Shown here piece after piece: positions 1 to 64,000 of a DNA stretch of 64,000 nucleotides; within the stretch, counting starts at the first letter, position 1; every line of letters starts with the position of its first letter. The stretch comes from Fibrobacter sp. UWB13 (GTDB lineage Bacteria; Fibrobacterota; Fibrobacteria; Fibrobacterales; Fibrobacteraceae). The notes beneath the pieces are model-generated. The model worked only from the letters and a program-made list of their open reading frames with translations, had not been told where the DNA came from and searched no databases. The DNA lies in assembly GCF_900177805.1 (NCBI RefSeq), contig NZ_FXAX01000004.1:62001-126000 (forward strand), given 5' to 3'. The position numbers and the translations under genes were made by a program.

Positions 1-763
1 CCGCACTCTCAAAAGCAGACAAGCCCGCCTCATGACCCTTCGCCAGCGAATGGAGCGATTCCTTGAAAACCCATTCATCGCGCGGATGCGCCACAAACCT
101 ACTTTCCGCAGAAAGGATAAACGCATATCCCGAGTTTTCAATATTTATCGAGGAGACCGCATCGCGCAAGAACGAGACAAAAATATCAAGCCCGACAACG
201 CCCTTGAATTTCTTAGAACCGTCGGGAAGAGTCTGGTAAAAAGGCATCGCATAAAGCGCCACCGGCTGGTCCGCATAGACGCCAATAAACGGTTCGTACC
301 ACTGGCCCTTGCCCGTTTCGATGGACTGTTTGTACCAAGGCATTTCACGGTAGTCCTTCACCTCCATGAGCTTGCCCTCGAGACCGTGACCCGTGATGCG
401 CATGAACTCGCGACCGTTCCGTTCGGGCTCGTAGGCGATAAACAGCGCAGATGCAATCGGATTTTTCTCATGGGTGCGAACGTATTCTGCCGGTAAAAAC
501 TCCTCGATATCCTTCTTGCTCAAGTCGCCACGTTCGAGCATCGCCACAATGTTTTTTACAACCGCGGCGTTATCTTCAAAGATATTGTCGATGGAAGACA
601 CGTGCTTTTCACTGATTTCCTGACCACGTGCCATGATGAGTTCCGACATCCTCGAGCTGACCTGCTGCTGAAGCATAAAAATCATCGCGACAAAGATCAC
701 CGTGATGCCGAGCAATATCAAAACAGTCTGTTTAAACGCAAGACTGTGAAAATTCAATTTCAT
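1..763 (-). CDS. Cache-type membrane sensor, N-terminal part (cut by window edge)
   Basis: Reading the minus strand from the ATG at 763 gives about 254 residues without a stop, running off the window. After a short basic N-terminus there is one membrane segment (about residues 10-30, VLILLGITVIFVAMIF), then an extracytoplasmic stretch with a Cache/PAS-like pattern: MPWYKQSIETGKGQWYEPF around residue 145 and a second half with ENSGYAFILSAESRFVAHP. Such domains bind small ligands outside the inner membrane and feed an output domain (chemoreceptor, GGDEF, histidine kinase or PP2C phosphatase). The output domain lies outside the window, so the signalling type is not known. A strong GAGGGG ribosome site sits 5 nt before the ATG, and a TATGTTTG promoter box lies about 37 nt upstream. 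Confidence 0.75.
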   Translation of the reverse strand, partial: MKLNFHSLAFKQTVLILLGITVIFVAMIFMLQQQVSSRMSELIMARGQEISEKHVSSIDNIFEDNAAVVKNIVAMLERGDLSKKDIEEFLPAEYVRTHEKNPIASALFIAYEPERNGREFMRITGHGLEGKLMEVKDYREMPWYKQSIETGKGQWYEPFIGVYADQPVALYAMPFYQTLPDGSKKFKGVVGLDIFVSFLRDAVSSINIENSGYAFILSAESRFVAHPRDEWVFKESLHSLAKGHEAGLSAFESA

Positions 764-799
764 CAAAACCCCTCGAATACCCCAATGAGAACCTTTAAG

Positions 800-807
800 C
801 AAACATA
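800..807 (-). promoter_or_regulatory. TAnnTTTG-type -7 promoter box for the Cache sensor gene
   Basis: The minus strand reads TATGTTTG, matching the TAnnTTTG box known from Bacteroidetes-type primary sigma factors. It would give a leader of about 30 nt that includes the GAGGGG ribosome site. No convincing -33 element was identified. Confidence 0.4.
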
Positions 808-874
808 TATTTTTTGAGGGGAATATCAACCCATGATTTTAAACCATGGGAGCTATATCACACAAAAAGCAAAA

Positions 875-893
875 ACCGGCCACAAGGACCGGT
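875..893 (-). terminator. Rho-independent terminator of the small ORF
   Basis: Hairpin ACCGGTCC-TTGT-GGCCGGT on the minus strand followed by TTTTGCTTTTT. It lies about 30 bp after the stop of the 58-residue ORF. Confidence 0.7.
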
Positions 894-921
894 ATTCATA
901 TTCACGAAAACGAGTTAGCAT

Positions 922-1098
922 TTATGCTTTCGCCAACTCCATATCCTTCTTGATTTCACGAACAAGATACAAAGGGATATCCGTCACTTCAGCGACTTCT
1001 TCAGGAGACATATTTCTAGCAAGCATTTTCCTTGCAATTTGCTCCTGCTTGGAAAACACTGCCATAGACTTATCAAAATCGCTCATATCTACAGTCAT
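922..1098 (-). CDS. Small protein of 58 residues, unknown function
   Basis: The ATG at 1098 (MTVDMSDFDKS) is chosen over a longer frame from 1143 because GAGG lies 6 nt before it. The sequence has an acidic N-terminus and a C-terminal stretch ARKMLARNMSPEEVAEVTDI followed by PLYLVREIKKDMELAKA. This pattern (helix, MSPEEVAEVTGL-like turn, helix) resembles the short helical tail of PD-(D/E)XK transposase-family (Rpn) proteins and a simple helix-turn-helix, but here it stands alone. Own ribosome site and own terminator argue that it is expressed. It could be a remnant of a larger Rpn-type gene or a true small regulator. Confidence 0.55.
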   Translation of the reverse strand: MTVDMSDFDKSMAVFSKQEQIARKMLARNMSPEEVAEVTDIPLYLVREIKKDMELAKA

Positions 1099-1150
1099 AA
1101 GATACCTCGAACTAAAATTACTCAATTTGACCTCACTTTGCAATATCTTG

Positions 1151-1185
1151 AAAAAAAGACCCGCAGGTTATTTAACCCACGGGTC
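1151..1185 (-). terminator. Terminator of module A
   Basis: Minus strand hairpin GACCCGTGGGTTA-AA-TAACCTGCGGGTC followed by seven T. It closes the module A operon 30 bp after the giant GLUG gene. Confidence 0.85.
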
Positions 1186-1214
1186 TATTGAATCGTCAAT
1201 CAAAAATTAGCGAA

Positions 1215-4200
1215 CTATTTTTTCAGGAGCATCACTTTTTCGGTCGCCTTGCCGTTCACTTGCAGCACGCCGATATAACGACCACGAGACAGGTTTTCGA
1301 CGGAGCGAGTTTCAAAATGCGTACCGGCAGAACGTTGTCCAAGATCAAGCAATTTCACCACTCGACCTTGCATGTCGATGAGCGAGAATTTCACCGCAGC
1401 AGCCGCAGGGATTTCAAAACGCACGGCGATGTCACCGCCTTGGAACACAGCACCGAGGGAATGCATCACCACGACATTGCGAACGCGAGCACCCGTTGTT
1501 TTTTCAATATCGATTTCTACCTTGGCAATTCTGCTCCAGAGCGTATCGGAATCGAAAAGCACACCCACTCGGTAAGAGACGATATACGTTCCGTAAGGAG
1601 CTTTTTCGTTTTCCAGAGAATCGAGCAAGACCTCACTTGCAGAATCCAGCTTAAGCACCTTTTTCGCCGCAGAATCCATCACGAAGGCGTTTTTAAGCAG
1701 TTCGGCGCGGATATTCTCCGCAAGAGGCTTTTCGCTATAGAAAAGTTCCCCATTTGAAACAACCGGCGGATTCAGCATGTTACGAAGCAGCGGGTAGCTC
1801 ACGCCCTCGGTGATGTACCAAACCGAGTCAAAGTTGAATGCTGCGAAAGACTTCTGCATTTTCATCTGTGCATCGGACAAACCCTTTCCTGTCATCAGCG
1901 AATCGCTGCAGGCTTCGGCTAAATAGTAATACTCATCCGAGGGATTCGTTCTTTTAGGCAAGCCATTGCAGAAATGGATTCCGTCTTTATACGCGCTTCC
2001 AGAAGCGTATCCTCTTACCTCTGCATCATTGCCGTTGATTTCGGCAAAGCCAAAACCATAGTACGGTTCTATAGAAAGCACATCACCCGTTGAATAGCAG
2101 TCTTCTATTACAGACTGGTTGTTATCGACAAAGCCGCCCGTGCCTTCGACATTTCCTGTAGAATAAGATTGCCGGATGGTTCCATCGTTTCCGCCGACAA
2201 AGCTAGCGGCTCTATACGCATTTCCGGTCGCAAACGAGCGCAAAACCAAGCCCTTGTTCTGGCCAACAAAAGCTCCAGAATAGCTGAATGTTCCCGTTCC
2301 CTCAGCGTTTCCGGTGGCATAGCATTCCGAAATAGTTGTTTCGTTCAAGCCGACCAAGCCGCCGACATAATGATCTCCAACAACATCAACGGATGCATGC
2401 AGTCCCTTCAGTCCCTTGCCGTAAGCCTTAGCAATCAGGCCACCTACGTAGAGGACTCCTTTTGCATTGATAACGCCCGACGCCGTAGAATTATTGACCG
2501 TTCCGCTATCGACTGCGACAAGGCCTGCAACGCCTTGCACGTTATAATATACCGAGATTTCCCCACCATCTTCGTAATAAATGGAGAAACCTTCTGAAGA
2601 TGATTTCTGTCCAGATACATCGACATTCACAGAGCTCTTATCAATCGTTCCACCAGGAGCATTTAACCCGGCAATGCCACCTACGAAGCCAGAGTTTTCC
2701 TTTACGTTCGCCTTAACAGAAACATTCTTGATGGTTCCCCAGTTCAGCGCGGCAACACCGGCGGCACTTGCACCCCCAATCCACTGCGCATCGATTTTGG
2801 CATTGGCAATGGTTCCGTAATTCAAGTGTGCAAAGCCAGATACGAGTCTGCCACCATTGATTTTTCCTTTAACCGATACATTCTCGATGGAACCATAGTT
2901 CCTGAACACGAACCCCGCACTTTGATAAACACTGTCCATCACAATGTCGACATCTACATTCCGGATAGCACCATGGTTCACCGTAGCAACGCCACCTATT
3001 TTCATTCCAAAGTCTTCGCGACCGACAGAATAGCCCTTGAAAGACAAACTATCTACGATTGCAGACTGCGCAACAGTATCGATAAATCCAATTGCCTTAT
3101 GATCCTTATCCCAAAATCCCGTAAACAAGCTGTCGATGCTATGACCGCCACCATGGAATTCGCCGGTAAAAGCACCGGTATCCTGTTTTGCGTAACCGCC
3201 AAGGACAACACCGTAACAGTTGCAGAATTCTTCCAACACATCGTACTTACCAATAGGCTTGAATCCTGTTCCACCGACAGCAAAACGTTCATCCGTCCTG
3301 GAAGCAGTGGCATCGATATCGTTAGCCAAGCGATAAACGGCCGACAACTTGTATTTTCCGAATCCGATTGATTTCAAGTCTCCGTAGGTCTTGATCAAGA
3401 ACGGGTCTTTTTCCGTACCGGAACCGGCCATTTTCATCATGGTCTGATCCACAGCCTGATTCGGATAAATCTTTTCCTTCATTGTCTTGGATATATAGTA
3501 AGGCTTAGTCAGCCACGACAAATAGGGATAAGTCGAATCTGCTGCGATCTTCCAGGTTGAATCGAAATCCCAGCCTTCGTAGTTTTCCTTCTTGACCATC
3601 TCTGTTGTATTGCGGAGATCCCCCGCAGCCGTCGTATTAACATACCAGAGTGTCGTATCATAATAGACCGAGGTGTAGGTCGACTTGTTGTCAGAGCCCG
3701 CAAGGCCACCCCATTTAGAATCGCCTACGACTTGACCTGCGGCAAACGAGTTCTTCACAGTCGCATTGTCCGAATAGCCCGCCAAGCCGCCGACATTCTT
3801 TGTTCCCACGATATTTGCAATCGAATAGCAGTCCGCGACACTCGCCTCGCCCAAAAAGCCCACGAGACCGCCCACGTTTTCCTTGCCCGAGACCAGGAAT
3901 CTAGAAGCGCTCCTCACGACAGAGCCTGCAGATTTCTTACCGGCAAGAGAGCCAACGTAATTTTCGCCAGAAACATCATACTTGATAAAGATGTTTTCGA
4001 CCGTAGCACCATTATCGACACCGGCCAGGACGCCGACATAGTTCTTACCACGGATGGCACCCCTAGTACGCGCAGGTCCATACGAATAGCTTTCTCCAAG
4101 ATACGAAGCCGTATCAAAGACAACATTGCTTACCTTGGCACCCTTCGCCAGAGCCCGGAAAAGTCCCACCGAATCTTCGTCGGGGCGATTGATATTCAAG

Positions 4201-6968
4201 CCCGCAATTATCTTGTTGTTACCGATAAAGACACCGCTGAATTTTCCAATCGGTTCAAAGCCCTTACATACAGTACTGTCGGCATTGCAATTTTCCTTGA
4301 ACGAAGCCGTAGCATTGATATTGCCCATCAGCTTGTAGTAGGCATCAAGGCCGTATTCATATTTGCCGACATACTTGAGATCATCGTATTTATAAATTCT
4401 ATAGGGATTCGTTGCAGTCCCCGCTCCGGCAAGCACATTGACCGTCCCGTCATCCTTGAGCGTTCCCGGAAGCAGAGGTTCCATCCCCTTGAAGTACGGG
4501 TAAGAAACGCCTTCCTGGATAGTCCATACATTTACAAAGTCATAACCCTGGAACGTTCCCTGTTTCAGCATCTCCACGGTTGTCTTGCCATTTCTATCGT
4601 AATCAGCAAGAGTGCTATCGAAGAAGCAAGTGTTTGAATCCAAGGAACTGGAAAGCGAAAAGCCGGCAAATCCCCGTCCATCCGAAGCCTTGATCATACT
4701 CGCAGAATAGACACGATAGATGCTTGGCGAATAGGAATCGACGAAACCGACAACGCCACCGACACGTTCATATCCCTTAATGACATTGATAGAAAAACCG
4801 TTTTCCAACCTAGTAGAAGCATCGCCTATCAAGCCGCCAACATACGTTGTTCCCTTAATGTTTCCAGTAGTGCCAACGACATTAATGCTATCACCTACAG
4901 CCACCCCAATCAAGCCGCCAACAGACGACTCACCTTTGACATCGCCATTGAACGACACGACATTATGGATTAAAGACAAGCGTGCTTCGCCAGCCAAGGC
5001 GCCCACACACCAAGAGCCGACCACCTTCGTATTTTGCAGAGTCAAGTTTCGGACTGTCGCACCTTCCATATAACCGAACATTCCCGTAAAGTCGCGATTC
5101 GGCTCATCAATCGTCAGATTCTTGATAACATGATTTTTACCGTCAAACGAGCCCGTAAAAGCACGTACGCTGTCGCCAATCGGTTCAAATTTCAAACCCG
5201 AAGCATCGATATCCTTTGTCAATTCGTAATTAGCTATTAGCGGATAGGCAATGTCATTTCCGATTTTCTGGAGTTCAGCAAAAGTCGAGATTTCAATCTT
5301 GTTGGGAACTGCCATATAACTTGAAGTCCCCCAAACCGTATCGCCCTTGTTTACGACACCAATTCGGTAACCGAAATAGAGCGAATCTCTCCTAAGCGTC
5401 TTGCTATTCTCAGTAGAATCTATATTATCGCTCCATCTCGCCCAGCCAAGCCATTTACCGACAAGTTCGCCCTCCACATCGAAAAGCGAAGCAATCTTCG
5501 GAGTCTCTTGCCATTTCGGAGCTGATGTCGGAACCGCAACCGGAATCGGAGATTTTTTCATAAAAGGATTATTCACCAAGTAGGGGAACGATTTACCTTC
5601 ATCAATGTTCCAATAGCGAATAAATTTCCCTGTAGGGCTATAGCAATAACCTAAATGCACATAGTAGTCGCAAGTGTCAGTACCGTCAATGACATATTCA
5701 TCATAACCTAAAGTATCCCAGCCCGCAAACGACGCAAATTTCATCATTTTTGCGGTCGTTAAGCCTGTGCCACCCGCACTCGTATCAAGTCCCGAAATCT
5801 CGGTATTCCAGTATGAACCCACAACCGCATCGGATGCACTTCCGACAAGTCCACCAACGTGGCTATTTCCCTGAACGACATTTGCCGCATATGAATATTG
5901 AGCCGTTCCGTTACCCACAAGGCCACCCACATATTCATCGCCACGAACCGTACCCATCGCAAAAGAGTTTGCCACCCCGCTACTTCCGCCAATACCGCCA
6001 ACATAACGTTCGCCTTCGACGGATCCAAGTGCATAAGAAGCGTTTACAAAGCCGCCATTGCCGACAATTCCACCTACTTTATCACCAAAGTAATAAAAAC
6101 CATAATGCATCAAGTCCATTGTCGAAACACATTCATTGATATCGCCTTTGGAATATCCGACAATACCGCCGACATCATCTACGTCATCCTCCCAAGGAAC
6201 AATCGTACCACTAGAACGCGACTGATAAACATTACCGGTCAAATATCCGACAATACCACCCACATCCTGATCCAAAATAATGATATTCACATCGGCTTCT
6301 GCATGGGCAACATCCATATCTGTTTCACCGACAATGCCGCCAACTCTTTGCGAGCCCTTGATGTCACCTTGGAACGAGACATCTTCGAGAACAGCTTTAT
6401 CATTGTAGCGTTTCGTACCCTGACCGACAATACCACCCACATAATTTTGCCCTTGGACAAAGCCGTTCGTCACATGCACATTCTTGATAGAGCCCATCTG
6501 CTTGGCGGCAACACTTGCTACAAAATTCGATTCTGTTACGCGACCGGTCACATGAATACGGTCGAATTTCAAGTTAGAAACAGAACCACCCAAATAAGAG
6601 ATAAATGCAACATCATTTTCACACGGGAGCCAAATGGTCAAGTTGTTAATGGTATGGTTCTTTCCGTCGATATTACCCCAGAATATAATGCTATCGGCGG
6701 CATCCTTGTTTTTTCCGATGGGAATGAATCCATTGCAGCCGTCTTCGTTGCACATCTCGTTTTTCGAAGCCGAAGCGTCGATATCCTTCGTCAAGACGTA
6801 ATCCGAAGAATAGAGATAAGCGCCCTTGCCTATCGCCTTGAGGTCTTCGTAGTCTTCGATTTGGAACGGTTTACTTGCGGAACCGTCGCCTTTCATGGTG
6901 CCGTTAGCCGCAAAAGAGTGAATCGCAAATAGCGATAAAACAACAGTAAAAATGAATTGCGGTTTCAT
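1215..6968 (-). CDS. Giant GLUG-repeat exoprotein with T9SS-type C-terminal domain (module A)
   Basis: Predicted secreted beta-helical surface protein of about 1917 residues. A signal peptide (MKPQFIFTVVLSLFAIHSFA) is followed by four large blocks, each opening with a pattern like PFQIEDYEDLKAIG...LTKDIDASAS and continuing with many GLUG motifs (VGGIVG.., SYATGNVEG). Blocks are joined by the linker W.I.EG.SYPYL. The last 85 or so residues (VKFSLIDMQGRVVKLLDLG, RGRYIGVLQVNGK, MLLKK) look like a type IX secretion sorting domain. The ATG at 6968 is preferred (GAGGAAAAATATG); 6995 is possible behind AGGAG. It is the last gene of module A, 36 bp after a lipoprotein stop. The same four-block order occurs in the 12799-18252 paralogue. 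Ligand unknown; adhesion to plant fibre or host surface is a guess. Confidence 0.85.
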   Translation of the reverse strand: MKPQFIFTVVLSLFAIHSFAANGTMKGDGSASKPFQIEDYEDLKAIGKGAYLYSSDYVLTKDIDASASKNEMCNEDGCNGFIPIGKNKDAADSIIFWGNIDGKNHTINNLTIWLPCENDVAFISYLGGSVSNLKFDRIHVTGRVTESNFVASVAAKQMGSIKNVHVTNGFVQGQNYVGGIVGQGTKRYNDKAVLEDVSFQGDIKGSQRVGGIVGETDMDVAHAEADVNIIILDQDVGGIVGYLTGNVYQSRSSGTIVPWEDDVDDVGGIVGYSKGDINECVSTMDLMHYGFYYFGDKVGGIVGNGGFVNASYALGSVEGERYVGGIGGSSGVANSFAMGTVRGDEYVGGLVGNGTAQYSYAANVVQGNSHVGGLVGSASDAVVGSYWNTEISGLDTSAGGTGLTTAKMMKFASFAGWDTLGYDEYVIDGTDTCDYYVHLGYCYSPTGKFIRYWNIDEGKSFPYLVNNPFMKKSPIPVAVPTSAPKWQETPKIASLFDVEGELVGKWLGWARWSDNIDSTENSKTLRRDSLYFGYRIGVVNKGDTVWGTSSYMAVPNKIEISTFAELQKIGNDIAYPLIANYELTKDIDASGLKFEPIGDSVRAFTGSFDGKNHVIKNLTIDEPNRDFTGMFGYMEGATVRNLTLQNTKVVGSWCVGALAGEARLSLIHNVVSFNGDVKGESSVGGLIGVAVGDSINVVGTTGNIKGTTYVGGLIGDASTRLENGFSINVIKGYERVGGVVGFVDSYSPSIYRVYSASMIKASDGRGFAGFSLSSSLDSNTCFFDSTLADYDRNGKTTVEMLKQGTFQGYDFVNVWTIQEGVSYPYFKGMEPLLPGTLKDDGTVNVLAGAGTATNPYRIYKYDDLKYVGKYEYGLDAYYKLMGNINATASFKENCNADSTVCKGFEPIGKFSGVFIGNNKIIAGLNINRPDEDSVGLFRALAKGAKVSNVVFDTASYLGESYSYGPARTRGAIRGKNYVGVLAGVDNGATVENIFIKYDVSGENYVGSLAGKKSAGSVVRSASRFLVSGKENVGGLVGFLGEASVADCYSIANIVGTKNVGGLAGYSDNATVKNSFAAGQVVGDSKWGGLAGSDNKSTYTSVYYDTTLWYVNTTAAGDLRNTTEMVKKENYEGWDFDSTWKIAADSTYPYLSWLTKPYYISKTMKEKIYPNQAVDQTMMKMAGSGTEKDPFLIKTYGDLKSIGFGKYKLSAVYRLANDIDATASRTDERFAVGGTGFKPIGKYDVLEEFCNCYGVVLGGYAKQDTGAFTGEFHGGGHSIDSLFTGFWDKDHKAIGFIDTVAQSAIVDSLSFKGYSVGREDFGMKIGGVATVNHGAIRNVDVDIVMDSVYQSAGFVFRNYGSIENVSVKGKINGGRLVSGFAHLNYGTIANAKIDAQWIGGASAAGVAALNWGTIKNVSVKANVKENSGFVGGIAGLNAPGGTIDKSSVNVDVSGQKSSSEGFSIYYEDGGEISVYYNVQGVAGLVAVDSGTVNNSTASGVINAKGVLYVGGLIAKAYGKGLKGLHASVDVVGDHYVGGLVGLNETTISECYATGNAEGTGTFSYSGAFVGQNKGLVLRSFATGNAYRAASFVGGNDGTIRQSYSTGNVEGTGGFVDNNQSVIEDCYSTGDVLSIEPYYGFGFAEINGNDAEVRGYASGSAYKDGIHFCNGLPKRTNPSDEYYYLAEACSDSLMTGKGLSDAQMKMQKSFAAFNFDSVWYITEGVSYPLLRNMLNPPVVSNGELFYSEKPLAENIRAELLKNAFVMDSAAKKVLKLDSASEVLLDSLENEKAPYGTYIVSYRVGVLFDSDTLWSRIAKVEIDIEKTTGARVRNVVVMHSLGAVFQGGDIAVRFEIPAAAAVKFSLIDMQGRVVKLLDLGQRSAGTHFETRSVENLSRGRYIGVLQVNGKATEKVMLLKK

Positions 6969-7003
6969 ATTTTTCCTCATAGGTTCAAATAACATAAAAG
7001 CTC

Positions 7004-9295
7004 CTAGTTTTTAAGGCAACGGACCGAATAGGATTCATCCTTTGCTGAATTGAACGTAGTCAGGTTTGCATTCTTTTGATCGTAGCCCAATTCCATGTGG
7101 TAGGCGAAAGTGTGATTTTTGGACTCTTCATCTTGAGAGGCACTCCAAAAGAAAGTGCTAAAGCCAACATCATCGAATTCGGAAGACAAGCCCCTCTTAC
7201 GACCAGCAGGTAAGGCGCTAAAGCCAACAGCATCCGTTTCAGTCACCCCCTTTCCTTGAACACGACCCCAACCGCTGCCATAGGCCTTGAGTAAGTTGCC
7301 CGCAATCGAATCACCGCCCACAGTCTCAAGCAAGACATTCCATTCGTCATTATCCGGCAGATGCCAGCCACTCGGACAGACTCCCTGCACTTTCGACGGT
7401 AAGGTACATTCTTTCTCATAACCACAATCCAGCGGGTTAATCGGATCACTAACAAGTTTCACCGAATCAATCGCAGCGGCCCATGAGTAAAGGCGACCAT
7501 ACACATCGCAAGTCGAACTATCTTTATTGAAATCCGCTCCATAGCACCAACTTTTACTTTTTACGTTCATGTCTGTGGAATCATAATAGTTCAAATTTTC
7601 GGCCATCCACCACTGCTCACCGATTTTAACCGTCTTGTACGTTTGACCATCGCGGTCATCAGTCAAGGTTCCATATTTGCAAGCATCCACAACCTCCGTT
7701 TTGCAAAGTGCCGATATAGGTATAGCCACGGAACTCGATGACACGGCGAAACTACTGCTGGACGACGCGCCAACAGGTTCGCCCTTCAAGCAACGGACTG
7801 ATCCGAAATAGCCTTTGTTTTCTATCGAAAAACCAAAAGCATTGCGGTTGTTAACCCCAAAGTCATAACCATGCAAATCATTATAAGAAGTCGCCGTCCA
7901 AAAAACAGCATTATAGCCTTTACCATTATAACTACTGGAATCACCACTTCCGCCAGGCAGAACCGTAAAGCCCAAGGCATCAGTCGCATCCCCACCACCT
8001 GTTCCTTGCTCTAGCCAGCCATTCTTCGATCTAATATTTCTGCCCACCTCATCAATTCCCACCACAGCAATATCACCAACGGTCCCATACAACAAAGCAT
8101 TCCACTCCGTCGTATCCGGTAAATGCCACCCCTCAGGGCACACTTTCATCGCATCAGGCCACGTGTACAGCCGACCATACTTTGCACAATTTTCAGCCGA
8201 ATCATTATAGCAATAACTGTTTTCCGTTTTGTAGTTCAGGTTTTCCGCCATCCAGGTCTGATTGCCAATCGTTACGGTCCTATAAGTTTTTCCGTCGCGC
8301 AAGTCCTTGAGCGTATTCGCGGCTGCATCGTATTCGCTGCCAGCGTTCACCTTTGTGGAACTGCTACTGGATTTAGAATCATTGGATTCTTCGCTAGAGC
8401 TCAGAATGACGTTGCTACTACTTGTCATTCCGACCGCAGAGCCGGAAACATACTTCTCGAATTCGGCAACCTTGTCACCATTGTTCATACTTTCAACGTT
8501 TTTGCGGATGGTATCGAGTTTACCGTTTTCCTTTGCAGCAGAAGCCCACTCGGCAATTTCTTTCTTTGTCTTGCTATCATTCCACTGGCCGTCTTCTGCA
8601 AAATCATCGGCGAACTTTTCCAAGCGCTTTTCAAGTGCGGTCACGTCTGCATCGCCTTGCATCACCACGCTTACGGCCAGAAGAGCTGCGTTGCCGTCGC
8701 CTTTTTCGAAGATGTTCAAGTTTTCAAATTCTTGAATTTTGTCCACAGCGCCGTCGTTGACACCAAACGCGACAAGCACTTCTTCTTCAGCCTGCTTTTT
8801 CGCTTCGGCAAAAGAGGTTCCCTTTTCCGTCACAAGGAATTTCACGCGTTCATGTTCCAAACTTGTGAGCACGTTGACATTCACGCTTTTACGATTTTTG
8901 AGATTTGTAATCGTCCGAAGCGTTATCGGATCCGCCGACCTTTTACCCGTCACTTCATTGAAGTAATAACCGGTCACTTCGAACAAAGCGCATGTCGCCG
9001 AGAGGTTCACATCGTCAACGCCAAAGTCGCCCTTGTCGCTCTTGACCGAACCTTCGAAAATTTCTCCAGTCAGTTCCATCGTTTTGCAATCGATACCCTG
9101 TACCGTCACCACAGAGCCCTTGACAAAAGGCCCCTTCTGCGAAACGCCTGCCACATCCAAATCCTTGACGGCGTAAATGCCCGCATCATCCGAAGAACCG
9201 CCCGCAACTTTGTCGTCGGAGCATGCCCAAAGCATAGCCCCGACAATCAGGGTTTCTGCAATTTGGAACCATTTCTTAACCAACCACTTATTCAT
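7004..9295 (-). CDS. Surface lipoprotein with two Fib_succ_major domains (module A)
   Basis: 763 residues. Lipoprotein signal with lipobox AMLWAC, Cys about residue 25. Then the N-terminal domain shared by all lipoproteins of this region (VAGVSQKGPFVKGS, NEVTGKRSADPITL, LTSLEHERV, EDGNAALLA-like, IRKNVES), a Ser-rich linker, and two TIGR02145 domains (DGKTYRTVTIGNQTWMAENL...CPEGWHLPDTTEW and DGQTYKTVKIGEQWWMAENL...CPSGWHLPDNDEW) each ending in VRCLK. The paired Cys suggest disulfides outside the cytoplasm. AGAAGGA precedes the ATG. The linker includes an intergenic-type repeat in frame (8384-8410). The first 72 bp of coding sequence differ at a single base from the 25281-27620 lipoprotein of module B, a sign of recombination between modules. 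Confidence 0.88.
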   Translation of the reverse strand: MNKWLVKKWFQIAETLIVGAMLWACSDDKVAGGSSDDAGIYAVKDLDVAGVSQKGPFVKGSVVTVQGIDCKTMELTGEIFEGSVKSDKGDFGVDDVNLSATCALFEVTGYYFNEVTGKRSADPITLRTITNLKNRKSVNVNVLTSLEHERVKFLVTEKGTSFAEAKKQAEEEVLVAFGVNDGAVDKIQEFENLNIFEKGDGNAALLAVSVVMQGDADVTALEKRLEKFADDFAEDGQWNDSKTKKEIAEWASAAKENGKLDTIRKNVESMNNGDKVAEFEKYVSGSAVGMTSSSNVILSSSEESNDSKSSSSSTKVNAGSEYDAAANTLKDLRDGKTYRTVTIGNQTWMAENLNYKTENSYCYNDSAENCAKYGRLYTWPDAMKVCPEGWHLPDTTEWNALLYGTVGDIAVVGIDEVGRNIRSKNGWLEQGTGGGDATDALGFTVLPGGSGDSSSYNGKGYNAVFWTATSYNDLHGYDFGVNNRNAFGFSIENKGYFGSVRCLKGEPVGASSSSSFAVSSSSVAIPISALCKTEVVDACKYGTLTDDRDGQTYKTVKIGEQWWMAENLNYYDSTDMNVKSKSWCYGADFNKDSSTCDVYGRLYSWAAAIDSVKLVSDPINPLDCGYEKECTLPSKVQGVCPSGWHLPDNDEWNVLLETVGGDSIAGNLLKAYGSGWGRVQGKGVTETDAVGFSALPAGRKRGLSSEFDDVGFSTFFWSASQDEESKNHTFAYHMELGYDQKNANLTTFNSAKDESYSVRCLKN
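8384..8410 (-). repeat. Dispersed repeat read in frame inside a lipoprotein linker (VILSSSEES)
   Basis: The minus strand begins GTCATTCTGAGC and ends GCGAAGAATCC, with TCTA inserted, the plan of the dispersed GTCATTCTGAGCG...GAAGAATCC element that is normally intergenic. Here it encodes VILSSSEES within the Ser-rich linker. Confidence 0.6.
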
Positions 9296-9339
9296 ACTAA
9301 TCCTTCTCTTTTTTCCAACACGAATATTTTTAACATTTC

Positions 9340-11763
9340 CTAATTTTTGATACAGCGAACGGAAAGTCCATCATTCTTGTTGTTGCTATATAAAATTCTT
9401 ATACTATTGAGGGTGTAAGTCAAACTCGTCGCATACGAAGATTCAGCATCTTCCTCATCATCAGCCCAGAAATGCATGTAGCCACCCGCTTCTAAATATT
9501 TTCCAGTATGACTTCTATAACCTACAGGAATAGCAGAAAAACCATAAGTATCCGCATTTCTCGAATTATTATACCAACCAATTTGTGATTTTAACGCAGA
9601 GCCCCCAGTGCCATTACTTTCTGCAGTAGCAGATAACGTGAACAGCTCACTTTTATTAGGTAAATGCCAACCTTCAGGACAAATACCCTGCACGACACTC
9701 GGAATCGCACATTCATGACCATAACCGCAATCCCTAGCTGCTAGTTGCACAGAATCGATAGCTGCGCTCCAAGTATACAAACGACCAGCAACTTTACATT
9801 TTTCAGATTGATCTCCATAGCACCAACTCCGCCCTTTTAAACTTGGAGTTTTTACGCTGTCGGCATAGTTAAGGTTTTGTGCCATCCAAACTTGATTGCT
9901 GATTTTTACGGTTTTGTAAACTTGTCCGTCACGACTATCGACAAAAGAACCATATTCAATATTTGAATTTAAATATTTTTCTTTAGAAATACTCCAGTCA
10001 AATGTCTCACAGGATTCACGTTCTTCACTACACAACAAAGAGATTGATGAAGCAACCGGTTCATTTCTGACACAACGGACAGCATAATCATCGATTTTTG
10101 CACCGTATTGCATGAAGGCTTCATTAGATTCAAAATCCAAGAGCAATTTATACACATAATCGTAAGCTGAATCATCTTCAACATCAGTCGAAGTCCAAAA
10201 ACCAGCATTCTTGTTTATGTTTTTAAAAGCACCTTCATAATTCCTATTACCTACGGGTAAAGCACTAAAACCAAGTGGATCTGTATTATTTTTATTACCA
10301 AACCAGCCATCCTGTGACTTAAGAGCCTCTCCAGCCAAAGTAATATATCCACCACCTGCAATTACTAACATTTCATTCCATTCCGTCGTATCGGGCAAAT
10401 GCCATCCATCAGGGCAAACCCCCTGTACTGGGTATGCCGGAGAACACACCAAGCCATTTCCACATCCATTTTTAACAGAATCCATCGCAGCAGCCCAAGA
10501 ATAAAGGCGACCATATTTTTCGCAATAAATCGTACTATCATTATAACAGTAACTATTCTTCGCTTCATAATTCAAGTTCTGAGCCATCCACACTTGAGAG
10601 CCAATCTTTACAGTTTTGTAAACTTGTCCGTCACGGGAGTCGGTCATTTCACCGTAATTGATGTTTGGATTCAGGTAAGAGTTTGTCACACTGCTACTGG
10701 ATTGCTTCGCTTCGCTCGCAATGACGGAGGAGCTACTACTAGATTCCGGGTCAAGCCCGGAATGACGAGACGAACTGCTGCTAGAAGAGGGGAGATTCCC
10801 GCTCGAGGCGGGAAAGACAGAGCTACTACTAGATTGCTTCGTTTCACTCGCAATGACGTTACTAGAAGATGATCGGCTTTCACTGCTCAAGGTAACGCTA
10901 TCGCCATCCGCAAGTGCTTTCACGTACGTTTCGAATGCAGGTACAGAATCGGTGAGGTTCCAGCTTTCGATGTTCTTGCGGATTGTATCGAGTTTACCGG
11001 TAGCTGTAGCGTTTGTAGCCCAGTTTGCAATTTCCGTTTTTTCTTTATCATCCAATGAACCATTCTGCGATATTGCAACAGAATATTTATCCAAGCGTTC
11101 TGCAAGTTTCGCCTCATTCGCATTTGCCTGCACAAGCACACTCACGGCAAGGAGCGCCGCATTTCCATCGCCATTTTCAAAGATGTTCAAATCTTCGGAC
11201 AACGCATAATCGCCATTTACATTAAACGAAGCAAGCACTTCCTTTTCAGCTTGCTTTTTCGCATCAGCAAACGACATTTTTTCTTCTGACACGAGATGCA
11301 TCACGCGCTTGTATTCAAGTTCCGTGAGCATGTTGATATTCACATGTTTGCGGTCGCTCAAATCTGAAATTGCATGGAGAGTCACCTCGTCCGCCGACTT
11401 TTTACCCGTCACTTCATTGAAGTAATAACCGGTCACTTCGAACAAAGCGCATGTCGCCGAGAGGTTCACATCGTCAATGCCAAAGTCGCCCTTGTCGCTC
11501 TTGACCGTACCTTCGAAAATTTCACCGGTCAATTCCATCGTTTGGCAATCAATACCCTGCACCGTCACCGCAGAGCCCTTGACAAAAGGCCCCTTCTGCG
11601 AAACGCCCGCCACATCCAAATCCTTGACAGCGTAAATGCCTGCATCATCCGAAGAACCGCCCGCGACCTTGTCATCGGAGCATGCTGAAAACATCGACAA
11701 AAAAGCAAACGCCAACGCGAAAGCAAAAATATCCCCAAAAATTCTAAGCTCGTTTCTTTTCAT
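9340..11763 (-). CDS. Surface lipoprotein with two Fib_succ_major domains and a repeat-built linker (module A)
   Basis: 807 residues with lipobox MFSAC. The shared N-terminal domain (VAGVSQKGPFVKGSAVTVQG to about residue 280) is very close to that of the next gene, in places about 95% identical in DNA. The linker (about 290-365) is largely made of translated dispersed repeats: VIASETKQS, FPASSGNLP, HSGLDPES and VIASEAKQS separated by Ser runs. Two TIGR02145 domains follow (QVWMAQNLNYEAKNSYCYND...CPDGWHLPDTTEW; QVWMAQNLNYADSVKTPSLK...CPEGWHLPNKSEL), each ending in VRC. The ATG at 11763 overlaps the end of the regulator gene by 20 nt in another frame, indicating translational coupling. Likely anchored in the outer membrane; ligand unknown. 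Confidence 0.88.
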   Translation of the reverse strand: MKRNELRIFGDIFAFALAFAFLSMFSACSDDKVAGGSSDDAGIYAVKDLDVAGVSQKGPFVKGSAVTVQGIDCQTMELTGEIFEGTVKSDKGDFGIDDVNLSATCALFEVTGYYFNEVTGKKSADEVTLHAISDLSDRKHVNINMLTELEYKRVMHLVSEEKMSFADAKKQAEKEVLASFNVNGDYALSEDLNIFENGDGNAALLAVSVLVQANANEAKLAERLDKYSVAISQNGSLDDKEKTEIANWATNATATGKLDTIRKNIESWNLTDSVPAFETYVKALADGDSVTLSSESRSSSSNVIASETKQSSSSSVFPASSGNLPSSSSSSSRHSGLDPESSSSSSVIASEAKQSSSSVTNSYLNPNINYGEMTDSRDGQVYKTVKIGSQVWMAQNLNYEAKNSYCYNDSTIYCEKYGRLYSWAAAMDSVKNGCGNGLVCSPAYPVQGVCPDGWHLPDTTEWNEMLVIAGGGYITLAGEALKSQDGWFGNKNNTDPLGFSALPVGNRNYEGAFKNINKNAGFWTSTDVEDDSAYDYVYKLLLDFESNEAFMQYGAKIDDYAVRCVRNEPVASSISLLCSEERESCETFDWSISKEKYLNSNIEYGSFVDSRDGQVYKTVKISNQVWMAQNLNYADSVKTPSLKGRSWCYGDQSEKCKVAGRLYTWSAAIDSVQLAARDCGYGHECAIPSVVQGICPEGWHLPNKSELFTLSATAESNGTGGSALKSQIGWYNNSRNADTYGFSAIPVGYRSHTGKYLEAGGYMHFWADDEEDAESSYATSLTYTLNSIRILYSNNKNDGLSVRCIKN
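10699..10857 (-). repeat. Cluster of four dispersed repeat units inside a coding linker
   Basis: On the minus strand: a GTCATTGCGAGTGAAACG...CAATC unit (10832-10857), a CCCGCCTCGAGCGGGAATC palindrome (10794-10816), a GTCATTCCGGGCTTGACCCG...AATC palindrome (10742-10766) and a GTCATTGCGAGCGAAGCG...CAATC unit (10699-10725). All are translated in the same frame relative to their GTCAT ends and are separated by AGTAGTAGC-like Ser codons. Confidence 0.8.
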
Positions 11764-12616
11764 TTCTCTCTTCCTTATTTTTTAAAGCCTTGTTTGCAAC
11801 TTCTAAATTTTCGCTTATCGGGAATAGTTGCAAATTCAAACGGTACACGCGCTGCGTTTCGCTATTTTCCGTAGCAATCGCAATAATGCGGCGACGGCAT
11901 TCCAAAAGTTCCGTCTTGATTTTTTCGTAAGAATCCTGCGTCAGCCCAAGGACAACTCCCGACATGGAGCGTTCCGCAAGCGGCAAGTCCAAAGCCTTCA
12001 CGGCAAGCTCACCCATCTGGCGCTGCAAATCTTTCGCGGCAATCGGCACCGTATCCACGGAGCCCATCGATATGGACTTGTCCGTCTGTACGTAATTTCC
12101 ATTACGGTCTTTTTTCAGGAGATTCGCATCTTCCAAAAATTCAAGCGTTTCAACGGCTTCCGCTGTAGAAATTTTCGGTTTACACGCACGGGCCATTTCG
12201 GCAGGCCTTGCGCCAGGCATATTCGGGGCAAGCTCGCGGAGCAACGGATTTTTCCAAGACTTGTAGTAATCGAATTCTTCGCCACCGAGAACACGGATCT
12301 TATGCGCTCTAGCCAATGCACAGCGTTTTTCGAACGCCGCCATTTTGGCTTCGTCCCCTTTGGCATGGGCGTACGTCACCATCAAAACAAAATACGTCTT
12401 TTCGAATCCAGCAAGGCCCATGGCGTTCGCAACAGAACTTGCGGCACTAACGCTCAGATTCTTTTTTCCTTCAGCAACATACTTCAAAAAAATTGCCGAT
12501 GCGAAACCGGCATTCTGAGCAAACTCACGCCAAGTAAAAGCGGAGTCGCGCTTGCGTTCATCGTAGTAATCCTGGATGAACTTGCGATAATCTGTATATT
12601 CAACAATCGCCTTCAT
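11744..12616 (-). CDS. TIGR02147/DUF4423 regulator of module A
   Basis: 290 residues, the usual length of the Fsuc_second family. The N-terminus MKAIVEYTDYRKFIQDYY is conserved in the three other copies. Residues about 28-75 (TWREFAQNAGFASAIFLKYV, then EGKKNLSVSAASSVANAMGL) look like an XRE-type helix-turn-helix. The middle carries a winged-helix-like stretch (LEDANLLKKDRNGNYVQTDK) and the C-terminus the RRRIIAIA...VYRLNLQLFPISE signature. It is probably a DNA-binding cytoplasmic regulator acting on its own operon. First gene of module A; its 3' end overlaps the lipoprotein start. A TATATTTG box lies 5 nt before the ATG, so the transcript may be leaderless. Confidence 0.88.
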   Translation of the reverse strand: MKAIVEYTDYRKFIQDYYDERKRDSAFTWREFAQNAGFASAIFLKYVAEGKKNLSVSAASSVANAMGLAGFEKTYFVLMVTYAHAKGDEAKMAAFEKRCALARAHKIRVLGGEEFDYYKSWKNPLLRELAPNMPGARPAEMARACKPKISTAEAVETLEFLEDANLLKKDRNGNYVQTDKSISMGSVDTVPIAAKDLQRQMGELAVKALDLPLAERSMSGVVLGLTQDSYEKIKTELLECRRRIIAIATENSETQRVYRLNLQLFPISENLEVANKALKNKEERNEKKRA

Positions 12617-12652
12617 GATTACAAATATAGTTTTTCAATAATATTGGAATAC
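12617..12652 (-). promoter_or_regulatory. Module A core promoter with proximal operator half-site
   Basis: Minus strand: TATATTTG at 12622-12629, exactly 5 nt before the regulator ATG. The half-site (GGAATAC on the plus strand, 12646-12652) lies between this box and a TTTTTG element about 22 nt upstream, so a bound protein would compete with or contact RNA polymerase. The placement is the same in modules B and C. Confidence 0.5.
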
Positions 12653-12718
12653 AAAAATTGCCGTTTTTAGCCTAATTTTTACGTTTTTAGTCATTTTTAA
12701 ACGATTTTGCAAAATTTT

Positions 12719-12745
12719 AGAACACAAGTTGTATCCCTGGAATAC
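12719..12745. promoter_or_regulatory. Module A distal operator candidate
   Basis: AGAACAC (12719-12725), then an imperfect inverted repeat GTATCCC-T-GGAATAC (12731-12745). The right arm equals the proximal half-site at 12646-12652. It directly abuts the A-tract of the module B terminator. Confidence 0.5.
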
Positions 12746-12776
12746 AAAAAAAAGACCCGCAACCAAGTGTGGGTCC
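12746..12776 (-). terminator. Terminator of module B
   Basis: Minus strand GACCCACAC-TTGGTT-GCGGGTC followed by eight T, 23 bp after the stop of the giant GLUG gene. Confidence 0.8.
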
Positions 12777-12798
12777 AAGATTCGCTAGTGCAGGGAAC

Positions 12799-15700
12799 TT
12801 ACTTCTTCAGCAGCACAGCCTTTTCTACCGGCCTGTCACCGACATGCAAAATTCCGACGTAACGACCGCGAGCAAGTTCCGCAACATCGAGCGTCTCGAA
12901 ATAGTTGCCCGCAGTACGCTGTCCCAAGTCCGCTGTTCTCACCACACGTCCTTGCATATCGACGAGCGAGAACTTCACGGAAGCGGCTTTGGGGATTTCA
13001 AACAGAAGCGACAACCGAGTTCCTTGGAACATGGCAGCAAATCCAAAACCGCGTTTAACCGCAACATCAGGAATCCCGTTCGACTTGTTCAATTTCATCT
13101 CCGCTGTCGCCGGTGCACTCCAAAGCGTATCCGAGCTGAGCACAACGCCAACGCGATAAGTGAGATCGAACTTTCCGGAAGGCGACTTCGCTTTTGCAAG
13201 CGAATCGACCAAAGCACTGCTAGCAGAATCCAGCTTGAGCACCTTGACCGCAGCCGTATCCAAAATAATCGCCTCGTCAAGCAGCTTGTTACGAACGTTA
13301 TTCGCCAACGATTTATTGCTTTCGAATGAAACTGCCTCACCCGTAGCCACAGGCATATTCGGCATTCCACGCAACAGCGGATAGGTCACACCTTCTTTGA
13401 TATACCAGACCGAATCAAAGTCAAAACCAGTAAACGTCTTTTGCCTATGCAAGTATTCAGGAAACCAAAAAAGGCCTTCTCTGTTATGATTCTTGGGATC
13501 ATATTCGAAATAAACATTGTCCTTAACCACACAAGCAGACAAATCTGTAAGTTTTCGGTCTTCAGCATTTTTTTGGCACGGTCTCTCTGCGATGTAGGAA
13601 TTTTTAACTACTCCTGTATCCATTTTCACCCAAAACTCGTTTACGCCAATGGCGTACGAGTCTTCAATCAATCCACCATTAACATAAATAAAATAATTAT
13701 GGCCTTTGCCAAGAGAATACGATTTTCGAATATTTCCCTCATTGCTGTTTGCAAATGCACGCGAATTAGAGGTAGAATCTATAGAATTACCAATCGCAAA
13801 AGATTTTTCGATATTTCCCTTATTCGTACTAACAAATCCATAAAATGCCGTTCCCGTAGCAAAGCAGTTTACAACATCTCCAAAATTTTCCTGAACAAAA
13901 CCAGCTCCATTTACATCAACTGACGCATGCGAGTTGCGAATCACGCCATCTGCATTGACCTTTAAAGCAAAGCCCGCAACATCACGTCCTTTAATAGAAC
14001 CATTCGCCACGGAATTTTCTATGGTCCCGCGGTTTTCATTAACAAAGCCACTTCCTCCATTATATCTAGCATCAAAAACATCAACCCAAGTCGTGCAAGC
14101 CGATATCAAGCCTTTATTGGTTGTAACAAGTCCAGAACCATCTTTTATACTACCCTTAAAAGTACTATTACGTATGGTTCCTTCATTTTCATAAACCAAA
14201 CCACCATCAACATCAATCGTATCTGCAACAACTTTTACATAATCGACCAAGCCCTTATTTTCAAGGGCAAGTGCGGCGGACATTTTCAACCCCTGAGTTA
14301 CTTCCATACGCAAACTATCAACAACAGCATCTTCACCAATCGTATAGAACAAACCGCCGATACCTACAGAAACTATATCAATCCGTTTAATCGCGTGGCC
14401 CTTTCCATGGAACTTACCTGTAAAAACAATCGTTCCTTCATGTTCATATTTAACGCCAAAGTATGAATCATATTTATAATTTCCAAACGACAAGAATCCA
14501 CCCTCTTCATTAGAAGCAGAAGCATCAATATCATTTGCCAACTGATAAACAGACGACAACTTGTACTTACCATAGCCAATCGCTTTAAGGTCTTCATAAG
14601 TCTTGACTATGAACGGATCTTTTTCTGTACCGGAGCCCTTCATCTGGAATTTGGGATGCAATGTCGTCGGGCACGTATTTCCCATTGCAAACCATGCCAA
14701 CACAGGATAGCAAGACGAACTTGTCTGAGTCCACGTTGTTTGGAAATCCCAATTTTCATACGATGATATATCCAACATTTCTTTAGTCGTCATGGACTTG
14801 CCCACAGAGCTATTGTCGTATTCCCAAACTTCTCCATCGTAGTAAACAGACGTGAATGTCGATTTAGAAGTTTCGCCCATCACATTCCCGGTTTTGGATT
14901 GGCCTTGGACATGGCTTGCACAAGCGATATTTTTATATGTAGATGCAGAATCTATCCCAGCAAAACCACCAACATACGAATCGCCGGACACTCTAGCCAT
15001 GGACCAAGCATTCCAATAAAAAGTCTTTTTAGAACTTCCTACAAAAGATCCCACATATTTTTTTCCAGATACATTCGCTTCAGGATTGATATAGACATGT
15101 TTTGCAGAACCGCCTTCTTTTGCCCCTGCAATTACGCCGACATAATTATGGCCACTAATCGAGAGCGTATCCGTCAAAATGCTATCAATTACAGCCCCTT
15201 CGTCTAACCCCGCAATAGAGCCTACATAATTTTTTCCAACAATGGTATTATCAAAAAATGCCATATGGGAAATTTCCGATTTCGGATTCAATTTGGTAAA
15301 CAGGCCAACATAATCTTCCGACGGTCGATTTATCGTCAGATTGTAAATTCCAAACATTTCAGTGACCACTTTTTTCTCAAGTTGATGTTGTTGCTCACCA
15401 CCAATTAATTTACCACTAAAACCATCCTTTCCACCGATAGGTTCAAAACCAGCACAGACTCCATCAACACAGTTTTCTTCTGCCGATGCCGAAGCATTAA
15501 TCAAGTGAGTCAGCTTATAGACTTTATCCAAACCATACTCATATTTACCGATATATTTCAAATCCTCGTACGATGAAATAAGGTAAGGTCTTTCGTCCGT
15601 TCCTTCACCGTCCAAAATATTGATGGTTCCATCATCAACAAGCTTTCCGGGAAGCACCGCATCCGTCCCCTCGAAATAAGGATACGACTTGCCTTCTTGA

Positions 15701-18252
15701 ATGGTCCATACACCGTCAAAATCAAAATTCTCAAACGAGGCTTGACGCAACATTTCTTCACTCGAAAGCACAGTTCCTTCAGTCACATTCCTATTATAGG
15801 CATGGACTATCTGCGTCAGGCCGCCATCATAGTAAAAATTTTCAAATATGCCTTCACTATTGTTGATGTGATCCCCTATAACTCCATTTAGATTGTTTTT
15901 AGGACCTTTTAAGATACTAGCAGCATAAACGTTGTACACAGTATCGCCTATTAGCAATCTTGCATTGGAGCCACCGATAGCACCACCAACATCTTCATGA
16001 CCTTTGACAACACTCACCGCATAGCCATCTTTGAGGTAAGAGGCAAAACAGCCGATAAGGCCTCCAACATTTCTCGATCCTTTAACAGTGCCCGTGCTAC
16101 CCACCTTGAGAATGCTGTCTTTATACGCGGCACCAATAAGACCACCCACCTGATCATCCCCTTTAACATCACCATCATACGAAACAACATTACTTATAAA
16201 AGATTTCTCTATTTGACCGCCAAGCACACCAGCATATTCCCCACCACTAACTTTTGAATTTTTAAAGACAAGATTTTTTATTGATGATTGACTTGCAAAT
16301 CCGAAAAGCCCTGCATAAAATTGGTTTTGCGTATCGACAGTCAAACCTTCAATAACATGATTATTCCCTTCAAAGGTTCCCGTAAACGGTTTACGTTCTT
16401 CTCCAATAGGGGTAAAGTTTGAGGAAGAAGCATCGATATCTTCGACAAGTTCATAGTTCGCAAGCAACGGATGGCTAATGCTATTGCCTATTTTCTTTAG
16501 GTCTTCAAAAGTCGCAATTTCAATATGATTTGGCACAGCCATATAGCTGGTTGTTCCCCAAACTGTATCGGACTCATTGGCGTAACCGATTCTATAGCTG
16601 TAATAAATGGAATCCTTGGTTTCGTTCAAACGAACAAGTTCCAGCCACTTACCAAACAGTTCGTAACCGACATCTTTTTCAGCGGCAACTATAGGTTTCT
16701 CTTGCCATTTCGCCGCTTTTGTGGGGACAGCGACAGCAATAATATTTGCGGTAGCCTTTGCATTTTTACCCAAGTTCGCCAAATAAGGATAAGACTCGCC
16801 TTCATCAATATTCCAAATGCGTAAAGAATCTCCCGATATTTCTTCAAAAAAATCACACGCTTCATAAATATGAGACGTATGTCCTTCATATTCAAATTTA
16901 AAATTGCATTTTGACATTTCTTCCCATCCAGCAAAACTGGATAAATGCTTCATAGCAGCATCCGAAAGTCCAATACCCACTTCACTCGTATCAATCCCAG
17001 CCAAATCAACATTCCAATAGCAACTATTTACAGAATCCCCTTCGCTAAACCCGCTGACATATAAATACGCAGAATCCCTATCATTCGGCAATTCAATTTT
17101 CCCGACAGAATAACTCCCATAAATCGATCCCCAGTTACCACCTGCAAAGCTACCCGCATATAAATACTCGTTTCTCAATACTTTTACAGAGCCCATGGCA
17201 TACGAATATTCAATTTGTCCACCGCGAGAATTTTCACCGACCAAGCCACCAACAGTTCCATATCCCGTAACATTTCCCGTCGCGTAAGCTTCGGATATTT
17301 TAGCCTTGTTCAATCCAACAAGCCCACCAATACATTCCGAAAAGTATCCCTGATTAAAAGACATGATATCAACAGAGGCATAGCTCAGCTCAACAAAGCC
17401 ATCTTCATTCAACCCGACAAGGCCACCAATGTTCGACGCAGCCTTTTCAACCTCAGGAACAATAATCCCCGTAGCATAGCTTTTAGTAATTGACGGGTGT
17501 ACACGAGAATTACTTTCACCAACAAGACCACCTACATTCTTAGATTCTTTATTAATCCCTACAAATATTTCAACATCGGCAAAACTTTCTTGAACATGAC
17601 CTTCAAGGGTACCGATTAAACCACCCACATTTCTTCGACCTTGAACAACCCCTTCAAACGATGAGTTGCTAACAAATGATTTATTCGTTTCCAATTGACC
17701 AACAAGACCACCGACATAGCGCAAGCCTTCTACATGGCCATCCTTCACATGGACATTTGTAATTTGCCCCTTAGATAAGCCTACAACACCGCCAACATAA
17801 TCCGAATGAGGAGCGTAATCCGTATCATATCCACCATACACTCTCAAATGTTCGAATTTTAGATTGGATAAAGAACCTTCCAATTGTGCAATAAAACCTA
17901 CATAGTGAAGGCACGGTAGCCATATACGGAGATTCTTGATAACATGGTCTTGACCATCGATGCTACCGGAAAATGGGATAACAGCAGTCGAGTTTTGAAC
18001 TTGACCAATGGCAATAAAACTATTGCACACATGACCGTTACAGTATTCATGCTCCGATGCCGATGCATCAATATCTTTTGTCACGATGTAATTTGACGAA
18101 TAAAGATAGGCGTTCTTGCCAATAGATTTCAAATCTTCATAATCTTCAATTTGAAACGGCTTTGCTATGGAGCCGTCACCTTTCATAATGCCGTTCGCGG
18201 CAAATGCCTGAACAGCAAATAAAGCTACTGCAGTTGCAAAAATCAATCTCAT
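12799..18252 (-). CDS. Giant GLUG-repeat exoprotein with T9SS-type C-terminal domain (module B)
   Basis: About 1817 residues. Signal peptide MRLIFATAVALFAVQAFA, then four blocks opening PFQIEDYEDLKSIG, IEIATFEDLKKIG, PYLISSYEDLKYIG and PFIVKTYEDLKAIG, in the same order as in the 1215-6968 protein, each with DIDAS or INAS and many GLUG motifs (VGGLVG...SYATG). It ends with a sorting-type domain (VKFSLVDMQGRVVRTADLG, ARGRYVGILHVGD, VLLKK). The ATG at 18252 matches the AAGGAATGGTAAAAATATG arrangement seen before the 21744-23642 gene; an upstream ATG at 18273 is the alternative. Last gene of module B, 38 bp after the previous GLUG gene. Expected to fold as a long beta-helix exported through T9SS. 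Confidence 0.85.
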   Translation of the reverse strand: MRLIFATAVALFAVQAFAANGIMKGDGSIAKPFQIEDYEDLKSIGKNAYLYSSNYIVTKDIDASASEHEYCNGHVCNSFIAIGQVQNSTAVIPFSGSIDGQDHVIKNLRIWLPCLHYVGFIAQLEGSLSNLKFEHLRVYGGYDTDYAPHSDYVGGVVGLSKGQITNVHVKDGHVEGLRYVGGLVGQLETNKSFVSNSSFEGVVQGRRNVGGLIGTLEGHVQESFADVEIFVGINKESKNVGGLVGESNSRVHPSITKSYATGIIVPEVEKAASNIGGLVGLNEDGFVELSYASVDIMSFNQGYFSECIGGLVGLNKAKISEAYATGNVTGYGTVGGLVGENSRGGQIEYSYAMGSVKVLRNEYLYAGSFAGGNWGSIYGSYSVGKIELPNDRDSAYLYVSGFSEGDSVNSCYWNVDLAGIDTSEVGIGLSDAAMKHLSSFAGWEEMSKCNFKFEYEGHTSHIYEACDFFEEISGDSLRIWNIDEGESYPYLANLGKNAKATANIIAVAVPTKAAKWQEKPIVAAEKDVGYELFGKWLELVRLNETKDSIYYSYRIGYANESDTVWGTTSYMAVPNHIEIATFEDLKKIGNSISHPLLANYELVEDIDASSSNFTPIGEERKPFTGTFEGNNHVIEGLTVDTQNQFYAGLFGFASQSSIKNLVFKNSKVSGGEYAGVLGGQIEKSFISNVVSYDGDVKGDDQVGGLIGAAYKDSILKVGSTGTVKGSRNVGGLIGCFASYLKDGYAVSVVKGHEDVGGAIGGSNARLLIGDTVYNVYAASILKGPKNNLNGVIGDHINNSEGIFENFYYDGGLTQIVHAYNRNVTEGTVLSSEEMLRQASFENFDFDGVWTIQEGKSYPYFEGTDAVLPGKLVDDGTINILDGEGTDERPYLISSYEDLKYIGKYEYGLDKVYKLTHLINASASAEENCVDGVCAGFEPIGGKDGFSGKLIGGEQQHQLEKKVVTEMFGIYNLTINRPSEDYVGLFTKLNPKSEISHMAFFDNTIVGKNYVGSIAGLDEGAVIDSILTDTLSISGHNYVGVIAGAKEGGSAKHVYINPEANVSGKKYVGSFVGSSKKTFYWNAWSMARVSGDSYVGGFAGIDSASTYKNIACASHVQGQSKTGNVMGETSKSTFTSVYYDGEVWEYDNSSVGKSMTTKEMLDISSYENWDFQTTWTQTSSSCYPVLAWFAMGNTCPTTLHPKFQMKGSGTEKDPFIVKTYEDLKAIGYGKYKLSSVYQLANDIDASASNEEGGFLSFGNYKYDSYFGVKYEHEGTIVFTGKFHGKGHAIKRIDIVSVGIGGLFYTIGEDAVVDSLRMEVTQGLKMSAALALENKGLVDYVKVVADTIDVDGGLVYENEGTIRNSTFKGSIKDGSGLVTTNKGLISACTTWVDVFDARYNGGSGFVNENRGTIENSVANGSIKGRDVAGFALKVNADGVIRNSHASVDVNGAGFVQENFGDVVNCFATGTAFYGFVSTNKGNIEKSFAIGNSIDSTSNSRAFANSNEGNIRKSYSLGKGHNYFIYVNGGLIEDSYAIGVNEFWVKMDTGVVKNSYIAERPCQKNAEDRKLTDLSACVVKDNVYFEYDPKNHNREGLFWFPEYLHRQKTFTGFDFDSVWYIKEGVTYPLLRGMPNMPVATGEAVSFESNKSLANNVRNKLLDEAIILDTAAVKVLKLDSASSALVDSLAKAKSPSGKFDLTYRVGVVLSSDTLWSAPATAEMKLNKSNGIPDVAVKRGFGFAAMFQGTRLSLLFEIPKAASVKFSLVDMQGRVVRTADLGQRTAGNYFETLDVAELARGRYVGILHVGDRPVEKAVLLKK

Positions 18253-18290
18253 ATTTTTACCATTCCTTCTCATTTCATCTTATAAAAGCA

Positions 18291-20177
18291 TTAATGTTTA
18301 TAAAGCGTTGTCTTTTCAAAGACCTTGCCTGCACTATGCAAAATTCCAATGTAACGACCACGAGCAATTTCCGCAGCATCGATCGTTTCGGAATACGCAC
18401 CCGCGGCACGTTGTCCCAATTCCGCTGATTTCACAACACGCCCCTGCATATCGACGAGCGAGAACTTCACAACACCCGCAGTCGGGATTTCAAAGCGGAG
18501 GGAAACAAGCTGGCCTTGGAACTTGGCTCCGAACGTTTGCGTTTTAGCAACAGTTTTTCTACGAACAGCCACACTTTCTTCAGAGACATATATAAAGAAA
18601 TCTTCAAAATTTACGTTTTCGTTAAAATACGGGTAAGATTTTCCTTCGTCAAACGCCCATACATTTATAAATTTATCCGTTTTGCACAAGCATTCTTCTA
18701 ATGTATAGAGGTTTACCGCTTCACAGCTTTTCTTTTCGCATGGTGCATACGCATAATACCCAACAGTATCCCAATCTACAAAAGAAGACTTCGTCATCAT
18801 TTCGCTAGTGGAGAGCCCTTTGCCTGCACTGCCGACACTTAATCCAGAAATTTCCATGTCCCAGTAAGAATTCTCAACTAATTCTTCATTTTTTCCAACT
18901 AGGCCTCCGACATCTTCATTTCCTTTGATTGTCGTTGCCGCGTAGCTATTCAAAATGCTTCCATGTATCATCCCGCCATTTAGACCGACAAGGCCACCAA
19001 CATTTTTTACCCCTTCCACGGAACCTTGAGCGTAAATATTCTGAACATCGCCCGCATTAAATCCAACGGCACCACCTACAGATTCAACACCCTTAACACT
19101 CCCATTTGCATAAGAATAAATGATTTTACCATTATTACGGCCAACGATTCCTCCGACATCTTCATCGCCCTCTATATTTCCCGTAGCATGGGAGAGAAAA
19201 ACTACACCATGAATATTTTCGCCGACAATGCCACCCACCGATTCCACTTCAATTTCCGAAACATCCATTCTAGAGCAAACAGGTTTCAAAATGTCCATCG
19301 ATGAAACACAATTAATACATTTTTTATAAAAAAATCCATCATAACCATAAAATTCACCGATAACACCTCCAAACGACTCCATCTTTGAAGTAGTCCATCT
19401 AGAACACATTGGCGTAATTGTTCCGCTAGAACGACTGTTGATCACTTCCCCACGCTCCATATATCCAACAATACCTCCGGCATTATCACTCGCAACAATA
19501 TTTACATCAACAGAGGCATTAACAATCGAACCTACATCAATATTAGAAACAATTCCACCTACATACACACCCCCTGTAACATCACCTTGATATGACACGT
19601 CTTGAAATGTTAAACCGTAATCATCAAACCTATATGCACCAACAAGACCGCCCACATCACGACCACCTTGAACAAAACCATTCGTCACATGAACATTATT
19701 TACTGTTCCACATGCAGCACCAGCCAAACCACCAACCCGCATTCCATTTCCAAACACTGTGAGCTTATCGATTTTTAAATTGGAGATTACCGCTCTTACA
19801 CTTGAGAAAAGCCCTAAAGAATCACCACGTACTGTATCGCGAATATCCAAGTTGCTGATTGTATGATTTTGTCCATCAAAGGTTCCGTCAAAAAGAATGT
19901 TCCCCGCAGCATCCTTGTTACGACCAATCGGCGTAAAGCCCTTGCATACATCGCCATTGCAGTTTTCACTCTTCGATGCCGAAGCATCAATATCCTTCGT
20001 CAAGATGTAATTGGACGAATAGAGGTAAGAGCCTTTTCCAATCGCCTTGAGGTCTTCGTAATCCTCAATCTGGAAGGGATTTTCCGCAGAGCCGTCGCCC
20101 TTCATGGTGCCATTTGCAGCAAATGCAGGCACCGCAAGCATAGCCAGCAAAACACGAACAACATTTTTAAAATTCAT
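18291..20177 (-). CDS. One-block GLUG exoprotein with T9SS-type C-terminal domain (module B)
   Basis: 628 residues: signal peptide ending AVPAFA, a single PFQIEDYEDLKAIG...LTKDIDASAS block, about ten GLUG motifs (VGGLVGAYRFDD, GGIVGYMERG, VGGLVGLNGG), one linker (VWAFDEGKSYPYF) and a C-terminal sorting domain (VKFSLVDMQGRVVKSAELG...YIGILHSAGK). It corresponds to one quarter of the giant paralogues. The start at 20177 follows GAGGAATGGT; 20189 is the alternative. It lies 18 bp after a lipoprotein gene, so lipoprotein and GLUG genes alternate in this operon. Function beyond surface exposure is unknown. Confidence 0.84.
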   Translation of the reverse strand: MNFKNVVRVLLAMLAVPAFAANGTMKGDGSAENPFQIEDYEDLKAIGKGSYLYSSNYILTKDIDASASKSENCNGDVCKGFTPIGRNKDAAGNILFDGTFDGQNHTISNLDIRDTVRGDSLGLFSSVRAVISNLKIDKLTVFGNGMRVGGLAGAACGTVNNVHVTNGFVQGGRDVGGLVGAYRFDDYGLTFQDVSYQGDVTGGVYVGGIVSNIDVGSIVNASVDVNIVASDNAGGIVGYMERGEVINSRSSGTITPMCSRWTTSKMESFGGVIGEFYGYDGFFYKKCINCVSSMDILKPVCSRMDVSEIEVESVGGIVGENIHGVVFLSHATGNIEGDEDVGGIVGRNNGKIIYSYANGSVKGVESVGGAVGFNAGDVQNIYAQGSVEGVKNVGGLVGLNGGMIHGSILNSYAATTIKGNEDVGGLVGKNEELVENSYWDMEISGLSVGSAGKGLSTSEMMTKSSFVDWDTVGYYAYAPCEKKSCEAVNLYTLEECLCKTDKFINVWAFDEGKSYPYFNENVNFEDFFIYVSEESVAVRRKTVAKTQTFGAKFQGQLVSLRFEIPTAGVVKFSLVDMQGRVVKSAELGQRAAGAYSETIDAAEIARGRYIGILHSAGKVFEKTTLYKH

Positions 20178-20195
20178 ACCATTCCTCACTCAACT

Positions 20196-21683
20196 TTATT
20201 TTGAATCCTTGATGCAACGCACGGAATACGCATTATCCTTAAGTGCATCGCTAAATGAATCTATAGCCGCATACTCGGCAACAATACTACGTGCGTAAGA
20301 AGTCGTATCTGGATTTTCCGAGGCTACCCAAAGATAGGCCGTATATCCCTTGAGATTAAAGGTTCCGCCACCATGCCTGAATCCGCCAGGAAGCAGCGAG
20401 AAGCCATAATTATCACCATTTTCAAAAGATATCCATCCAGTTTTTGACTTGAGAATTTTACCCGCCTCATTCCAACCGCCCACAGCTTCAACCAAAATCT
20501 TCCAATCAGTTGTATCGGGCAAATGCCAACCAGAAGGACAAATTTCCATCGCCACATCCCATGTGTAGAGGCGGCCATACATATCGCAATATGTCGTAGA
20601 ATCATTGTAGCAATAGCTATTTTCTGTTTTGTAGTTCAAGTTTTCGGCCATCCAAACTTGATTGCCGATTTTAACAGTCTTGTAAATTTGAGCATCACGT
20701 TCATCCGTCAGTTCGCTATACTCGCACGTATCAACGCCATCAGTCTTGCAAGGAGCCTCATAAAGACTGTTGCCAGACCCTTCGCCTCCGTTGGATGACG
20801 AAGATGAACCATGCGTTGTCGAAGATGACGAAGCCATCAAAGCATCTACAAACATTTCGAATGTTGGGACTTCATCGGTGTATCCCCAGCTTTCAATGTT
20901 CTTGCGAATCGTATCGAGCTTGCCATTTGCCGTTGCAGCAACAGCCCATTCAGCAATTTCAGTTTTCGTTTGGCTATCATTCCATTCGCCGTCTTGAACA
21001 ATGTCATCGGCAAACTTTTCCAAGCGTTTTGCAAGCACGCCCACATCTCCATCGCCTTGCAAGAGAACACCCACCGCCAAAAGTGCCGCATTTTCGTTGC
21101 CAGCATCAAAGATATTCAAGTCTTCGAATTTGAGATTTTCATCCATCGCTCCTGCCATACCGAACGACATGAGGACTTCTTTTTCGGCCTGTTTTTTAGC
21201 TTCAGCAAAAGACATTTCTGTAGCTAGAACTTTCACGCGACCGTACTCCAAACTCGTAAGCACATTAACGTTCACGTTCTTGCGGTCTTTAAGATTTGTA
21301 ATCGCTTGGAGCGTTACCACATCCGCAGATTTCGCTCCTGTAACTTCGTTGAGGTAATAACCGGAAACTTCAAAAACGGCACATGGCGAAGATAAGTTTA
21401 TACTTGAAACATCATAGTCGCCCTTGTCACTCTTGACCGTACTTTCGAAACGTTCGCCTGTCAGTTCCATCGTCTTGCAGTCAATCCCCTGCACAGTCAC
21501 GGCAGAACCTTTAATAAATGGTCCTTTTTGTGCAACGCCCGCTACGTTCAAATCCGCGATAATTCCCGCATCTTCTGTAGTGCCGCCTGCAGTTTTATCG
21601 CCATCGGAACAAGCCCAGAACAAAAAAGCAAATGAAGGAACAGCAAAGAGCTTAATCCATTTTGCAAATAAAATATCACACAT
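20196..21683 (-). CDS. Surface lipoprotein with one Fib_succ_major domain (module B)
   Basis: About 495 residues, lipobox LFWAC. Shared N-terminal domain (VAGVAQKGPFIKGSAVTVQG, NEVTGAKSADVVTL, LTSLEYGRV, IRKNIESWGYTDEVPTFE), a short Ser/Gly linker, and a single TIGR02145 domain (QIYKTVKIGNQVWMAENL, MYGRLYTW, CPSGWHLPDTTDW, final VRCIK). The start at 21683 is preferred because the AAGGA site lies at normal distance from it; the ATG at 21692 is only 1 nt from AAGGA. Sits between two GLUG genes, 18 bp before the next one. Confidence 0.86.
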   Translation of the reverse strand: MCDILFAKWIKLFAVPSFAFLFWACSDGDKTAGGTTEDAGIIADLNVAGVAQKGPFIKGSAVTVQGIDCKTMELTGERFESTVKSDKGDYDVSSINLSSPCAVFEVSGYYLNEVTGAKSADVVTLQAITNLKDRKNVNVNVLTSLEYGRVKVLATEMSFAEAKKQAEKEVLMSFGMAGAMDENLKFEDLNIFDAGNENAALLAVGVLLQGDGDVGVLAKRLEKFADDIVQDGEWNDSQTKTEIAEWAVAATANGKLDTIRKNIESWGYTDEVPTFEMFVDALMASSSSTTHGSSSSSNGGEGSGNSLYEAPCKTDGVDTCEYSELTDERDAQIYKTVKIGNQVWMAENLNYKTENSYCYNDSTTYCDMYGRLYTWDVAMEICPSGWHLPDTTDWKILVEAVGGWNEAGKILKSKTGWISFENGDNYGFSLLPGGFRHGGGTFNLKGYTAYLWVASENPDTTSYARSIVAEYAAIDSFSDALKDNAYSVRCIKDSK

Positions 21684-21743
21684 ATTCAACATTCCTTCGT
21701 TTTACATTCTCGTCTTTTTATTGCCTAGGCACTTCCTACGTTT

Positions 21744-23642
21744 CTACTTTTGGAGCACCACATTTCCGTTCGACTTGCCGTTCACTCGCAGCACCCCGAC
21801 ATAGCGGCCACGAGCAATATTTTCGACATTGAGCGTTTCGAAATGCGAGCCAGTCGCACGATGACCCAAGTCCGCCGATTTCACAACACGTCCTTGCATG
21901 TCCACAAGCGAGAACTTCACGGCACCAGCTGTAGGGATTTCAAAGCGAAGAGCAACGAGTCCACCATCAAACTTTGCACCGAAGGAACGTGATTTGGCAA
22001 GCGTTTGATTCTGAATGCGAACGGGAGGCTGCTCTGGATTATCTACAGACCTTAAATACTCAGACCATTGATAATCAATCAAATCCAAATTTTTATTGAG
22101 GTAGGGATAGGATTTGCCCTCATCTATCGCCCAAAATTTGACAAAAGCCTTTTTGCAATAACATCCATCATCCCAATTTTTTATTTCACATTGTCCTTCC
22201 TCGCAACGATCATACATCCAATAGCCCAAAGTATCCCAGCCTGCAAAAGAAGACATCGTCATCATTTTTTGCGTACTCATCCCTGTGCCGCCAGCACTCG
22301 TGTCGAGTTTAGACAATTCAGCATCCCAATAAGAATTCACAACAGATTTTTCATTCAATCCGACAAACCCACCAAATATTTTGTTATACGAACTCGAAGT
22401 ATCCTCTTCAACAGTATTAGCGGCATAGCTCGTTGCGATTACACCACCATTTGAACCAACAAGACCTCCAACATTTCTACGACCGGTCACTCGCCCTTGA
22501 GCGTATGACGAATATATTTCCCCATAATCATTACCCCCAACAAGGCCGCCAACATCTTCACTACCAATTACAGAACCAAGAGCGTAAGACACATAAATTT
22601 TCCCGTGATTGCAACCCACTAAACCTCCAGCTTCATTCGCTGCCGTAAGGTAATCATCACCAGAATCATGTTCATACATCTCCACAGATCCAAGAGCATA
22701 CGAAGCAAAAATAATCCCATCATTATAACCAACCAAGCCACCTACAGATCTAGCACCTTCAACGTTCATTGAGGAATAACATTGACTAATGGAGCCCTTA
22801 GAATTTTCTCCAACAAGGCCGCCAACGCCATGCACATCACGCCCCGTAACAGTCACTTTACCGCTAGAATGACTATTTCGGATACTTCCATAGTTATATC
22901 CGGCAATTCCTCCAACTTCCGAAGATTTGTCGATTAAGGATATGTCTACATCCGCCACAAGGCTATCAACGTCAACTCCAATTATACCAGCAACGCCACC
23001 AACTTGCTGGTGTCCACTAACCTTGCCTTGGAACGAAACATTTCTTAAGACGGGTACCATATCTTCGTACCCTTCAACCGGAGCATATCCTTTACCATTG
23101 ATCGCTTTGCCAACTATACCACCAACACGATCGGAGCCCTTGATATTTCCATTTGTAACATGGACATTTCTAATCGTTCCGACAAGTGCAGCGGCAACAC
23201 CTCCGGCATCACGAATATCACCTGATACATCCAAGCTATCGAAATTTAAGTTGACCACAGAACCAATTAGTGTTTTAATAAAACCGGCCCCACTGGCGTA
23301 TCCATTGTTAATGTGCAGATTCTTGATGGTATGGCCACCCCCATCTATACTACCCCAAAAAACCGTACTATCTACGGCATCTTTATTTTTCCCAATTGTC
23401 CTAAAACCATAACAGTCGCCATCTTTATAGCAATTATCTTTCTTCGAAGCGGATGCATCGATATCCTTCGTCACGATATAATTTGACGAATAGAGGTAAG
23501 AGCCCTTGCCAATCGCCTTGAGGTCTTCGTAATCCTCAATCTGGAAAGGTTTTTCGGCAGAGCCGTCACCCTTCATGGTGCCGTTTGCGGCAAATGCCTG
23601 AGCAGCAAATAGAGCCAATGTAGTTACAAAAATCAATCTCAT
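21744..23642 (-). CDS. One-block GLUG exoprotein with T9SS-type C-terminal domain (module B)
   Basis: 632 residues: signal peptide MRLIFVTTLALFAAQAFA, one PFQIEDYEDLKAIG block, a run of GLUG motifs (VGGLVGYNDGIIFASYALG, VGGLVGGNDYGEIYSSYAQG), the DTSAGGTGMSTQKMM linker and a sorting domain (VKFSLVDMQGRVVKSADLG, ARGRYVGVLRVNGK). The DNA just before the ATG (AAGGAATGGTAAAAAT) is the same as before the giant GLUG gene of this module, which supports both starts. Closest relative in the window is the 18291-20177 protein. Confidence 0.85.
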   Translation of the reverse strand: MRLIFVTTLALFAAQAFAANGTMKGDGSAEKPFQIEDYEDLKAIGKGSYLYSSNYIVTKDIDASASKKDNCYKDGDCYGFRTIGKNKDAVDSTVFWGSIDGGGHTIKNLHINNGYASGAGFIKTLIGSVVNLNFDSLDVSGDIRDAGGVAAALVGTIRNVHVTNGNIKGSDRVGGIVGKAINGKGYAPVEGYEDMVPVLRNVSFQGKVSGHQQVGGVAGIIGVDVDSLVADVDISLIDKSSEVGGIAGYNYGSIRNSHSSGKVTVTGRDVHGVGGLVGENSKGSISQCYSSMNVEGARSVGGLVGYNDGIIFASYALGSVEMYEHDSGDDYLTAANEAGGLVGCNHGKIYVSYALGSVIGSEDVGGLVGGNDYGEIYSSYAQGRVTGRRNVGGLVGSNGGVIATSYAANTVEEDTSSSYNKIFGGFVGLNEKSVVNSYWDAELSKLDTSAGGTGMSTQKMMTMSSFAGWDTLGYWMYDRCEEGQCEIKNWDDGCYCKKAFVKFWAIDEGKSYPYLNKNLDLIDYQWSEYLRSVDNPEQPPVRIQNQTLAKSRSFGAKFDGGLVALRFEIPTAGAVKFSLVDMQGRVVKSADLGHRATGSHFETLNVENIARGRYVGVLRVNGKSNGNVVLQK

Positions 23643-23662
23643 ATTTTTACCATTCCTTAAAT

Positions 23663-25240
23663 TTAATCCTTAATACAGCGAACAGGATATCCAGTGTCTT
23701 TAAAATGATTTCCAAACCAAACAGATCCCCCAAAGGATACAACAGCATACGCAAGCCGCTTATCATTTGAATCTTCAGAAACACTCCAAAAAAAGGCCGT
23801 ACCGTTATCACCACTTTCATTGATTTCATCAGGCTCATATAAATCATAATTGGGAGCCCTTTCTCCAACAGGGAACATCGAAAAACCATAATTATCAGTG
23901 CCTGTCGAATTTTCATGCCACCCAATTTTGGAAGAAAGTGCAAATCCCGCTACGTTCGGATCATCTGCAACCGTAGAAACCAAAGTCCTCCATTCCGTTG
24001 TATCAGGCAAATGGAATCCTTCAGGACAAATCCCTTGCAATTTTTCAGGGAAATTGCAACTTCTCAAGTAACCACACAGTTGTCCATGTTCCGCATCATT
24101 CAACAATTTTACAGAATCTATGGCAGCAGCCCATGTATAAAGTCGCCCAGCGATGGCACAGCGTTCCGGCTTGTCATTATGACACCAGCTTTTCTTCAAA
24201 AGACTAGGCGTTGCAATACTATCTGCGTAATTCAAGTTTTCGGCCATCCAAATTTGATTACCGATTTTCACAATTTTATAAACTTGTCCATCTCGACTAT
24301 CGATAATGGAATCGTAACCGATATCTGAATTAAAATGAGTTTCTTTAGGAATACTCCAATCAATTTTACTAGCTTCAGCCGAAGCCATATTCGAAACGTA
24401 CTCCACAAAATGTATCACATATTTTTCGAACTGGGGAAGCTCATTTGCATAACCCAAGCTTTCAAGGTTTTTACGAACCAAATCCATTTGACCACTCGAC
24501 AAGGCATTCGTCGCCAAGTTCGACATTTCCAATTTCAAGTCATCATTCCACGTCCCATTTTCTGCAATAGCAGAACTTAAACGTTCCATGCGTTCAGAAA
24601 CATCCACATTCCTGTTGGAACTATCCGAGACTTGCATTAACACACTCACAGCAAGGAGTGCCGCATTTCCATCGCCCGCATCAAAGATGTTCAAGTTTTC
24701 AAATTCAGGAACTTCGCCCGATGTTTCAATACTGAATGCTTTAAGCACTTCTTTTTCAGCCTGTTTTTTAGCTTCAGCAAAAGACATTTCTTTATCAGCT
24801 GCAAGGTTCATCACGCGGCCATACTCCAAACTCGTGAGCACGTTGACGTTTACGTTCTTGCGGTCTTTGAGATTTGTAATTGTTCGGAGTGTTATCTTAT
24901 CCGCAGATTTCACTCCTGTAACTTCGTTGAGGTAGTATCCGGAAACTTCAAACACGGCACATGGCGAAGACAAGTTTATACCTGAAACATCATAGTCGCC
25001 CTTGTCACTCTTGACCGTACTTTCGAATCGTTCGCCCGTGAATTGCATCGTCTTGCAATCAATACCCTGCACCGTCACGGCGGAACCCTTTGCAAACGGA
25101 CCTTTCTGCGTTACGCCAGCCACGTTCAAGTCCGCGATGATTCCCGCATCTTCCGTGGTGCCACCAGCACTCTTGTCGCCGTCGGAGCACGCCCAGAACA
25201 GGGAGACGAATATAAGAGTAAACAGTTTATTCCATTTCAT
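23663..25240 (-). CDS. Surface lipoprotein with one Fib_succ_major domain (module B)
   Basis: About 525 residues. Lipobox SLFWAC, shared N-terminal domain (VAGVTQKGPFAKGSAVTVQG, NEVTGVKSADKITL, MSFAEAKKQAEKEVL), almost no linker, and one TIGR02145 domain (QVYKIVKIGNQIWMAENLNY, CAIAGRLYTWAAAIDSVKL, GICPEGFHLPDTTEW, final VRCIKD). The N-terminal part is very close in DNA to the 20196-21683 lipoprotein. The start at 25240 (MKWNKLF) is preferred behind GGAAATGCGT; 25252 is possible. It lies 20 bp before a GLUG gene, forming a lipoprotein/GLUG pair. Confidence 0.86.
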   Translation of the reverse strand: MKWNKLFTLIFVSLFWACSDGDKSAGGTTEDAGIIADLNVAGVTQKGPFAKGSAVTVQGIDCKTMQFTGERFESTVKSDKGDYDVSGINLSSPCAVFEVSGYYLNEVTGVKSADKITLRTITNLKDRKNVNVNVLTSLEYGRVMNLAADKEMSFAEAKKQAEKEVLKAFSIETSGEVPEFENLNIFDAGDGNAALLAVSVLMQVSDSSNRNVDVSERMERLSSAIAENGTWNDDLKLEMSNLATNALSSGQMDLVRKNLESLGYANELPQFEKYVIHFVEYVSNMASAEASKIDWSIPKETHFNSDIGYDSIIDSRDGQVYKIVKIGNQIWMAENLNYADSIATPSLLKKSWCHNDKPERCAIAGRLYTWAAAIDSVKLLNDAEHGQLCGYLRSCNFPEKLQGICPEGFHLPDTTEWRTLVSTVADDPNVAGFALSSKIGWHENSTGTDNYGFSMFPVGERAPNYDLYEPDEINESGDNGTAFFWSVSEDSNDKRLAYAVVSFGGSVWFGNHFKDTGYPVRCIKD

Positions 25241-25280
25241 ACGCATTTCCATCTAATGACCATTGACCAACCACTACTTA

Positions 25281-27620
25281 CTAATTCTTTATGCAACGGA
25301 TTGAAAACCCGCTATCCTTGAAGTCACCCGTGTAACCGGTACCACCATAAAAAATTCTGAACGAATAACCCAACTGTTTGTCACGCGTATTCTCAGTAAT
25401 GCTCCAGAAAAAGGCAGTCCGATTATCAGGAGCAAATTCTGAAAAATCATAATCACGATACTTATCCCCAACAGGATACGCTGAAAATCCATAATCATCG
25501 GTGCCGTTAGCTTCTTCAAACCAACCGACACGAGAAGCGAGCTTATAGCCAGCTACACTCGCATCATTTGAAACTTGGAAAATCAATGTACGCCATTCCG
25601 TTGTATCTGGCAAATGCCAACCTTCAGGGCAAATGCCTTGATACTTCGCGGGGAAACTACAATTCGTTAGGTATCCACAGAATTGCGGATTTTCGGCATC
25701 GTTCGCGAGCTTTATAGAATCAACCGCAGCAGCCCAAGTATAAAGTCGTCCACCAAATTCACAATTTTCAGATTTATCGCCGTAGCACCAGTTTCTCTTC
25801 AAAAGGCTCGGGGTATTTACACTATCAGCATAATTCAAGTTCTGCGCCATCCAAACTTGAGTGCCGATTTTGACGGTCTTGTAAACTTGTCCGTCTCGTT
25901 TATCCACAATAGAATCATATTTAATGTTCGGATTCAAGTGATCTTCTTTAGGAATGCTCCAATTAATGTCACGTGGAGACACATACGCTTCATCGCTGCT
26001 ACTGCTGCTCAATACAGCATTATTCGAAGAGCTCGACAACGACACCGCAGCAGGTTCATCCCTAACGCAACGAACAGAATGGCCATTGTCCTTAAAGCCA
26101 CAGGAAAACCAAACAGAAGCATAAAAGAAGTCTGCGGAACAAGAAGTACGATCATCTTTCGATTCTTCAGAAGCTGTCCAAAAATGAACATCTCGGCTAT
26201 CTTCAAAGAAAGATTGATCTCGATACTTTTCGCCAGCAGGGAACGCCGAGAAACCAAAATCATCAGTACCAGAATCTTCATACATTCCAATATGCGATTC
26301 CAGTCTTTCTCCGGCAATATCATCACCACCAGCAAAAGAAATCAGGGTTTTCCACTCGGTCGTATCCGGCAAATGCCAACCTTCAGGACAAATGCCACGC
26401 ATCTTTTCCGTAAACACACAAGATTCCCCAAAGCCACATTTCTGAGGCTTTTCGGAATCTGTTGCAAGCTTCACCGAATCAATAATAGCAGCCCATGTGT
26501 ACAAACGTCCTGCGACATCACAGTTTTCGGATTTGTATGCAAAACACCAGCTACGTTTCAAAAGACTCGGAGTTTTCACACTATCGGCATAGTTCAGATT
26601 TTGAGCCATCCATACCTGAGAGCCAATCGTCACCGTCTTGTAAACTTGTCCGTCACGGCTATCCACAATGGAGTCATACTTTATTTCAGGATTTAAGTAC
26701 GCCTCCTTAGGAATACTCCAGTCAATATAGAAACCACTATAATTTACTGAAGGATACTTAACAAGCGCCGTTTCACCAAAGTTCTTTACGTATGTTTCAA
26801 ATGAAGGTATTTCACTTGCAAAGCCCCAACTTTCAATATTCTTTCGAATCGAATCGAGTTTACCATCGGCAGCGGCTTTTTGAGCCCATTTCGCAATTTC
26901 AAGTTTTGCATAGGAATCGTACCATACACCATTCTTTGCAAAAAATTCATTGAATCTTTCAAAATGTTCTTCAAGAGTCGTGTCTTCAAATTCCGCCTGC
27001 ATCATCACACTTATAGCCAACAAAGCCGCATTGCCATCACCCGCTTCAAAGATGTTCAAGTCTTCGGGTTCGGCAAAATCACCCTTGATATTGAATACAG
27101 CAAATATTTCTTTTTCAGCCTGTTTTTTCGCGTCAGCCAAAGACATCTTGTTCACGATAACCAAGTACTTCACGCGTTCGTATTCCAAATGAGTGAGCAC
27201 GTTGATATTCACGCGATCTCGATTCTTGAGATTCGTCACCGCACGGAGAGTCAGCTTTTCGGAAGATTCCGTGCCAGTAAGCTCACTCAAATAATAACCA
27301 GAGACCTCGAACACGGCACATACCGAGGACAAGTTAATATTATCGATTTCATAGTCGCCACCATTACTCTTGACAGTGGTTTCATAAAATTCGCCCGTAA
27401 GCTCGAATGTTCTGCAATTAATACCTTGCACACTCACTACAGAACCCTTGACAAACGGCCCTTTCTGGGCAACGCCTGCCACGTTCAACTCGGCGATGAT
27501 TCCAGCATCTTCCGTAGTGCCGCCAGCGACGCCCTTGTCATCAGAACATGCCCAAAGCATAGCCCCGACAATCAGGGTTTCTGCAATTTGGAACCATTTC
27601 TTAACCAACCACCTATTCAT
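25281..27620 (-). CDS. Surface lipoprotein with two Fib_succ_major domains (module B)
   Basis: About 779 residues. Signal and lipobox MNRWLVKKWFQIAETLIVGA, MLWAC are nearly identical to those of the 7004-9295 protein. Shared N-terminal domain (VAGVAQKGPFVKGSVVSVQG, SELTGTESSEKLTL), then two TIGR02145 domains separated by a short Ser linker (SSSSNNAVLSSSSSDEAY): QVWMAQNLNYADSVKTPSLL...CPEGWHLPDTTEW twice, ending VRCVRD and IRCIKN. The ATG at 27620 follows AAGG by 7 nt and is one base past the regulator stop, so the two are co-translated. First lipoprotein of module B. Confidence 0.87.
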   Translation of the reverse strand: MNRWLVKKWFQIAETLIVGAMLWACSDDKGVAGGTTEDAGIIAELNVAGVAQKGPFVKGSVVSVQGINCRTFELTGEFYETTVKSNGGDYEIDNINLSSVCAVFEVSGYYLSELTGTESSEKLTLRAVTNLKNRDRVNINVLTHLEYERVKYLVIVNKMSLADAKKQAEKEIFAVFNIKGDFAEPEDLNIFEAGDGNAALLAISVMMQAEFEDTTLEEHFERFNEFFAKNGVWYDSYAKLEIAKWAQKAAADGKLDSIRKNIESWGFASEIPSFETYVKNFGETALVKYPSVNYSGFYIDWSIPKEAYLNPEIKYDSIVDSRDGQVYKTVTIGSQVWMAQNLNYADSVKTPSLLKRSWCFAYKSENCDVAGRLYTWAAIIDSVKLATDSEKPQKCGFGESCVFTEKMRGICPEGWHLPDTTEWKTLISFAGGDDIAGERLESHIGMYEDSGTDDFGFSAFPAGEKYRDQSFFEDSRDVHFWTASEESKDDRTSCSADFFYASVWFSCGFKDNGHSVRCVRDEPAAVSLSSSSNNAVLSSSSSDEAYVSPRDINWSIPKEDHLNPNIKYDSIVDKRDGQVYKTVKIGTQVWMAQNLNYADSVNTPSLLKRNWCYGDKSENCEFGGRLYTWAAAVDSIKLANDAENPQFCGYLTNCSFPAKYQGICPEGWHLPDTTEWRTLIFQVSNDASVAGYKLASRVGWFEEANGTDDYGFSAYPVGDKYRDYDFSEFAPDNRTAFFWSITENTRDKQLGYSFRIFYGGTGYTGDFKDSGFSIRCIKN

Positions 27621-27621
27621 A

Positions 27622-28515
27622 TTAAACCTTCTCCTCATTCCTAACATTTTTATTTGATTCCGAAACCACTTCCGCATTTTCGTTGCGGTCAGAGCGATTA
27701 TCAATTCGTTCGCTCAGCGGGAACAACTGCAAATTCAGGCGGTACACCTGTTCTGTCTCATCGTCCTCACTCGCAATCGCCACAATACGACGGCGAAAAT
27801 CCGCGATTTCTTTCCTGATTTTTTCGTATGCACGGCGCGTAAGCCCCATGGTAAGCCCCGACATGTCACGTTCCGAAAGCGGCAAGTCCAAAGCCTTCAC
27901 CGCAAATTCCCCCATTTCACGTTGCATATCGCGAGCCGCCACAGGCACTGCATCGACCGACCCCATCGATAACGACTTGTCCGTCTGTTCGTAGTTTCCG
28001 CTCTTGTCCTTCTTCAAGAGCTTAGCGCGTACCAAAAAGTCAAGCGTCTCGGAGACCTCCGCCGCAGAAATCTGCGGCTTGCACTTGCGAGCCATTTCAA
28101 GAGGCTTGGCACCAGGCATATGCGGAGCAATTTCGCGCAGCACCGGATTTTTCCACGACTTGAAATAATCGAATTCCTCGTTCCCGAGCACACGCACCTT
28201 GTGGGCATGCGCGAGCGCACAGCGTTCTTCGAACGCGGCTCGTCTCGCCTTGTCATCTTTCGCATGCGCATACGAAACCATCAGAACAAAGTACGTCTGT
28301 TCGAACCCGGCAAGCCCCATCGCCGCAGCAACGGACCCTGCCGACCCTACACTCAGATTCTTTTTGCCCTCGCAAACGTACTTCAAATACACAGCCGACG
28401 AAAATCCCGCATCGCGGGCAAACTCGCGCCACGTAAAAGCCGAGCTGCGCTTGCGTTCATCGTAGTAATCCTGGATGAACTTGCGGTAGTCTGTGTATTC
28501 TACAATCTCCTTCAT
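27622..28515 (-). CDS. TIGR02147/DUF4423 regulator of module B
   Basis: 297 residues from MKEIVEYTDYRKFIQDYYDE; an upstream ATG at 28533 is rejected because it lies upstream of the TATATTTG box. HTH-like region TWREFARDAGFSSAVYLKYV, then CEGKKNLSVGSAGSVAAAMGL; wing-like LVRAKLLKKDKSGNYEQTDK; C-terminal VYRLNLQLFPLSERID plus about 20 extra charged residues. The putative recognition helix is nearly that of the module A regulator (SA[VI][YF]LKYV), and the two modules share the GGAATAC half-site. Cytoplasmic DNA-binding regulator, probably of its own 16-kb operon. Confidence 0.88.
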   Translation of the reverse strand: MKEIVEYTDYRKFIQDYYDERKRSSAFTWREFARDAGFSSAVYLKYVCEGKKNLSVGSAGSVAAAMGLAGFEQTYFVLMVSYAHAKDDKARRAAFEERCALAHAHKVRVLGNEEFDYFKSWKNPVLREIAPHMPGAKPLEMARKCKPQISAAEVSETLDFLVRAKLLKKDKSGNYEQTDKSLSMGSVDAVPVAARDMQREMGEFAVKALDLPLSERDMSGLTMGLTRRAYEKIRKEIADFRRRIVAIASEDDETEQVYRLNLQLFPLSERIDNRSDRNENAEVVSESNKNVRNEEKV

Positions 28516-28584
28516 GTGTACAAATATAGACATTTCCGCAGTTTTCGGAATACAAAAATAGCGTTTTTAGCCAAATTTTACCAT
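28516..28584 (-). promoter_or_regulatory. Module B promoter region with proximal operator half-site
   Basis: Minus strand TATATTTG at 28521-28528, 5 nt before the regulator ATG; GGAATAC half-site (plus strand) at 28547-28553; a TTTTTG element 24 nt upstream of the box. The 24 bases at 28561-28584 are identical to 35111-35134 in module C, a conserved AT-rich block of unknown role. Confidence 0.5.
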
Positions 28585-28616
28585 ATTTACAGAAATTACA
28601 TAATTTTCAGCAATTC

Positions 28617-28645
28617 AGAACACAAAGTCCGTATTCCAGGAATAC
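28617..28645. promoter_or_regulatory. Module B distal operator candidate
   Basis: AGAACAC at 28617-28623, then a perfect inverted repeat GTATTCC-A-GGAATAC at 28631-28645. Start-to-start distance of the AGAACAC and GGAATAC boxes is 22 bp, about two helix turns. Confidence 0.55.
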
Positions 28646-28658
28646 AATATTCAACCTA

Positions 28659-28706
28659 TTGACTTTCCAATTAACTTTTGGTATATTACTAAAAGTTAAT
28701 TGAGGT
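28659..28706 (+). promoter_or_regulatory. Sigma70-like promoter inside a perfect inverted repeat, upstream of the AAA ATPase
   Basis: TTGACT (28659-28664), 17 bp, TATATT (28682-28687). The -10 box sits in the 11-bp centre of the inverted repeat AATTAACTTTT (28669-28679) / AAAAGTTAATT (28691-28701), arms perfectly matched. A dimeric repressor bound here would block the promoter. GAGG (28702-28706) serves as ribosome site. Confidence 0.7.
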
Positions 28707-28710
28707 TATT

Positions 28711-29829
28711 ATGGAAAACCCGTTCTCTCTAGAGCCTTACACAACAAAAGAGAATTTCTGCGATCGAGAACAAGAACTCAAGGACATTATCTCCTTTTTA
28801 ACCAATGGTTCAAACGTCACATTAATTTCTCCAAGACGCTACGGCAAGACGGGTCTCATTTTCAGAACATTCGAGGACCTCAAGGAAAAACATTACACTT
28901 GCATTTACGCCGACATTTTTTTGGCGCAAAGTCTAGACGATTTTATCAAAATCTTGTCTGAAGCCATCGTCAGCTCCATAGCAAACGAGTCACTGATAAA
29001 AAAATTCTTCATTGCGCTCAAGAACGTTCGACCGCTTCTTAGTTATGACTCCATGTCAGGCAGCCCTCAAGTTACATTCACCTTCCAACTAGATGAACAA
29101 AAAAAGCTGACTTTAAAATCAATTTTCGACTTTCTCGAAAAACAAGAAAAACAAATTATCCTCGCCATCGACGAATTTCAACAAATCAGAGAATTCAAAG
29201 AAAAAATTACCGAAGCCTTACTACGAACATACACTCAGCAAATGCATCATGTAAAATTCATTTTCTGCGGTAGCAAAAAGCATTTGATGGCAGACATGTT
29301 TACCAACGCAAAGAAGCCCTTTTACGAAAGCTCCAGAACAATTCACATCGACCGTATCGATTCTGAGAAGTATAAGGAGTTTATTACACATCTATTTCAA
29401 AGAGCAGAAAAAAACATTGACGAAGATGCAGTTGATTTTATATTAGATTGGACAAAGCGGCATACCTATTACACTCAGTTTGTATGCAATAGAGTATTTG
29501 CAGAATCTTCAAAAAATATATCACTAGAAGATGTCAAAAAAACTATATCCAGCATTTTACGATTTGAAGTCCCAAACTTCATTGAACGCCGCAACCTGAT
29601 TACCGACAAACAGTGGAAATACCTTATCGCCGTTGCCAAGGAAGGCTCCGTAAAGCAACCAACAGCAAGCGCCTTCTTGATGAAATATGGCATAGGAAGC
29701 AGTGCCACCGCTAAAAAGATTCTTTCAACCCTTGTCGAAAAAGAACTATTGCTAGAACAAAGCGATTTAAGCGGCAAATCCTACAGCGTCTATAATGTAT
29801 TTATGTCCCGCTGGATGGAAACACTATAA
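28711..29829 (+). CDS. AAA/STAND-type ATPase
   Basis: 372 residues. N-terminal FCDREQELKDI is the entry motif of the archaeal-ATPase-like group (PF01637); Walker A is SPRRYGKTGLIF about residue 45; Walker B IILAIDEFQQI about residue 150; sensor-like FIFCGSKKHLM follows. The C-terminal third (ITDKQWKYLIAVAKEGSVKQ, then MKYGIGSSATAKKILSTLVE) looks like a winged helix. Such proteins are found in many gut bacteria; most are of unknown function, some linked to mobile or defence loci. It is the only plus-strand gene between 1 and 47 kb and separates modules C and B, converging with module C. Its sigma70-like promoter differs from the TAnnTTTG boxes of its neighbours, hinting at acquisition. Confidence 0.8.
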   Translation: MENPFSLEPYTTKENFCDREQELKDIISFLTNGSNVTLISPRRYGKTGLIFRTFEDLKEKHYTCIYADIFLAQSLDDFIKILSEAIVSSIANESLIKKFFIALKNVRPLLSYDSMSGSPQVTFTFQLDEQKKLTLKSIFDFLEKQEKQIILAIDEFQQIREFKEKITEALLRTYTQQMHHVKFIFCGSKKHLMADMFTNAKKPFYESSRTIHIDRIDSEKYKEFITHLFQRAEKNIDEDAVDFILDWTKRHTYYTQFVCNRVFAESSKNISLEDVKKTISSILRFEVPNFIERRNLITDKQWKYLIAVAKEGSVKQPTASAFLMKYGIGSSATAKKILSTLVEKELLLEQSDLSGKSYSVYNVFMSRWMETL

Positions 29830-29840
29830 AAAGAAGAAAT

Positions 29841-29864
29841 GCCTCCGCCATTCTAGGCGGAGGC
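29841..29864. terminator. Bidirectional terminator between the ATPase gene and module C
   Basis: Perfect 9-bp stem GCCTCCGCC / GGCGGAGGC with loop ATTCTA. On the minus strand it is followed by ATTTCTTCTTTTT; on the plus strand by a pyrimidine-rich stretch. Serves two convergent genes. Confidence 0.8.
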
Positions 29865-29886
29865 TGCTCTCTCTTCTAACAGTTAT

Positions 29887-31932
29887 TTATTCAGGCTTGC
29901 TCTTGTAGTAGACGTGGACCTCGAATTCGAGCACGCAGATATACCAAACGGTAAAATCTCCCCTAGCACTAACAGCCCCGTAAGTATACACGCTATACTT
30001 GGCCTTCTCCGTTTCTTTCTCATAAATAGTCCGGTGGTACAAACCATCAGCCGATTGCGTACCCCAAATACCACGATAATTATGATACACTGGCACGCTA
30101 TCCTCCCCCACAAGGGCAAAGCCGTTATCCGCAAAGACCTGCCTAATAGAATCCGCACGCGCTTCCACTTCAGCCCTTCCCAAGGAATCGCAGCCAACAA
30201 CATCTTTACACGATGGCGACATATCATGCCCTATGGTCCAAACCGACGTCAGGGAATCATCATTCCAAGCCCCATGCTGCATATTGCTTCCATATCCGTC
30301 AAGGAAGCGAACCTCTTCGGGTAATTCCGTTTCAAACCGGAGCGAGTTACGGTTTACGCTCGGAATTTCTTCAGCACCATCTTCAAGGATAACGATTTTT
30401 AAATCGTACAAATGAGTGCCCAAAAACATGTTGCGTTCCCACCATTTTGTAATGGACACCTTATATACCAGGCCATTCAACTTTCTCTCATAAACATACG
30501 CCGAATCCTCATAGACAGTGTCTACAGTATTTACAGAATCACACGCCACTTTGCCCTTATACGCAAACCCTCTTAAAGCAAGGGTATCCGCCAAGACTGC
30601 AAGCAGGGAATCTTGATTACTAGAGTAAACCCCGGTATTTTTCTTTACCACAAACCAATCCTTCTGGCTACTGCCCTCGAATTCCAGGTATCCCCTGTAT
30701 TCGTCAAAGAACCGTTCCAAGAAAGAAACCTCTTTCGGCAATTCCGGGATGGAATCGTACGTGACCGGGCGGGAAGAAGAACTGAACGGATTCACGTAGG
30801 AACTCGAGGACTTCGCCTCAGAAGAACTCGACGAAGCAATGCTGGAGGAAGATTTTTCCTTGCCGCTAGACCCTTCGACAGGCTCAAGGCCCTTCGAAGA
30901 ACTACTCGACTGCGGCGTGACGCTGGAAGAGGACACGCCCTTTTTGCTAGATGACGATTTGGCAGTTTCTTCTTCCGGAATCACCCACCGTCCTTTTTCG
31001 CACACGAAGTATTCGTTGTACAGTTTGCTCAGCTTGTTCACATTACGCTTGGTTTCGTTTTCGCGTTTTGCGTTGCAAACACCGAGACCGTAATTATCCC
31101 ACCAGAAGTCCGTCACGTACTTTTCGAATAAAGGCACGGAATCCGCATATTTCCAGCCCTCAACATTTTTGCGCACATTCGCAAGAGTTCCCTTAAGGTC
31201 TACATCGCAAGCCCAATCCGCAATTGCGGTTTTGGCATCGGCATCATCCCAGCTGCCGCCTTCCGCAAGCGCAATGCTGAACTTGCCCATGCGTTCGGTA
31301 AGCCCCGCCACATCGACATCACTCTGCATGAGCACGCTGATGGCAAGGAGTGCTGCGTTCCCGTCGCCCGACTCAAAGATGTTCAAGTCTTCGGATTCTG
31401 CAAAGTCGCCCTCGATTCCGAACGTCGCGAGCACTTCCTTTTCGGCCTGTTCCTTCGCTTCGGCAATGGACTTTTTCTTCTCGGTCACGAGGTACATCAC
31501 GCGCTCGTATTCCAGGTGCGTGAGCAAGTTAATGTTCACCGTTTTGCGGTTGCTCAAATCTGTCAGTGCACGGAGCGTCACCGTACCCGAAGATTTCTTG
31601 CCGGTGATTTCATCGCGGTAATAGCCCGATGCTTCAAGAATCGCGTACTGCGATTCAAGATTGATATCCTTGATGGCAAAATCACCCTTATCGCTCTTGA
31701 TAGAGCCCTTGAAGCTCTTGCCCGTCTGCTTGAGCGTAATGCCATCCAGTTCCTGCACGGTCACCGCAGAGCCCGTGACAAACGGACCCTTCTGCGAAAC
31801 ACCCGCCACTTCCCAGTCCTTGACCGCGACAACTCCTGCATCACCCGAAGAGCCTCCCGCGACATTATCGCCAGTACAGCCCCAGAACAATACTCCAAGC
31901 GTAAAAATTGGTAAAATTCGATTCAACATCAT
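29887..31932 (-). CDS. Surface lipoprotein with a duplicated C-terminal domain of unknown type (module C)
   Basis: About 681 residues. Lipobox LFWGC, shared N-terminal domain (VAGVSQKGPFVTGSAVTVQE, DEITGKKSSGTVTL, LTHLEYERV), then a Ser linker with LEPVEGS from a dispersed repeat. No TIGR02145 domain: instead two related units of about 135 residues, opening ELPKEVSFLERFF and ELPEEVRFLDGYG, each with a DSLLAVLADTLALRGFAYKG / DSIRQVFADNGFALVGE helix-strand pattern. I do not recognise this domain. The second unit ends in strands (VWYICVLEFEVHVYYKSKPE). The ATG at 31932 is chosen, 9 nt after AAGGA; a GTG at 31938 is the alternative. Last gene of module C. Confidence 0.82.
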   Translation of the reverse strand: MMLNRILPIFTLGVLFWGCTGDNVAGGSSGDAGVVAVKDWEVAGVSQKGPFVTGSAVTVQELDGITLKQTGKSFKGSIKSDKGDFAIKDINLESQYAILEASGYYRDEITGKKSSGTVTLRALTDLSNRKTVNINLLTHLEYERVMYLVTEKKKSIAEAKEQAEKEVLATFGIEGDFAESEDLNIFESGDGNAALLAISVLMQSDVDVAGLTERMGKFSIALAEGGSWDDADAKTAIADWACDVDLKGTLANVRKNVEGWKYADSVPLFEKYVTDFWWDNYGLGVCNAKRENETKRNVNKLSKLYNEYFVCEKGRWVIPEEETAKSSSSKKGVSSSSVTPQSSSSSKGLEPVEGSSGKEKSSSSIASSSSSEAKSSSSYVNPFSSSSRPVTYDSIPELPKEVSFLERFFDEYRGYLEFEGSSQKDWFVVKKNTGVYSSNQDSLLAVLADTLALRGFAYKGKVACDSVNTVDTVYEDSAYVYERKLNGLVYKVSITKWWERNMFLGTHLYDLKIVILEDGAEEIPSVNRNSLRFETELPEEVRFLDGYGSNMQHGAWNDDSLTSVWTIGHDMSPSCKDVVGCDSLGRAEVEARADSIRQVFADNGFALVGEDSVPVYHNYRGIWGTQSADGLYHRTIYEKETEKAKYSVYTYGAVSARGDFTVWYICVLEFEVHVYYKSKPE
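30870..30892 (-). repeat. Dispersed repeat read in frame inside a lipoprotein linker (LEPVEGS)
   Basis: ACCCTTCGACAGGCTCAAGG on the plus strand is the common bacterial intergenic element CCTTCGACAGGCTCAGGG with one change; on the coding strand it gives GLEPVEGS between Ser runs. Confidence 0.6.
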
Positions 31933-31974
31933 ATTCACTTATCCTTATTCAAAAATTAACTTATTTGTTCAACC

Positions 31975-34200
31975 CTAGTCCTTGACGCAACGAACACTCA
32001 GTGCATAGTGTTTGTAAAAAGCGTTCTTCTGATTTACTTCATCAGATGTAACTGTAAATGCGTATGAATTCTTTGTAACATTGCCAACCGGATTGCCCAA
32101 CGACTCTTCTGTCGAGCTCCAAAATGCAGCAGCAACATCAAGACTTTGGTAATTGCCAACATAACGGTTGCCTGCAGGAATTGCCGAAAAACTATAAATG
32201 TTCGTAGCATTGGACCATTTTTCATACCCTTTAGCTTGAATCACAGACGGAATCTCACCCACAGATTCATATAATGTTCCCCATTCTGTCGATGTCGGGA
32301 GATGCCATCCATCAGGGCAAACGCCTCTCACAACATTATTAAAGGATGAATACGACGATTCGTAACCACACCCCATGCAGTTTTGGCTGAACAAGGCAAG
32401 ACTATCAACCGCAGCGGCCCAAGTATACAAACGGCCATACTTTTCGCAATATTCAAGAGAATCATTGTAACAGAAGCTAGAGGAATCCAAACCATCCGAC
32501 GATTTATAAGCGTAATTCAAGTTTTCTGCCATCCAAATCTGATTACCGATTTTCAAAGTTTTGTAAGTTTGACCATCACGTTCGTCAGTCAACGTTCCTG
32601 CACTAATCGACGCAGCCCCTTTAATGCAGCGAACAGCTTGACCTCCAATAACATTATCACCACCCATGAGAGCCTCATCCGTTGTACGATGAAGTCCCAT
32701 ACCATAAGCACTAGTAGTACCAACAAAGTAAGAACTCCAAAAGAAAGCATAATCACCCCCATCAAAAAAGTCTTTGTTATACGCAACCCAGCGACCAGAA
32801 GGTAATGCCGAGAATCCATAAACATCATCGCCATTTCCACTTTCGTCTTTAAAGTCATTCCATCCACTCGTCGCCTTAAGCGCTTTCCCAGCAGATGATG
32901 AATCACCCGTTTCGGCAATCAAGATTTCCCATTCTTCCTTGCGAGGCAAATGCCAACCATCGGGGCAAATACCTTGAAAAACATCATCTCCCAAACGGCA
33001 ATACGAATTATCCGCATGAACGCCGCAATCTCTTGGATTCAATGAATCCGTAGCCAAGGCAACCGAGTCCATCGCCGCCGTCCATGTGTAAAGTCGGCCG
33101 TACTTATCGCAATATTCCGAAGAATCCTTGTAGCACCAACTTTTACCTTTTAAACTCGGCGTTTTAACGCTGTCGGCATAGTTCAAATTCTGCGCCATCC
33201 ACAATTGATTTCCAATTTTCACCGTTTTATAAACTTGTCCATCACGGGAGTCGACAATAGAATCGTATTTGATTTTGGGATTCAAGTAAGAGTCCCTTGT
33301 ACTGTCACTAGCCCCGGTTGATGAGCCAGTCGAATCATCACTAGAACTCTTAACAGCAGAAATAATCGATTCAAATGCAGGAACTTCATCAACGTAGCCC
33401 CAGCTTTCGATGTTTTTGCGAATAGAGTCAAGCGTTCCATTTGCCGCAGCAGAAGTAGCCCAATCCACCATTTCCGCTTTTGAGCCCTCATCAAGCGAGC
33501 CGTTCTTTGCAATTGTAGCAGAGTATTCATCCAGACGTTCTGCAATATTTGCATCGCCAGCGTTCGCCAGCATCATCACGCTTACCGCCAAGAGAGCAGC
33601 ATTGTCGTCACCCTTCTCAAAGATGTTCAGGTCTTCAAACTTTGAGGATTCCCCCTCGATATTAAACGCAGCAAGCACTTCTTTTTCGGCTTGTTTTTTC
33701 ACATCGGCAAAAGACATTTCTTTGCCAGCCGCAAGGTTCATCACGCGCCCATATTCCAAACTTGTGAGGACGTTAACGTTCACGCTATTACGATCCTTGA
33801 GATTTGTCAGCGTACGCAACGTCAACTTTTCTGAAGACTTTTCGCCAGTCACTTCGTTTAGGTAATAGCCCGTCACTTCAAACAATGCGCATGTAGAGGA
33901 AAGCGTCACATCGTCAAAAGTAAATTCGCCCTTGTCACTCTTGACAGTTTCTTCAAAGAATTCGTCTGTAAGCTTGAGTGTTTTGCAGTCCATGCCCTGC
34001 ACAGTCACAGTGGATCCCTTAATAAACGGTCCCTTCTGCGCCACACCCGCCACATCCAAGTCCTTGATGGCGACGATGCCTGCATCTCCCGAAGCGCCAC
34101 CAGCGACACCCTTGTCATCAGAACTGGAACATGCTGCTAAGAACGTCATAGAAGCAAGCGCACAAATTGACACCAGACGCGTTCTTAAATTGCGATTCAT
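31975..34200 (-). CDS. Surface lipoprotein with two Fib_succ_major domains (module C)
   Basis: About 741 residues. Signal MNRNLRTRLVSICALASMTF with lipobox LAAC. Shared N-terminal domain (VAGVAQKGPFIKGSTVTVQG, NEVTGEKSSEKLTL, IRKNIESWGYVDEVPAFE), short Ser/Thr linker, then two TIGR02145 domains (QLWMAQNLNYADSVKTPSLK...CPDGWHLPRKEEW; QIWMAENLNYAYKSSDGLDS...CPDGWHLPTSTEW), both ending VRC. The ATG at 34200 has GAGGAG 5 nt upstream; a second ATG at 34212 overlaps the regulator stop (ATGA). Either way it is coupled to the regulator. Confidence 0.87.
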   Translation of the reverse strand: MNRNLRTRLVSICALASMTFLAACSSSDDKGVAGGASGDAGIVAIKDLDVAGVAQKGPFIKGSTVTVQGMDCKTLKLTDEFFEETVKSDKGEFTFDDVTLSSTCALFEVTGYYLNEVTGEKSSEKLTLRTLTNLKDRNSVNVNVLTSLEYGRVMNLAAGKEMSFADVKKQAEKEVLAAFNIEGESSKFEDLNIFEKGDDNAALLAVSVMMLANAGDANIAERLDEYSATIAKNGSLDEGSKAEMVDWATSAAANGTLDSIRKNIESWGYVDEVPAFESIISAVKSSSDDSTGSSTGASDSTRDSYLNPKIKYDSIVDSRDGQVYKTVKIGNQLWMAQNLNYADSVKTPSLKGKSWCYKDSSEYCDKYGRLYTWTAAMDSVALATDSLNPRDCGVHADNSYCRLGDDVFQGICPDGWHLPRKEEWEILIAETGDSSSAGKALKATSGWNDFKDESGNGDDVYGFSALPSGRWVAYNKDFFDGGDYAFFWSSYFVGTTSAYGMGLHRTTDEALMGGDNVIGGQAVRCIKGAASISAGTLTDERDGQTYKTLKIGNQIWMAENLNYAYKSSDGLDSSSFCYNDSLEYCEKYGRLYTWAAAVDSLALFSQNCMGCGYESSYSSFNNVVRGVCPDGWHLPTSTEWGTLYESVGEIPSVIQAKGYEKWSNATNIYSFSAIPAGNRYVGNYQSLDVAAAFWSSTEESLGNPVGNVTKNSYAFTVTSDEVNQKNAFYKHYALSVRCVKD

Positions 34201-34208
34201 CACTCTCC

Positions 34209-35066
34209 TCATTTCATTTCTCCCTTTTTATTCGTCTTCTCGTTTTTAGATCCCAGCCATTCACTCAACGGGAACAATTGCACATTCAGGCGGTAGACCT
34301 GTTCCGTTTCGTCTTCCTCCGTCGCAATCGCCACCACGCGACGGTAATAATCTTCGGTCTCTTTCTTGATGCGTTCGTACGCACGGCGCGTAAGGCCAAG
34401 CGTGTATCCCGACATCATGCGTTCCGCAATCGGCAAGTCAATGGACTTAAGGGCAAATTCACCCATCTGGCGTTGCAAATCGCGTGCCGCCAGCGGCACG
34501 GCCTCTATAGGCGCCATCTTGATTGCCTTATCCGTCTGGTGGTAATTGCCGTCGCGGTCCTTTTTCAAAAGCTTCGCCTTTACCAAAAAATCGAGCGTCT
34601 CGGAAACCTCTGCCGCCGAAATCTTCGGTTTGCAGGCATGGGCAATTTCCAACGGCTTTGCGCCAGGCATGTGCGGAGCAAGTTCACGCAGCACCGGATT
34701 TTTCCACGACTTAAAATAATTGAATTCATCGCTCCCCAGCACACGCACTTTGTGTGCATTTGCAAGTGCATAGCGTTCCTCGAACGCAGCCTTTTTAGCC
34801 TCGTTGCTTTTTGCATGCGCATACGACACCATCAAGATAAAGTAATCGTACTCGAAACCGACCAGCCCCATCGCGGTCGCCACCGAGCCCGCCGACGCGA
34901 TACTCAGATTCTTTTTCCCCTCGCACACATACTTCAGGTACACATCCGACGAGAAACCCGCCTTCTGGGCAAACGCGTGCCACGAAAACGCGGAACAGCG
35001 CTTGCGTTCATCGTAGTAGTCCTGGATGAACTTGCGATAATCTGTATATTCAACGATTTCCTTCAT
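34209..35066 (-). CDS. TIGR02147/DUF4423 regulator of module C
   Basis: 285 residues from MKEIVEYTDYRKFIQDYYDE; an upstream in-frame ATG at 35144 would cross the promoter box and is rejected. HTH-like region SWHAFAQKAGFSSDVYLKYV, then CEGKKNLSIASAGSVATAMGL; wing-like LVKAKLLKKDRDGNYHQTDK; C-terminal YYRRVVAIATEEDETEQVYR, then LNVQLFPLSEWLG. Compared with the A and B regulators, the presumed recognition helix has Asp (SSDVYLKYV) where they have Ala, and the operator half-site changes from GGAATAC to AGAACAT. Confidence 0.88.
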   Translation of the reverse strand: MKEIVEYTDYRKFIQDYYDERKRCSAFSWHAFAQKAGFSSDVYLKYVCEGKKNLSIASAGSVATAMGLVGFEYDYFILMVSYAHAKSNEAKKAAFEERYALANAHKVRVLGSDEFNYFKSWKNPVLRELAPHMPGAKPLEIAHACKPKISAAEVSETLDFLVKAKLLKKDRDGNYHQTDKAIKMAPIEAVPLAARDLQRQMGEFALKSIDLPIAERMMSGYTLGLTRRAYERIKKETEDYYRRVVAIATEEDETEQVYRLNVQLFPLSEWLGSKNEKTNKKGEMK

Positions 35067-35134
35067 GTCTACAAATATACCTTTTCCAGCACTTTTAGAA
35101 CATAAAATTGGCGTTTTTAGCCAAATTTTACCAT
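35067..35134 (-). promoter_or_regulatory. Module C promoter region with proximal operator half-site
   Basis: TATATTTG on the minus strand at 35072-35079, 5 nt before the ATG. AGAACAT half-site at 35097-35103, at the same distance from the start codon as GGAATAC in A and B. The block at 35111-35134 is identical to that of module B. Confidence 0.5.
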
Positions 35135-35167
35135 TTTTCGCCAAAATTTTAAAAATTTCAATATTCT

Positions 35168-35195
35168 AGAACATGGTTGTATGTTCTGAGAACAT
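35168..35195. promoter_or_regulatory. Module C distal operator candidate
   Basis: Two AGAACAT boxes 21 bp apart (35168-35174 and 35189-35195). The second is the right arm of a perfect palindrome ATGTTCT-G-AGAACAT (35181-35195); the first sits in TTCTAGAA. Directly downstream of the module D terminator. Confidence 0.55.
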
Positions 35196-35202
35196 GAAAA
35201 AT

Positions 35203-35226
35203 CCCCGCGGCATATTGGCCGCGGGG
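35203..35226 (-). terminator. Terminator of module D
   Basis: Minus strand stem CCCCGCGGC / GCCGCGGGG with a 6-nt loop, followed by ATTTTTC. Lies 27 bp after the lipoprotein stop. Confidence 0.85.
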
Positions 35227-35252
35227 AATTTTTCTTTACTTAAAAGTTTTAT

Positions 35253-37688
35253 TTACTCATCCTTCACGCAACGGACACTTTGTCCATAAGTTTTTGAGCC
35301 TTGGTACAAATAGAATTTGGTATAAATGTTGTTTATATTCGAATACTGGGCTTCATACGCATCCTCTTCTTCGGAGGTCCAATAATAGACATTAGAACCA
35401 ATGTTACTCCAATTAGTTGCAGAGATTCGTCTTCCAGTCGGGAGTGCCGTAAATCCATAAGCATCCACGCCGTTATTGTCTTCCGTTCCGGCATAATCCC
35501 ATCCGGTCAAAGCCTTGAGGGTATCACCGGCCACGCCAGCATTCCCTAAGTACACGCTCAACCAGCCCCAATCATCACGGACCGGCAAGTGCCAACCGTC
35601 AGGACAAATTCCCTGTATCTGACGATTGCCAAGCTCGCAAGTTTTGCCATAACCGCAATCCAGCGGTTCCTTTGAATCATTCGCCAAAGCGACCGAGTCA
35701 ATCGCCGCAGCCCAAGTGTAATAGCGACCGCTCACCTCGCAATATTTCGTGGTATCGTGGTAGCACCAGCTATTACCCTTCAAACTCGGCGTCTTCACGC
35801 TATCGGCGTAGTTCAAGTTCTCCGCCATCCACACCTTTGAATAATCCTTTTCTTTCACTTCGATTTTCACAACTTTATACACACGCTTATCGCGAGGGTC
35901 AACCATTGAGTCGTATTTGATATTCGGATTAAAACGCAATTCCTTAGGCACGTCCCAGCTCCATTCTTTCGTCACAACATAGCTACTGCTAGACACAGCC
36001 GCACTGCTACTCGATTTTGCAGAACTGCTGCTAGACTTCGTTTCGCCAACACTAGAACTTGAAGAAGATTTAATCGCTGCAGTCGAAGGATCACCCTTGA
36101 TGCAACGTACACTCTGTCCATATTTTTTTGAACCTTGGAACAAATAGAATTTAGTATAAATGTTGTTTATATTCGAATATTGCGCTTCATACGTACCATC
36201 CTCTTCGGAACTCCAATAATAAACATTAGAACCAACATTGCTCCAGCTAGATGTAGAAACCATCCTTCCGGTCGGAAGCGCCGCAAATCCATAGGCATCT
36301 ACGCCGTTATTGTCAGCCGTTCCGGCGTAATCCCAGCCAGTCAGCGCCTTGAGGCTATCTCCGGCCACGCCAGCGTTCCCCAGAGCTACGCTCAACAATC
36401 CCCATTCATGGAGCGTCGGCAAATGCCAGCCGTCAGGGCAAATTCCCTGCACTCCGCGATTAATTCCACACGTCTTGCCATAACCGCAATTCAGCGGATT
36501 CTTTGAATCGTTTGCCAAAGCCACAGAGTCTATCGCCGCCGCCCAAGTGTAATAGCGACCGCTTACCTTACAATTTTTCTCATCATTATTGTAGCACCAG
36601 TTTTGGCCTTTCAAGCTCGGCGTCTTGACGCTATCGGCATAGTTCAGGTTTTCGGCCATCCACACCTGCGAATAATCATGCTCCTTCACTTCGATTTTTA
36701 CAACTTTGTACACTTGCTTGTCGCGCGGGTCGATTATCGAGTCGTACTTGATATTCGGATTAAAGCGAGCTTCCTTCGACACATCCCAGCTCCACCCATC
36801 TGTCTTGACGCTGTCGCTATTTTTTTCCTTTGAAACATTAGTAGCAAACGCATCGACCGCCGTTTCAAAATCGGGAACTTCATTTGCGAATCCCCAATTT
36901 TCCATATTCTTACGAATGGAATCCATCACGGCTTTAGCCACGGCATTCGCAATCCAGTCGGTAATCGCTTTTTTCGTATCATCATCGTTCCACTTGCCGC
37001 TTTCTGCAAAGGAATCATTGAATTTATCCAGACGTTTCGCAAGCGTTTTCACATCGGCATCGCCTTGCATCAACACGCTTATAGCAAGGAGCGTCGCATC
37101 CGCATCGCTTGTTCCAAAAATATCCAAATCTTCAAATTCGGCCGATTCACCAGCCATCCCGAATGCGGCAAGCACTTCCCTTTCAGCCAATTCCTTAGCC
37201 TCGTCGAAAGTCTTGCCCTTTTCAGTCACATAGTACATCACGCGCTCGTATTCCAAGTTCGTAAGCAAGTTGACATTCACATGCGTACGATCCTTAAGAT
37301 TCGTTAACGCACGGAGCGTCATTTTATCCGAGACTTTTTTCCCCGTCATTTCGCTACGGTATTCGCCTGTCACTTCAACAACAGCACAAGCCGTAGACAA
37401 GTTCACCTTTTCAACAACAAATTCACCCATGTTATTTTTGACTTCACCCTCAAAAACTTCATCCGTGAATTCCATTGTCTTGCAGTCGATTCCCTGCACC
37501 GTCACCGCGGAGCCCTTCACGAACGGGCCCTTTTGGGAAACGCCTGCAATATCCAAGTTCTTGATGGCGTAAAGGCCTTCGCTCTGTTCGTCCGTACCGG
37601 CCGTCTTATCACCAGAACAAGCCCAAAAAGACGTCCCAAATACAAGAGCCGCCAAAAGATTCCATTTTGTCATTGTTTTAGTGAGCAT
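35253..37688 (-). CDS. Surface lipoprotein with two nearly identical Fib_succ_major domains (module D)
   Basis: About 811 residues. Lipobox SFWAC; shared N-terminal domain (IAGVSQKGPFVKGSAVTVQG, SEMTGKKVSDKMTL, LTNLEYERVMYYVTEKGKTF); two TIGR02145 domains separated by a Ser-rich linker. The two domains are close copies (both contain VAGD.LKALTGWDYAGT, NVYYW.SEE and YSNINNIYTKFYL), so this is a recent internal duplication. Both carry an unusual insertion IEVKE(H/K)DYS before QVWMAENL or KVWMAENL. The start is uncertain: ATG 37688 is given; a GTG at 37700 overlapping the regulator stop and an ATG at 37673 also precede the signal peptide. Only structural gene of module D. Confidence 0.85.
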   Translation of the reverse strand: MLTKTMTKWNLLAALVFGTSFWACSGDKTAGTDEQSEGLYAIKNLDIAGVSQKGPFVKGSAVTVQGIDCKTMEFTDEVFEGEVKNNMGEFVVEKVNLSTACAVVEVTGEYRSEMTGKKVSDKMTLRALTNLKDRTHVNVNLLTNLEYERVMYYVTEKGKTFDEAKELAEREVLAAFGMAGESAEFEDLDIFGTSDADATLLAISVLMQGDADVKTLAKRLDKFNDSFAESGKWNDDDTKKAITDWIANAVAKAVMDSIRKNMENWGFANEVPDFETAVDAFATNVSKEKNSDSVKTDGWSWDVSKEARFNPNIKYDSIIDPRDKQVYKVVKIEVKEHDYSQVWMAENLNYADSVKTPSLKGQNWCYNNDEKNCKVSGRYYTWAAAIDSVALANDSKNPLNCGYGKTCGINRGVQGICPDGWHLPTLHEWGLLSVALGNAGVAGDSLKALTGWDYAGTADNNGVDAYGFAALPTGRMVSTSSWSNVGSNVYYWSSEEDGTYEAQYSNINNIYTKFYLFQGSKKYGQSVRCIKGDPSTAAIKSSSSSSVGETKSSSSSAKSSSSAAVSSSSYVVTKEWSWDVPKELRFNPNIKYDSMVDPRDKRVYKVVKIEVKEKDYSKVWMAENLNYADSVKTPSLKGNSWCYHDTTKYCEVSGRYYTWAAAIDSVALANDSKEPLDCGYGKTCELGNRQIQGICPDGWHLPVRDDWGWLSVYLGNAGVAGDTLKALTGWDYAGTEDNNGVDAYGFTALPTGRRISATNWSNIGSNVYYWTSEEEDAYEAQYSNINNIYTKFYLYQGSKTYGQSVRCVKDE

Positions 37689-37696
37689 AATTCTAG

Positions 37697-38557
37697 TCAC
37701 TCCCCTCTATTTTTTGATAACACATCCATATCGCCATATTCAATCTTTTCCGTCAGCGGGAAAAGTTGCATATTCAAGCGGCAAACTTTTTCAATCTTTT
37801 TGTCGGCAGAAACAATCGACACAATGCGCTTGCGGAACGCCGCAATTTCATCCACAACCTTCTTGTAGCTTTCGGCTGTCATGCCCATCGTGATGCCGCT
37901 AAAGTGGCGTTCCGAAATAGGCAATTTATCCAAAGCGTCAAGCGCAAACTCGCCCATCTGGCGCAACAGCGAATGCACCGCCACGGCCACCACATTCAAA
38001 TTTCCCGTCGAAAGCGAAGTACTCGTCTGGTGATAATTCCCTTTGATATCGCGAGTCAAAAGCCCAGCCTTGAGCAAAAAGCGCAAGCTATCACTGACAT
38101 CCGCAGCAGAAATCGCAGGCTTGCACACTTTGGCAATTTCGTTCGGCTTTGCGCCCGGCATAGCCACAGCCAATTCACGAACAACAGAATGCTTCCAAGT
38201 CTCGTAGTAAGTGTACATCTCGCTGCCGAGAATTTTCACGCGATTCGCTTCACCAAGCGCCTGCATTTCCTCAAAGCACTTCTTCTTTTCCTGTTCCGTC
38301 TTTGCTCCCTCATAACGTACCAGCAAAACGAAGTAATCCAATTCATAGCCAAGCAAGCCCATTGCAAGTGCAGTCTTTTTCGCTCCTTCTTCGCGAAGAC
38401 GCGTCTTGCCATCACATACAAGTTTCAGGTACGAACCCGACGCAAATCCAGCCACCTTCGCAAATTCTCGCCACGTAAACGCAGAACAACGCTTGCGTTC
38501 CTTGTAGTAATCGAGAATATACTCGCGATAGTTTTTGTATTCTGTAACCGTTTTCAT
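37697..38557 (-). CDS. TIGR02147/DUF4423 regulator of module D
   Basis: 286 residues, the most divergent of the four: MKTVTEYKNYREYILDYYKE, HTH-like region TWREFAKVAGFASGSYLKLV, then CDGKTRLREEGAKKTALAMGL; wing-like LLKAGLLTRDIKGNYHQTST; C-terminal VCRLNMQLFPLTEKIEYGDM. The operator region also differs: no clear proximal half-site at the usual place, and a TTCTATAGAA palindrome upstream. The box 5 nt before the ATG is TATTTTTA rather than TATATTTG. The stop overlaps the possible GTG start of the lipoprotein. Confidence 0.87.
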   Translation of the reverse strand: MKTVTEYKNYREYILDYYKERKRCSAFTWREFAKVAGFASGSYLKLVCDGKTRLREEGAKKTALAMGLLGYELDYFVLLVRYEGAKTEQEKKKCFEEMQALGEANRVKILGSEMYTYYETWKHSVVRELAVAMPGAKPNEIAKVCKPAISAADVSDSLRFLLKAGLLTRDIKGNYHQTSTSLSTGNLNVVAVAVHSLLRQMGEFALDALDKLPISERHFSGITMGMTAESYKKVVDEIAAFRKRIVSIVSADKKIEKVCRLNMQLFPLTEKIEYGDMDVLSKNRGE

Positions 38558-38570
38558 GATATTAAAAATA
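38558..38570 (-). promoter_or_regulatory. Module D promoter box
   Basis: TATTTTTA on the minus strand at 38563-38570, 5 nt before the regulator ATG, the same spacing as TATATTTG in modules A-C but a weaker match to TAnnTTTG. Confidence 0.35.
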
Positions 38571-38698
38571 GAAACACTGGATTAAGCATGCAATAGCATT
38601 TAATATTTTTTCAAAAACAAAAATGGCGATTTTAAGCATATTTCAGCACTTTTCAAAAGATATTAAAGAAAATTCAAAAACATAAAACAAAAATTGAA

Positions 38699-38710
38699 TT
38701 CTATAGAACA
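38699..38710. promoter_or_regulatory. Module D distal operator candidate
   Basis: TTCTATAGAA palindrome (38699-38708) overlapping AGAACA (38705-38710), placed directly beside the U-tract of the decarboxylase-operon terminator, as in the other modules. Confidence 0.4.
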
Positions 38711-38738
38711 AAAAAAATCCCCCGGCAAAAGCCGAGGG
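38711..38738 (-). terminator. Terminator of the decarboxylase operon
   Basis: Minus strand CCCTCGGC-TTTT-GCCGGGGG followed by eight T. Confidence 0.8.
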
Positions 38739-38756
38739 AATTTAAAGTTTTCATTT

Positions 38757-38823
38757 CGTCATCCTGAACAACGTGAAGGATCCAGTAAAATCTTGGGATT
38801 GCTTCGCGCTGCTCGCAATGACG
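38757..38823. repeat. Dispersed mosaic repeat with CGTCAT/ATGACG ends
   Basis: 67 bp bounded by CGTCAT (38757-38762) and ATGACG (38818-38823). It joins a GTCATCCTGAAC...GTGAAGGATCC part to a GATTGCTTCGCGCTGCTCGC-type part. The same building blocks recur at 47794, 58605 and 59329 and in frame in lipoprotein linkers. Confidence 0.75.
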
Positions 38824-38833
38824 AATCAGTAAA

Positions 38834-39994
38834 CTAGCTCAAGCGGCTGATCATGTAACCAGCGCAAACTGCCGTACCAATCACGCCAGAGACGTTCGGG
38901 CCCATAGCGTGCATGAGGAGGAAGTTCTGCGGGTCATACTTGGCACCTTCAACCTGAGAAACACGGGCAGCCATCGGCACAGCGGAAACGCCTGCGGAAC
39001 CGATAAGCGGGTTCACCGGGTTCTTCGGAGAGCACTTGTTCATGATCTTTGCGAGGAGCAAACCGCCGAAAGTGGAGAAGCCAAAGGCAACCACACCCAT
39101 AGCGATGATCATGAGAGTCTGCGGCTTGAGGAAGATGTCAGCAGACATCGTGAGACCCACGGACGTGCCGAGGAAGATCGTCACAATGTTCATGAGTTCG
39201 TTCGAAGAAGTCTTCACGAGGCGTTCAACGACACCAGCTTCCTTGAAGATGTTGCCCATCATAAGCATGATGATAAGGGCAGAGGCATCCGGCACGACGA
39301 GCACGCAAACGATCATCACCATCACGGCAAACACGATGCGTTCGGCCTTGGAAACCTGGCGGAGAGCCTTCATGCGAATCTTGCGTTCAGCGTCGTTCGT
39401 CATAGCGCGCATGATAGGCGGCTGAATGAGCGGCACGAGAGCCATGTAGGTGTAAGCAGCAACGGCGATGGGGCCGATGAGGTGCTTAGCAAGCTTGTTC
39501 GCAGTGAAGATGGACGTCGGACCGTCAGCACCACCGATGATACCGATGGAAGCTGCTTCACCGAGCGTAAAGCCACCGAGAGCGACAGCTGCAAACATGG
39601 TCATGAACACGCCAAACTGTGCGCCACCACCAAGGATGAGCGTACGCGGATTAGCGATAAGCGGTCCAAAGTCCGTCATGGCACCCACGCCCAAGAAGAT
39701 GATGGGCGGGAAGAGTTCCAGATGGATACCCTGGCTGATGTAGTAGTAGAGACCGCCAGTCGGGCTGAACATACCTTCGATGCTCCAGCCACCGTCGTAG
39801 AACGCGACGGACGGGATGTTCACCGCAAGTGCACCGATAGCAATCGGCAAGAGCAGAAGCGGTTCGTATTTTTTGACAATCGCAAGGAACATCAACACGA
39901 AGCTCACGATCCACATGATTACCATCGGAACGGTAATCTGCGCGAATCCTGTGCTCGAGGCGAAGTCCGCGACTGAGTTAATAATTCCACTCAT
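38834..39994 (-). CDS. Sodium ion-translocating decarboxylase, beta subunit
   Basis: 386 residues, polytopic inner-membrane protein. It couples decarboxylation of a carboxybiotin carrier to Na+ export in oxaloacetate, methylmalonyl-CoA or glutaconyl-CoA decarboxylases. The conserved segment SIGIIGGADGPTSIFTANKL is present (Asp157, the Asp essential for Na+ transport in this family), as are LELFPPIIFLGVGAMTDFGP and FLGTSVGLTMSAD. Last gene of a three-gene operon, 14 bp after the biotin carrier. The carboxyltransferase alpha subunit is not in the window, so the substrate is not fixed; methylmalonyl-CoA or oxaloacetate would fit a succinate/propionate-type metabolism. Confidence 0.93.
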   Translation of the reverse strand: MSGIINSVADFASSTGFAQITVPMVIMWIVSFVLMFLAIVKKYEPLLLLPIAIGALAVNIPSVAFYDGGWSIEGMFSPTGGLYYYISQGIHLELFPPIIFLGVGAMTDFGPLIANPRTLILGGGAQFGVFMTMFAAVALGGFTLGEAASIGIIGGADGPTSIFTANKLAKHLIGPIAVAAYTYMALVPLIQPPIMRAMTNDAERKIRMKALRQVSKAERIVFAVMVMIVCVLVVPDASALIIMLMMGNIFKEAGVVERLVKTSSNELMNIVTIFLGTSVGLTMSADIFLKPQTLMIIAMGVVAFGFSTFGGLLLAKIMNKCSPKNPVNPLIGSAGVSAVPMAARVSQVEGAKYDPQNFLLMHAMGPNVSGVIGTAVCAGYMISRLS

Positions 39995-40008
39995 TGACTT
40001 TTACCTCA

Positions 40009-40374
40009 TTAGGCAATGGTCATCAAGACCTGGCCATCAGTAACAGTGTCGGTTTCCTTGACGGAGATAGAGGTAACCTTGCCTGCGCACGGAGCGACGA
40101 CCGGGTTTTCCATCTTGAGGGCTTCGATAACAGCCACTTCCTGGTTGGCAGCAACAGTGTCACCAACGTTAACCTTGAGCTTGAACACAGAGCCAGCGAG
40201 CGGGCTCTTGACTTCGGTGCCACCAGCGACGGCCGGAGCGGCTGCCGGAGCAGCAGGAGCCGGTGCCGGAGCGGCAACCGGAGCAGCAGGAGCTGCAGCA
40301 ACTGCGGAATCAAGAACTTCTACTTCGACGTCGTAGGTCTTGCCTTCGAAACTGATACGGACTGTTTTCTTCAT
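40009..40374 (-). CDS. Biotin carboxyl carrier subunit of the Na+ decarboxylase
   Basis: 121 residues. N-terminal strand MKKTVRISFEGKTYDVEVEV, a long Ala/Pro hinge (residues 25-50), and a biotinyl domain with the biotin site EALKMEN at Lys87 (Leu in place of the usual Met in the EAMKM motif). It swings the carboxyl group from the carboxyltransferase to the membrane beta subunit. Located between the gamma-like and beta genes, as in methylmalonyl-CoA decarboxylase clusters. Confidence 0.93.
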   Translation of the reverse strand: MKKTVRISFEGKTYDVEVEVLDSAVAAAPAAPVAAPAPAPAAPAAAPAVAGGTEVKSPLAGSVFKLKVNVGDTVAANQEVAVIEALKMENPVVAPCAGKVTSISVKETDTVTDGQVLMTIA

Positions 40375-40422
40375 TTTTATTTTTCCTGGCTTAAAAGCCT
40401 GTTAAGTTTTAAAAGTTGAACC

Positions 40423-41265
40423 TTACTTGACGATCGTCCAAGCAGGGGAGTTAATGTTTCTGTAAGCGGTCACGCGGCAGGGCTGACCAAGAGCCTGCGT
40501 TGCAGCAGCGGTAGCGATCACGAGGAACTGTTCGTTTGTAAGTCCCGGATGTTCTTCGAGGGCGGCAACGGCGGCAATGCCAAGGAACGCCTGGAGCTGC
40601 TTGTTGGTGAATCCCGGATGGATGCTCTTTGCATTCGGGTCCCAGTCGCAGTGAGCCGGAGCACGAACCGCAGGAGCCGGAGCGGCAGCAGCGGCAGCGG
40701 CCGGAGCAGCCTTCTTAGCAGGAGCCGGAGCCTTGACCTTGTCCAAACCGAGCTTCTTCATGATTGCGCTCATGATAGTGCAGAGGACGAGGAGGCCAAT
40801 GATCACAGACATCACGACGATGAGGCCTGTTGCCTGGAATTCGACGAGCTTGCCAAGGGTGAACTTCTGGACTTCACCATGGCACTTGCCACCTTCCATC
40901 TTGCCCTGGCAGTATTCGCTACCGAGCTTTGCCTTAGCAATCGGGAGCACGGCCGTACCGTTGGCATTTTCAACGGAATCGCGAATATCGCGGGCGCGAA
41001 CGGACTGTTCGTATGTCTTATAAAGAATGGAATAGCCACCACCGTGAGTTTCCACAATCTGGAAAACAGTAGATTCATCCATCCACTTGAGCTGTTCCTT
41101 GATCGGGGCAGCAATGGAGTCCGGCATCAGAGCAATCTGCTCGTCAAAACGGCCAACCTTTGCAGCCTTGGAAGCAGCAGGTTGAGCTACGATTTCAGAC
41201 GCGAAGGCACCGGAAACCGTTGTCACCGCGGCAAAAAGCATAGCTTTCTTTAGTGTATCATTCAT
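40423..41265 (-). CDS. Gamma-like (OadG family) decarboxylase subunit with an extra periplasmic N-terminal domain
   Basis: 280 residues, much longer than typical OadG/MmdD (about 80-120). A signal peptide (ending GAFA) and a roughly 120-residue extracytoplasmic part with two Cys (YCQGKMEGGKC) precede the single membrane segment LIVVMSVIIGLLVLCTIMSA (about 147-166). An Ala/Pro hinge and a C-terminal HPGLTNEQFLVIATAAATQA, VTAYRNINSPAWTIVK follow; this tail resembles the OadG C-terminus that docks on the alpha subunit. Two related segments (HPGFTNKQLQAFLGIAAVAA and HPGLTNEQFLVIATAAATQA) look duplicated. Its position before the biotin carrier and beta genes supports the assignment. Confidence 0.8.
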   Translation of the reverse strand: MNDTLKKAMLFAAVTTVSGAFASEIVAQPAASKAAKVGRFDEQIALMPDSIAAPIKEQLKWMDESTVFQIVETHGGGYSILYKTYEQSVRARDIRDSVENANGTAVLPIAKAKLGSEYCQGKMEGGKCHGEVQKFTLGKLVEFQATGLIVVMSVIIGLLVLCTIMSAIMKKLGLDKVKAPAPAKKAAPAAAAAAAPAPAVRAPAHCDWDPNAKSIHPGFTNKQLQAFLGIAAVAALEEHPGLTNEQFLVIATAAATQALGQPCRVTAYRNINSPAWTIVK

Positions 41266-41345
41266 ATCGGAATGCGTCCATGTTTAATTAAGTGAACTGT
41301 TTGATAAAAATCAACGCGCGTGAATATAGCAATTTTAAAGACTAG

Positions 41346-41380
41346 TCATTAGTCATTGGTCATTAGTTACTGGCTATAAG
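41346..41380. repeat. Heptanucleotide array beside a stop codon
   Basis: TCATTAG TCATTGG TCATTAG TTACTGG CTATAAG, directly followed by the stop codon (CTA on this strand) of the histidine-phosphatase lipoprotein. Confidence 0.7.
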
Positions 41381-43606
41381 CTACATCGTCATTGTGCCGG
41401 AAGAAAGACCCTTCACAGGCTCATAACGGAGGGTGCCGTCGGTCCCCAAGATGATCGCCACACCAGCGAGGTAATTGATCCACTGCTTCGTGTCGAAATA
41501 GCGGAGATTTGCCTTGCCGTTCGTGCAGAACGCCGTCAGCGGCACAACCATCATGTCGTGGGAAATCCACACGCCTACGCGGTTAACCTTCGCAAAGCGG
41601 GGCTTCACAATCTCGGTCATGAATTCTTCGCCACGGGACTGTAACGGATAGTAGGCATCGCTATAGCTTCCTTTATATGCATATTCCGAAGCCACGACCC
41701 AGCCACCGCCATTGCCGTTCTTGTACGTTTCAAACTTGTTTTCGTCCTTCACGAACCAGTCACCATCGAGTTCCGGCAACGTGTCGTTACCCATGCTCGT
41801 GATGCCCGCACCTGCAGCCACGTTCTCGCAAGTTTCGTAGCTACGCGTGTACGTCGAATTCACAAAGTAAATGCTTTCGCCCTTGAGCTTAGCGCCCACC
41901 GACTGCGACTGAGTCTTGCCATTAGCCGTCAAGTGACCGTTTTTACCCGTATCGTCCGTACGTTCCGCATGGCGCAAGATAAAGATGACCTTTTCGCCAG
42001 GAGCAAGCTTCTTCATGACTTCCTCGACATCGACAAATTCCTGGATATCATCCGAGGTTGCCGCACGCCAAGACTTTTTGCTCTGTTCGTAAACGTAGAA
42101 CTTATCGGCATTGATTTTACCGTTCTTGATTTGTCCATCGTAATCGCCAGCGCCAAAGCCAACTGTATCCTTTTCAATATCGGTAGCCACGCGCCAAGCC
42201 TTGATGGAGCCATCGCAAATGAAGCGGATACGCGGGCCTTCAGGCTGTTCATAGTAAGAGACAAAGTACTCGCTCTGGCTATTGCCCACATGCTTCACCA
42301 TTCCATTGGTCATCGCATTGCAAGATTCAAAGCCATGCGTACTCGTCCAGAAATTGCGCACATGCTTTTCGAAGTTCGGCACATCGCCAAGCTTCCAGCT
42401 TTCCATGTTCTTGCGGATTTTTTCAAGGCCGCCTTCAGCATCAAGCGTCAAGAGCTTGTCAGCAAGCTTTGCCTTCGAAGAATTGTCTCCCCAGTTGCCA
42501 TCGCCCTGGATGTCTGCAGCCACAAAGTCCGCAAACTGGAGCATGTCTTTCACCGAGCCAAAGCTCTGCATCATGACTGAAACCGCAAGGAGCGCGGCAC
42601 TATAATCGTCATCGCCAAATATCGTCAAGTCTTCTGCCGACTTGCTTGTAGACGTTGTCTGAGTACCACGGTTCCATCCGCCAAAGCTAAAGCCACCCGT
42701 ACTAGAACCGCCAAGGCTAATGCCAAACGAAGAAAGCACATCGCTCAGCGCACGCCCGCTTTGGCTCCCAATTGGCTGGTTGTTGCCCGCATCCTGCACA
42801 AGCTTAAGGACTCGCGGAGCCGCCATATGCGTAAGCATGTTCACATTAAACGAATCGCGCTTGGACAAGTCCACGACCGCATTGAGCTTTATAAGCGACG
42901 ACGAAAGTCCGCCTGTCAACTCGTCTTTATAAAAACCATTCGCTTCCACCCTCACATACGGCGAAACGAGGTTGACACTCCCAAAATCAAACTTTCCATT
43001 CGATGAAGTAATGCAGGTCTGATGAGTCCGTTTGGAATCCGCAAGGCGCATCACGCTATCGAGTTCCACAATTTTCACGGAAGTCCCGTAACGGAACGGC
43101 CCCTTTTCAGCAAAGCCCGTAACCGTGACACCCGCCCTGCGATAATCCGCCGCATCAACAGAATCTGCAACAGCCACAGATTCTTCCAATTTCAAAGTGC
43201 CATCACTGCATGTAACGTCAAACAATTCCTGAACGTTCTTTTCCCAATTCCCTGCAATGCAAAAATAAAGAGCATCCTCGCCAGTAACCATGAAGGATTC
43301 TCCTTCATTCGACGAGTTGCAAGCAGGCAATGATTTTGCATCCGCTACAGTGGTCGTATCGACAACTTCAACGGTATCGGGAACATTGGGCTTATCCTTG
43401 TTATCCAAGGTATCCTTCTGGTCGGGCTTGTCCTTAGACGGATTTTTACTCGAGGAACTTCCGTTCGAAGAATTTTCCTTTGAATCAGAACTAACCATAT
43501 CCAAAGACGCCTCGCAATCATCGCCCTCGCACGGCACAGAACCGTAACGGACGGAATCGCAAGACGTCCAGAACAAAAATGATAAAGCTAATATCCAAAC
43601 CCGCAT
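41381..43606 (-). CDS. Lipoprotein with a histidine-phosphatase domain
   Basis: 741 residues. Lipobox-like FWTSC at the N-terminus, a Ser/Asn/Lys-rich linker, a domain clearly related to the N-terminal domain of the module lipoproteins (VTGFAEKGPFRYGTSVKIVE, KDELTGGLSSSLIKL, LTHMAAPRVLKLV, IRKNMESW), then a roughly 200-residue histidine-phosphatase domain. The catalytic set is complete: LRHAER (His546), YTRSYET, LPELDGDW and WISHDM (His683). The family removes phosphate from small molecules, peptides or sugars, usually in the cytoplasm; here it would be outside the inner membrane. Second gene of an operon with a paralogue 20 bp upstream. Substrate unknown. Confidence 0.82.
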   Translation of the reverse strand: MRVWILALSFLFWTSCDSVRYGSVPCEGDDCEASLDMVSSDSKENSSNGSSSSKNPSKDKPDQKDTLDNKDKPNVPDTVEVVDTTTVADAKSLPACNSSNEGESFMVTGEDALYFCIAGNWEKNVQELFDVTCSDGTLKLEESVAVADSVDAADYRRAGVTVTGFAEKGPFRYGTSVKIVELDSVMRLADSKRTHQTCITSSNGKFDFGSVNLVSPYVRVEANGFYKDELTGGLSSSLIKLNAVVDLSKRDSFNVNMLTHMAAPRVLKLVQDAGNNQPIGSQSGRALSDVLSSFGISLGGSSTGGFSFGGWNRGTQTTSTSKSAEDLTIFGDDDYSAALLAVSVMMQSFGSVKDMLQFADFVAADIQGDGNWGDNSSKAKLADKLLTLDAEGGLEKIRKNMESWKLGDVPNFEKHVRNFWTSTHGFESCNAMTNGMVKHVGNSQSEYFVSYYEQPEGPRIRFICDGSIKAWRVATDIEKDTVGFGAGDYDGQIKNGKINADKFYVYEQSKKSWRAATSDDIQEFVDVEEVMKKLAPGEKVIFILRHAERTDDTGKNGHLTANGKTQSQSVGAKLKGESIYFVNSTYTRSYETCENVAAGAGITSMGNDTLPELDGDWFVKDENKFETYKNGNGGGWVVASEYAYKGSYSDAYYPLQSRGEEFMTEIVKPRFAKVNRVGVWISHDMMVVPLTAFCTNGKANLRYFDTKQWINYLAGVAIILGTDGTLRYEPVKGLSSGTMTM

Positions 43607-43626
43607 AGGTTGAATATTAGTAAAAT

Positions 43627-45648
43627 CTAGTTCGCGTACCCAGACTTGAGACCGCGAATAGCGACATAACGGCGATTTCCATCCTTATCGATGATAATCG
43701 CAACACCTGCCAGGTAATTAATCCATTTGCCACCATCATATTTCTTGAGTTCAATCTGCAAGTTTGAGCAGTAAGCGACAAGCGGAACCATCAATTTGTC
43801 ATGCGAACTCAGCAAAACGAACTTTTCTGTCGGGTACTTCTTGACAAGAACATCTTCGATAAGTTCAACGGAACGTTCTGCAAGATCGTAATATGCGGCA
43901 TCGGCACCTGTAGAATAAGCACCCGTATAGGCATACTTGGAAGTCACTTCCCAGCCACCACCGCATTCATTCTTAGCCTTTTCGACAGCTTCGCTATTCT
44001 TAGAATACCAGTCATCGTTCAGCTGCGGGATCGTATCGCGCTTGTCGTAAGATTGTCCACGACCCTTCGCAATGGATTCTACAGTCTGGTGGGCACGCAA
44101 GAATTCAGAAGCACCAAGTACAAAGTCTTCCTTAAACTTCGTGAGTCGAGCGCCAACTTCTTCGGACTGCTTTTTACCGTTATCCGTAAGCGTCCCGCCC
44201 TTGCTTGTATCATCACCACGTTCAGCATGGCGGAGCACAAAGATGACGCGTTCATCGTCCTTGATACTTTCGTAAACATCCTGGATATCCACAAATTCCT
44301 TTGCGTTAGACTCCAAGACAAAATAACGATCTTTTTCAACAGCAGTAGCCTCACGCCATTCCTTCTTTGCTCCATCGTACGTAAAGAATCTGCCCGAGTA
44401 CGCACCACGACGGACTTCGCCATCTTTGGCGGGCGTTTTATCGCCAATGAAGTCCTTCAAGCTATCCGGGATGAGCTCCCAGCCTTTCTTTTCATCACAG
44501 ACAAAGCGGTAAAGTGAATGTTTCTGATCGTCATACGATTCTGCATAAAAAAGACTACTAGCCTTATTCTTGACAAAGAATATTTCCCCAGCAGAACTGC
44601 CATCGCATTCCGGGAACTCCAATTCCGTCAAGGCGAAGTTCGTGAGGTACTTATCAAAGTTTTTATTCTTAGGGAAACGTTCTTTGACGTATGCGAAAGT
44701 GTTTTCATAACCACCAGATATTTTCAATCCAAGTGCATAATCGGCAGCTCTCAAACGAGTCTTTTCGTCATCCCACTTACCATCCTTTGCGACATCGGCA
44801 ACTATAGACTTAAACGTTCCTACAAAATCGTAATTTTCTAGCAAATCAGAACCAGCAGCAAGCTGCAACAAGACTGTAGCCGCCACGAGAGCAGTCCCAG
44901 ACTCACTAGCCTTAGAAACATCAATCGTTTCGGTCTGGTCAAAGTCAAGAGATTCCAGGTGGAACATATTCCACACATCTTCAGCAGCCTTGCTCTTTGC
45001 CAATTCAAAAGAAAGCTTGTCCTTCCCCGCCAGGAGTACACGAGCACGTTCCGTTTCAAGAGTCGTCAAGAGCCCCAAGTTGAACTTTTCATTCGAGGAA
45101 ACATCCCCCAGAGCAGAGAACGTAATCGGAAAAGACTTTCCATCGCTAGGACTTGTTAAGGTTACTTCAGCGGAGACCTGAACAAAAGGCTGAACCAAGT
45201 TGACTTTCTTGAATTCATAAGCGCCATCCTTGCCTATCTCTGCCGAAAAAACGTTTTTCGTTTCATCGTAGTCATCAGCGGAATCCAGCTCCACCATTTT
45301 GACATTTTTGGCACTGGTATAGCTATCCAAACCAACAACACCCAAAACGTTACCATCCCAAACGGAATAGATAACATCGAGGCCATCTTCTACTTCATCA
45401 TCATCAGAACTACTGGATGAGGATTTCTTATCGCTAACACTGCTCGAAGAAGTTTTTTTAGAAACAGAACTCGAAGAGGACTTTGAATCATCCGCTTCGC
45501 TGGACAGTTCCGTATCTTTACCCGATAAATCCGGACTGCTACTAGAATCGTCACCGCACGCCACCAAAAGTGACGTCAGCAAAGCCGAAATCAAAAATTG
45601 GGAGCTTAAAGCATGGCCCTGAAAAATTTTCCGAGAAAAAATTCCCAT
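43627..45648 (-). CDS. Lipoprotein with a histidine-phosphatase domain (paralogue)
   Basis: About 673 residues. Signal with lipobox LLVAC followed by a Ser-rich linker, an N-terminal domain distantly like QKGPF domains (VVGLDSYTSAKNVKMVELDS, LLTTLETERARVLLAG), and a C-terminal histidine phosphatase: LRHAER (His474), LRAHQTVES, LLSSHDKLM (His616). The acidic residue of the PEL motif in the downstream paralogue is Gln here (IPQLNDDW), so activity may be altered. Both paralogues keep the unusual C-terminal WINYLAGVAIIxxxDG. The ATG at 45648 is chosen (AAGGGG 7 nt upstream); a TTG at 45669 is the alternative. Confidence 0.82.
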   Translation of the reverse strand: MGIFSRKIFQGHALSSQFLISALLTSLLVACGDDSSSSPDLSGKDTELSSEADDSKSSSSSVSKKTSSSSVSDKKSSSSSSDDDEVEDGLDVIYSVWDGNVLGVVGLDSYTSAKNVKMVELDSADDYDETKNVFSAEIGKDGAYEFKKVNLVQPFVQVSAEVTLTSPSDGKSFPITFSALGDVSSNEKFNLGLLTTLETERARVLLAGKDKLSFELAKSKAAEDVWNMFHLESLDFDQTETIDVSKASESGTALVAATVLLQLAAGSDLLENYDFVGTFKSIVADVAKDGKWDDEKTRLRAADYALGLKISGGYENTFAYVKERFPKNKNFDKYLTNFALTELEFPECDGSSAGEIFFVKNKASSLFYAESYDDQKHSLYRFVCDEKKGWELIPDSLKDFIGDKTPAKDGEVRRGAYSGRFFTYDGAKKEWREATAVEKDRYFVLESNAKEFVDIQDVYESIKDDERVIFVLRHAERGDDTSKGGTLTDNGKKQSEEVGARLTKFKEDFVLGASEFLRAHQTVESIAKGRGQSYDKRDTIPQLNDDWYSKNSEAVEKAKNECGGGWEVTSKYAYTGAYSTGADAAYYDLAERSVELIEDVLVKKYPTEKFVLLSSHDKLMVPLVAYCSNLQIELKKYDGGKWINYLAGVAIIIDKDGNRRYVAIRGLKSGYAN

Positions 45649-45697
45649 AGAAAAACCCCTTACCTTCAAGTTTTAACACACTTAAACACCCCGTAAT

Positions 45698-45706
45698 CAA
45701 AATATA
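45698..45706 (-). promoter_or_regulatory. Possible promoter box of the histidine-phosphatase operon
   Basis: TATATTTTG on the minus strand, one base off TAnnTTTG, giving a leader of about 45 nt. A small inverted repeat TTTAA-CACAC-TTAAA lies between it and the ribosome site. Confidence 0.3.
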
Positions 45707-45743
45707 ATTATTGCATAAATTAAGCAAGAGCAGATACAAAATA

Positions 45744-45765
45744 AAGCACCTCAAACAAGGTGCTT
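45744..45765. terminator. Terminator after the CoA-transferase gene
   Basis: Stem AAGCACCT / AGGTGCTT. On the minus strand it is followed by TATTTTG, on the plus strand by TTTAAAC. Reads best as terminator of the CoA-transferase gene. Confidence 0.65.
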
Positions 45766-45811
45766 TTTAAACAATCTGTACCGACTGTACAAACAAGAAT
45801 TGGCAAAACTT

Positions 45812-47299
45812 TTACAGCATCTTGCCAGTATCGAGGAAGCGGGTATGCATTTCAAATGCGCGGGAAAGTGCAAGTGGCAAATGGACACCCTTTGCATGCT
45901 TGAGACCGTACTCCAGGACATCCGTAAGTGCATCACGGTAATCCGGATGGGCACAGTTCTTGATAATCAGGCGGGCGCGTTCCTCGACAGGCAAACCGCG
46001 AAGGTCTGCAAGTCCCTGTTCCGTCACAAAGATCTGCGTATCGTGATCGGTATGGTCCACATGGCTCACGTAAGGCACAATGCTCGAAATCGCACCGCCC
46101 TTTGCCACAGACGGCGTAAGGAAAAATCCGAGAGCGCAATGGCGCGCAAAGTCAGCCGAACCGCCAATGCCGTTCATCATCGCCGAACCGCACACAAGCG
46201 AACTATTCACGTTGCCAAAGATATCCGCTTCTAGAGCCGTGTTCATAGAAATCACGCCCAAGCGACGAATCACATCAGGACTGTTACTCACTTCTTGCTG
46301 GCGGATAATGAAATGCTTTTTCCATTCCGCGCTATTTTCAACAAACTCTTTCTGTGCTGCCTGCGAAAGCGTCAAAGCCGTTCCAGAAGCAATGCCAAGC
46401 TTGCCCTTCTTCAAAAGCGGGAGCACCGCTTCCTGAATCACTTCAGTAAACAAGTCAATTTGTCCCAAGCGGTCATCGTCTGCCATAGCACAAAGCACCG
46501 CATTAGCGACCTTGCCCACACCGCTCTGGTACGCAAGTCCCTTCGGGAGCCTGCCATGCGATTCTTCGAACCGGATAAAGTCCAAGATGCGTTCGCCAAT
46601 GTTTTTAGAGACTTCATCAGGTTCCACAAAAGGAGTCACTTCGTCATACGCTTCGTTTTCGACAATCGCAATGACCTTGTTCGGGTCAATCTGAACAAAT
46701 TCACCACCCACGCGGTCACCGGCGCTATAAATCGCAAGCGGCCTTGCATGCGGCGGGAGTTCCGGGAGAGCGTTATCATGCATGCCAATGCAACTATCGC
46801 CCAAGCGTGTGTTCAGTTCCAAGATGATTTTCGGAGCCATTTCCAGATAGCAAACGGAATTACCGCCCGAAGTCGAGAGGCAAACGCGGCCATCCGGCAA
46901 AATCGCAGAAACTTCAATAATCGCAACCGTCGGCGCAGGGACAGCCCCCGTGCGAACAAGGTAACCCATCTTGCCGAGGTGTGCATCAATGTAACGGATA
47001 CTGCCGTCGTTAATTGCCTTGCGCAAACTCGGATTGGACTGATAAGGCATACGGAGGGACAACGCCTTTGCGCGAGCAAGAGCCCCATCACAACTATCGC
47101 CTGTCGAGGCGCCTGCAAACAACGTTACCTTAAATTCCTGACCTGCTTCGTGCAATTTTTCAGCGCGCGCAGCAAGCGCCAAGGGAACCGCTTTGGGGTA
47201 TCCTGCCAAAGTAAATCCGGAAACCCCGAGAACATCGCCATTACGAATCATATCTGCAGCGCTGGCAGCACTGCATTTCTTAGTTGTAATCCAGGTCAT
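45812..47299 (-). CDS. Acetyl-CoA hydrolase/transferase family (probably succinyl-CoA:acetate or similar CoA-transferase)
   Basis: About 495 residues. Family I CoA-transferase of the Cat1/AarC type, which moves CoA between acetate, succinate or propionate. Visible motifs: GVSGFTLAGYPKAVP near the N-terminus, CLSTSGGNS, AIVENEAYDEVTPFVEPDEV, the QSGVGKVANAV loop, GIGGSADFARHC and GGAISSIVPYVSHVDHTDHD, VTEQGLADLRGLPVEERA, NCAHPDYRDAL. The ATG at 47299 (MTWITTKK) is used because the longer frame to 47407 would overlap the divergent GtrA gene. In a succinate/acetate-forming organism it would act in acetate formation. Confidence 0.88.
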   Translation of the reverse strand: MTWITTKKCSAASAADMIRNGDVLGVSGFTLAGYPKAVPLALAARAEKLHEAGQEFKVTLFAGASTGDSCDGALARAKALSLRMPYQSNPSLRKAINDGSIRYIDAHLGKMGYLVRTGAVPAPTVAIIEVSAILPDGRVCLSTSGGNSVCYLEMAPKIILELNTRLGDSCIGMHDNALPELPPHARPLAIYSAGDRVGGEFVQIDPNKVIAIVENEAYDEVTPFVEPDEVSKNIGERILDFIRFEESHGRLPKGLAYQSGVGKVANAVLCAMADDDRLGQIDLFTEVIQEAVLPLLKKGKLGIASGTALTLSQAAQKEFVENSAEWKKHFIIRQQEVSNSPDVIRRLGVISMNTALEADIFGNVNSSLVCGSAMMNGIGGSADFARHCALGFFLTPSVAKGGAISSIVPYVSHVDHTDHDTQIFVTEQGLADLRGLPVEERARLIIKNCAHPDYRDALTDVLEYGLKHAKGVHLPLALSRAFEMHTRFLDTGKML

Positions 47300-47329
47300 A
47301 TCGTAGCAAAAAATAGTATTTTTACCGCC

Positions 47330-47746
47330 GTGAAACATTTTATCAAATACAACGCTATCGGTGTAATGAACACCGCCATTACATTCTTTACAGTCTGGCT
47401 TTTGCACGAAGTTTTTGACTGGGACGTGGTTCTTTCAAACTTTTTGGGATTTGTCGCCGGTGGGCTCAACAGCTACATCATGAACCGCATCTGGAATTTC
47501 AAGAGCACAAACAAGAAGCGCGCCGAAGTCATAAGATTCATCGTTGTATTTCTCTGCTCGTATCTCGTAAACTTGGTAGTCCTCAAAGGGTGCATTTACG
47601 TGCTCGAAAACGCCGCCTGGTGCGCCAGCTTCACAGAATTCGTTTCAAAGTTCATGAAGCCGACGACATTCGCAAGCTTCGTCGCCAACGTCGTCTACGT
47701 GCTTGTCAGCTTCACGCTCTATAAGAAGTGGGTATTTAAGAAGTAG
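47330..47746 (+). CDS. GtrA-like membrane protein
   Basis: 138 residues from a GTG start (KHFIKYNAIGVMNTAITFFT). Four membrane segments: MNTAITFFTVWLLHEV, VLSNFLGFVAGGLNSYIMNR, FIVVFLCSYLVNLVVLKG and FASFVANVVYVLVSFTLYK. It ends with the family's KKWVF signature, and YIMNRIWNF is typical. GtrA proteins are thought to flip or present lipid-linked sugars for surface glycan modification. The start lies 30 bp from the divergent CoA-transferase start. The open frame upstream of the GTG is antisense to the CoA-transferase and is not real. Confidence 0.85.
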   Translation: MKHFIKYNAIGVMNTAITFFTVWLLHEVFDWDVVLSNFLGFVAGGLNSYIMNRIWNFKSTNKKRAEVIRFIVVFLCSYLVNLVVLKGCIYVLENAAWCASFTEFVSKFMKPTTFASFVANVVYVLVSFTLYKKWVFKK

Positions 47747-47786
47747 TAGGCAGTAGGAAGTAGGAAGTTAGAAGTGATTAGTGTTT
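47745..47786. repeat. Heptanucleotide array starting inside a stop codon
   Basis: AGTAGGC AGTAGGA AGTAGGA AGTTAGA AGTGATT AGTGTTT: six 7-mers all beginning AGT, the first starting within the TAG stop of the GtrA gene. Confidence 0.75.
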
Positions 47787-47793
47787 AAGGATT

Positions 47794-47835
47794 GTCATCC
47801 TGAGCGACCCCAATAGGGGGAGTCGAAGGATCCAG
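47794..47835. repeat. Dispersed GTCATCCTGAGCG...GTCGAAGGATCCAG repeat
   Basis: Typical intergenic element with an internal CCCC-AATA-GGGG hairpin; a relative of the unit at 38757. Confidence 0.7.
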
Positions 47836-47850
47836 TTATTTTGGGCTAGC

Positions 47851-47914
47851 AGAATTTAAAGTTTAGTTACTGAGCGACATAGCCGCAGTTACTAGTTATT
47901 AGAATTTAGAAAGG
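47851..47914. repeat. Two short heptanucleotide arrays
   Basis: AGAATTT AAAGTTT AGTTACT (47851-47871), 15 unrelated bases, then AGTTACT AGTTATT AGAATTT AGAAAGG (47887-47914). The two arrays share the same words in a different order. Confidence 0.65.
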
Positions 47915-47942
47915 CGCATGGATTATCCGTGCGCTTTTTTTT
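47914..47942 (+). terminator. Terminator downstream of GtrA
   Basis: GCGCATGGA-TTA-TCCGTGCGC stem followed by eight T on the plus strand, about 170 bp after the GtrA stop, beyond the repeats. Confidence 0.8.
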
Positions 47943-48000
47943 GCGCTGTTTCTTCAATTACGCCGCACATTCACTGCAACTAATAACATTCAGCATATAC

Positions 48001-48031
48001 AAAAAGGGCGCCCTTGCGGACGCCCCTTTTT
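48001..48031. terminator. Terminator of the Wzc/OmpA operon
   Basis: Minus strand AAAAAGGGGCGTCC-GCAA-GGGCGCCCTTTTT; A-tract and T-tract on both sides make it usable in both directions. Confidence 0.8.
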
Positions 48032-48053
48032 AGTTCTCAGTTAAGATCGAAGA

Positions 48054-50156
48054 TTACTTTTCGAACGGAACGAGTTCAACACGGCGGTTGAGCTTGCGGC
48101 CCTTCTTCGTCTTGTTATCAGCGATCGGCTTGTCAGAACCGTAACCGACTGCGCGGAGACGTTCGCTGTCAATGCCCTTCTTGACGAGGTACTTGACAAC
48201 AGCCTGTGCACGCTGTTCGGAGATCTTCTTGTTCTTTTCTTCCTTACCAGTGTCATCAGTGTGGCCCTGGATTTCGAGGTTGACAGCCGGGAGCTTCTTG
48301 AGCAACTTAGCGATGTTGTTCAAGGTCTTGTTGCTGCTTGCAGTGAGCTTAGCAGAACCGGACTTGAACTGGATACCCTTCTTGAGCTTGTCGAGATCCT
48401 GGTTCTTGTTCGGGCAGCCGTTCTTATCAACTGCAACGCCGACGAGGGTGTTCGGGCACTTGTCGAGGTGATCGGCAACGCCATCCTTGTCAGAGTCAAC
48501 CGGGCAACCAACTTCGTCAACAGAGACGCCAGCCGGAGTGTTCGGGCACTTGTCGAGAGCGTCAACAATGCCGTCCTTATCGGTATCCGGGCTGCAACCA
48601 TCAGCGTTAACCGGGAGACCAGCCGGAGTGCTCGGGCACTTGTCGAGGTAGTCAGCTACGCCGTCATTGTCAGAGTCAACCGGGCAGCCCTTGCCGTCAA
48701 CAGCAATGCCAGACTGAGTATTCGGGCACTGGTCGAGGTAGTCAGCAACGCCATCCTTATCAGAGTCGATCGGGCAGCCGTTAGCATCGATAGTAGCGCC
48801 AGCCGGGGTGCTCGGGCACTTGTCGAGGTAATCAGCAACGCCATCCTTATCAGAGTCAACCGGGCAGCCAGCAGCGTCAACAACAACGCCAGCCGGAGTT
48901 TCAGCGCACTGGTCAATGCCATCAGCAACACCGTCATTGTCGGAGTCAACCGGGCAGCCAGCAACGTCAACAACAGCACCAGCCGGAGTTTCAGCGCACT
49001 GGTCGAGACCGTCGAAGACACCGTCATTGTCGCCATCAACCGGGCAGCCGTTAGCGTCAACAACAGCACCAGCCGGAGTGCCTGCGCACTGGTCAATGTT
49101 GTTTGCTACGCCATCGTTATCTTCGTCAGCACCACGGACGTTACCGAAGCGCCAGACGATAGCGGCAGAACCTGCATAGCGCGGAGTCGGGGTGTAACCG
49201 TACTGAACCTTCTTGCCGTTCTTATCAGTGTAGTAGAGCTGATAGAGTTCGGCACTGTGCATTTCGTCCTTGTACTTCCAAGTGAAGTTGGAGAGAGCAC
49301 GGATACCCACATCGAGACCGAGGGCGATGTCGACGTTGGCCGGGAGGTGGAAACGGAAGCCCGGAGTAAGAGTGAACGGATCGTAACCCGGGTCACGCGG
49401 ATAAGAACCCTTTTCGACGCGGAATTCACCGTTTGCTTCAACGAAGAAGTCCATCCAGTCAGTCGGGAGGAAGTTGATGCCACCACCGTAGACGAGAGTG
49501 TTGGAACCCTTCGTCACAGTACCGACGAAACCGACGTTACCGTTGAAGCGGAGCGGAGCGCCAACCTTCTGGAGGTCGAGAGTGAGGATCAATTCACCGC
49601 CGAAAGCCATGTTGCGGAGGCCGTACGGATGGGTTTCACCACCGTTGGCATGCAAATACCAGGCATGACGCGGACGAACACCGACGGACTTGTCGCCAGT
49701 CGGGAAGTAGAACTGAGCAGCAACTGCAGCATTGAAAATGCCATCAGTCATTTCGTCGAGCGGAAGCTTTGCCTTTGCCCAGAATTCGAGGTCACCACGG
49801 CTAGCCTTCCACATGTCGCCTTCACCGACCTTGTGAGCATTGGCATGGTCGTAGTAGAGCGGAAGCACGAGGCCGAGGTCCAAGAACTCGGTTGCACCAC
49901 CAGCAACGCTGACATAACCCGTAAGGCTACCATCATTGCCGTGGAACGTATCGGACTTGCCACCCTTAGAGAACTGGCCACCGCGGGAGAGGGACCAAGA
50001 ATCGTAAGAAACCTGGCCACCGACACCGACAGCAAAGCCACCCTGACCGAGTGTTTGAGCAGTTTTCTGATTAAGACCATCAGCACCGCCCATCTGGCCG
50101 GACTGCGCGAAAGCGAAGGTACCAGCCAAGAGAGACATTGCGACTATTTTTTTCAT
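48054..50156 (-). CDS. OmpA-family outer-membrane protein with eight TSP type-3 repeats
   Basis: 700 residues. Signal peptide MKKIVAMSLLAGTFAFA; an N-terminal beta-barrel-like region to about residue 345; eight Ca2+-binding thrombospondin type-3 repeats of about 29 residues (DSDNDGVADGIDQCAETPAG type); C-terminal OmpA peptidoglycan-binding domain (IQFKSGSAKLTASSNKTLNN, LEIQGHTDDTG, SEQRAQAVVKYLVKKGI, NRRVELVPF). It probably links the outer membrane to peptidoglycan while the TSP3 stalk spans periplasm or faces outward. AAGGAGA lies at good distance before the ATG. Second gene after the tyrosine autokinase (19-bp gap), an unusual partner for an OmpA protein. Confidence 0.92.
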   Translation of the reverse strand: MKKIVAMSLLAGTFAFAQSGQMGGADGLNQKTAQTLGQGGFAVGVGGQVSYDSWSLSRGGQFSKGGKSDTFHGNDGSLTGYVSVAGGATEFLDLGLVLPLYYDHANAHKVGEGDMWKASRGDLEFWAKAKLPLDEMTDGIFNAAVAAQFYFPTGDKSVGVRPRHAWYLHANGGETHPYGLRNMAFGGELILTLDLQKVGAPLRFNGNVGFVGTVTKGSNTLVYGGGINFLPTDWMDFFVEANGEFRVEKGSYPRDPGYDPFTLTPGFRFHLPANVDIALGLDVGIRALSNFTWKYKDEMHSAELYQLYYTDKNGKKVQYGYTPTPRYAGSAAIVWRFGNVRGADEDNDGVANNIDQCAGTPAGAVVDANGCPVDGDNDGVFDGLDQCAETPAGAVVDVAGCPVDSDNDGVADGIDQCAETPAGVVVDAAGCPVDSDKDGVADYLDKCPSTPAGATIDANGCPIDSDKDGVADYLDQCPNTQSGIAVDGKGCPVDSDNDGVADYLDKCPSTPAGLPVNADGCSPDTDKDGIVDALDKCPNTPAGVSVDEVGCPVDSDKDGVADHLDKCPNTLVGVAVDKNGCPNKNQDLDKLKKGIQFKSGSAKLTASSNKTLNNIAKLLKKLPAVNLEIQGHTDDTGKEEKNKKISEQRAQAVVKYLVKKGIDSERLRAVGYGSDKPIADNKTKKGRKLNRRVELVPFEK

Positions 50157-50175
50157 CTATTCTCCTTGTTATTGG

Positions 50176-52296
50176 TTAATATTTCTTGTGATAGCCATAA
50201 TAGCCATAACTACCATAGCCATACCCCGCATGACGTTCACACTTGTTGAAGACGAAAGCCTTCGGCAATGGTGTTTCCGTACTGCGATCAAAAGTATTCA
50301 AGGCATCTTGGATGCTTTCAATTGTATGAGCTGCATGCTTCAAGACACACAACAGGTAATCCGCATGCTTTTCGACAAGCAATGCGTCACTGCACTGGAA
50401 TACCGGAGGAGTATCCAGAACAATCAAATCATACTTGTCCCTGAACGAATCAAGGAAAGCGCTAAATCTAGAGCTGTTCAAAAGTCCACCCGGATTGACA
50501 ACGCGGGCGCCTGAACCAAGGACATGGAAGTTGTCGGTCACCTTAACCACATATTCATCCGTGTAGTTTTCCTTTTCCAGCATTTCGCACAAACCCTTCT
50601 GGGTGTGCTTAAAGAAATGACCACGACGAAGATCCATGTCAACAAGCAAAACCTTCTTACCGGACATGGCAAAGGATGCCGCCAAGTTTGTAGAAACAAA
50701 AGACTTACCGACGCCCTGCACAAGACCAGACACCATCAAAATTTTCTTGCCATCAGAGAAGACGGAAAATTCAAGAGCCGTACGGAGGGCGCGAACACCT
50801 TCCGCAAACGGATCATCCGGATTCGTCGACACACAAGGCTTTGTAACATCGTTCTGCGTCCTTCCATCGAGCATCGGGAGCTTTCCATAAACGCCAATGC
50901 CTGTCGCCTGTTCCACTTCGCTACTGCTGCAAACGCCATTCGAAAGAATGCGACGGATATAGACAATGAAGCAACCCAAAAGCAAGAATGCAAAGACAAC
51001 ACCCACGAACACGAGCTTGCGCTTCGGCTTGCTCGGTTTGAGCGGAACGTATGCCTGGTCCACGATACGGACGTTACCAACTTCGCCCGCCTGCACCACT
51101 CGCAACTGCTGGATGTTGTTCAACAAATTCGTGTAGAGCTTGTTGTTGACTTCAACTTCTTCCTGCAAAGAAAGGACTTCCTGCTGCACTACCGGCAAGC
51201 TTGCGGCAGAACGTTGCTGCTTTGCAATTTCGCGACGAAGCTTGGACTGCTGTTCTTCAATCGTTCGCACCGTCGGGTGTTCAGCACGGAACAAGCGCAA
51301 GGCTTCTTGCTTCTTTTGTTCAAGTTCAAGCAAACGCTGCTGCAAGGAAACATCCTTTTCCAAGTGAACTCTTGTTTCACCCGTAAGGTCGATCGTTCCA
51401 TTGGCATGGCGGAAAGACGTCAACTTCTGTTCTGCAGAATCAAGTTTCGCCTTGACACCCGGCAACTGTTCTTCAAGGAACATCAAAGTCTTCTTGGCTT
51501 CGGCACTGCGCATTTCGATGTTCTGCTTCAAGTACGTATTCGCAATAGTGTTCAAAATAGCAGCAACACGGTCGGCATAACGATCTTCAAGCGACACACG
51601 AATAATACCGGAATTCTTACCTTCCTCAGAAATACCAAGCCCACTGAGGAGATTATTTACAGCAATCTGCGGATGAACAGCAACAAGCAAGAACGTCTGA
51701 CCAACAGTAGCGGTCATGGACTTAACACAAATGACTAAAGTATCACCCGCAAACGGCTTACGGTAAGTTTCGCCAACCTTACCAGACAGCACGACCTCGT
51801 CCTCTAGTCCGAGCACTTCGTACGCACTAGAATCAGCAGTGACACGAGCGATAAACTTTCCGTCAGCTTCTTCAAATGCGCGCGGGATACTCAAAAGTTC
51901 AATATCCATGCGGCCTTCTTTATGCAGAAGGCGATCCTTCTTATTCAGCGGAATGGCGGAATAACAAAGCCTTTCGTCCTGAACAACCTGGTCAAGAACG
52001 CCACGGCTCTTGATAAGTTCCATTTCAGCTGCAGACGGAGTAGAGACATCTAGCAAGGCGCCCATTTCACCAAGAGCAAGTCCTTGCTTATTGCCTTTTA
52101 CATTTACCTGAAGAAGAATGTCACTTTTATACGCCGGGCGGATCCACATCGAAACAAGACCGCCAAAAACAACGCCCAAGAACAAGAAAATGAGCAAGAA
52201 TTTCCACTTGCCTTTCAAATACACCAATATCTCAAGAATATCGATTTCGTCATCTGCTGACGCATTCGAAACATTCTGAGTCATCTTCTCATTCAT
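50176..52296 (-). CDS. Wzc-like polysaccharide co-polymerase / tyrosine autokinase
   Basis: About 706 residues. N-terminal Wzz chain-length domain with a first membrane segment (FLLIFLFLGVVFGGLVSMWI), a long coiled-coil periplasmic part (SAEAKKTLMFLEEQLPGVKA ... LEQKKQEALRLF), a second membrane segment (KLVFVGVVFAFLLLGCFIVY), then a BY-kinase domain: Walker A SGLVQGVGKSFVSTN, A' LLVDMDLRRG, B LIVLDTPPV. The C-terminal tail AGYGYGSYGYYGYHKKY is the Tyr cluster that is autophosphorylated. It controls capsule or exopolysaccharide chain length and export. The ATG at 52296 is behind GGAG; the frame from 52317 starts with TTG. No Wza/Wzy gene is in view. Confidence 0.92.
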   Translation of the reverse strand: MNEKMTQNVSNASADDEIDILEILVYLKGKWKFLLIFLFLGVVFGGLVSMWIRPAYKSDILLQVNVKGNKQGLALGEMGALLDVSTPSAAEMELIKSRGVLDQVVQDERLCYSAIPLNKKDRLLHKEGRMDIELLSIPRAFEEADGKFIARVTADSSAYEVLGLEDEVVLSGKVGETYRKPFAGDTLVICVKSMTATVGQTFLLVAVHPQIAVNNLLSGLGISEEGKNSGIIRVSLEDRYADRVAAILNTIANTYLKQNIEMRSAEAKKTLMFLEEQLPGVKAKLDSAEQKLTSFRHANGTIDLTGETRVHLEKDVSLQQRLLELEQKKQEALRLFRAEHPTVRTIEEQQSKLRREIAKQQRSAASLPVVQQEVLSLQEEVEVNNKLYTNLLNNIQQLRVVQAGEVGNVRIVDQAYVPLKPSKPKRKLVFVGVVFAFLLLGCFIVYIRRILSNGVCSSSEVEQATGIGVYGKLPMLDGRTQNDVTKPCVSTNPDDPFAEGVRALRTALEFSVFSDGKKILMVSGLVQGVGKSFVSTNLAASFAMSGKKVLLVDMDLRRGHFFKHTQKGLCEMLEKENYTDEYVVKVTDNFHVLGSGARVVNPGGLLNSSRFSAFLDSFRDKYDLIVLDTPPVFQCSDALLVEKHADYLLCVLKHAAHTIESIQDALNTFDRSTETPLPKAFVFNKCERHAGYGYGSYGYYGYHKKY

Positions 52297-52533
52297 TAAA
52301 AATCTCCAAGGACGCAAGAACCAACCACCAAGCGTGGTCCAATTCGGAATATAAAATAAAAAAAAAATTAACGTTTAAGTCCAGCAACATAGTAATCGCA
52401 TGATTTTTCGATGTTTTTTAGAGTTTACTCACATTCTAAATGCTCAAAAATCAACAACTTACGATGTAGAGGCAATGTAAAGGCAACCAAATCAACAGGT
52501 TAGAGCATCTAAAGAATCGAGAAAAAGGTCTTT
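52297..52533. other. 237-bp divergent promoter region between the tyrosine kinase and macB-like genes
   Basis: AT-rich, with a run of nine A and a GGTTGGTTCT-type element near the kinase start. It must hold promoters for both directions; no box is clear enough to place. Confidence 0.5.
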
Positions 52534-53313
52534 ATGCAAACTTCTAAACCGATACTTTCTGTCCAAAATTTGCGTCGTGATTTTAAAATGGGCGACGAAA
52601 TCGTACACGCATTGCGTGGAGTCAATTTTGACATCTACCCCGGTGAATTCGTTACCATCATGGGCACATCCGGTTCCGGCAAGTCTACCATGTTGAACAT
52701 TCTAGGATGCATGGACCGACCGACTTCAGGACACTATATATTAGATGGGCAACATACCGAGACATTGAAGCGCGACGCGCTCGCCCGCATCCGGAGCCAG
52801 AAGCTCGGGTTCGTTTTCCAGAGCTACAACCTGCTCAGCCGCACGACCGCCATCGAAAACGTAGAACTCCCCCTATTATATAATTCAAAGATTTCCGCCG
52901 AGGAACGCCGCCACCGCGCTATCGAAGCGTTAAAGATGGTCGGACTCGAAAGCCGCATGAACCACTTGCCAAACCAGCTCTCGGGCGGTCAGCAGCAGCG
53001 CGTGGCTATTGCACGCGCCCTTGTGAACGACCCCGTCATCATTCTTGCAGACGAAGCGACCGGCAACCTCGACACCCGCACGAGCTACGAAATCATGATG
53101 ATATTCCAGGAGCTACACAGCCAGGGAAAAACCATCGCCTTCGTGACACATGAACCCGACATCGCCACTTTCAGCGGGCGCACCATTACCCTCCGCGACG
53201 GATTACTGAAAAAAGATGTCATCAACGAAAACGTGCAAAACGCAAAAGTTGCATTTGAAATGCTCCCGCCACCAGAAACATTTGAAGACGATGATGAAGG
53301 AGAAGTGGAATGA
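52534..53313 (+). CDS. MacB/LolD-type ABC transporter ATPase
   Basis: 259 residues. Walker [10 protein letters not shown] (44-52), Q-loop [20 protein letters not shown], signature [15 protein letters not shown], Walker [15 protein letters not shown]-loop FVTHEP. Typical of the MacB/LolD family that powers export of lipoproteins, peptides or macrolides from the inner membrane. A Glu/Asp-rich tail of about 35 residues follows the ATPase core. It overlaps the permease gene by ATGA. An AAAGG site precedes the ATG. Confidence 0.92.
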
Positions 53314-54515
53314 ATCCGTTTACCTTAGCTAAGATCGCTCTCCGCGCATTGCTCCGTAACCGCATGCGCACATTCCTCTCCGTACTCGGCATCGTCATCG
53401 GCGTTGCGGCCGTCATTACCATGGTCGCCATGGGCGAAGGATCCAAGAAATCCATCAAGGAACAGATGACCGCGATGGGTACAAATGCCATCACCATCAT
53501 GCCTAACCAAAGCCGCCGAGGCGGTGTCCAGACAGAATCAACCGAAACGCTTGAAGAAGAAGACGTCATCGCCATCCGCGAAAACGCAACTTACATCAAC
53601 GGCGTATCTCCCATGGTCACCGTTGGCGGTCAAGCTATAGTCGGAAACAATAACTCACCCACGACACTCTCCGGCGTTTCTGCAGACTACCTCAAAATCC
53701 GCAACTACGAAATCGCCGACGGCGTGATGTTCGACGATGAAACGGACCGCATGTCAAAAGTTTGCGTTATCGGACAGACCGTCGTCAAAAACCTTTTCCC
53801 GGACGCAGACCCCATCGGCAAGACCATCCGTTACAAGAGCATTCCGCTTAAAGTCATCGGCACATTAAAAGCTAAAGGCTCTGGCGATTTCGGGCAAGAC
53901 CAGGACGACGTGATTTTCACTCCGTACCAGACGGTAATGAGGAGATTCTCCGCCACGACAAGCATCCGTCAAATTTACGCGAACTCCATCGGAGAAGGCT
54001 ACGCCGCAAAAGCGACCGAAGAAATCATGACCATTCTAAAGGAACGCCGCAACTGGACAAAACCGACCGACCCGTTCCGCGTATTCACGCAAGAAGAAAT
54101 GATCCAGATGGTCACAAGCACCTCCGATATGCTCTCGCTCGTGTTGACCGCCATTGCAGGAATTAGTTTGTTTATTGGCGGTATCGGCATCATGAATATC
54201 ATGTACGTGTCAGTCACAGAACGCACAAAGGAAATCGGCCTTCGCATGGCTATCGGCGCCCGCGGTCGCGACATCCTTTTACAGTTTTTGTTCGAATCCG
54301 TGATTATCAGCTTGCTCGGTGGAGCGATCGGAATCGCTCTCGGCATAGCCGCTTCAGAAACTGTAAAGATTGCGATGAACTGGCCCATGAGCGTTTCCGT
54401 CACAAGCGTCATCGTGAGCTTTGGCGTATGCTTTGCCACAGGCGTATTCTTTGGTTGGTACCCCGCCCGCAAGGCAAGTAGGCTTGACCCGATTGAAGCG
54501 CTCAGGTTTGAGTAA
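53310..54515 (+). CDS. MacB-type ABC transporter permease
   Basis: 401 residues. N-terminal membrane helix (FLSVLGIVIGVAAVITMVAM) with the GEGSKKSIKEQM signature, a large periplasmic MacB_PCD domain (about 45-265), and three C-terminal helices (LVLTAIAGISLFIGGIGIMN, FLFESVIISLLGGAIGIALG, VIVSFGVCFATGVFFGWYPA) ending in ASRLDPIEALRFE. Functions with the ATPase as a mechanotransmission transporter, normally needing a MacA adaptor and TolC-like channel; neither is in this window. Confidence 0.92.
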   Translation: MNPFTLAKIALRALLRNRMRTFLSVLGIVIGVAAVITMVAMGEGSKKSIKEQMTAMGTNAITIMPNQSRRGGVQTESTETLEEEDVIAIRENATYINGVSPMVTVGGQAIVGNNNSPTTLSGVSADYLKIRNYEIADGVMFDDETDRMSKVCVIGQTVVKNLFPDADPIGKTIRYKSIPLKVIGTLKAKGSGDFGQDQDDVIFTPYQTVMRRFSATTSIRQIYANSIGEGYAAKATEEIMTILKERRNWTKPTDPFRVFTQEEMIQMVTSTSDMLSLVLTAIAGISLFIGGIGIMNIMYVSVTERTKEIGLRMAIGARGRDILLQFLFESVIISLLGGAIGIALGIAASETVKIAMNWPMSVSVTSVIVSFGVCFATGVFFGWYPARKASRLDPIEALRFE

Positions 54516-54516
54516 A

Positions 54517-54585
54517 AAAAATGAAGAATGAAAAATGAAGAATGAAAAAAAATATTATTCACTTTTCACTTTTAATTTTTAATTT
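54517..54585. repeat. Heptanucleotide arrays after the permease stop
   Basis: AAAAATG AAGAATG AAAAATG AAGAATG (54517-54544), then TTCACTT TTCACTT TTAATTT TTAATTT (54558-54585). They fill almost the whole 76-bp gap between the permease and aldolase genes. Confidence 0.75.
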
Positions 54586-54591
54586 AATACC

Positions 54592-55233
54592 ATGAGTTTC
54601 CTTGAATTTTTAAAACCGATGCCGGTCGTGGGCATTCTCCGCGACATTCCTCAGGGCGCCGAAGAAGCGTGTGTGAACGCGTCTGCAAAGTGCGGGCTCA
54701 AGGCGATTGAGGTCACGATGAACACCGCAGCAGCAACCGAAATTATCGCAAAGCTCAAGTCGATTGCAAAGCCGCTTGGAATCAAGGTCGGCGCAGGTAC
54801 GGTCCGTCACGGGAGCGATGTAGAAAAAGCAATTTCTGCAGGTGCAGAATTCATCGTCACGCCGAACACGCGTCACGAAGTCATTCGACTTTCGAATACG
54901 GCTGGCATCCCGATTATCCCGGGAGCACTCACGCCGACCGAAGTGCAGAAGGCTTACGACCTGGGCGCAACCGCCATCAAGATTTTCCCGGTGAACTGCG
55001 TAGGCGGCCCGGAATACATCAAGGCATTGCGTGGTCCGTTCCGCGACATTCCGTTGATGGCATGCGGTGGCGTGAATGCAGAGAATGCAGCAAGCTACCT
55101 CAAGGCTAGCGCGAACTTGCTTTCTTTTGGCGGGAGCATCTTCAATGCAGAACTGATGAAGGCTGGCGACTGGACGACCATCGAAGCAAGGATGCAGAAG
55201 CTGTTGGCTGCCGTTAAAGCAGCGATTGCATAA
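54592..55233 (+). CDS. eda: KDPG/KHG aldolase (2-dehydro-3-deoxy-phosphogluconate aldolase)
   Basis: 213 residues. Class I aldolase that splits 2-keto-3-deoxy-6-phosphogluconate to pyruvate and glyceraldehyde-3-phosphate (or hydroxy-oxoglutarate to pyruvate and glyoxylate). Schiff-base Lys130 in ATAIKIFPV, catalytic Glu40 in KAIEVTMNT, VGAGTV, FIVTPN, IPGALTPTEV, ACGGVN and LLSFGGSIFN are all in place. No other Entner-Doudoroff or uronate gene is nearby. There is no obvious ribosome site; the sequence before the ATG is the TTAATTT heptamer array. Followed by its own terminator. Confidence 0.92.
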   Translation: MSFLEFLKPMPVVGILRDIPQGAEEACVNASAKCGLKAIEVTMNTAAATEIIAKLKSIAKPLGIKVGAGTVRHGSDVEKAISAGAEFIVTPNTRHEVIRLSNTAGIPIIPGALTPTEVQKAYDLGATAIKIFPVNCVGGPEYIKALRGPFRDIPLMACGGVNAENAASYLKASANLLSFGGSIFNAELMKAGDWTTIEARMQKLLAAVKAAIA

Positions 55234-55269
55234 CTAGTCCAGTGAGACAATTTTGAATAATGCGAAAAC

Positions 55270-55299
55270 GCCGCGGTTTTTTCCGCGGCTTTTCTTTTT
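55270..55299 (+). terminator. Terminator of the KDPG aldolase gene
   Basis: GCCGCGG-TTTTTT-CCGCGGC stem followed by TTTTCTTTTT. Confidence 0.85.
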
Positions 55300-55320
55300 G
55301 CGGCTTTGCCGCCATACTTA

Positions 55321-55355
55321 AACTAGCAACTATTAACTAATCACCAGTTACTAAC
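55321..55355. repeat. Heptanucleotide array including a stop codon
   Basis: AACTAGC AACTATT AACTAAT CACCAGT TACTAAC. The last units contain the stop (CTA on this strand, 55351-55353) of the GGDEF gene, so the array runs into coding sequence. Confidence 0.65.
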
Positions 55356-56220
55356 CGCGTTCCGCGCGCATCTTGCGTTTGCACTCGTACATGGAAGCAT
55401 CCGCACTGCGAAGCATCTCGTCCATGTCCTTGTAATCCTCAGCTGAGCTTGCAGTTCCATACGCAAAGGCTACCGTCTGATCTACAATCGTAAGCGACTT
55501 CACCGCCTCTTGCATTCTCTCGGCACAGACAAACGCACCCTTCAAATCGGTATCCGGGCAAATAACCATGAACTCGTCACCGCCCATGCGGAATAGCATA
55601 TCCGATTCGCGAAGCAGCTTGTTGCAAGCGTTCACGACAGAACGGAGTAACAGGTCGCCAGCCAAGTGACCATGCTGGTCATTGATTTTTTTGAGACCGT
55701 TCAAGTCAAAATAAATCAGCGAGAAATTCGTACCATAGCGCTTGCTGCGGGCAAACAATTCTCGAAGCGAACAGATGGCATGCCTGCGGTTGTAGGCGCC
55801 CGTCAAATCGTCCGTCAAAGAAATCTCACGCAAGTTGCGAAGCGAACGCGCCAATCGCAGATGCACTCCGATTCGAGCGAGCAGAATATCAGATGCCGCA
55901 GACTTGCAGACAAAATCAGAAGCACCAGACTGGAACCCTTGCGTAACGCTTGCTTCATTTTCCTGATTCGTGAGGAATATAATCGGCAAGTCATCCAACG
56001 GGAACTGCTTGCGGATATTCAGGCAAACATCGTAGCCATTCATTCCCGGCATATTGACGTCGAGCAATACAAGCTCTACAGGATTGTTGTTCAGGTACTC
56101 CAAAGCTTCGGCGCCAGATCGGCAACCGATTACTTCATAACCAACCGCCTTCAAGATATCAGAGTCAGCTTTTAATTCGACTTCATCATCATCGACGATT
56201 AGGATTTTTTCCTCTACCAT
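55351..56220 (-). CDS. Response regulator with GGDEF output (diguanylate cyclase)
   Basis: 289 residues. Receiver domain with acidic pocket DDD (10-12), phosphorylation site Asp54 in LLDVNMPGMNGYD, and Lys106; GGDEF domain with DLTGAYNRRH, FDLNGLKKINDQHGHLAGD and the active site GGDEF (213-217). An RESD inhibitory site (204-207) precedes it by five residues, so product inhibition by c-di-GMP is expected. The protein is predicted to make c-di-GMP when phosphorylated by an unidentified kinase. It follows the mqnA-like gene by 50 bp, probably in the same transcript. The Cache sensor at the left edge is too distant to call a partner. Confidence 0.93.
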   Translation of the reverse strand: MVEEKILIVDDDEVELKADSDILKAVGYEVIGCRSGAEALEYLNNNPVELVLLDVNMPGMNGYDVCLNIRKQFPLDDLPIIFLTNQENEASVTQGFQSGASDFVCKSAASDILLARIGVHLRLARSLRNLREISLTDDLTGAYNRRHAICSLRELFARSKRYGTNFSLIYFDLNGLKKINDQHGHLAGDLLLRSVVNACNKLLRESDMLFRMGGDEFMVICPDTDLKGAFVCAERMQEAVKSLTIVDQTVAFAYGTASSAEDYKDMDEMLRSADASMYECKRKMRAERG

Positions 56221-56270
56221 TTTGTTCTCCTTACCATCCCAACACTCATTCCAACAGCTATAAAATAAAA

Positions 56271-57092
56271 TTACTCGAGGAACTCTATCGGAGGCGCAGA
56301 TTCAACTAGCCCCATTTGAGCCGCCAATTTGAAAAACAGTGATAACGATTGTTTACGTTCATCGGTAAAATGGTAATCGAGCACACTAAAGTAATCCTCA
56401 ACGAGAGGGCGCGGCAAATTCACTGGGTACTTCGCAAGCCACACATCCAACGCCTGCGACGGATTTTTGCGGAACTCGCGAATGCTTGTTTCCAAGCGCA
56501 ACATGTAATCATCGAGAACGGGGCGCAAGCGAGTCGACAGAGCATCCTTCGAAATAAGCCAAGCACCAAACACAAAAGGGAGACCTTGCCATTCCTGCCA
56601 AAGAGTCCCCAAGTCATAGCTATACGCAAAGCGGTGGCGTTCATTTTCTTCAAGCGCCAAGTCGCCAATCAAGAGGCATGCATCATCGGTTGATTCAGCA
56701 GCAAGCCCCGGCACATATTCCGGACGAAGAGCATATCGATTTTCAAGGAGAATCCGCAATAACGTAACAGAAGTCTTGCTCTGCGATGTCATGCGGATAC
56801 GTTTGTACGAAAGTTCCTCAATCGGGTAACGTGAAAACAGCTTGACCGACCGCACCTCAAAGGAGCACGACGTGCAAAGCACAGGCGACAACACAAAGGC
56901 GCCCGGCTTTTGCGCAAACGTAATCGAAGACGCTGGTGAAAGGTGGATTGAGCCGTCCTTGAGGCCTGCACTATGGGCACTCGGCGGGCCATCGACAAAC
57001 GCCACCTCGGGAAATTCATTTTCGCGCCCGACAGAATTGAAGAAAAACGGCGCACAGACCAAAAAAGGGATTCGACCAACACGGAGAGTCAT
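56271..57092 (-). CDS. mqnA: MqnA-like chorismate dehydratase (futalosine menaquinone pathway)
   Basis: 273 residues of the MqnA/MqnD periplasmic-binding-protein fold: LRVGRIPFLVCAPFFF at the N-terminus, GSIHLSPASSITFAQ, a central SQSKTSVTLLRILLENRY, CLLIGDLALE and YDLGTLWQEWQGLPFVFGAW are all family features. MqnA makes 3-enolpyruvylbenzoate from chorismate, the first step of the futalosine route to menaquinone, needed for fumarate reduction. No other mqn gene is in the window, so the assignment rests on sequence alone; MqnD is less likely because the WQEWQGLPFVFG pattern fits MqnA better. The start codon lies in an inverted repeat. Confidence 0.8.
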   Translation of the reverse strand: MTLRVGRIPFLVCAPFFFNSVGRENEFPEVAFVDGPPSAHSAGLKDGSIHLSPASSITFAQKPGAFVLSPVLCTSCSFEVRSVKLFSRYPIEELSYKRIRMTSQSKTSVTLLRILLENRYALRPEYVPGLAAESTDDACLLIGDLALEENERHRFAYSYDLGTLWQEWQGLPFVFGAWLISKDALSTRLRPVLDDYMLRLETSIREFRKNPSQALDVWLAKYPVNLPRPLVEDYFSVLDYHFTDERKQSLSLFFKLAAQMGLVESAPPIEFLE

Positions 57093-57135
57093 GTAAAAAA
57101 GTTAAATTTTTACACGTGGCAAGATTGTATGCCAC
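57092..57135. promoter_or_regulatory. Two adjacent inverted repeats in the divergent region
   Basis: TGTAAAAA-AGTTAAA-TTTTTACA (57092-57114), perfect 8-bp arms that include the last base of the mqnA start codon, followed at once by GTGGCA-AGATTGTA-TGCCAC (57116-57135). Likely operator or regulatory hairpins between mqnA and the small acidic protein gene. Confidence 0.45.
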
Positions 57136-57179
57136 ATCAAAACAAACCGATTAATTTAAAAGTTAATGGCTAAAGAATA

Positions 57180-57470
57180 ATGGCTGTATTTCACGTGAAG
57201 AAGACCTCGCTCGGCGAAGACCAGACAAGTCTGGTTTTCAAGGGCAAGATTGTAGAAGGCCCGATCAGCAAGGGTATGACCATCGAAATTCCTGTGACGC
57301 AGGAAGCTGTCGTCAAAATGAAAATTTACGACGTCGTCCAGTTCGACAAGCAGAAGGACGAAGACAAGAAGGTGGGCCTGGTTGTAGATTTTTATAACCT
57401 TCCCGACGATATGGAAGTCATCATGGACCTAAACATCGCCGACGAAGATTTGAACATCGTAAACGAATAA
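57180..57470 (+). CDS. Small acidic protein of unknown function
   Basis: 96 residues (MAVFHVKKTSLGEDQTSLVF). The middle (GKIVEGPISKGMTIEIPV, AVVKMKIYDVVQFDKQ) reads as a small beta-barrel resembling domain 2 of translational GTPases; this is only an impression from pattern. The C-terminus is strongly acidic (DDMEVIMDLNIADEDLNIVN). No signal peptide, so cytoplasmic. It precedes the GH5 gene by 42 bp and may be co-transcribed. Codon use and lack of stops support a real gene. I do not recognise a family. Confidence 0.7.
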   Translation: MAVFHVKKTSLGEDQTSLVFKGKIVEGPISKGMTIEIPVTQEAVVKMKIYDVVQFDKQKDEDKKVGLVVDFYNLPDDMEVIMDLNIADEDLNIVNE

Positions 57471-57486
57471 CCTATTCATTCAAACC

Positions 57487-57502
57487 GGCTGCCCAGGCAG
57501 CC
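57487..57502 (+). other. Hairpin before the GH5 gene
   Basis: GGCTGCC-CA-GGCAGCC with no T-tract. It sits 10 bp before the GH5 start and could slow ribosomes or protect the mRNA; it is not a normal terminator. Confidence 0.4.
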
Positions 57503-57512
57503 ACAATATGGG

Positions 57513-58595
57513 ATGGCACGCATGAAGAAAGAAAGATTGCGCGGAGTGAATTTGGGCGGATGGTTCAGTCAGGTTGACTGTATCGAAGAAAAGGACCCTG
57601 TCGGTTTTCCGGGGGTCGTAGGTCACATCAAGACGTTCCTTGGAACAAGCGATTTCAAGCGCATCCACGATGCGGGGTTCAACCACGTTCGCTTGCCGGT
57701 CGACTACTTTAATTTATTTAAAGGTGACGATCTCAAGCCAGACGAAGAAATCTTTGCGCTCTTGGACAAGGCTCTCAAGGACATCCAGGATGCAGACCTG
57801 GACGTGATTCTCGACTTGCACAAGTGCCCGGGTCACGATTTCCACCTCGCCAGCAATCACGAACAAGCTTTCTTTGCCGATGCGAACGCCCGCAAGGACA
57901 CGCGCAAGATCTGGGCTTTCATGGCCGAACGCTACAGCTCCATGCCGCGCGTGATGATGGAACTTTTGAATGAACCGGCCGCAAGTGATTCCAAGGTTTG
58001 GGATAAAGTCAAGGACGAAATCTTCTGGGAAATCCGCAAGCACGCTCCGAAGAACACGATTGTCGTAGGCGCCAACAAGTGGAACAGCGCAAGGGAATTC
58101 GAATTCTTGACACCGCTCGATGACGACAACGCCATCTATAGTTTCCATACCTACACGCCGGTGACGTTTACGCACCAGGGCGCCGCATGGATCGACGATC
58201 CGTTCTTCAAGATTGAACGCCCGTGGCCAGGCGATTACGCCGCCCCTGAAGTTGGCGGCACAACGCGTTTGAACGTGGAATTCGGCAAGTGGGACAAGGC
58301 CAAGTTGCAGGCAAGCATCCAGAACGCCCTCGATTTCCGCGCCAAGTACGACTTGCCCGTAAGCTGCAACGAGTTCGGCGTTTACGTACAAGTTCCTCGC
58401 AAGTATCAGCTTGCCTGGATGCGCGACTTCCTCGACATCCTCCGCGACGCCGACGTGGGTTACAGCTACTGGAACTACAAGAATCTGGACTTCGGTCTCG
58501 TTTCGAAGGGCGAATCACTGCACAACAATCTGGAGCAGTACAATAACCCCGAACGCCTCGACACTGAACTCATGGAAATGATCGCTAAGGGGTAA
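57513..58595 (+). CDS. Cytoplasmic glycoside hydrolase family 5 (endoglucanase-like)
   Basis: 360 residues. GH5 (beta/alpha)8 enzyme: LRGVNLGGWFSQ, HVRLPVDYFNLF, ILDLHKCPG, acid/base Glu154 in MMELLNEP, HTYTPVTFTHQG, nucleophile Glu287 in CNEFGVY, and SYWNYKNLDFG near the C-terminus. There is no signal peptide, carbohydrate-binding module or sorting domain, so it probably works inside the cell on imported cello-oligosaccharides or other beta-glucosides. A second possible start at 57522 (MKKERL) has GGGATGG upstream. Terminator about 210 bp downstream, after a repeat. Confidence 0.88.
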   Translation: MARMKKERLRGVNLGGWFSQVDCIEEKDPVGFPGVVGHIKTFLGTSDFKRIHDAGFNHVRLPVDYFNLFKGDDLKPDEEIFALLDKALKDIQDADLDVILDLHKCPGHDFHLASNHEQAFFADANARKDTRKIWAFMAERYSSMPRVMMELLNEPAASDSKVWDKVKDEIFWEIRKHAPKNTIVVGANKWNSAREFEFLTPLDDDNAIYSFHTYTPVTFTHQGAAWIDDPFFKIERPWPGDYAAPEVGGTTRLNVEFGKWDKAKLQASIQNALDFRAKYDLPVSCNEFGVYVQVPRKYQLAWMRDFLDILRDADVGYSYWNYKNLDFGLVSKGESLHNNLEQYNNPERLDTELMEMIAKG

Positions 58596-58604
58596 TGACT
58601 ACTT

Positions 58605-58795
58605 CGTCATCCTGAAGCAAAAGGCGGAAGACTACTTAGAAGGCGAGTATGCCCTAAGGCGAATGCCGCAGTTGTGCTTGCACAAATATGGCTGAGCCGT
58701 TTAGCAAGACGCGAAGCGTCAATGTTGCGCCCATGCTTGCATGGGCATAACCGAGCCAAAGAGTTGGGGCTTGCCTCATCCAGTTAAATTTTAAT
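58605..58795. repeat. Long complex intergenic repeat
   Basis: About 190 bp starting CGTCATCCTGAAGC and ending CCTCATCCAGTTAAA, with internal hairpins GACGC-GAA-GCGTC and GCCCATGC-TT-GCATGGGC. It looks like a larger composite of the dispersed repeat type; no gene is seen in it. Confidence 0.55.
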
Positions 58796-58802
58796 ATTGC
58801 AA

Positions 58803-58829
58803 TGCCCGCCACAAGCGGGCATTTTTTTT
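58803..58829 (+). terminator. Terminator downstream of the GH5 gene
   Basis: TGCCCGC-CACAA-GCGGGCA followed by eight T on the plus strand. It overlaps the stop codon of the convergent gene at 58828. Confidence 0.85.
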
Positions 58830-59286
58830 ACATCTCGATGAGAATACCGGCTTGCAAATACCAATAGCCGTAGCCAGAGTGGTTCAAGAACTGGTAGCCG
58901 CTCGAAACGATAATTGACGTGCGGTCACCGTTTTTAATATCAAGCCCTGCACCTGCACGCCAGAACATTTGAGAGTCCTTACCGAACATGTAACCGAAAT
59001 CGCCAGTAGCAACCGGCAACACCGTGCGCCCTATCGGGAGTCGCACCCAGAGGCTTCCAGACACGGGCACATATCCAACGTTGTCAAGTTCCTCATAGCC
59101 AACGCCCACGCCCGCAAAAACCATCTGGTCAATCGGATACCACAAATGTCCATAAAAGCTCATGTTAAAATCGCGCAAGCTGCTTACGCGATTGCAGAAA
59201 CCGCCCTGAGCATCCATCGTAAAAGCGCTCGCCGGAGTGACGACAAACGCAAGCGCGAAAAGTAATGTTATCAAAATTTTCTTCAT
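58828..59286 (-). CDS. Small outer-membrane-like beta-barrel protein
   Basis: 152 residues from MKKILITLLFALAFVVTPAS. The signal peptide is followed by alternating strands rich in Gly and aromatics (MSFYGHLWYPIDQMVFAGVG, GYEELDNVGYVPVSGSLWVR, TSIIVSSGYQFLNHSGYGYW) and a terminal YLQAGILIEM, ending in a hydrophobic strand. This is the look of an eight-stranded outer-membrane barrel of the OmpW/OprF-like size class. The longer frame from 59319 is rejected because it places eleven residues before the signal peptide. No specific family recognised. Confidence 0.75.
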   Translation of the reverse strand: MKKILITLLFALAFVVTPASAFTMDAQGGFCNRVSSLRDFNMSFYGHLWYPIDQMVFAGVGVGYEELDNVGYVPVSGSLWVRLPIGRTVLPVATGDFGYMFGKDSQMFWRAGAGLDIKNGDRTSIIVSSGYQFLNHSGYGYWYLQAGILIEM

Positions 59287-59328
59287 ATCTCGACACTCTA
59301 ATATATAATTTCTATTCACTTACGAGAT

Positions 59329-59430
59329 GGCGATCCCCGCCTACGCGGGAATGACAACTCGGTACAAGACGTTACTGGATCCTTCACGCTTCGCGTTCAG
59401 GATGACGCGAGCGAAAGTCCCCAGGATGAC
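59329..59430. repeat. Three dispersed repeat units in tandem
   Basis: GCGATCCCCGCCTACGCGGG...AATGAC (59330-59355), GGATCCTTCACGCTTCGCGT...TCAGGATGAC (59377-59405) and AAGTCCCCAGGATGAC (59415-59430), all ending ATGAC in the same orientation. No other content in the 193-bp gap; no clear terminator for the glycosyltransferase gene is visible apart from these hairpins. Confidence 0.7.
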
Positions 59431-59479
59431 TCTATCCTTCCGTCTCTCGCCTACCAGCGTAGCGGTCTTTCGTCTGATA

Positions 59480-60631
59480 CTACTCGTCGCTGCGGGCTTC
59501 ACGTGCCCAGCCACCACTGCGTTCGCGCTTAAACGCGAGGAAGAATCCCTTGAGCATCGCGAGGTTCATGAGCAAGAAGTAATAGGCACTTGGCAAAAGC
59601 TTTGTCACTGCGACAATGAACGCAAGCGTCATGCATCCAAAAGTCACCTGATAGAACAAGCCCTTCGCCAAAAGGAGCGCATTCGCTACGTACAAAAGAA
59701 TAATGATATGCGGCGAGAACCAGCGCACAATCTTATGCGAGAAGAACAGGTAAGCCAACAGCGGGCGGAACGGATTCAAAAGCGGCAAGTAAGAGAACAA
59801 ATAGTTGAAGTTTGCACGGCCAATGCGCACCTTGCGCCTGTATTCACCGCTTGATTCCTTCGAAGTCTGCTCCGTACCAATTGCGCTATCCACGAACGTA
59901 CAGAAATAACCCTTCTGCAAAATCTTCGTCGTCACAAAAAAGTCGTCCATGACGCTCTTCTTAATCGGGAGTTCCGTATAAAGTTCACGGCGAATGGCAT
60001 AAAGGGCGCCGTTGCCGCCAATCAAGCGGTCAAGCACACCTTCGAACTTCTTGATTTCAGATTCCAGATCCCAGTAAGAGCTTTCGCCCTTGCCAAGCAC
60101 ACTTCCGCTCTTGTCCGAAAGAATCAAGTGACCGCAAGCGCAACCAATCTTCTTGTCCTTGAACGGGTCCACGAGCTTACGTACCACATTCGGGAAGAAC
60201 ATCGTATTCGCATCGCAGAACAACAAAATATCGTTCTTCGCAATTTTCTGCAAGCGGTTCAGCATGGCAGCCTTGCCTGCATTTTTCGGAGCCTTGACCA
60301 AGGTGATTCCCTGGTCCGCATAGCGGGCGACAATTTCAGCCGTCTTATCCGCAGAGCCATCATCGCCAATCAGGACTTCCAGCTTTTCCTTGGGGTAGTC
60401 AATTTCAAGAATATTGTGGATCTTGCGTTCAATCACCGCTTCTTCGTTATATGCCGAAATCAAGATAGACACGGTCGGAAGTTCGGAGGCGCCATCCACC
60501 GGCTTCTTTTTGCGCTTGAAGATTTCGCTCACAAACGGGAGCGTCATCGGGAACAACAAATAGCAATGAACAATCAAGAACAAAAGAACCCAGAATGCAA
60601 TCTGAGCATAAAAGAGGACATTTTCACTCAT
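59480..60631 (-). CDS. Family 2 glycosyltransferase, membrane-bound
   Basis: 383 residues from MSENVLFYAQIAFWVLLFLI. N-terminal membrane segment, GT-A domain with VSILISAYNEEAVIERKI, GDDGSADKTAEIVAR, LLFCDANTMF (DxN variant of DxD), ACGHLILSD, KKSVMDDFFVT and YRRKVRIGRANF (in place of QRxRW), and three C-terminal membrane stretches. Similar to processive or cellulose-synthase-like transferases; product unknown, likely a surface polysaccharide. The ATG at 60631 overlaps the thioredoxin stop as ATGA, which fixes the start. Last gene of the clpP-ftsY operon. Confidence 0.88.
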   Translation of the reverse strand: MSENVLFYAQIAFWVLLFLIVHCYLLFPMTLPFVSEIFKRKKKPVDGASELPTVSILISAYNEEAVIERKIHNILEIDYPKEKLEVLIGDDGSADKTAEIVARYADQGITLVKAPKNAGKAAMLNRLQKIAKNDILLFCDANTMFFPNVVRKLVDPFKDKKIGCACGHLILSDKSGSVLGKGESSYWDLESEIKKFEGVLDRLIGGNGALYAIRRELYTELPIKKSVMDDFFVTTKILQKGYFCTFVDSAIGTEQTSKESSGEYRRKVRIGRANFNYLFSYLPLLNPFRPLLAYLFFSHKIVRWFSPHIIILLYVANALLLAKGLFYQVTFGCMTLAFIVAVTKLLPSAYYFLLMNLAMLKGFFLAFKRERSGGWAREARSDE

Positions 60632-61104
60632 TTCGAAATCCACTCCTTCTCTTTCTCGAGAATTTGATAAAGCAAGTACTTCATTTCTTCAGCAGTAAAT
60701 GAATCCTTTATCGTCAAAATCGAAAGCCCTTTCGGGGCAATAAGGACAAATGCAGGCAACACGTTCAAGTTCCAGACATCAAAATAGCAGCGTTGCACCG
60801 TCTTGCGTTTTCCATCGCAAACAATCGTATCCTGAGAATCGGCATCAAGCTTTACCGGAATAAACTTTGTATTCAGAATCGATGCTACCGTCGGATCCGA
60901 ATACGTGTTTGCATCCATGATTCGGCAAGGTACACACCAGTCCGCATAAAGATCCACAAAAATAAGCTTGTTTGAATCTTTCGCCTTTTCCAAAGCTTCG
61001 GTATAGTTCATCCAATGCACAAGCTGAGGCTTCGGCGGAGGAGCCGCAAATGCGGACAGCGCAATGCTCAGCACCAGAACAACCCACAAACTCACTTTCA
61101 TCAT
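60628..61104 (-). CDS. Thioredoxin-fold periplasmic protein
   Basis: 158 residues. Signal peptide MMKVSLWVVLVLSIALSAFA, then a thioredoxin domain of the DsbD-gamma/thioredoxin_7 kind: KLIFVDLYADWCVPCRIMD with redox Cys57 and Cys60, and the family Pro in NVLPAFVLIAPKG. It probably reduces or isomerises disulfides in periplasmic or surface proteins; the Cys-rich lipoproteins of this organism could be clients (inference). Overlaps both neighbours by ATGA, so it is translationally coupled on both sides. Confidence 0.88.
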   Translation of the reverse strand: MMKVSLWVVLVLSIALSAFAAPPPKPQLVHWMNYTEALEKAKDSNKLIFVDLYADWCVPCRIMDANTYSDPTVASILNTKFIPVKLDADSQDTIVCDGKRKTVQRCYFDVWNLNVLPAFVLIAPKGLSILTIKDSFTAEEMKYLLYQILEKEKEWISK

Positions 61105-61433
61105 TTTTTGCCTTTCTTCTGCACCGGGATGACTTTGGGAATCCCGAGCAAGGAATCAACACGGTCCGAAGCAGCCATCTGGAAAGGAATCCAGCCGGCT
61201 TCATTCTCAAGAACTTTGTCACAAGCCTTGAGAAACTCTTCGCGAGTGTAGCCGTACTTATTCAGAATTTCCCGACGAACTAGACGAGCCGTAGGAGTCT
61301 CACCGCCATAGAGCTGTTCTGCGGCACGCATTTCTACGTACGCGGCAACAAAGCGTTCATCGGCTTTCGGAGCAGAATCCGAACAAGCGCAAAACGCCAA
61401 AGCCACTACACAGAAAAATGCGAACCGTTTCAA
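61101..61433 (-). CDS. Small lipoprotein
   Basis: 110 residues. Signal with lipobox AFCAC. The mature part is helical: AYVEMRAAEQLYGGETPTAR, LVRREILNKYGYTREEFLKA, CDKVLENEAGWIPFQMAASD, ending in basic QKKGKK. This helical pattern recalls DUF4296-like lipoproteins of Bacteroidetes, without certainty. Lies 2 bp after ftsY and overlaps the thioredoxin gene by ATGA. Confidence 0.8.
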   Translation of the reverse strand: MKRFAFFCVVALAFCACSDSAPKADERFVAAYVEMRAAEQLYGGETPTARLVRREILNKYGYTREEFLKACDKVLENEAGWIPFQMAASDRVDSLLGIPKVIPVQKKGKK

Positions 61434-61435
61434 GA

Positions 61436-62356
61436 CTACTCCCTGTTTTCCAGAGCGTTCTCAAAAAGACCGTCAACGTAATCGCGCTTGTTGAATTCCA
61501 CGAGCTGGTCGATGCGTTCGCCCATGCCGACCCAGCGGATCGGGATTTGCAACGAACTTGCAATCGAAAGCACGGAGCCACCACGCGCGGTTCCATCGAG
61601 CTTTGTCACCACAAGACCGGTAAGCGGGAAACTCTGGTTGAAAATCTTCGTCTGGTTGATGGTGTTCTGTCCAGTGTTGCCGTCAATCACAAGCCACATG
61701 TCATGCGGCATGTCCGGGCTCACCTTCTTGATGACACGGACAATCTTCTTGAGTTCTTCCATCAAGTAGTCTTTGTTGTGTAAACGGCCTGCGGTATCGA
61801 TCAAGACAACATCGCAACCGCGGGCAACCGCAGCACTGCATGCGTCGTATGCCACAGCAGCCGGATCGGAACCTTCCTGATGCTTCACGAATTCAGCACC
61901 CGAGCGTTCGGCCCATGTTTCAAGCTGGTCAATAGCGGCGGCACGGAACGTATCGCAAGCGGCAATCATGACCTTCTTGCCTTCGTTCTTGAGACGGGCG
62001 GCAAGCTTACCGATTGTCGTTGTCTTGCCCGCACCGTTCACGCCAATCACGAGCACCACATGCGGCTTGCCCTTAAGTTCAAACGGCGGCGGGTCCTTGA
62101 GCAAGCGTTCCGCTTCGTTACGCATGATGTCGAGCACCTGCTCTGTTGTAAGCGACTTGCCCAAAGCGTTTTCGCGGAGCGCATCCGTCAGAAGGAATGC
62201 AGCTTCGACACCGACATCAGCCTTGATGAGATGCTCTTCGAGTTCTTCGAGCGTCTCGTCCGTAATCTTACCGGCACCGACAATACCCTTCAATTCGCCA
62301 AGCAAGGCGTCACGGGTCTTGGCAAGGCCACTCTTAATTGCAGAAAATAAACCCAT
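61436..62356 (-). CDS. ftsY: Signal recognition particle receptor FtsY
   Basis: 306 residues, NG domains only (no long acidic A domain). GTPase motifs: G1 GVNGAGKTTTIGKLA (105-119), DTFRAAAIDQLETWAERSG, DTAGRLHNK, TKLDGTARGG, and RWVGMGERIDQLVEFN near the C-terminus. It docks ribosome-nascent chains with SRP at the inner membrane. The ATG overlaps the clpP stop by one base (TAATG). Co-transcription with exported proteins (lipoprotein, thioredoxin, glycosyltransferase) is noteworthy. Confidence 0.96.
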   Translation of the reverse strand: MGLFSAIKSGLAKTRDALLGELKGIVGAGKITDETLEELEEHLIKADVGVEAAFLLTDALRENALGKSLTTEQVLDIMRNEAERLLKDPPPFELKGKPHVVLVIGVNGAGKTTTIGKLAARLKNEGKKVMIAACDTFRAAAIDQLETWAERSGAEFVKHQEGSDPAAVAYDACSAAVARGCDVVLIDTAGRLHNKDYLMEELKKIVRVIKKVSPDMPHDMWLVIDGNTGQNTINQTKIFNQSFPLTGLVVTKLDGTARGGSVLSIASSLQIPIRWVGMGERIDQLVEFNKRDYVDGLFENALENRE

Positions 62357-62937
62357 TAGATAATACTCTCGACTTTATCCACGAGACCGTAAGACTTAGC
62401 CTCTTCGGCAGACATGAAGTTGTCGCGTTCGGTATCGCGGTCAATCTGTTCAATCGTGTGTCCAGAAGTTTCGGCAAGAATCTTGCCCGTGATGCCACGG
62501 ATGCGAAGCATTTCTTCAGCCTGGATCTGGATATCGCTTGCAGGAGCCACAATTTCGCCGTGAATGAGCGGCTGGTGGATCATGATGCGAGCGTTCGGCC
62601 ATGCACAGCGCTTGCCCTTTGCACCGGCAGTGAGGAGCACAGCGCCCATAGAGGCGGCCTGTCCGCAGCAAACCGTCACGACATCGCTCTGGATTGCGTT
62701 CATGCAGTCGTAAATGGCAAGGCCGGAGGAAATCACGCCACCCGGGCTATTGATGAAGAAAATAATGTCTTCGTGATTCAGGGAATCCAGGTACAGGAGC
62801 TGCTTCACAATGCGTTCGGCACTTTCGTCATCGACACCACCCCACAAGAAAATTCTGCGCTTGGAGGCGAGGTATTCCTCAGCCTTCTTGAGCATGTCCG
62901 GGGTCTGCTTTTCTTTGTTTTCGTTACAATCTGCCAT
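62356..62937 (-). CDS. clpP: ATP-dependent Clp protease proteolytic subunit
   Basis: 193 residues from MADCNENKEKQTPDM, the start being fixed by AAGGA 6 nt upstream; a longer frame to 62994 is rejected. Serine protease triad Ser97 (GQAASMGAV), His121 (MIHQPL), Asp172 (RDTERDNF); FINSPGGVISSGLAIYDCM and SAEEAKSYGLVDKVES are typical. Works with ClpX/ClpA, which are not in the window. First gene of the operon with ftsY. Confidence 0.95.
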   Translation of the reverse strand: MADCNENKEKQTPDMLKKAEEYLASKRRIFLWGGVDDESAERIVKQLLYLDSLNHEDIIFFINSPGGVISSGLAIYDCMNAIQSDVVTVCCGQAASMGAVLLTAGAKGKRCAWPNARIMIHQPLIHGEIVAPASDIQIQAEEMLRIRGITGKILAETSGHTIEQIDRDTERDNFMSAEEAKSYGLVDKVESII

Positions 62938-62990
62938 AAATAATCCTTTTGTTCTATTATAATGTAGAAAATTCAATATATTATCGTTCG

Positions 62991-63018
62991 TCATTGGTCA
63001 TTAGTCAACTGTTATTAG
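62991..63018. repeat. Heptanucleotide array in the clpP-aroD divergent region
   Basis: TCATTGG TCATTAG TCAACTG TTATTAG, the same words as at 41346. Here it lies between divergent starts, not next to a stop codon. Confidence 0.65.
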
Positions 63019-63039
63019 AGAGTTGCTAAATTTACAGCC

Positions 63040-63801
63040 ATGCCAACAGATTCTCAAAAATACCTGGTCGGACTTGTAAGTCCCGAAACGCTTACTGCCG
63101 CCGAGAGCGAAGAACTCCACCCGGCGCGCATTGACTTTGAAAGCTGCGACATCCTCGAAATCCGTTACGATTTTTTTGACGAATCCGAATGGCAAGGACT
63201 TTCAGCAAGAATCCGCAAGCTCGTCCCAAAGGCAATACAGCTCGGCACCATACGACTCAAACGTGATGGTGGCACATTCCCCGACGCACGAGCCATCGAG
63301 CGCCTCGGACTTTTCGAACAAATTCTCAATGCATTGGACGTCCCAGAATGGCTGGACCTCGAACGCGACTGCCTACACGACTACGATAAGCTCCGCGAAC
63401 TCACTGCCCCGAAAGCCGTGAAAATCCTCATTTCCGAGCACAATTTTACCCGCATCCCGAGCGACCTCGAACTCAAGAACTACCTCACCGACGTCAAACG
63501 GGTAAAGGCAGACGGGATTAAAATCGCCGCCATGAGCAACTCCGACGACGACTGCGCACGCCTCTACAAGTTCGCCAAAAAAGCCAAAGGGTTCAAGTTC
63601 ATCGCCGCATTCGGCATGGGCGAAACCGGAAAAATTAGCCGGATTTGGTCCCTCAAGGAGGGGGCAAACCTCACTTACGGTTCCATCGGAAAAGCCGCCG
63701 CCCCCGGTCAAATTGACGTCGCACTCATGCGAAAAGCCATCGACAGGCTCGAAAATACCTCATCACAGATAGAATTATCTTCTTTTTTAAACATATTTTA
63801 G
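63040..63801 (+). CDS. aroD: 3-dehydroquinate dehydratase, type I
   Basis: 253 residues. Shikimate pathway enzyme, converts 3-dehydroquinate to 3-dehydroshikimate through a Schiff base. Visible residues: Glu40 and Arg42 in LEIRYDFF, general base His134 in ISEHNFTRIP, Schiff-base Lys161 in DGIKIAAM (27 residues after the His, as in E. coli), and YGSIGKAAAPGQIDV at the C-terminus. No ribosome site; 100 bp from divergent clpP. Confidence 0.93.
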   Translation: MPTDSQKYLVGLVSPETLTAAESEELHPARIDFESCDILEIRYDFFDESEWQGLSARIRKLVPKAIQLGTIRLKRDGGTFPDARAIERLGLFEQILNALDVPEWLDLERDCLHDYDKLRELTAPKAVKILISEHNFTRIPSDLELKNYLTDVKRVKADGIKIAAMSNSDDDCARLYKFAKKAKGFKFIAAFGMGETGKISRIWSLKEGANLTYGSIGKAAAPGQIDVALMRKAIDRLENTSSQIELSSFLNIF

Positions 63802-63878
63802 ATATAAATCTTACCAAACCGCAATAATTATTCTAAAATACTTGTTTGACAGATACACAAAAAGGAACATTATAAATC

Positions 63879-64000
63879 ATGCGACTTTCTGAAAGATTTG
63901 TAGATAATTGCATCTTGATTAACTCTTCCAGCGAAACTAAGGAAGCCATTCTTAACGAATTGGTTGATACTCTTTGCAGCGCCTACAAACTTGAACACCG
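63879..64000 (+). CDS. PTS IIA (fructose/nitrogen type)-like protein, N-terminal fragment
   Basis: Only 40 residues are in the window (MRLSERFVDNCILINSSSET, KEAILNELVDTLCSAYKLEH). The pattern SSSETKEAILNELVDTL matches the start of EIIA-Fru/PtsN domains (xSKxEVLxELaxxL). AAAGGAAC lies 10 nt upstream. Cut by the window edge, so role and full length cannot be judged. Confidence 0.6.
   Translation, partial: MRLSERFVDNCILINSSSETKEAILNELVDTLCSAYKLEH

Follow-up and report, generated by a model that had tools for sequence, protein, structure and literature searches.

Predicted leaderless regulator mRNAs and a Bacteroidota-like promoter box at the start codon in Fibrobacter

In four TIGR02147 regulator genes of Fibrobacter (A-D), a Bacteroidota-like promoter box was found 5 nt before the ATG, and a well-supported prediction from the sequence comparisons is that the mRNAs of these regulators are leaderless, with transcription starting either at the A of the ATG or on the nucleotide preceding it. 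The box, TATATTTG or more generally TAHHTTT, would constitute the -7/-10 element of the main Fibrobacter promoter type. By its placement at A-D and in about one in ten of the promoter-proximal genes, the box would direct RNA polymerase to initiate on the A of the start codon or on the base immediately preceding. The resulting mRNA would be leaderless and without a Shine-Dalgarno (SD) site, and it would be translated via direct recognition of the 5'-terminal AUG; this mode of translation is deduced from the predicted absence of a leader. Most other genes of the same genome would keep their leaders, many of them SD-led. The promoters of A, B and C are probably autoregulated as well, via TRTTCY operator sites at set distances from the start. 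Taken as a whole, the proposal of a Bacteroidota-like box at the ATG, leaderless regulators and probable autoregulation of A-C is considered highly probable.

The analysed stretch of DNA, referred to as the window, comprises 64 kb (C4:62001-126000) in a genome of 3.8 Mb. The coordinates of the features are presented in Table 1. The TIGR02147 (Fsuc_second) profile scores of the four window regulators were 300.9, 334.5, 327.4 and 291 bits (curated cut-off 50 bits), and all four were aligned from residue 1. According to the profile search, DUF4423 was present in all of them, and FISUMP and GLUG proteins were their neighbours. Together with a regulator of 96% identity from a Fibrobacter assembly, these neighbours assign the window to the genus Fibrobacter. 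The literature search resulted in no paper naming TIGR02147 and in no promoter or operator description for the TIGR02147/DUF4423 regulators of Fibrobacter.

The ATGs of A-D given in Table 1 are very likely the true starts, since the family profile begins at residue 1 and the start is kept in the relatives. This applies also to regulator B, despite a further in-frame ATG at 28533, 18 nt upstream of the listed one; the use of 28533 as the start of B would put the box inside the ORF, which counts against the proposal. The open frame of regulator C extends to a TTG at 35144.

Table 1. Regulators A-D, their start codons, predicted transcription start sites (TSS), boxes and operator-like sites in the window. 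Distances are given from the ATG.
Feature	Position	Strand	Remarks
Regulator A, TIGR02147 (Fsuc_second)/DUF4423, 290 aa	11744..12616	-	profile matches
ATG of regulator A	12614..12616	-	predicted TSS 12616 or 12617; basis: profile start, initiator and spacing data, PMC6847099
TATATTTG promoter box of regulator A	12622..12629	-	5 nt before ATG
TATTCC half-site, regulator A	12646..12651	-	-35; in the -35 region of the predicted promoter
TGTTCT half-site, regulator A	12719..12724	-	-108
Operator-like palindrome TATTCCAGGGATA, regulator A	12732..12744	-	about -128
Regulator B, TIGR02147	27622..28515	-	ATG at 28515; predicted TSS 28515 or 28516
TATATTTG promoter box of regulator B	28521..28528	-	5 nt before ATG
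TATTCC half-site, regulator B	28547..28552	-	-37
TGTTCT half-site, regulator B	28617..28622	-	-107
Operator-like palindrome TATTCCTGGAATA, regulator B	28632..28644	-	-129
Regulator C, TIGR02147	34209..35066	-	ATG at 35066; predicted TSS 35066 or 35067
TATATTTG promoter box of regulator C	35072..35079	-	5 nt before ATG
TGTTCT half-site, regulator C	35097..35102	-	-36
TGTTCT half-site, regulator C	35168..35173	-	-107
Operator-like palindrome TGTTCTCAGAACA, regulator C	35182..35194	-	-128
Regulator D, TIGR02147	37697..38557	-	ATG at 38557; predicted TSS 38557 or 38558
TATTTTTA box of regulator D	38563..38570	-	followed by ATATC, then ATG

In the preliminary description, exactly 5 nt separated the box from the ATG in A, B and C, and a related box had the same spacing in D; both placements were confirmed. 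On both strands of the 64-kb window, TATATTTG occurred three times, always on the minus strand and at A-C, with 2.2 copies expected from shuffles. As neither TATATTTG nor TAnnTTTG was enriched by count in the window, the case for the box depends on where it lies. The three boxes of A, B and C cannot be counted as independent, these genes being close paralogues; conservation extended over the whole region upstream of the regulators and was not limited to the box. No SD was detected before the ATG of A, B and D, and the loose SD match of regulator C was the AAGG directly 5' of the box, the spacing of which is not proper for an SD. The contrast drawn earlier with SD-bearing lipoprotein and GLUG neighbours stood in part: a clear SD was determined at 11763, 9295, 6995, 23642, 31938, 34212 and 37700, whereas the SD was weak or missing at 18273, 20189, 25252 and 27704.

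Genome-wide, the TATATTTG-N5-ATG pattern was matched 20 times and the reversed-pattern control once. Within 464 kb of the genome, all the ORF-opening ATGs located up to 25 nt from TATATTTG were at distance 5 (7/7). The genome-wide scan of spacings 0-24 resulted in a peak of 18 at N5 among the 100 ATG pairings listed, and the other spacings gave 0-8. Many of the TATATTTG-N5-ATG matches open genes unrelated in function, among them genes which we take, by eye from the sequence and not from a family search, to be prfC, proA, dgt, aroC and uvrA homologues. The trait, initially tied to the regulators, represents a Fibrobacter-wide promoter class, although the regulators are enriched in it.

The gene-start set consisted of 627 genes predicted by our own script from 864 kb of sampled stretches, the start codons being predictions of the script. 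The strongest non-SD word at the gene starts was TATATT, ending 7 nt before the start. A blind two-motif EM with random initialisation, performed on 436 promoter-proximal starts, yielded two motifs only, the SD (weight 0.51) and CTATATTT (weight 0.21). The latter, C-T-A-t-[a/t/c]-T-T-T or the TAHHTTT box, ended 5-6 nt before the start with the peak at 6, and the frequencies of G at the two variable positions of TA[T/a][A/T/C]TTT were 0.06 and 0.00. The looser EM class had a high null rate, with 92 called compared to 43 in shuffles. Due to this substantial false rate, the strict count of TAnnTTT at d=4-6, 47/624 genes compared to 7-17 at shifted positions, is taken as the safe estimate.

The strict box was detected in 22 of the 174 divergent genes but in 7 of the 172 genes located at most 30 nt behind a co-directional gene. 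An SD-like string was present in 2 of the 47 box-bearing (TA-led) genes and in 298/624 overall; the box itself fills the SD space. Upstream of leadered genes, the box was likewise enriched (37 vs about 21), whereas TATAAT was not (20 vs 18), which supports the box as the usual promoter element in this organism. A strong -35 element was not observed, the signal being a weak TT at -36/-35 relative to the ATG, and TTG-N17/18-TAnnTTT was not enriched in leadered genes. A search of the assembly for the 16S 3' end pattern gave no match, and the use of SD sites was shown by the EM motif instead.

Within the regulator family, the strict box was determined in 16 of the 36 full-length TIGR02147 paralogues, corresponding to odds ratios of 9.8 compared with all genes and 7.5 compared with promoter-proximal genes, the certainty of which is overstated as paralogues are not independent. 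Among the 48 ATG-starting regulator relatives of other Fibrobacter genomes, 46 carried TAnnTTT at exactly -13 to -7, in 35 cases as TATATTTG, and an SD-like string before the ATG was scored in one only of the 46 box-bearing relatives. The regulator relatives in other genera of the class varied: TATATTTG and TAGATTTG were detected at N5, for example, and others had looser matches or none. In the SD-led paralogues L018 and L019, TATATTTG was located farther upstream and the ATG was preceded by an SD of the AGGAGG or AGGAGGT type. L018 belongs to a cluster of four SD-led TIGR02147 paralogues (L010, L011, L013 and L018; C1 about 2.110-2.122 Mb). The family looks to use both the leaderless-looking mode, as in A-D, and the SD-led mode within one genome.

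The distribution of TATATTTG-N5-ATG in the phylum was compared with that of a control pattern in 100 genomes. The counts were 474 vs 52 in the 35 genomes of the genus Fibrobacter, 81 vs 8 in other genera of Fibrobacteraceae and 16 vs 2 in the rest of the class. The enrichment in other Fibrobacter and Fibrobacteraceae genomes was about 9-10-fold. In the 41 distant genomes of other classes of the phylum, no enrichment of the pattern was detected (131 vs 121).

A pyrimidine preceded the ATG in each of the 46 box-bearing regulator relatives and in 23 of the 27 TA-led genes with N5. An A at this position was found in 2 of the same 27 genes compared with 181 of 538 other genes. A pyrimidine-purine initiator is expected at a transcription start, and the pyrimidine before the ATG fits the A of the ATG as +1. 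In Flavobacterium johnsoniae, transcription starts 4-5 nt after the TAHHTTTG box (PMC6847099), and in F. psychrophilum the promoter box is located at -12 to -5 (PMC9723704). This distance combined with the N5 spacing would make the A of the ATG, or the base preceding it, the first transcribed nucleotide. The literature search found no transcription start map and no mapped 5' ends for Fibrobacter. The original reading of a Bacteroidetes-type -7 box with the TSS at or next to the A of the ATG gains support from the fixed 5-nt spacing across the genome and the genus, the near-exclusion of SD, the preference for divergent genes, the pyrimidine at -1 and the box upstream of SD-led paralogues.

Regarding the first codons, A, B and C open with ATGAAGG (12608-12616, 28507-28515 and 35058-35066), and most regulator relatives open with ATGAAGGA, resulting in an SD-like AAGGA right behind the start. 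The Lys of codon 2 is encoded by AAG in A, B and C; AAA is about 3-fold commoner at codon 2 genome-wide (74 AAA, 25 AAG). The SD-like AAGGA in codons 2-3 was rejected as a general trait of leaderless genes, codon 2 of TA-led genes being AAA in 9 and AAG in 2 cases.

Alternatively, the AU-rich box could be a translation element on a leadered mRNA, e.g. an S1-binding or Bacteroidetes-type AT-rich ribosome site, rather than a promoter. The box sits at the SD position, and Bacteroidetes and other non-SD bacteria prefer an AU-rich stretch near position -10 relative to the start codon (PMC5397173). However, a translation element should need no exact spacing of 5, no invariant T-A-n-n-T-T-T core and no preference for divergent first genes, and it would leave unexplained the pyrimidine at -1, as well as the occurrence of this box 20-50 nt in front of SD-led genes. 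This explanation is considered very unlikely. It is likewise very unlikely that transcription starts from a promoter farther upstream, the regulator leader being ordinary (at least 50 nt) and the box an operator or a relic. The conserved blocks upstream, such as GGTAAAA near -66 and the half-sites at -129 and -107, are in accordance with such a promoter, but unrelated housekeeping genes carry the same box 5 nt from their ATG without those blocks, and just one box-bearing regulator relative has an SD-like string. Chance or shared ancestry, i.e. an accidental match in the AT-rich upstream sequence of three recent duplicates, agrees with the close paralogy of A, B and C and with the unremarkable count of TATATTTG in the window, yet it is hardly credible given the positional enrichment genome-wide, genus-wide and family-wide and the motif obtained de novo.

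Besides the promoter box, TRTTCY half-sites were detected at about -129 (usually as the full palindrome TRTTCYNRGRAYA), -107 and -36 from the ATG in A, B, C and most of 50 relatives. The palindrome occurred 7 times by strand in the window compared with 0.19 expected. A wider regulon is not claimed from the palindrome search, as only 10 distinct sites were present in the genome, including the three at A, B and C. The fourth palindrome of the window, TATTCTAAGAATA at 43995-44007, lies inside a long minus-strand ORF (43627-45669). In module D (38557-38720), no palindrome corresponds to that at -129 in A-C, and the only site is a TGTTCT at about -153. Conserved A-rich positions were observed between -91 and -50 upstream of the regulators.

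The three half-sites at set distances are described here for the first time and suggest autoregulation of A-C. Autoregulation would be the simplest reading of the arrangement, in which the -35 region of the predicted leaderless promoter contains one putative site, the remaining ones possibly being placed for co-operative or looped binding. More tentatively, and with less than an even chance in our estimation, Fibrobacter and its relatives may run SD-led leaders alongside a sizeable leaderless class from Bacteroidota-type promoters, the TIGR02147 family preferring the leaderless mode with autoregulatory operators (-129, -107 and about -36) spaced from an ATG that is also the TSS, possibly forming a repression loop. 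If true, the translation of the regulators would track the conditions favouring leaderless initiation.

Fibrobacter is a main rumen cellulose degrader with few genetic tools. The promoter consensus, the predicted leaderless class and the candidate operator for the most expanded regulator family would guide the annotation of gene starts, the design of expression tools and the studies of the paralogous surface-protein modules. The Bacteroidota-type -7 box would also be extended to a lineage still using Shine-Dalgarno sites, which bears on the loss of SD in the FCB group.

The predicted leaderless class would be a new case of an already known kind. It shares with the TA-led leaderless genes of bacteria a constant distance between a -10-like TAnnnT box and the start codon, the lack of an SD and the presence of SD-led genes elsewhere in the genome (Zheng et al. 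2011, PMC3160421). The -10 box of TA-led genes is located about 10-12 nt before the start codon (PMC3160421); with about 10-13 nt taken as the range, the T of TA was at -13 in A-D and in 46/48 relatives, and the scarcity of SD-like strings (2/47 vs 298/624) is likewise in accordance with this class. In contrast to their TAtaaT, the Fibrobacter box is TAHHTTTg with T at position 5. In the survey of Zheng et al., leaderless genes of Bacteroidetes/Chlorobi were reported in 1/37 genomes, and Fibrobacter is unnamed in the main text (PMC3160421).

The sigma-ABfr promoters of Bacteroidota consist of TTTG (-33) and TAHHTTTG (-7) (PMC6847099, PMC9723704, PMC7366714). The similarity of the Fibrobacter box comprises the TAHHTTTG consensus, which the blind EM motif reproduced, and the avoidance of G at positions 3-4. 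It may extend to a -33 element that is weak or absent: the search for TTTG at -33 gave the weak TT described above, and Flavobacterium likewise has a weak -33 motif (PMC6847099). The primary sigma factor belonging to this promoter type lacks region 1.1. In the Fibrobacter genome, three short RpoD-like proteins (L147, L148 and L149; about 290-300 aa) were found; neither these nor any other protein scored above the RpoD_Cterm cut-off. Their length resembles that of the short sigma-ABfr of Bacteroidota. The mRNAs of Bacteroidota are mostly leadered and without SD, about 4-13% having leaders of about 10 nt or less (PMC6847099, PMC9723704, PMC7366714), whereas Fibrobacter has many SD-led genes together with a distinct set carrying the box at the ATG.

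Follow-up and report, generated by a model that had tools for sequence, protein, structure and literature searches.

The window analysed here, a 64-kb stretch of DNA from a rumen bacterium whose closest named relatives are Fibrobacter assemblies, raises the question of what controls a plus-strand ATPase gene (28711-29829; 372 aa) with a long inverted repeat lying across its promoter. According to the preliminary description, the first 47 kb contain no other gene on the plus strand. This is plausible: five other plus-strand ORFs were tested by Pfam (32-496, 833-1210, 34167-35105, 38909-39976 and 46295-47746), and only the last one, at the edge, had a match and was identified as GtrA. The locus is surrounded by Fib_succ_major and TIGR02147 genes; its left neighbour is a divergent gene matching TIGR02147 (TIGR02147/DUF4423) at E 5e-100 in NCBIfam, and its right neighbour is a minus-strand gene. 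We consider it likely that the product is an autoregulating STAND/Orc-like ATPase of the PF01637 family, whose winged helix would bind a private operator array that accompanies the gene. Autoregulation would probably be autorepression rather than activation.

The TTGACT-17-TATATT promoter that had been proposed is present at 28659-28687, with a -35 box TTGACT (28659-28664) and a -10 box TATATT (28682-28687) on the plus strand, both recognized by consensus match only and separated by 17 nt. Such a match alone is weak evidence for a promoter, since five promoter-like sites were observed in 1.6 kb where 3.1 were expected and this pair of boxes, 17 nt apart, occurred 11 times in the 3.8-Mb genome. 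The inverted repeat was also present, but not in the form first given. It had been described as 11-bp arms with an 11-bp centre (28669-28701), and this description is superseded by 16-nt arms at 28668-28683 and 28687-28702, which are 94% complementary with one mismatch and enclose a 3-nt TAT centre (28668-28702, without strand); the same repeat can be read as 12 perfect pairs around an 11-nt centre. No second repeat of either grade (12 perfect pairs, or 16-nt arms with at most one mismatch) was found in the window. In 10 dinucleotide shuffles of the window, the 12 perfect pairs never occurred, while the 16-nt arms with at most one mismatch appeared 0, 0, 0, 1, 0, 0, 0, 0, 0 and 2 times. The -10 box and the expected transcription start lie within the repeat, which also reaches the edge of the ribosome site, a probable GAGG at 28702-28705 on the plus strand. 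Two units can be recognized within this putative operator, namely ACTTTTGGT at 28674-28682, a dyad of the form ACY-NNN-RGT, and ACTAAAAGT at 28688-28696, 14 bp from the first; neither has a strand. The unit structure was deduced from the two- and three-unit versions in the window's clade (clade A), and the 14-bp pitch came from the survey of homologues described below. A repeat of this kind could work as RNA, either as a leader hairpin or as a terminator/attenuator, and it does score as a terminator-like hairpin of 16 pairs. However, a start from the proposed promoter would fall inside the repeat, so that the 5' arm would not be transcribed, and no clear T run was seen in the tail. We regard an RNA element as highly improbable.

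The protein matched PF01637 (ATPase_2) over residues 16-243 with an E value of 1.1e-18 and 68.4 bits, against a curated cut-off of 33.2. In alignments, the Walker A and B motifs read PRRYGKTGL and AIDEFQ, and R42, G45 and K46 as well as D154 and E155 were invariant. The AlphaFold2 model (pLDDT 92.8, pTM 0.88) shows lid helices at about 215-294 and a winged helix at about 295-372, the third helix of which covers residues 331-343; the preliminary description had also read an AAA ATPase with a C-terminal winged-helix-like part. The nearest solved folds were two archaeal ATPases, PABY2304 (2qen, Z 24.9) and SSO1545 (2fna, Z 24.0), which belong to the same PF01637 family by sequence also (E 1e-13 and 1e-18, respectively). 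These were followed by Orc1/Cdc6 (Z 18-19), TnsC (about 17), plant NLRs (about 16), MuB filaments (15.3) and CED-4 (about 15). From the model and its fold neighbours, the protein is predicted to be an AAA+ STAND/Orc-type core with a helical lid and a C-terminal winged helix. PF01637 proteins are widespread: profile matches were found in 14/14 control genomes, some of them below the cut-off, and exceeded the cut-off in six; such proteins are usually annotated just as 'ATP-binding protein'. As for an anti-phage defence system, PADLOC gave matches that were partial and too weak to support it (PDC-S01 2e-05, PDC-S27 5e-08).

The preliminary description had taken the gene to be inserted between modules. 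The gene is not fixed at this site among related genomes. Relatives of the TIGR02147 left neighbour occurred in 47/80 genomes of the genus at the E limit used, and nine such loci from genomes without the clade-A gene were compared, five of which were the closest (85-95%). In all nine, homology with the window stops at 28642-28647, which is 11-16 bp before the -35 box. In one of these genomes (G072), the left flank (to 28646) joins sequence matching 29837-29884, so that 28647-29836 is cleanly absent; gene-less genomes resume at the terminator-like hairpin of the right-hand minus-strand gene (29841-29864, minus strand). This comparison delimits a presence/absence unit at 28648-29836 on the plus strand, holding the promoter, the operator and the ATPase ORF. 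The clade-A operator core, with at most one mismatch, was found in 13/80 genomes with one copy in each, and the window operator occurs once in its own genome. Eleven of the 13 sites lie at an intact gene, one beside a 5' gene fragment near a contig end (G061), and one at a deletion scar (G052), where the promoter, operator and ATG are kept, only the ORF is gone and the terminator of the next gene follows directly. G052 is a case of loss, while the distribution as a whole would fit gain in certain lineages as well as loss elsewhere. At L048, which has a different left flank, homology with most other clade-A loci begins about -66 to -70 from the ATG, which marks the same left edge of the unit, and homology with the window at -31. 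The operator lies over the promoter of its gene, is unique in the genome and follows the gene; as judged from these alignments, the ORF comes and goes together with its promoter and operator, in a minimal unit of about 1.2 kb. A transposon or insertion element was rejected: the sole ORF of the unit is the ATPase, the unit ends are not repeated in the window and no target duplication is apparent.

The same comparison bears on whether the palindrome belongs to another regulator, for example the divergent TIGR02147/DUF4423 neighbour or a global factor. The TIGR02147 gene is divergent here, and the DNA homology of nine other clade-A loci extends into that gene, as would suit such a regulator. However, all nine TIGR02147 relatives without the ATPase were also without the operator, homology ending just ahead of it, and arrays were present at homologues with different mapped neighbours. 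Moreover, the operator core is single-copy per genome, unlike the site of a global regulator, and its sequence shifts with the ATPase clade. We therefore think it very unlikely that the palindrome serves a regulator other than the ATPase. The upstream region of the TIGR02147 neighbour ends with a different palindrome, GTATTCCAGGAATAC (28631-28645, without strand), which is retained, with variants, in the gene-less genomes. Palindromes of this GTATTCC-N-GGAATAC type, with relatives in L299-L303, stand at the end of the region upstream of TIGR02147 genes and could serve these genes as their own operator.

If the ATPase binds its own promoter, the palindrome found in the window was expected, following the preliminary description, upstream of homologues as well. 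Within the genus, a protein match was obtained in 54/80 genomes. We collected 170 homologue upstream regions, of which 163 were usable, and kept one per 70%-identity cluster, giving 57 homologues that span Fibrobacterota, Bacteroidota and plasmids of other phyla. The controls were 125 promoters of other ORFs at the same loci, with G+C unmatched. Excluded from this 57/125 count were L090, L091, L098, L183, L202 and L209 (truncated, misassigned start, or lacking upstream DNA) and L247 (too little upstream sequence); from one set of 80 loci, 61 entered the survey, 18 Fibrobacter loci being omitted as already covered and L283 as cut. Ahead of the start codon, 44/57 homologues vs 16/125 control promoters had a strong palindrome or an array of 14/15-bp repeats, and 13/57 homologues had neither. 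A best self-match period of 14 or 15 with a score of at least 9 was found in 26/57 homologues and 2/125 controls. Inverted repeats were scored too because the window operator does not pass the direct-period test, its best period being 12 with a score of 7, and qualifies as an inverted repeat only; scores of at least 10 were reached by 26/57 homologues vs 11/125 controls, and scores of at least 13 by 17/57 vs 2/125. For spacings of 14 and 15 bp, the mean best-run score was 7.84 and 6.09 in the 57 homologues, against 3.85 and 3.84 in the controls, whereas at other spacings it was about 3.2-4.7, the next highest values being 4.72 at 28 and 4.62 at 30. The self-similarity of the controls was flat across spacings, while that of the homologues peaked at 14 and 15 bp. 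The 44 operators had a median extent of -66.5 to -28 from the start codon, with ends between -73 and -5. The expected palindromes or dyad arrays do occur at the promoters of homologues; the place and architecture of the site are conserved, and its sequence is clade-specific.

Similar repeats were found in a second, longer PF01637 sub-family, presumably DUF234. Two such genes are present in the window's own genome, with repeats before their starts. Relatives of one of them gave 14 non-redundant loci, for which start codons were estimated and the controls were shared with the survey of 57 homologues; an inverted repeat scoring at least 10 was found in 11, a 14/15-bp period in 4, and at least one of the two in 13. 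At L328, one of the longer PF01637 genes has a 15-bp array (2105-2165, minus strand) that reaches its start codon, and gene callers choosing an upstream GTG translate the array as VNNFKVNNFGVN.

Among full-length homologues, the operator architecture is related while the sequence differs from clade to clade. The dyads of clade A are ACY-NNN-RGT, with two units in the window and three in L044 to L048. The 54-58% clade has ACA-NNN-TGT, and other clades have CTA-NNN-TAG, GCA-NNN-TGC or TCC-N5-GGA. Short dyads thus appear to be arrayed at these sites, with a pitch of 14 bp, or 15 bp in some clades. Up to six tandem copies were seen (L177 and L187, those of L187 being 15-bp copies), and the pattern extends to Bacteroidota and to a Vibrio plasmid homologue with three 14-bp copies (L296). 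In many homologues, L187 and L296 among them, direct repeats stand without a strong inverted repeat, and no single hairpin would be expected there, which argues further against an RNA element. The array of some clades is placed ahead of the -10 box rather than over it. The promoters of L051 and L053 are related, one having a 14-bp unit more than the other, as if slippage or recombination altered the length of the array.

If operator and protein changed together, their similarities should be correlated at the residues that read DNA. This was examined in the 71/88 sequences with a called operator, with ATPase-domain identity partialled out. For residues 328-345, the recognition-helix stretch, the association with operator similarity had a partial r of 0.197, a value reached by 0/500 permutations, whereas the whole winged helix beyond the ATPase domain gave 0.034 (98/500 permutations) and the lid 0.033 (105/500). 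Shared ancestry was incompletely removed, because the ATPase domain kept a partial r of 0.112 given the winged helix (2/500 permutations). Among 345 columns, the top two were 336 and 332, with z of 3.7 and 3.6, or 5.1 and 3.0 by the k-mer measure, and column 330 was within the top ten by both measures. Three of the ten top columns fell inside the 14-column helix (hypergeometric p 0.005). In single-phylum tests, 336 remained in the top ten and the enrichment was not significant (p 0.34 and 0.08); in Fibrobacterota alone, the leading columns were 140, 292 and 300. This covariation of operator and recognition helix gives indirect support to a reading of the palindrome by the C-terminal winged helix; such an association would be unexpected for an RNA element. 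Sites also differ between paralogues of one genome. For example, G069 has six protein matches with sites of at least five kinds, yet two of these paralogues, L072 and L077, are related and their sites are almost alike, so that orthogonality among paralogues is likely but incomplete.

It may be asked whether regulation is the chief role of these arrays. They could mainly serve DNA-filament nucleation, or mobility or maintenance in the manner of an iteron or centromere (cf. TnsC/MuB and Orc/Rep), with autoregulation as a by-product. Several findings agree with this: the fold neighbours include Orc1/Cdc6, TnsC and MuB filaments at the Z scores given above, the six-copy arrays of L177 and L187 are iteron-like, and the unit is cleanly present or absent. 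In addition, most loci of the 54-58% clade carry an identical second array after the gene, which includes the stop codon. The motif of this second array (clade B) occurs at 40 sites in 27/80 genomes, while its backward control pattern gave 0 sites; 22 of the sites flank 11 genes, and the remaining 18 are without a gene. However, the unit holds no transposase, integrase or replication gene and its ends are promoter and stop; second arrays are confined to few loci, none being found in the 70 nt after the window's stop; and arrays within 120 bp of the start codon are enriched relative to the controls. A role chiefly in filament nucleation, mobility or maintenance thus appears unlikely to us, and autoregulation remains our preferred reading.

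On this preferred reading of an autoregulating ATPase, the C-terminal winged helix would dock on the private operator over its own promoter. In the window, the two ACY-NNN-RGT units 14 bp apart would form the 35-bp palindrome over the -10 box, the start and the ribosome site, and RNA polymerase would be blocked by a dimer or by a larger assembly that binds cooperatively. Expression would then drop as the protein accumulates, which would limit the protein's own level. The nucleotide state would probably tune operator binding, by analogy with RepA (see next). We infer binding, repression, nucleotide control and the form of the oligomer; autoactivation would also fit, notably where the array precedes the -10 box instead of covering it. 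As for the output of the ATPase, we guess, with rather low confidence, at a sensor or switch of STAND type that belongs to the accessory genome.

A self-repressing ATPase with its own operator is of an already known kind, and ParA proteins, whose fold is that of a deviant Walker A ATPase, are among the closest comparisons. As described in the relevant passages of the source, type Ia ParA/SopA of plasmids F, P1 and P7 is a winged helix-turn-helix ATPase that represses itself at repeated or inverted promoter motifs; operators are dissimilar between related systems, assembly is cooperative and involves several dimers (three on the promoter), and the F motifs are 28 bp apart (PMC8465637). The window ATPase resembles it in combining an ATPase and a winged helix with repeated or inverted motifs at its own promoter. 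However, the wHTH of type Ia ParA is N-terminal (PMC8465637) and its operon includes parB and a centromere, whereas the window ATPase is AAA+/Orc-like, with a C-terminal winged helix, a single gene and a 14/15-bp pitch. No parB was seen at the locus, its neighbours being the TIGR02147 and minus-strand genes, which places the protein outside ParA Ia. RepA of repABC plasmids is reported, in the passages concerned, to bind its own operator specifically with ADP, and RepA paralogues in one cell each autorepress via their own palindrome near the start codon with no cross-binding (PMC4492784). Unlike the window ATPase, RepA is of ParA type and acts with RepB, and its orthogonality was demonstrated by EMSA, whereas here it is deduced from sequence (PMC4492784). 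By analogy, the window ATPase may work like the ParA-Ia/RepA autorepressors without being a member of either.

A literature search on SSO1545 and PABY2304 found no study of their operators. IniR, a mycobacterial STAND-like protein, has an ATPase domain likened to SSO1545 and a C-terminal DNA-binding domain, and binds a promoter; it differs in its length of 818 aa, its MalT-like sensor domain and its activation of another operon, iniBAC, and action at its own promoter is not described in the relevant part of that source (PMC5760070). Orc1/Cdc6 initiators (2qby, 2v1u) share the AAA+ core, the C-terminal winged helix and sequence-specific DNA contact; the window ATPase has about 12-14% sequence identity to them, and no origin-like or replication context was seen at the locus. 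In a literature search covering few subscription journals, neither a paper on operators of PF01637 proteins nor a description of an AAA+/STAND single-gene version with a 14/15-bp pitch across phyla was found.

More broadly, and with confidence that falls a little short of even, bacterial PF01637 ATPases may be a large self-addressed DNA-binding family with private dyad arrays of fixed 14- or 15-bp pitch over their own promoters. Operator and recognition helix would re-tune together and keep paralogues orthogonal, and promoter, array and ORF would make a minimal cassette that can move or be lost. A 14-bp pitch rotates successive units by about 120 degrees round the helix and would suit a spiral AAA+ assembly over side-by-side dimers. 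In several bacterial groups, most relatives have sites of their own that differ from one another and yet are built alike, suggesting that each protein switches itself off. A self-specific operator array would give PF01637 proteins their first testable function, and a DNA ligand for biochemistry and structure. The dozens of natural protein-operator pairs are a source for a winged-helix recognition code, and they could offer orthogonal autorepressor parts and a route to ask which signal lifts repression.

The clade-B sites without a gene deserve separate mention. Those at L106, L116 and L119 keep a piece resembling the gene start and look like scars, and several lone sites directly precede an ORF that we read as L,D-transpeptidase-like; lone sites may be an insertion target or a relic. 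The array resembles the centre of the chromosome-dimer site, and a dif/Xer site was considered and rejected: dif-like matches in the window's own genome numbered 17 forward and 16 reverse vs 14 and 24 for the backward control, and the clade-B site is absent from 53/80 genomes. The window's own genome has a lone clade-B array, AACATTTTGTATATTACAAAATGTT, without an ATPase at L150 (G000:C1:377539-377563); by our reading of the sequences, it is flanked by a HicB-like antitoxin and an L,D-transpeptidase, and the same flank pair recurs in other genomes. L150 is one of several loci (with L050, L054, L055, L056, L058, L142, L144, L146, L147 and L151) in a variable region beside genes read as leuC/leuD, where one L,D-transpeptidase-like family is present in many copies and, along with small genes of toxin-antitoxin-like kind, is mixed between genomes. 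Outside the genus, the plasmid homologues L291 and L297, in Bacteroides and Sulfurimonas, adjoin or lie near a site-specific integrase gene.
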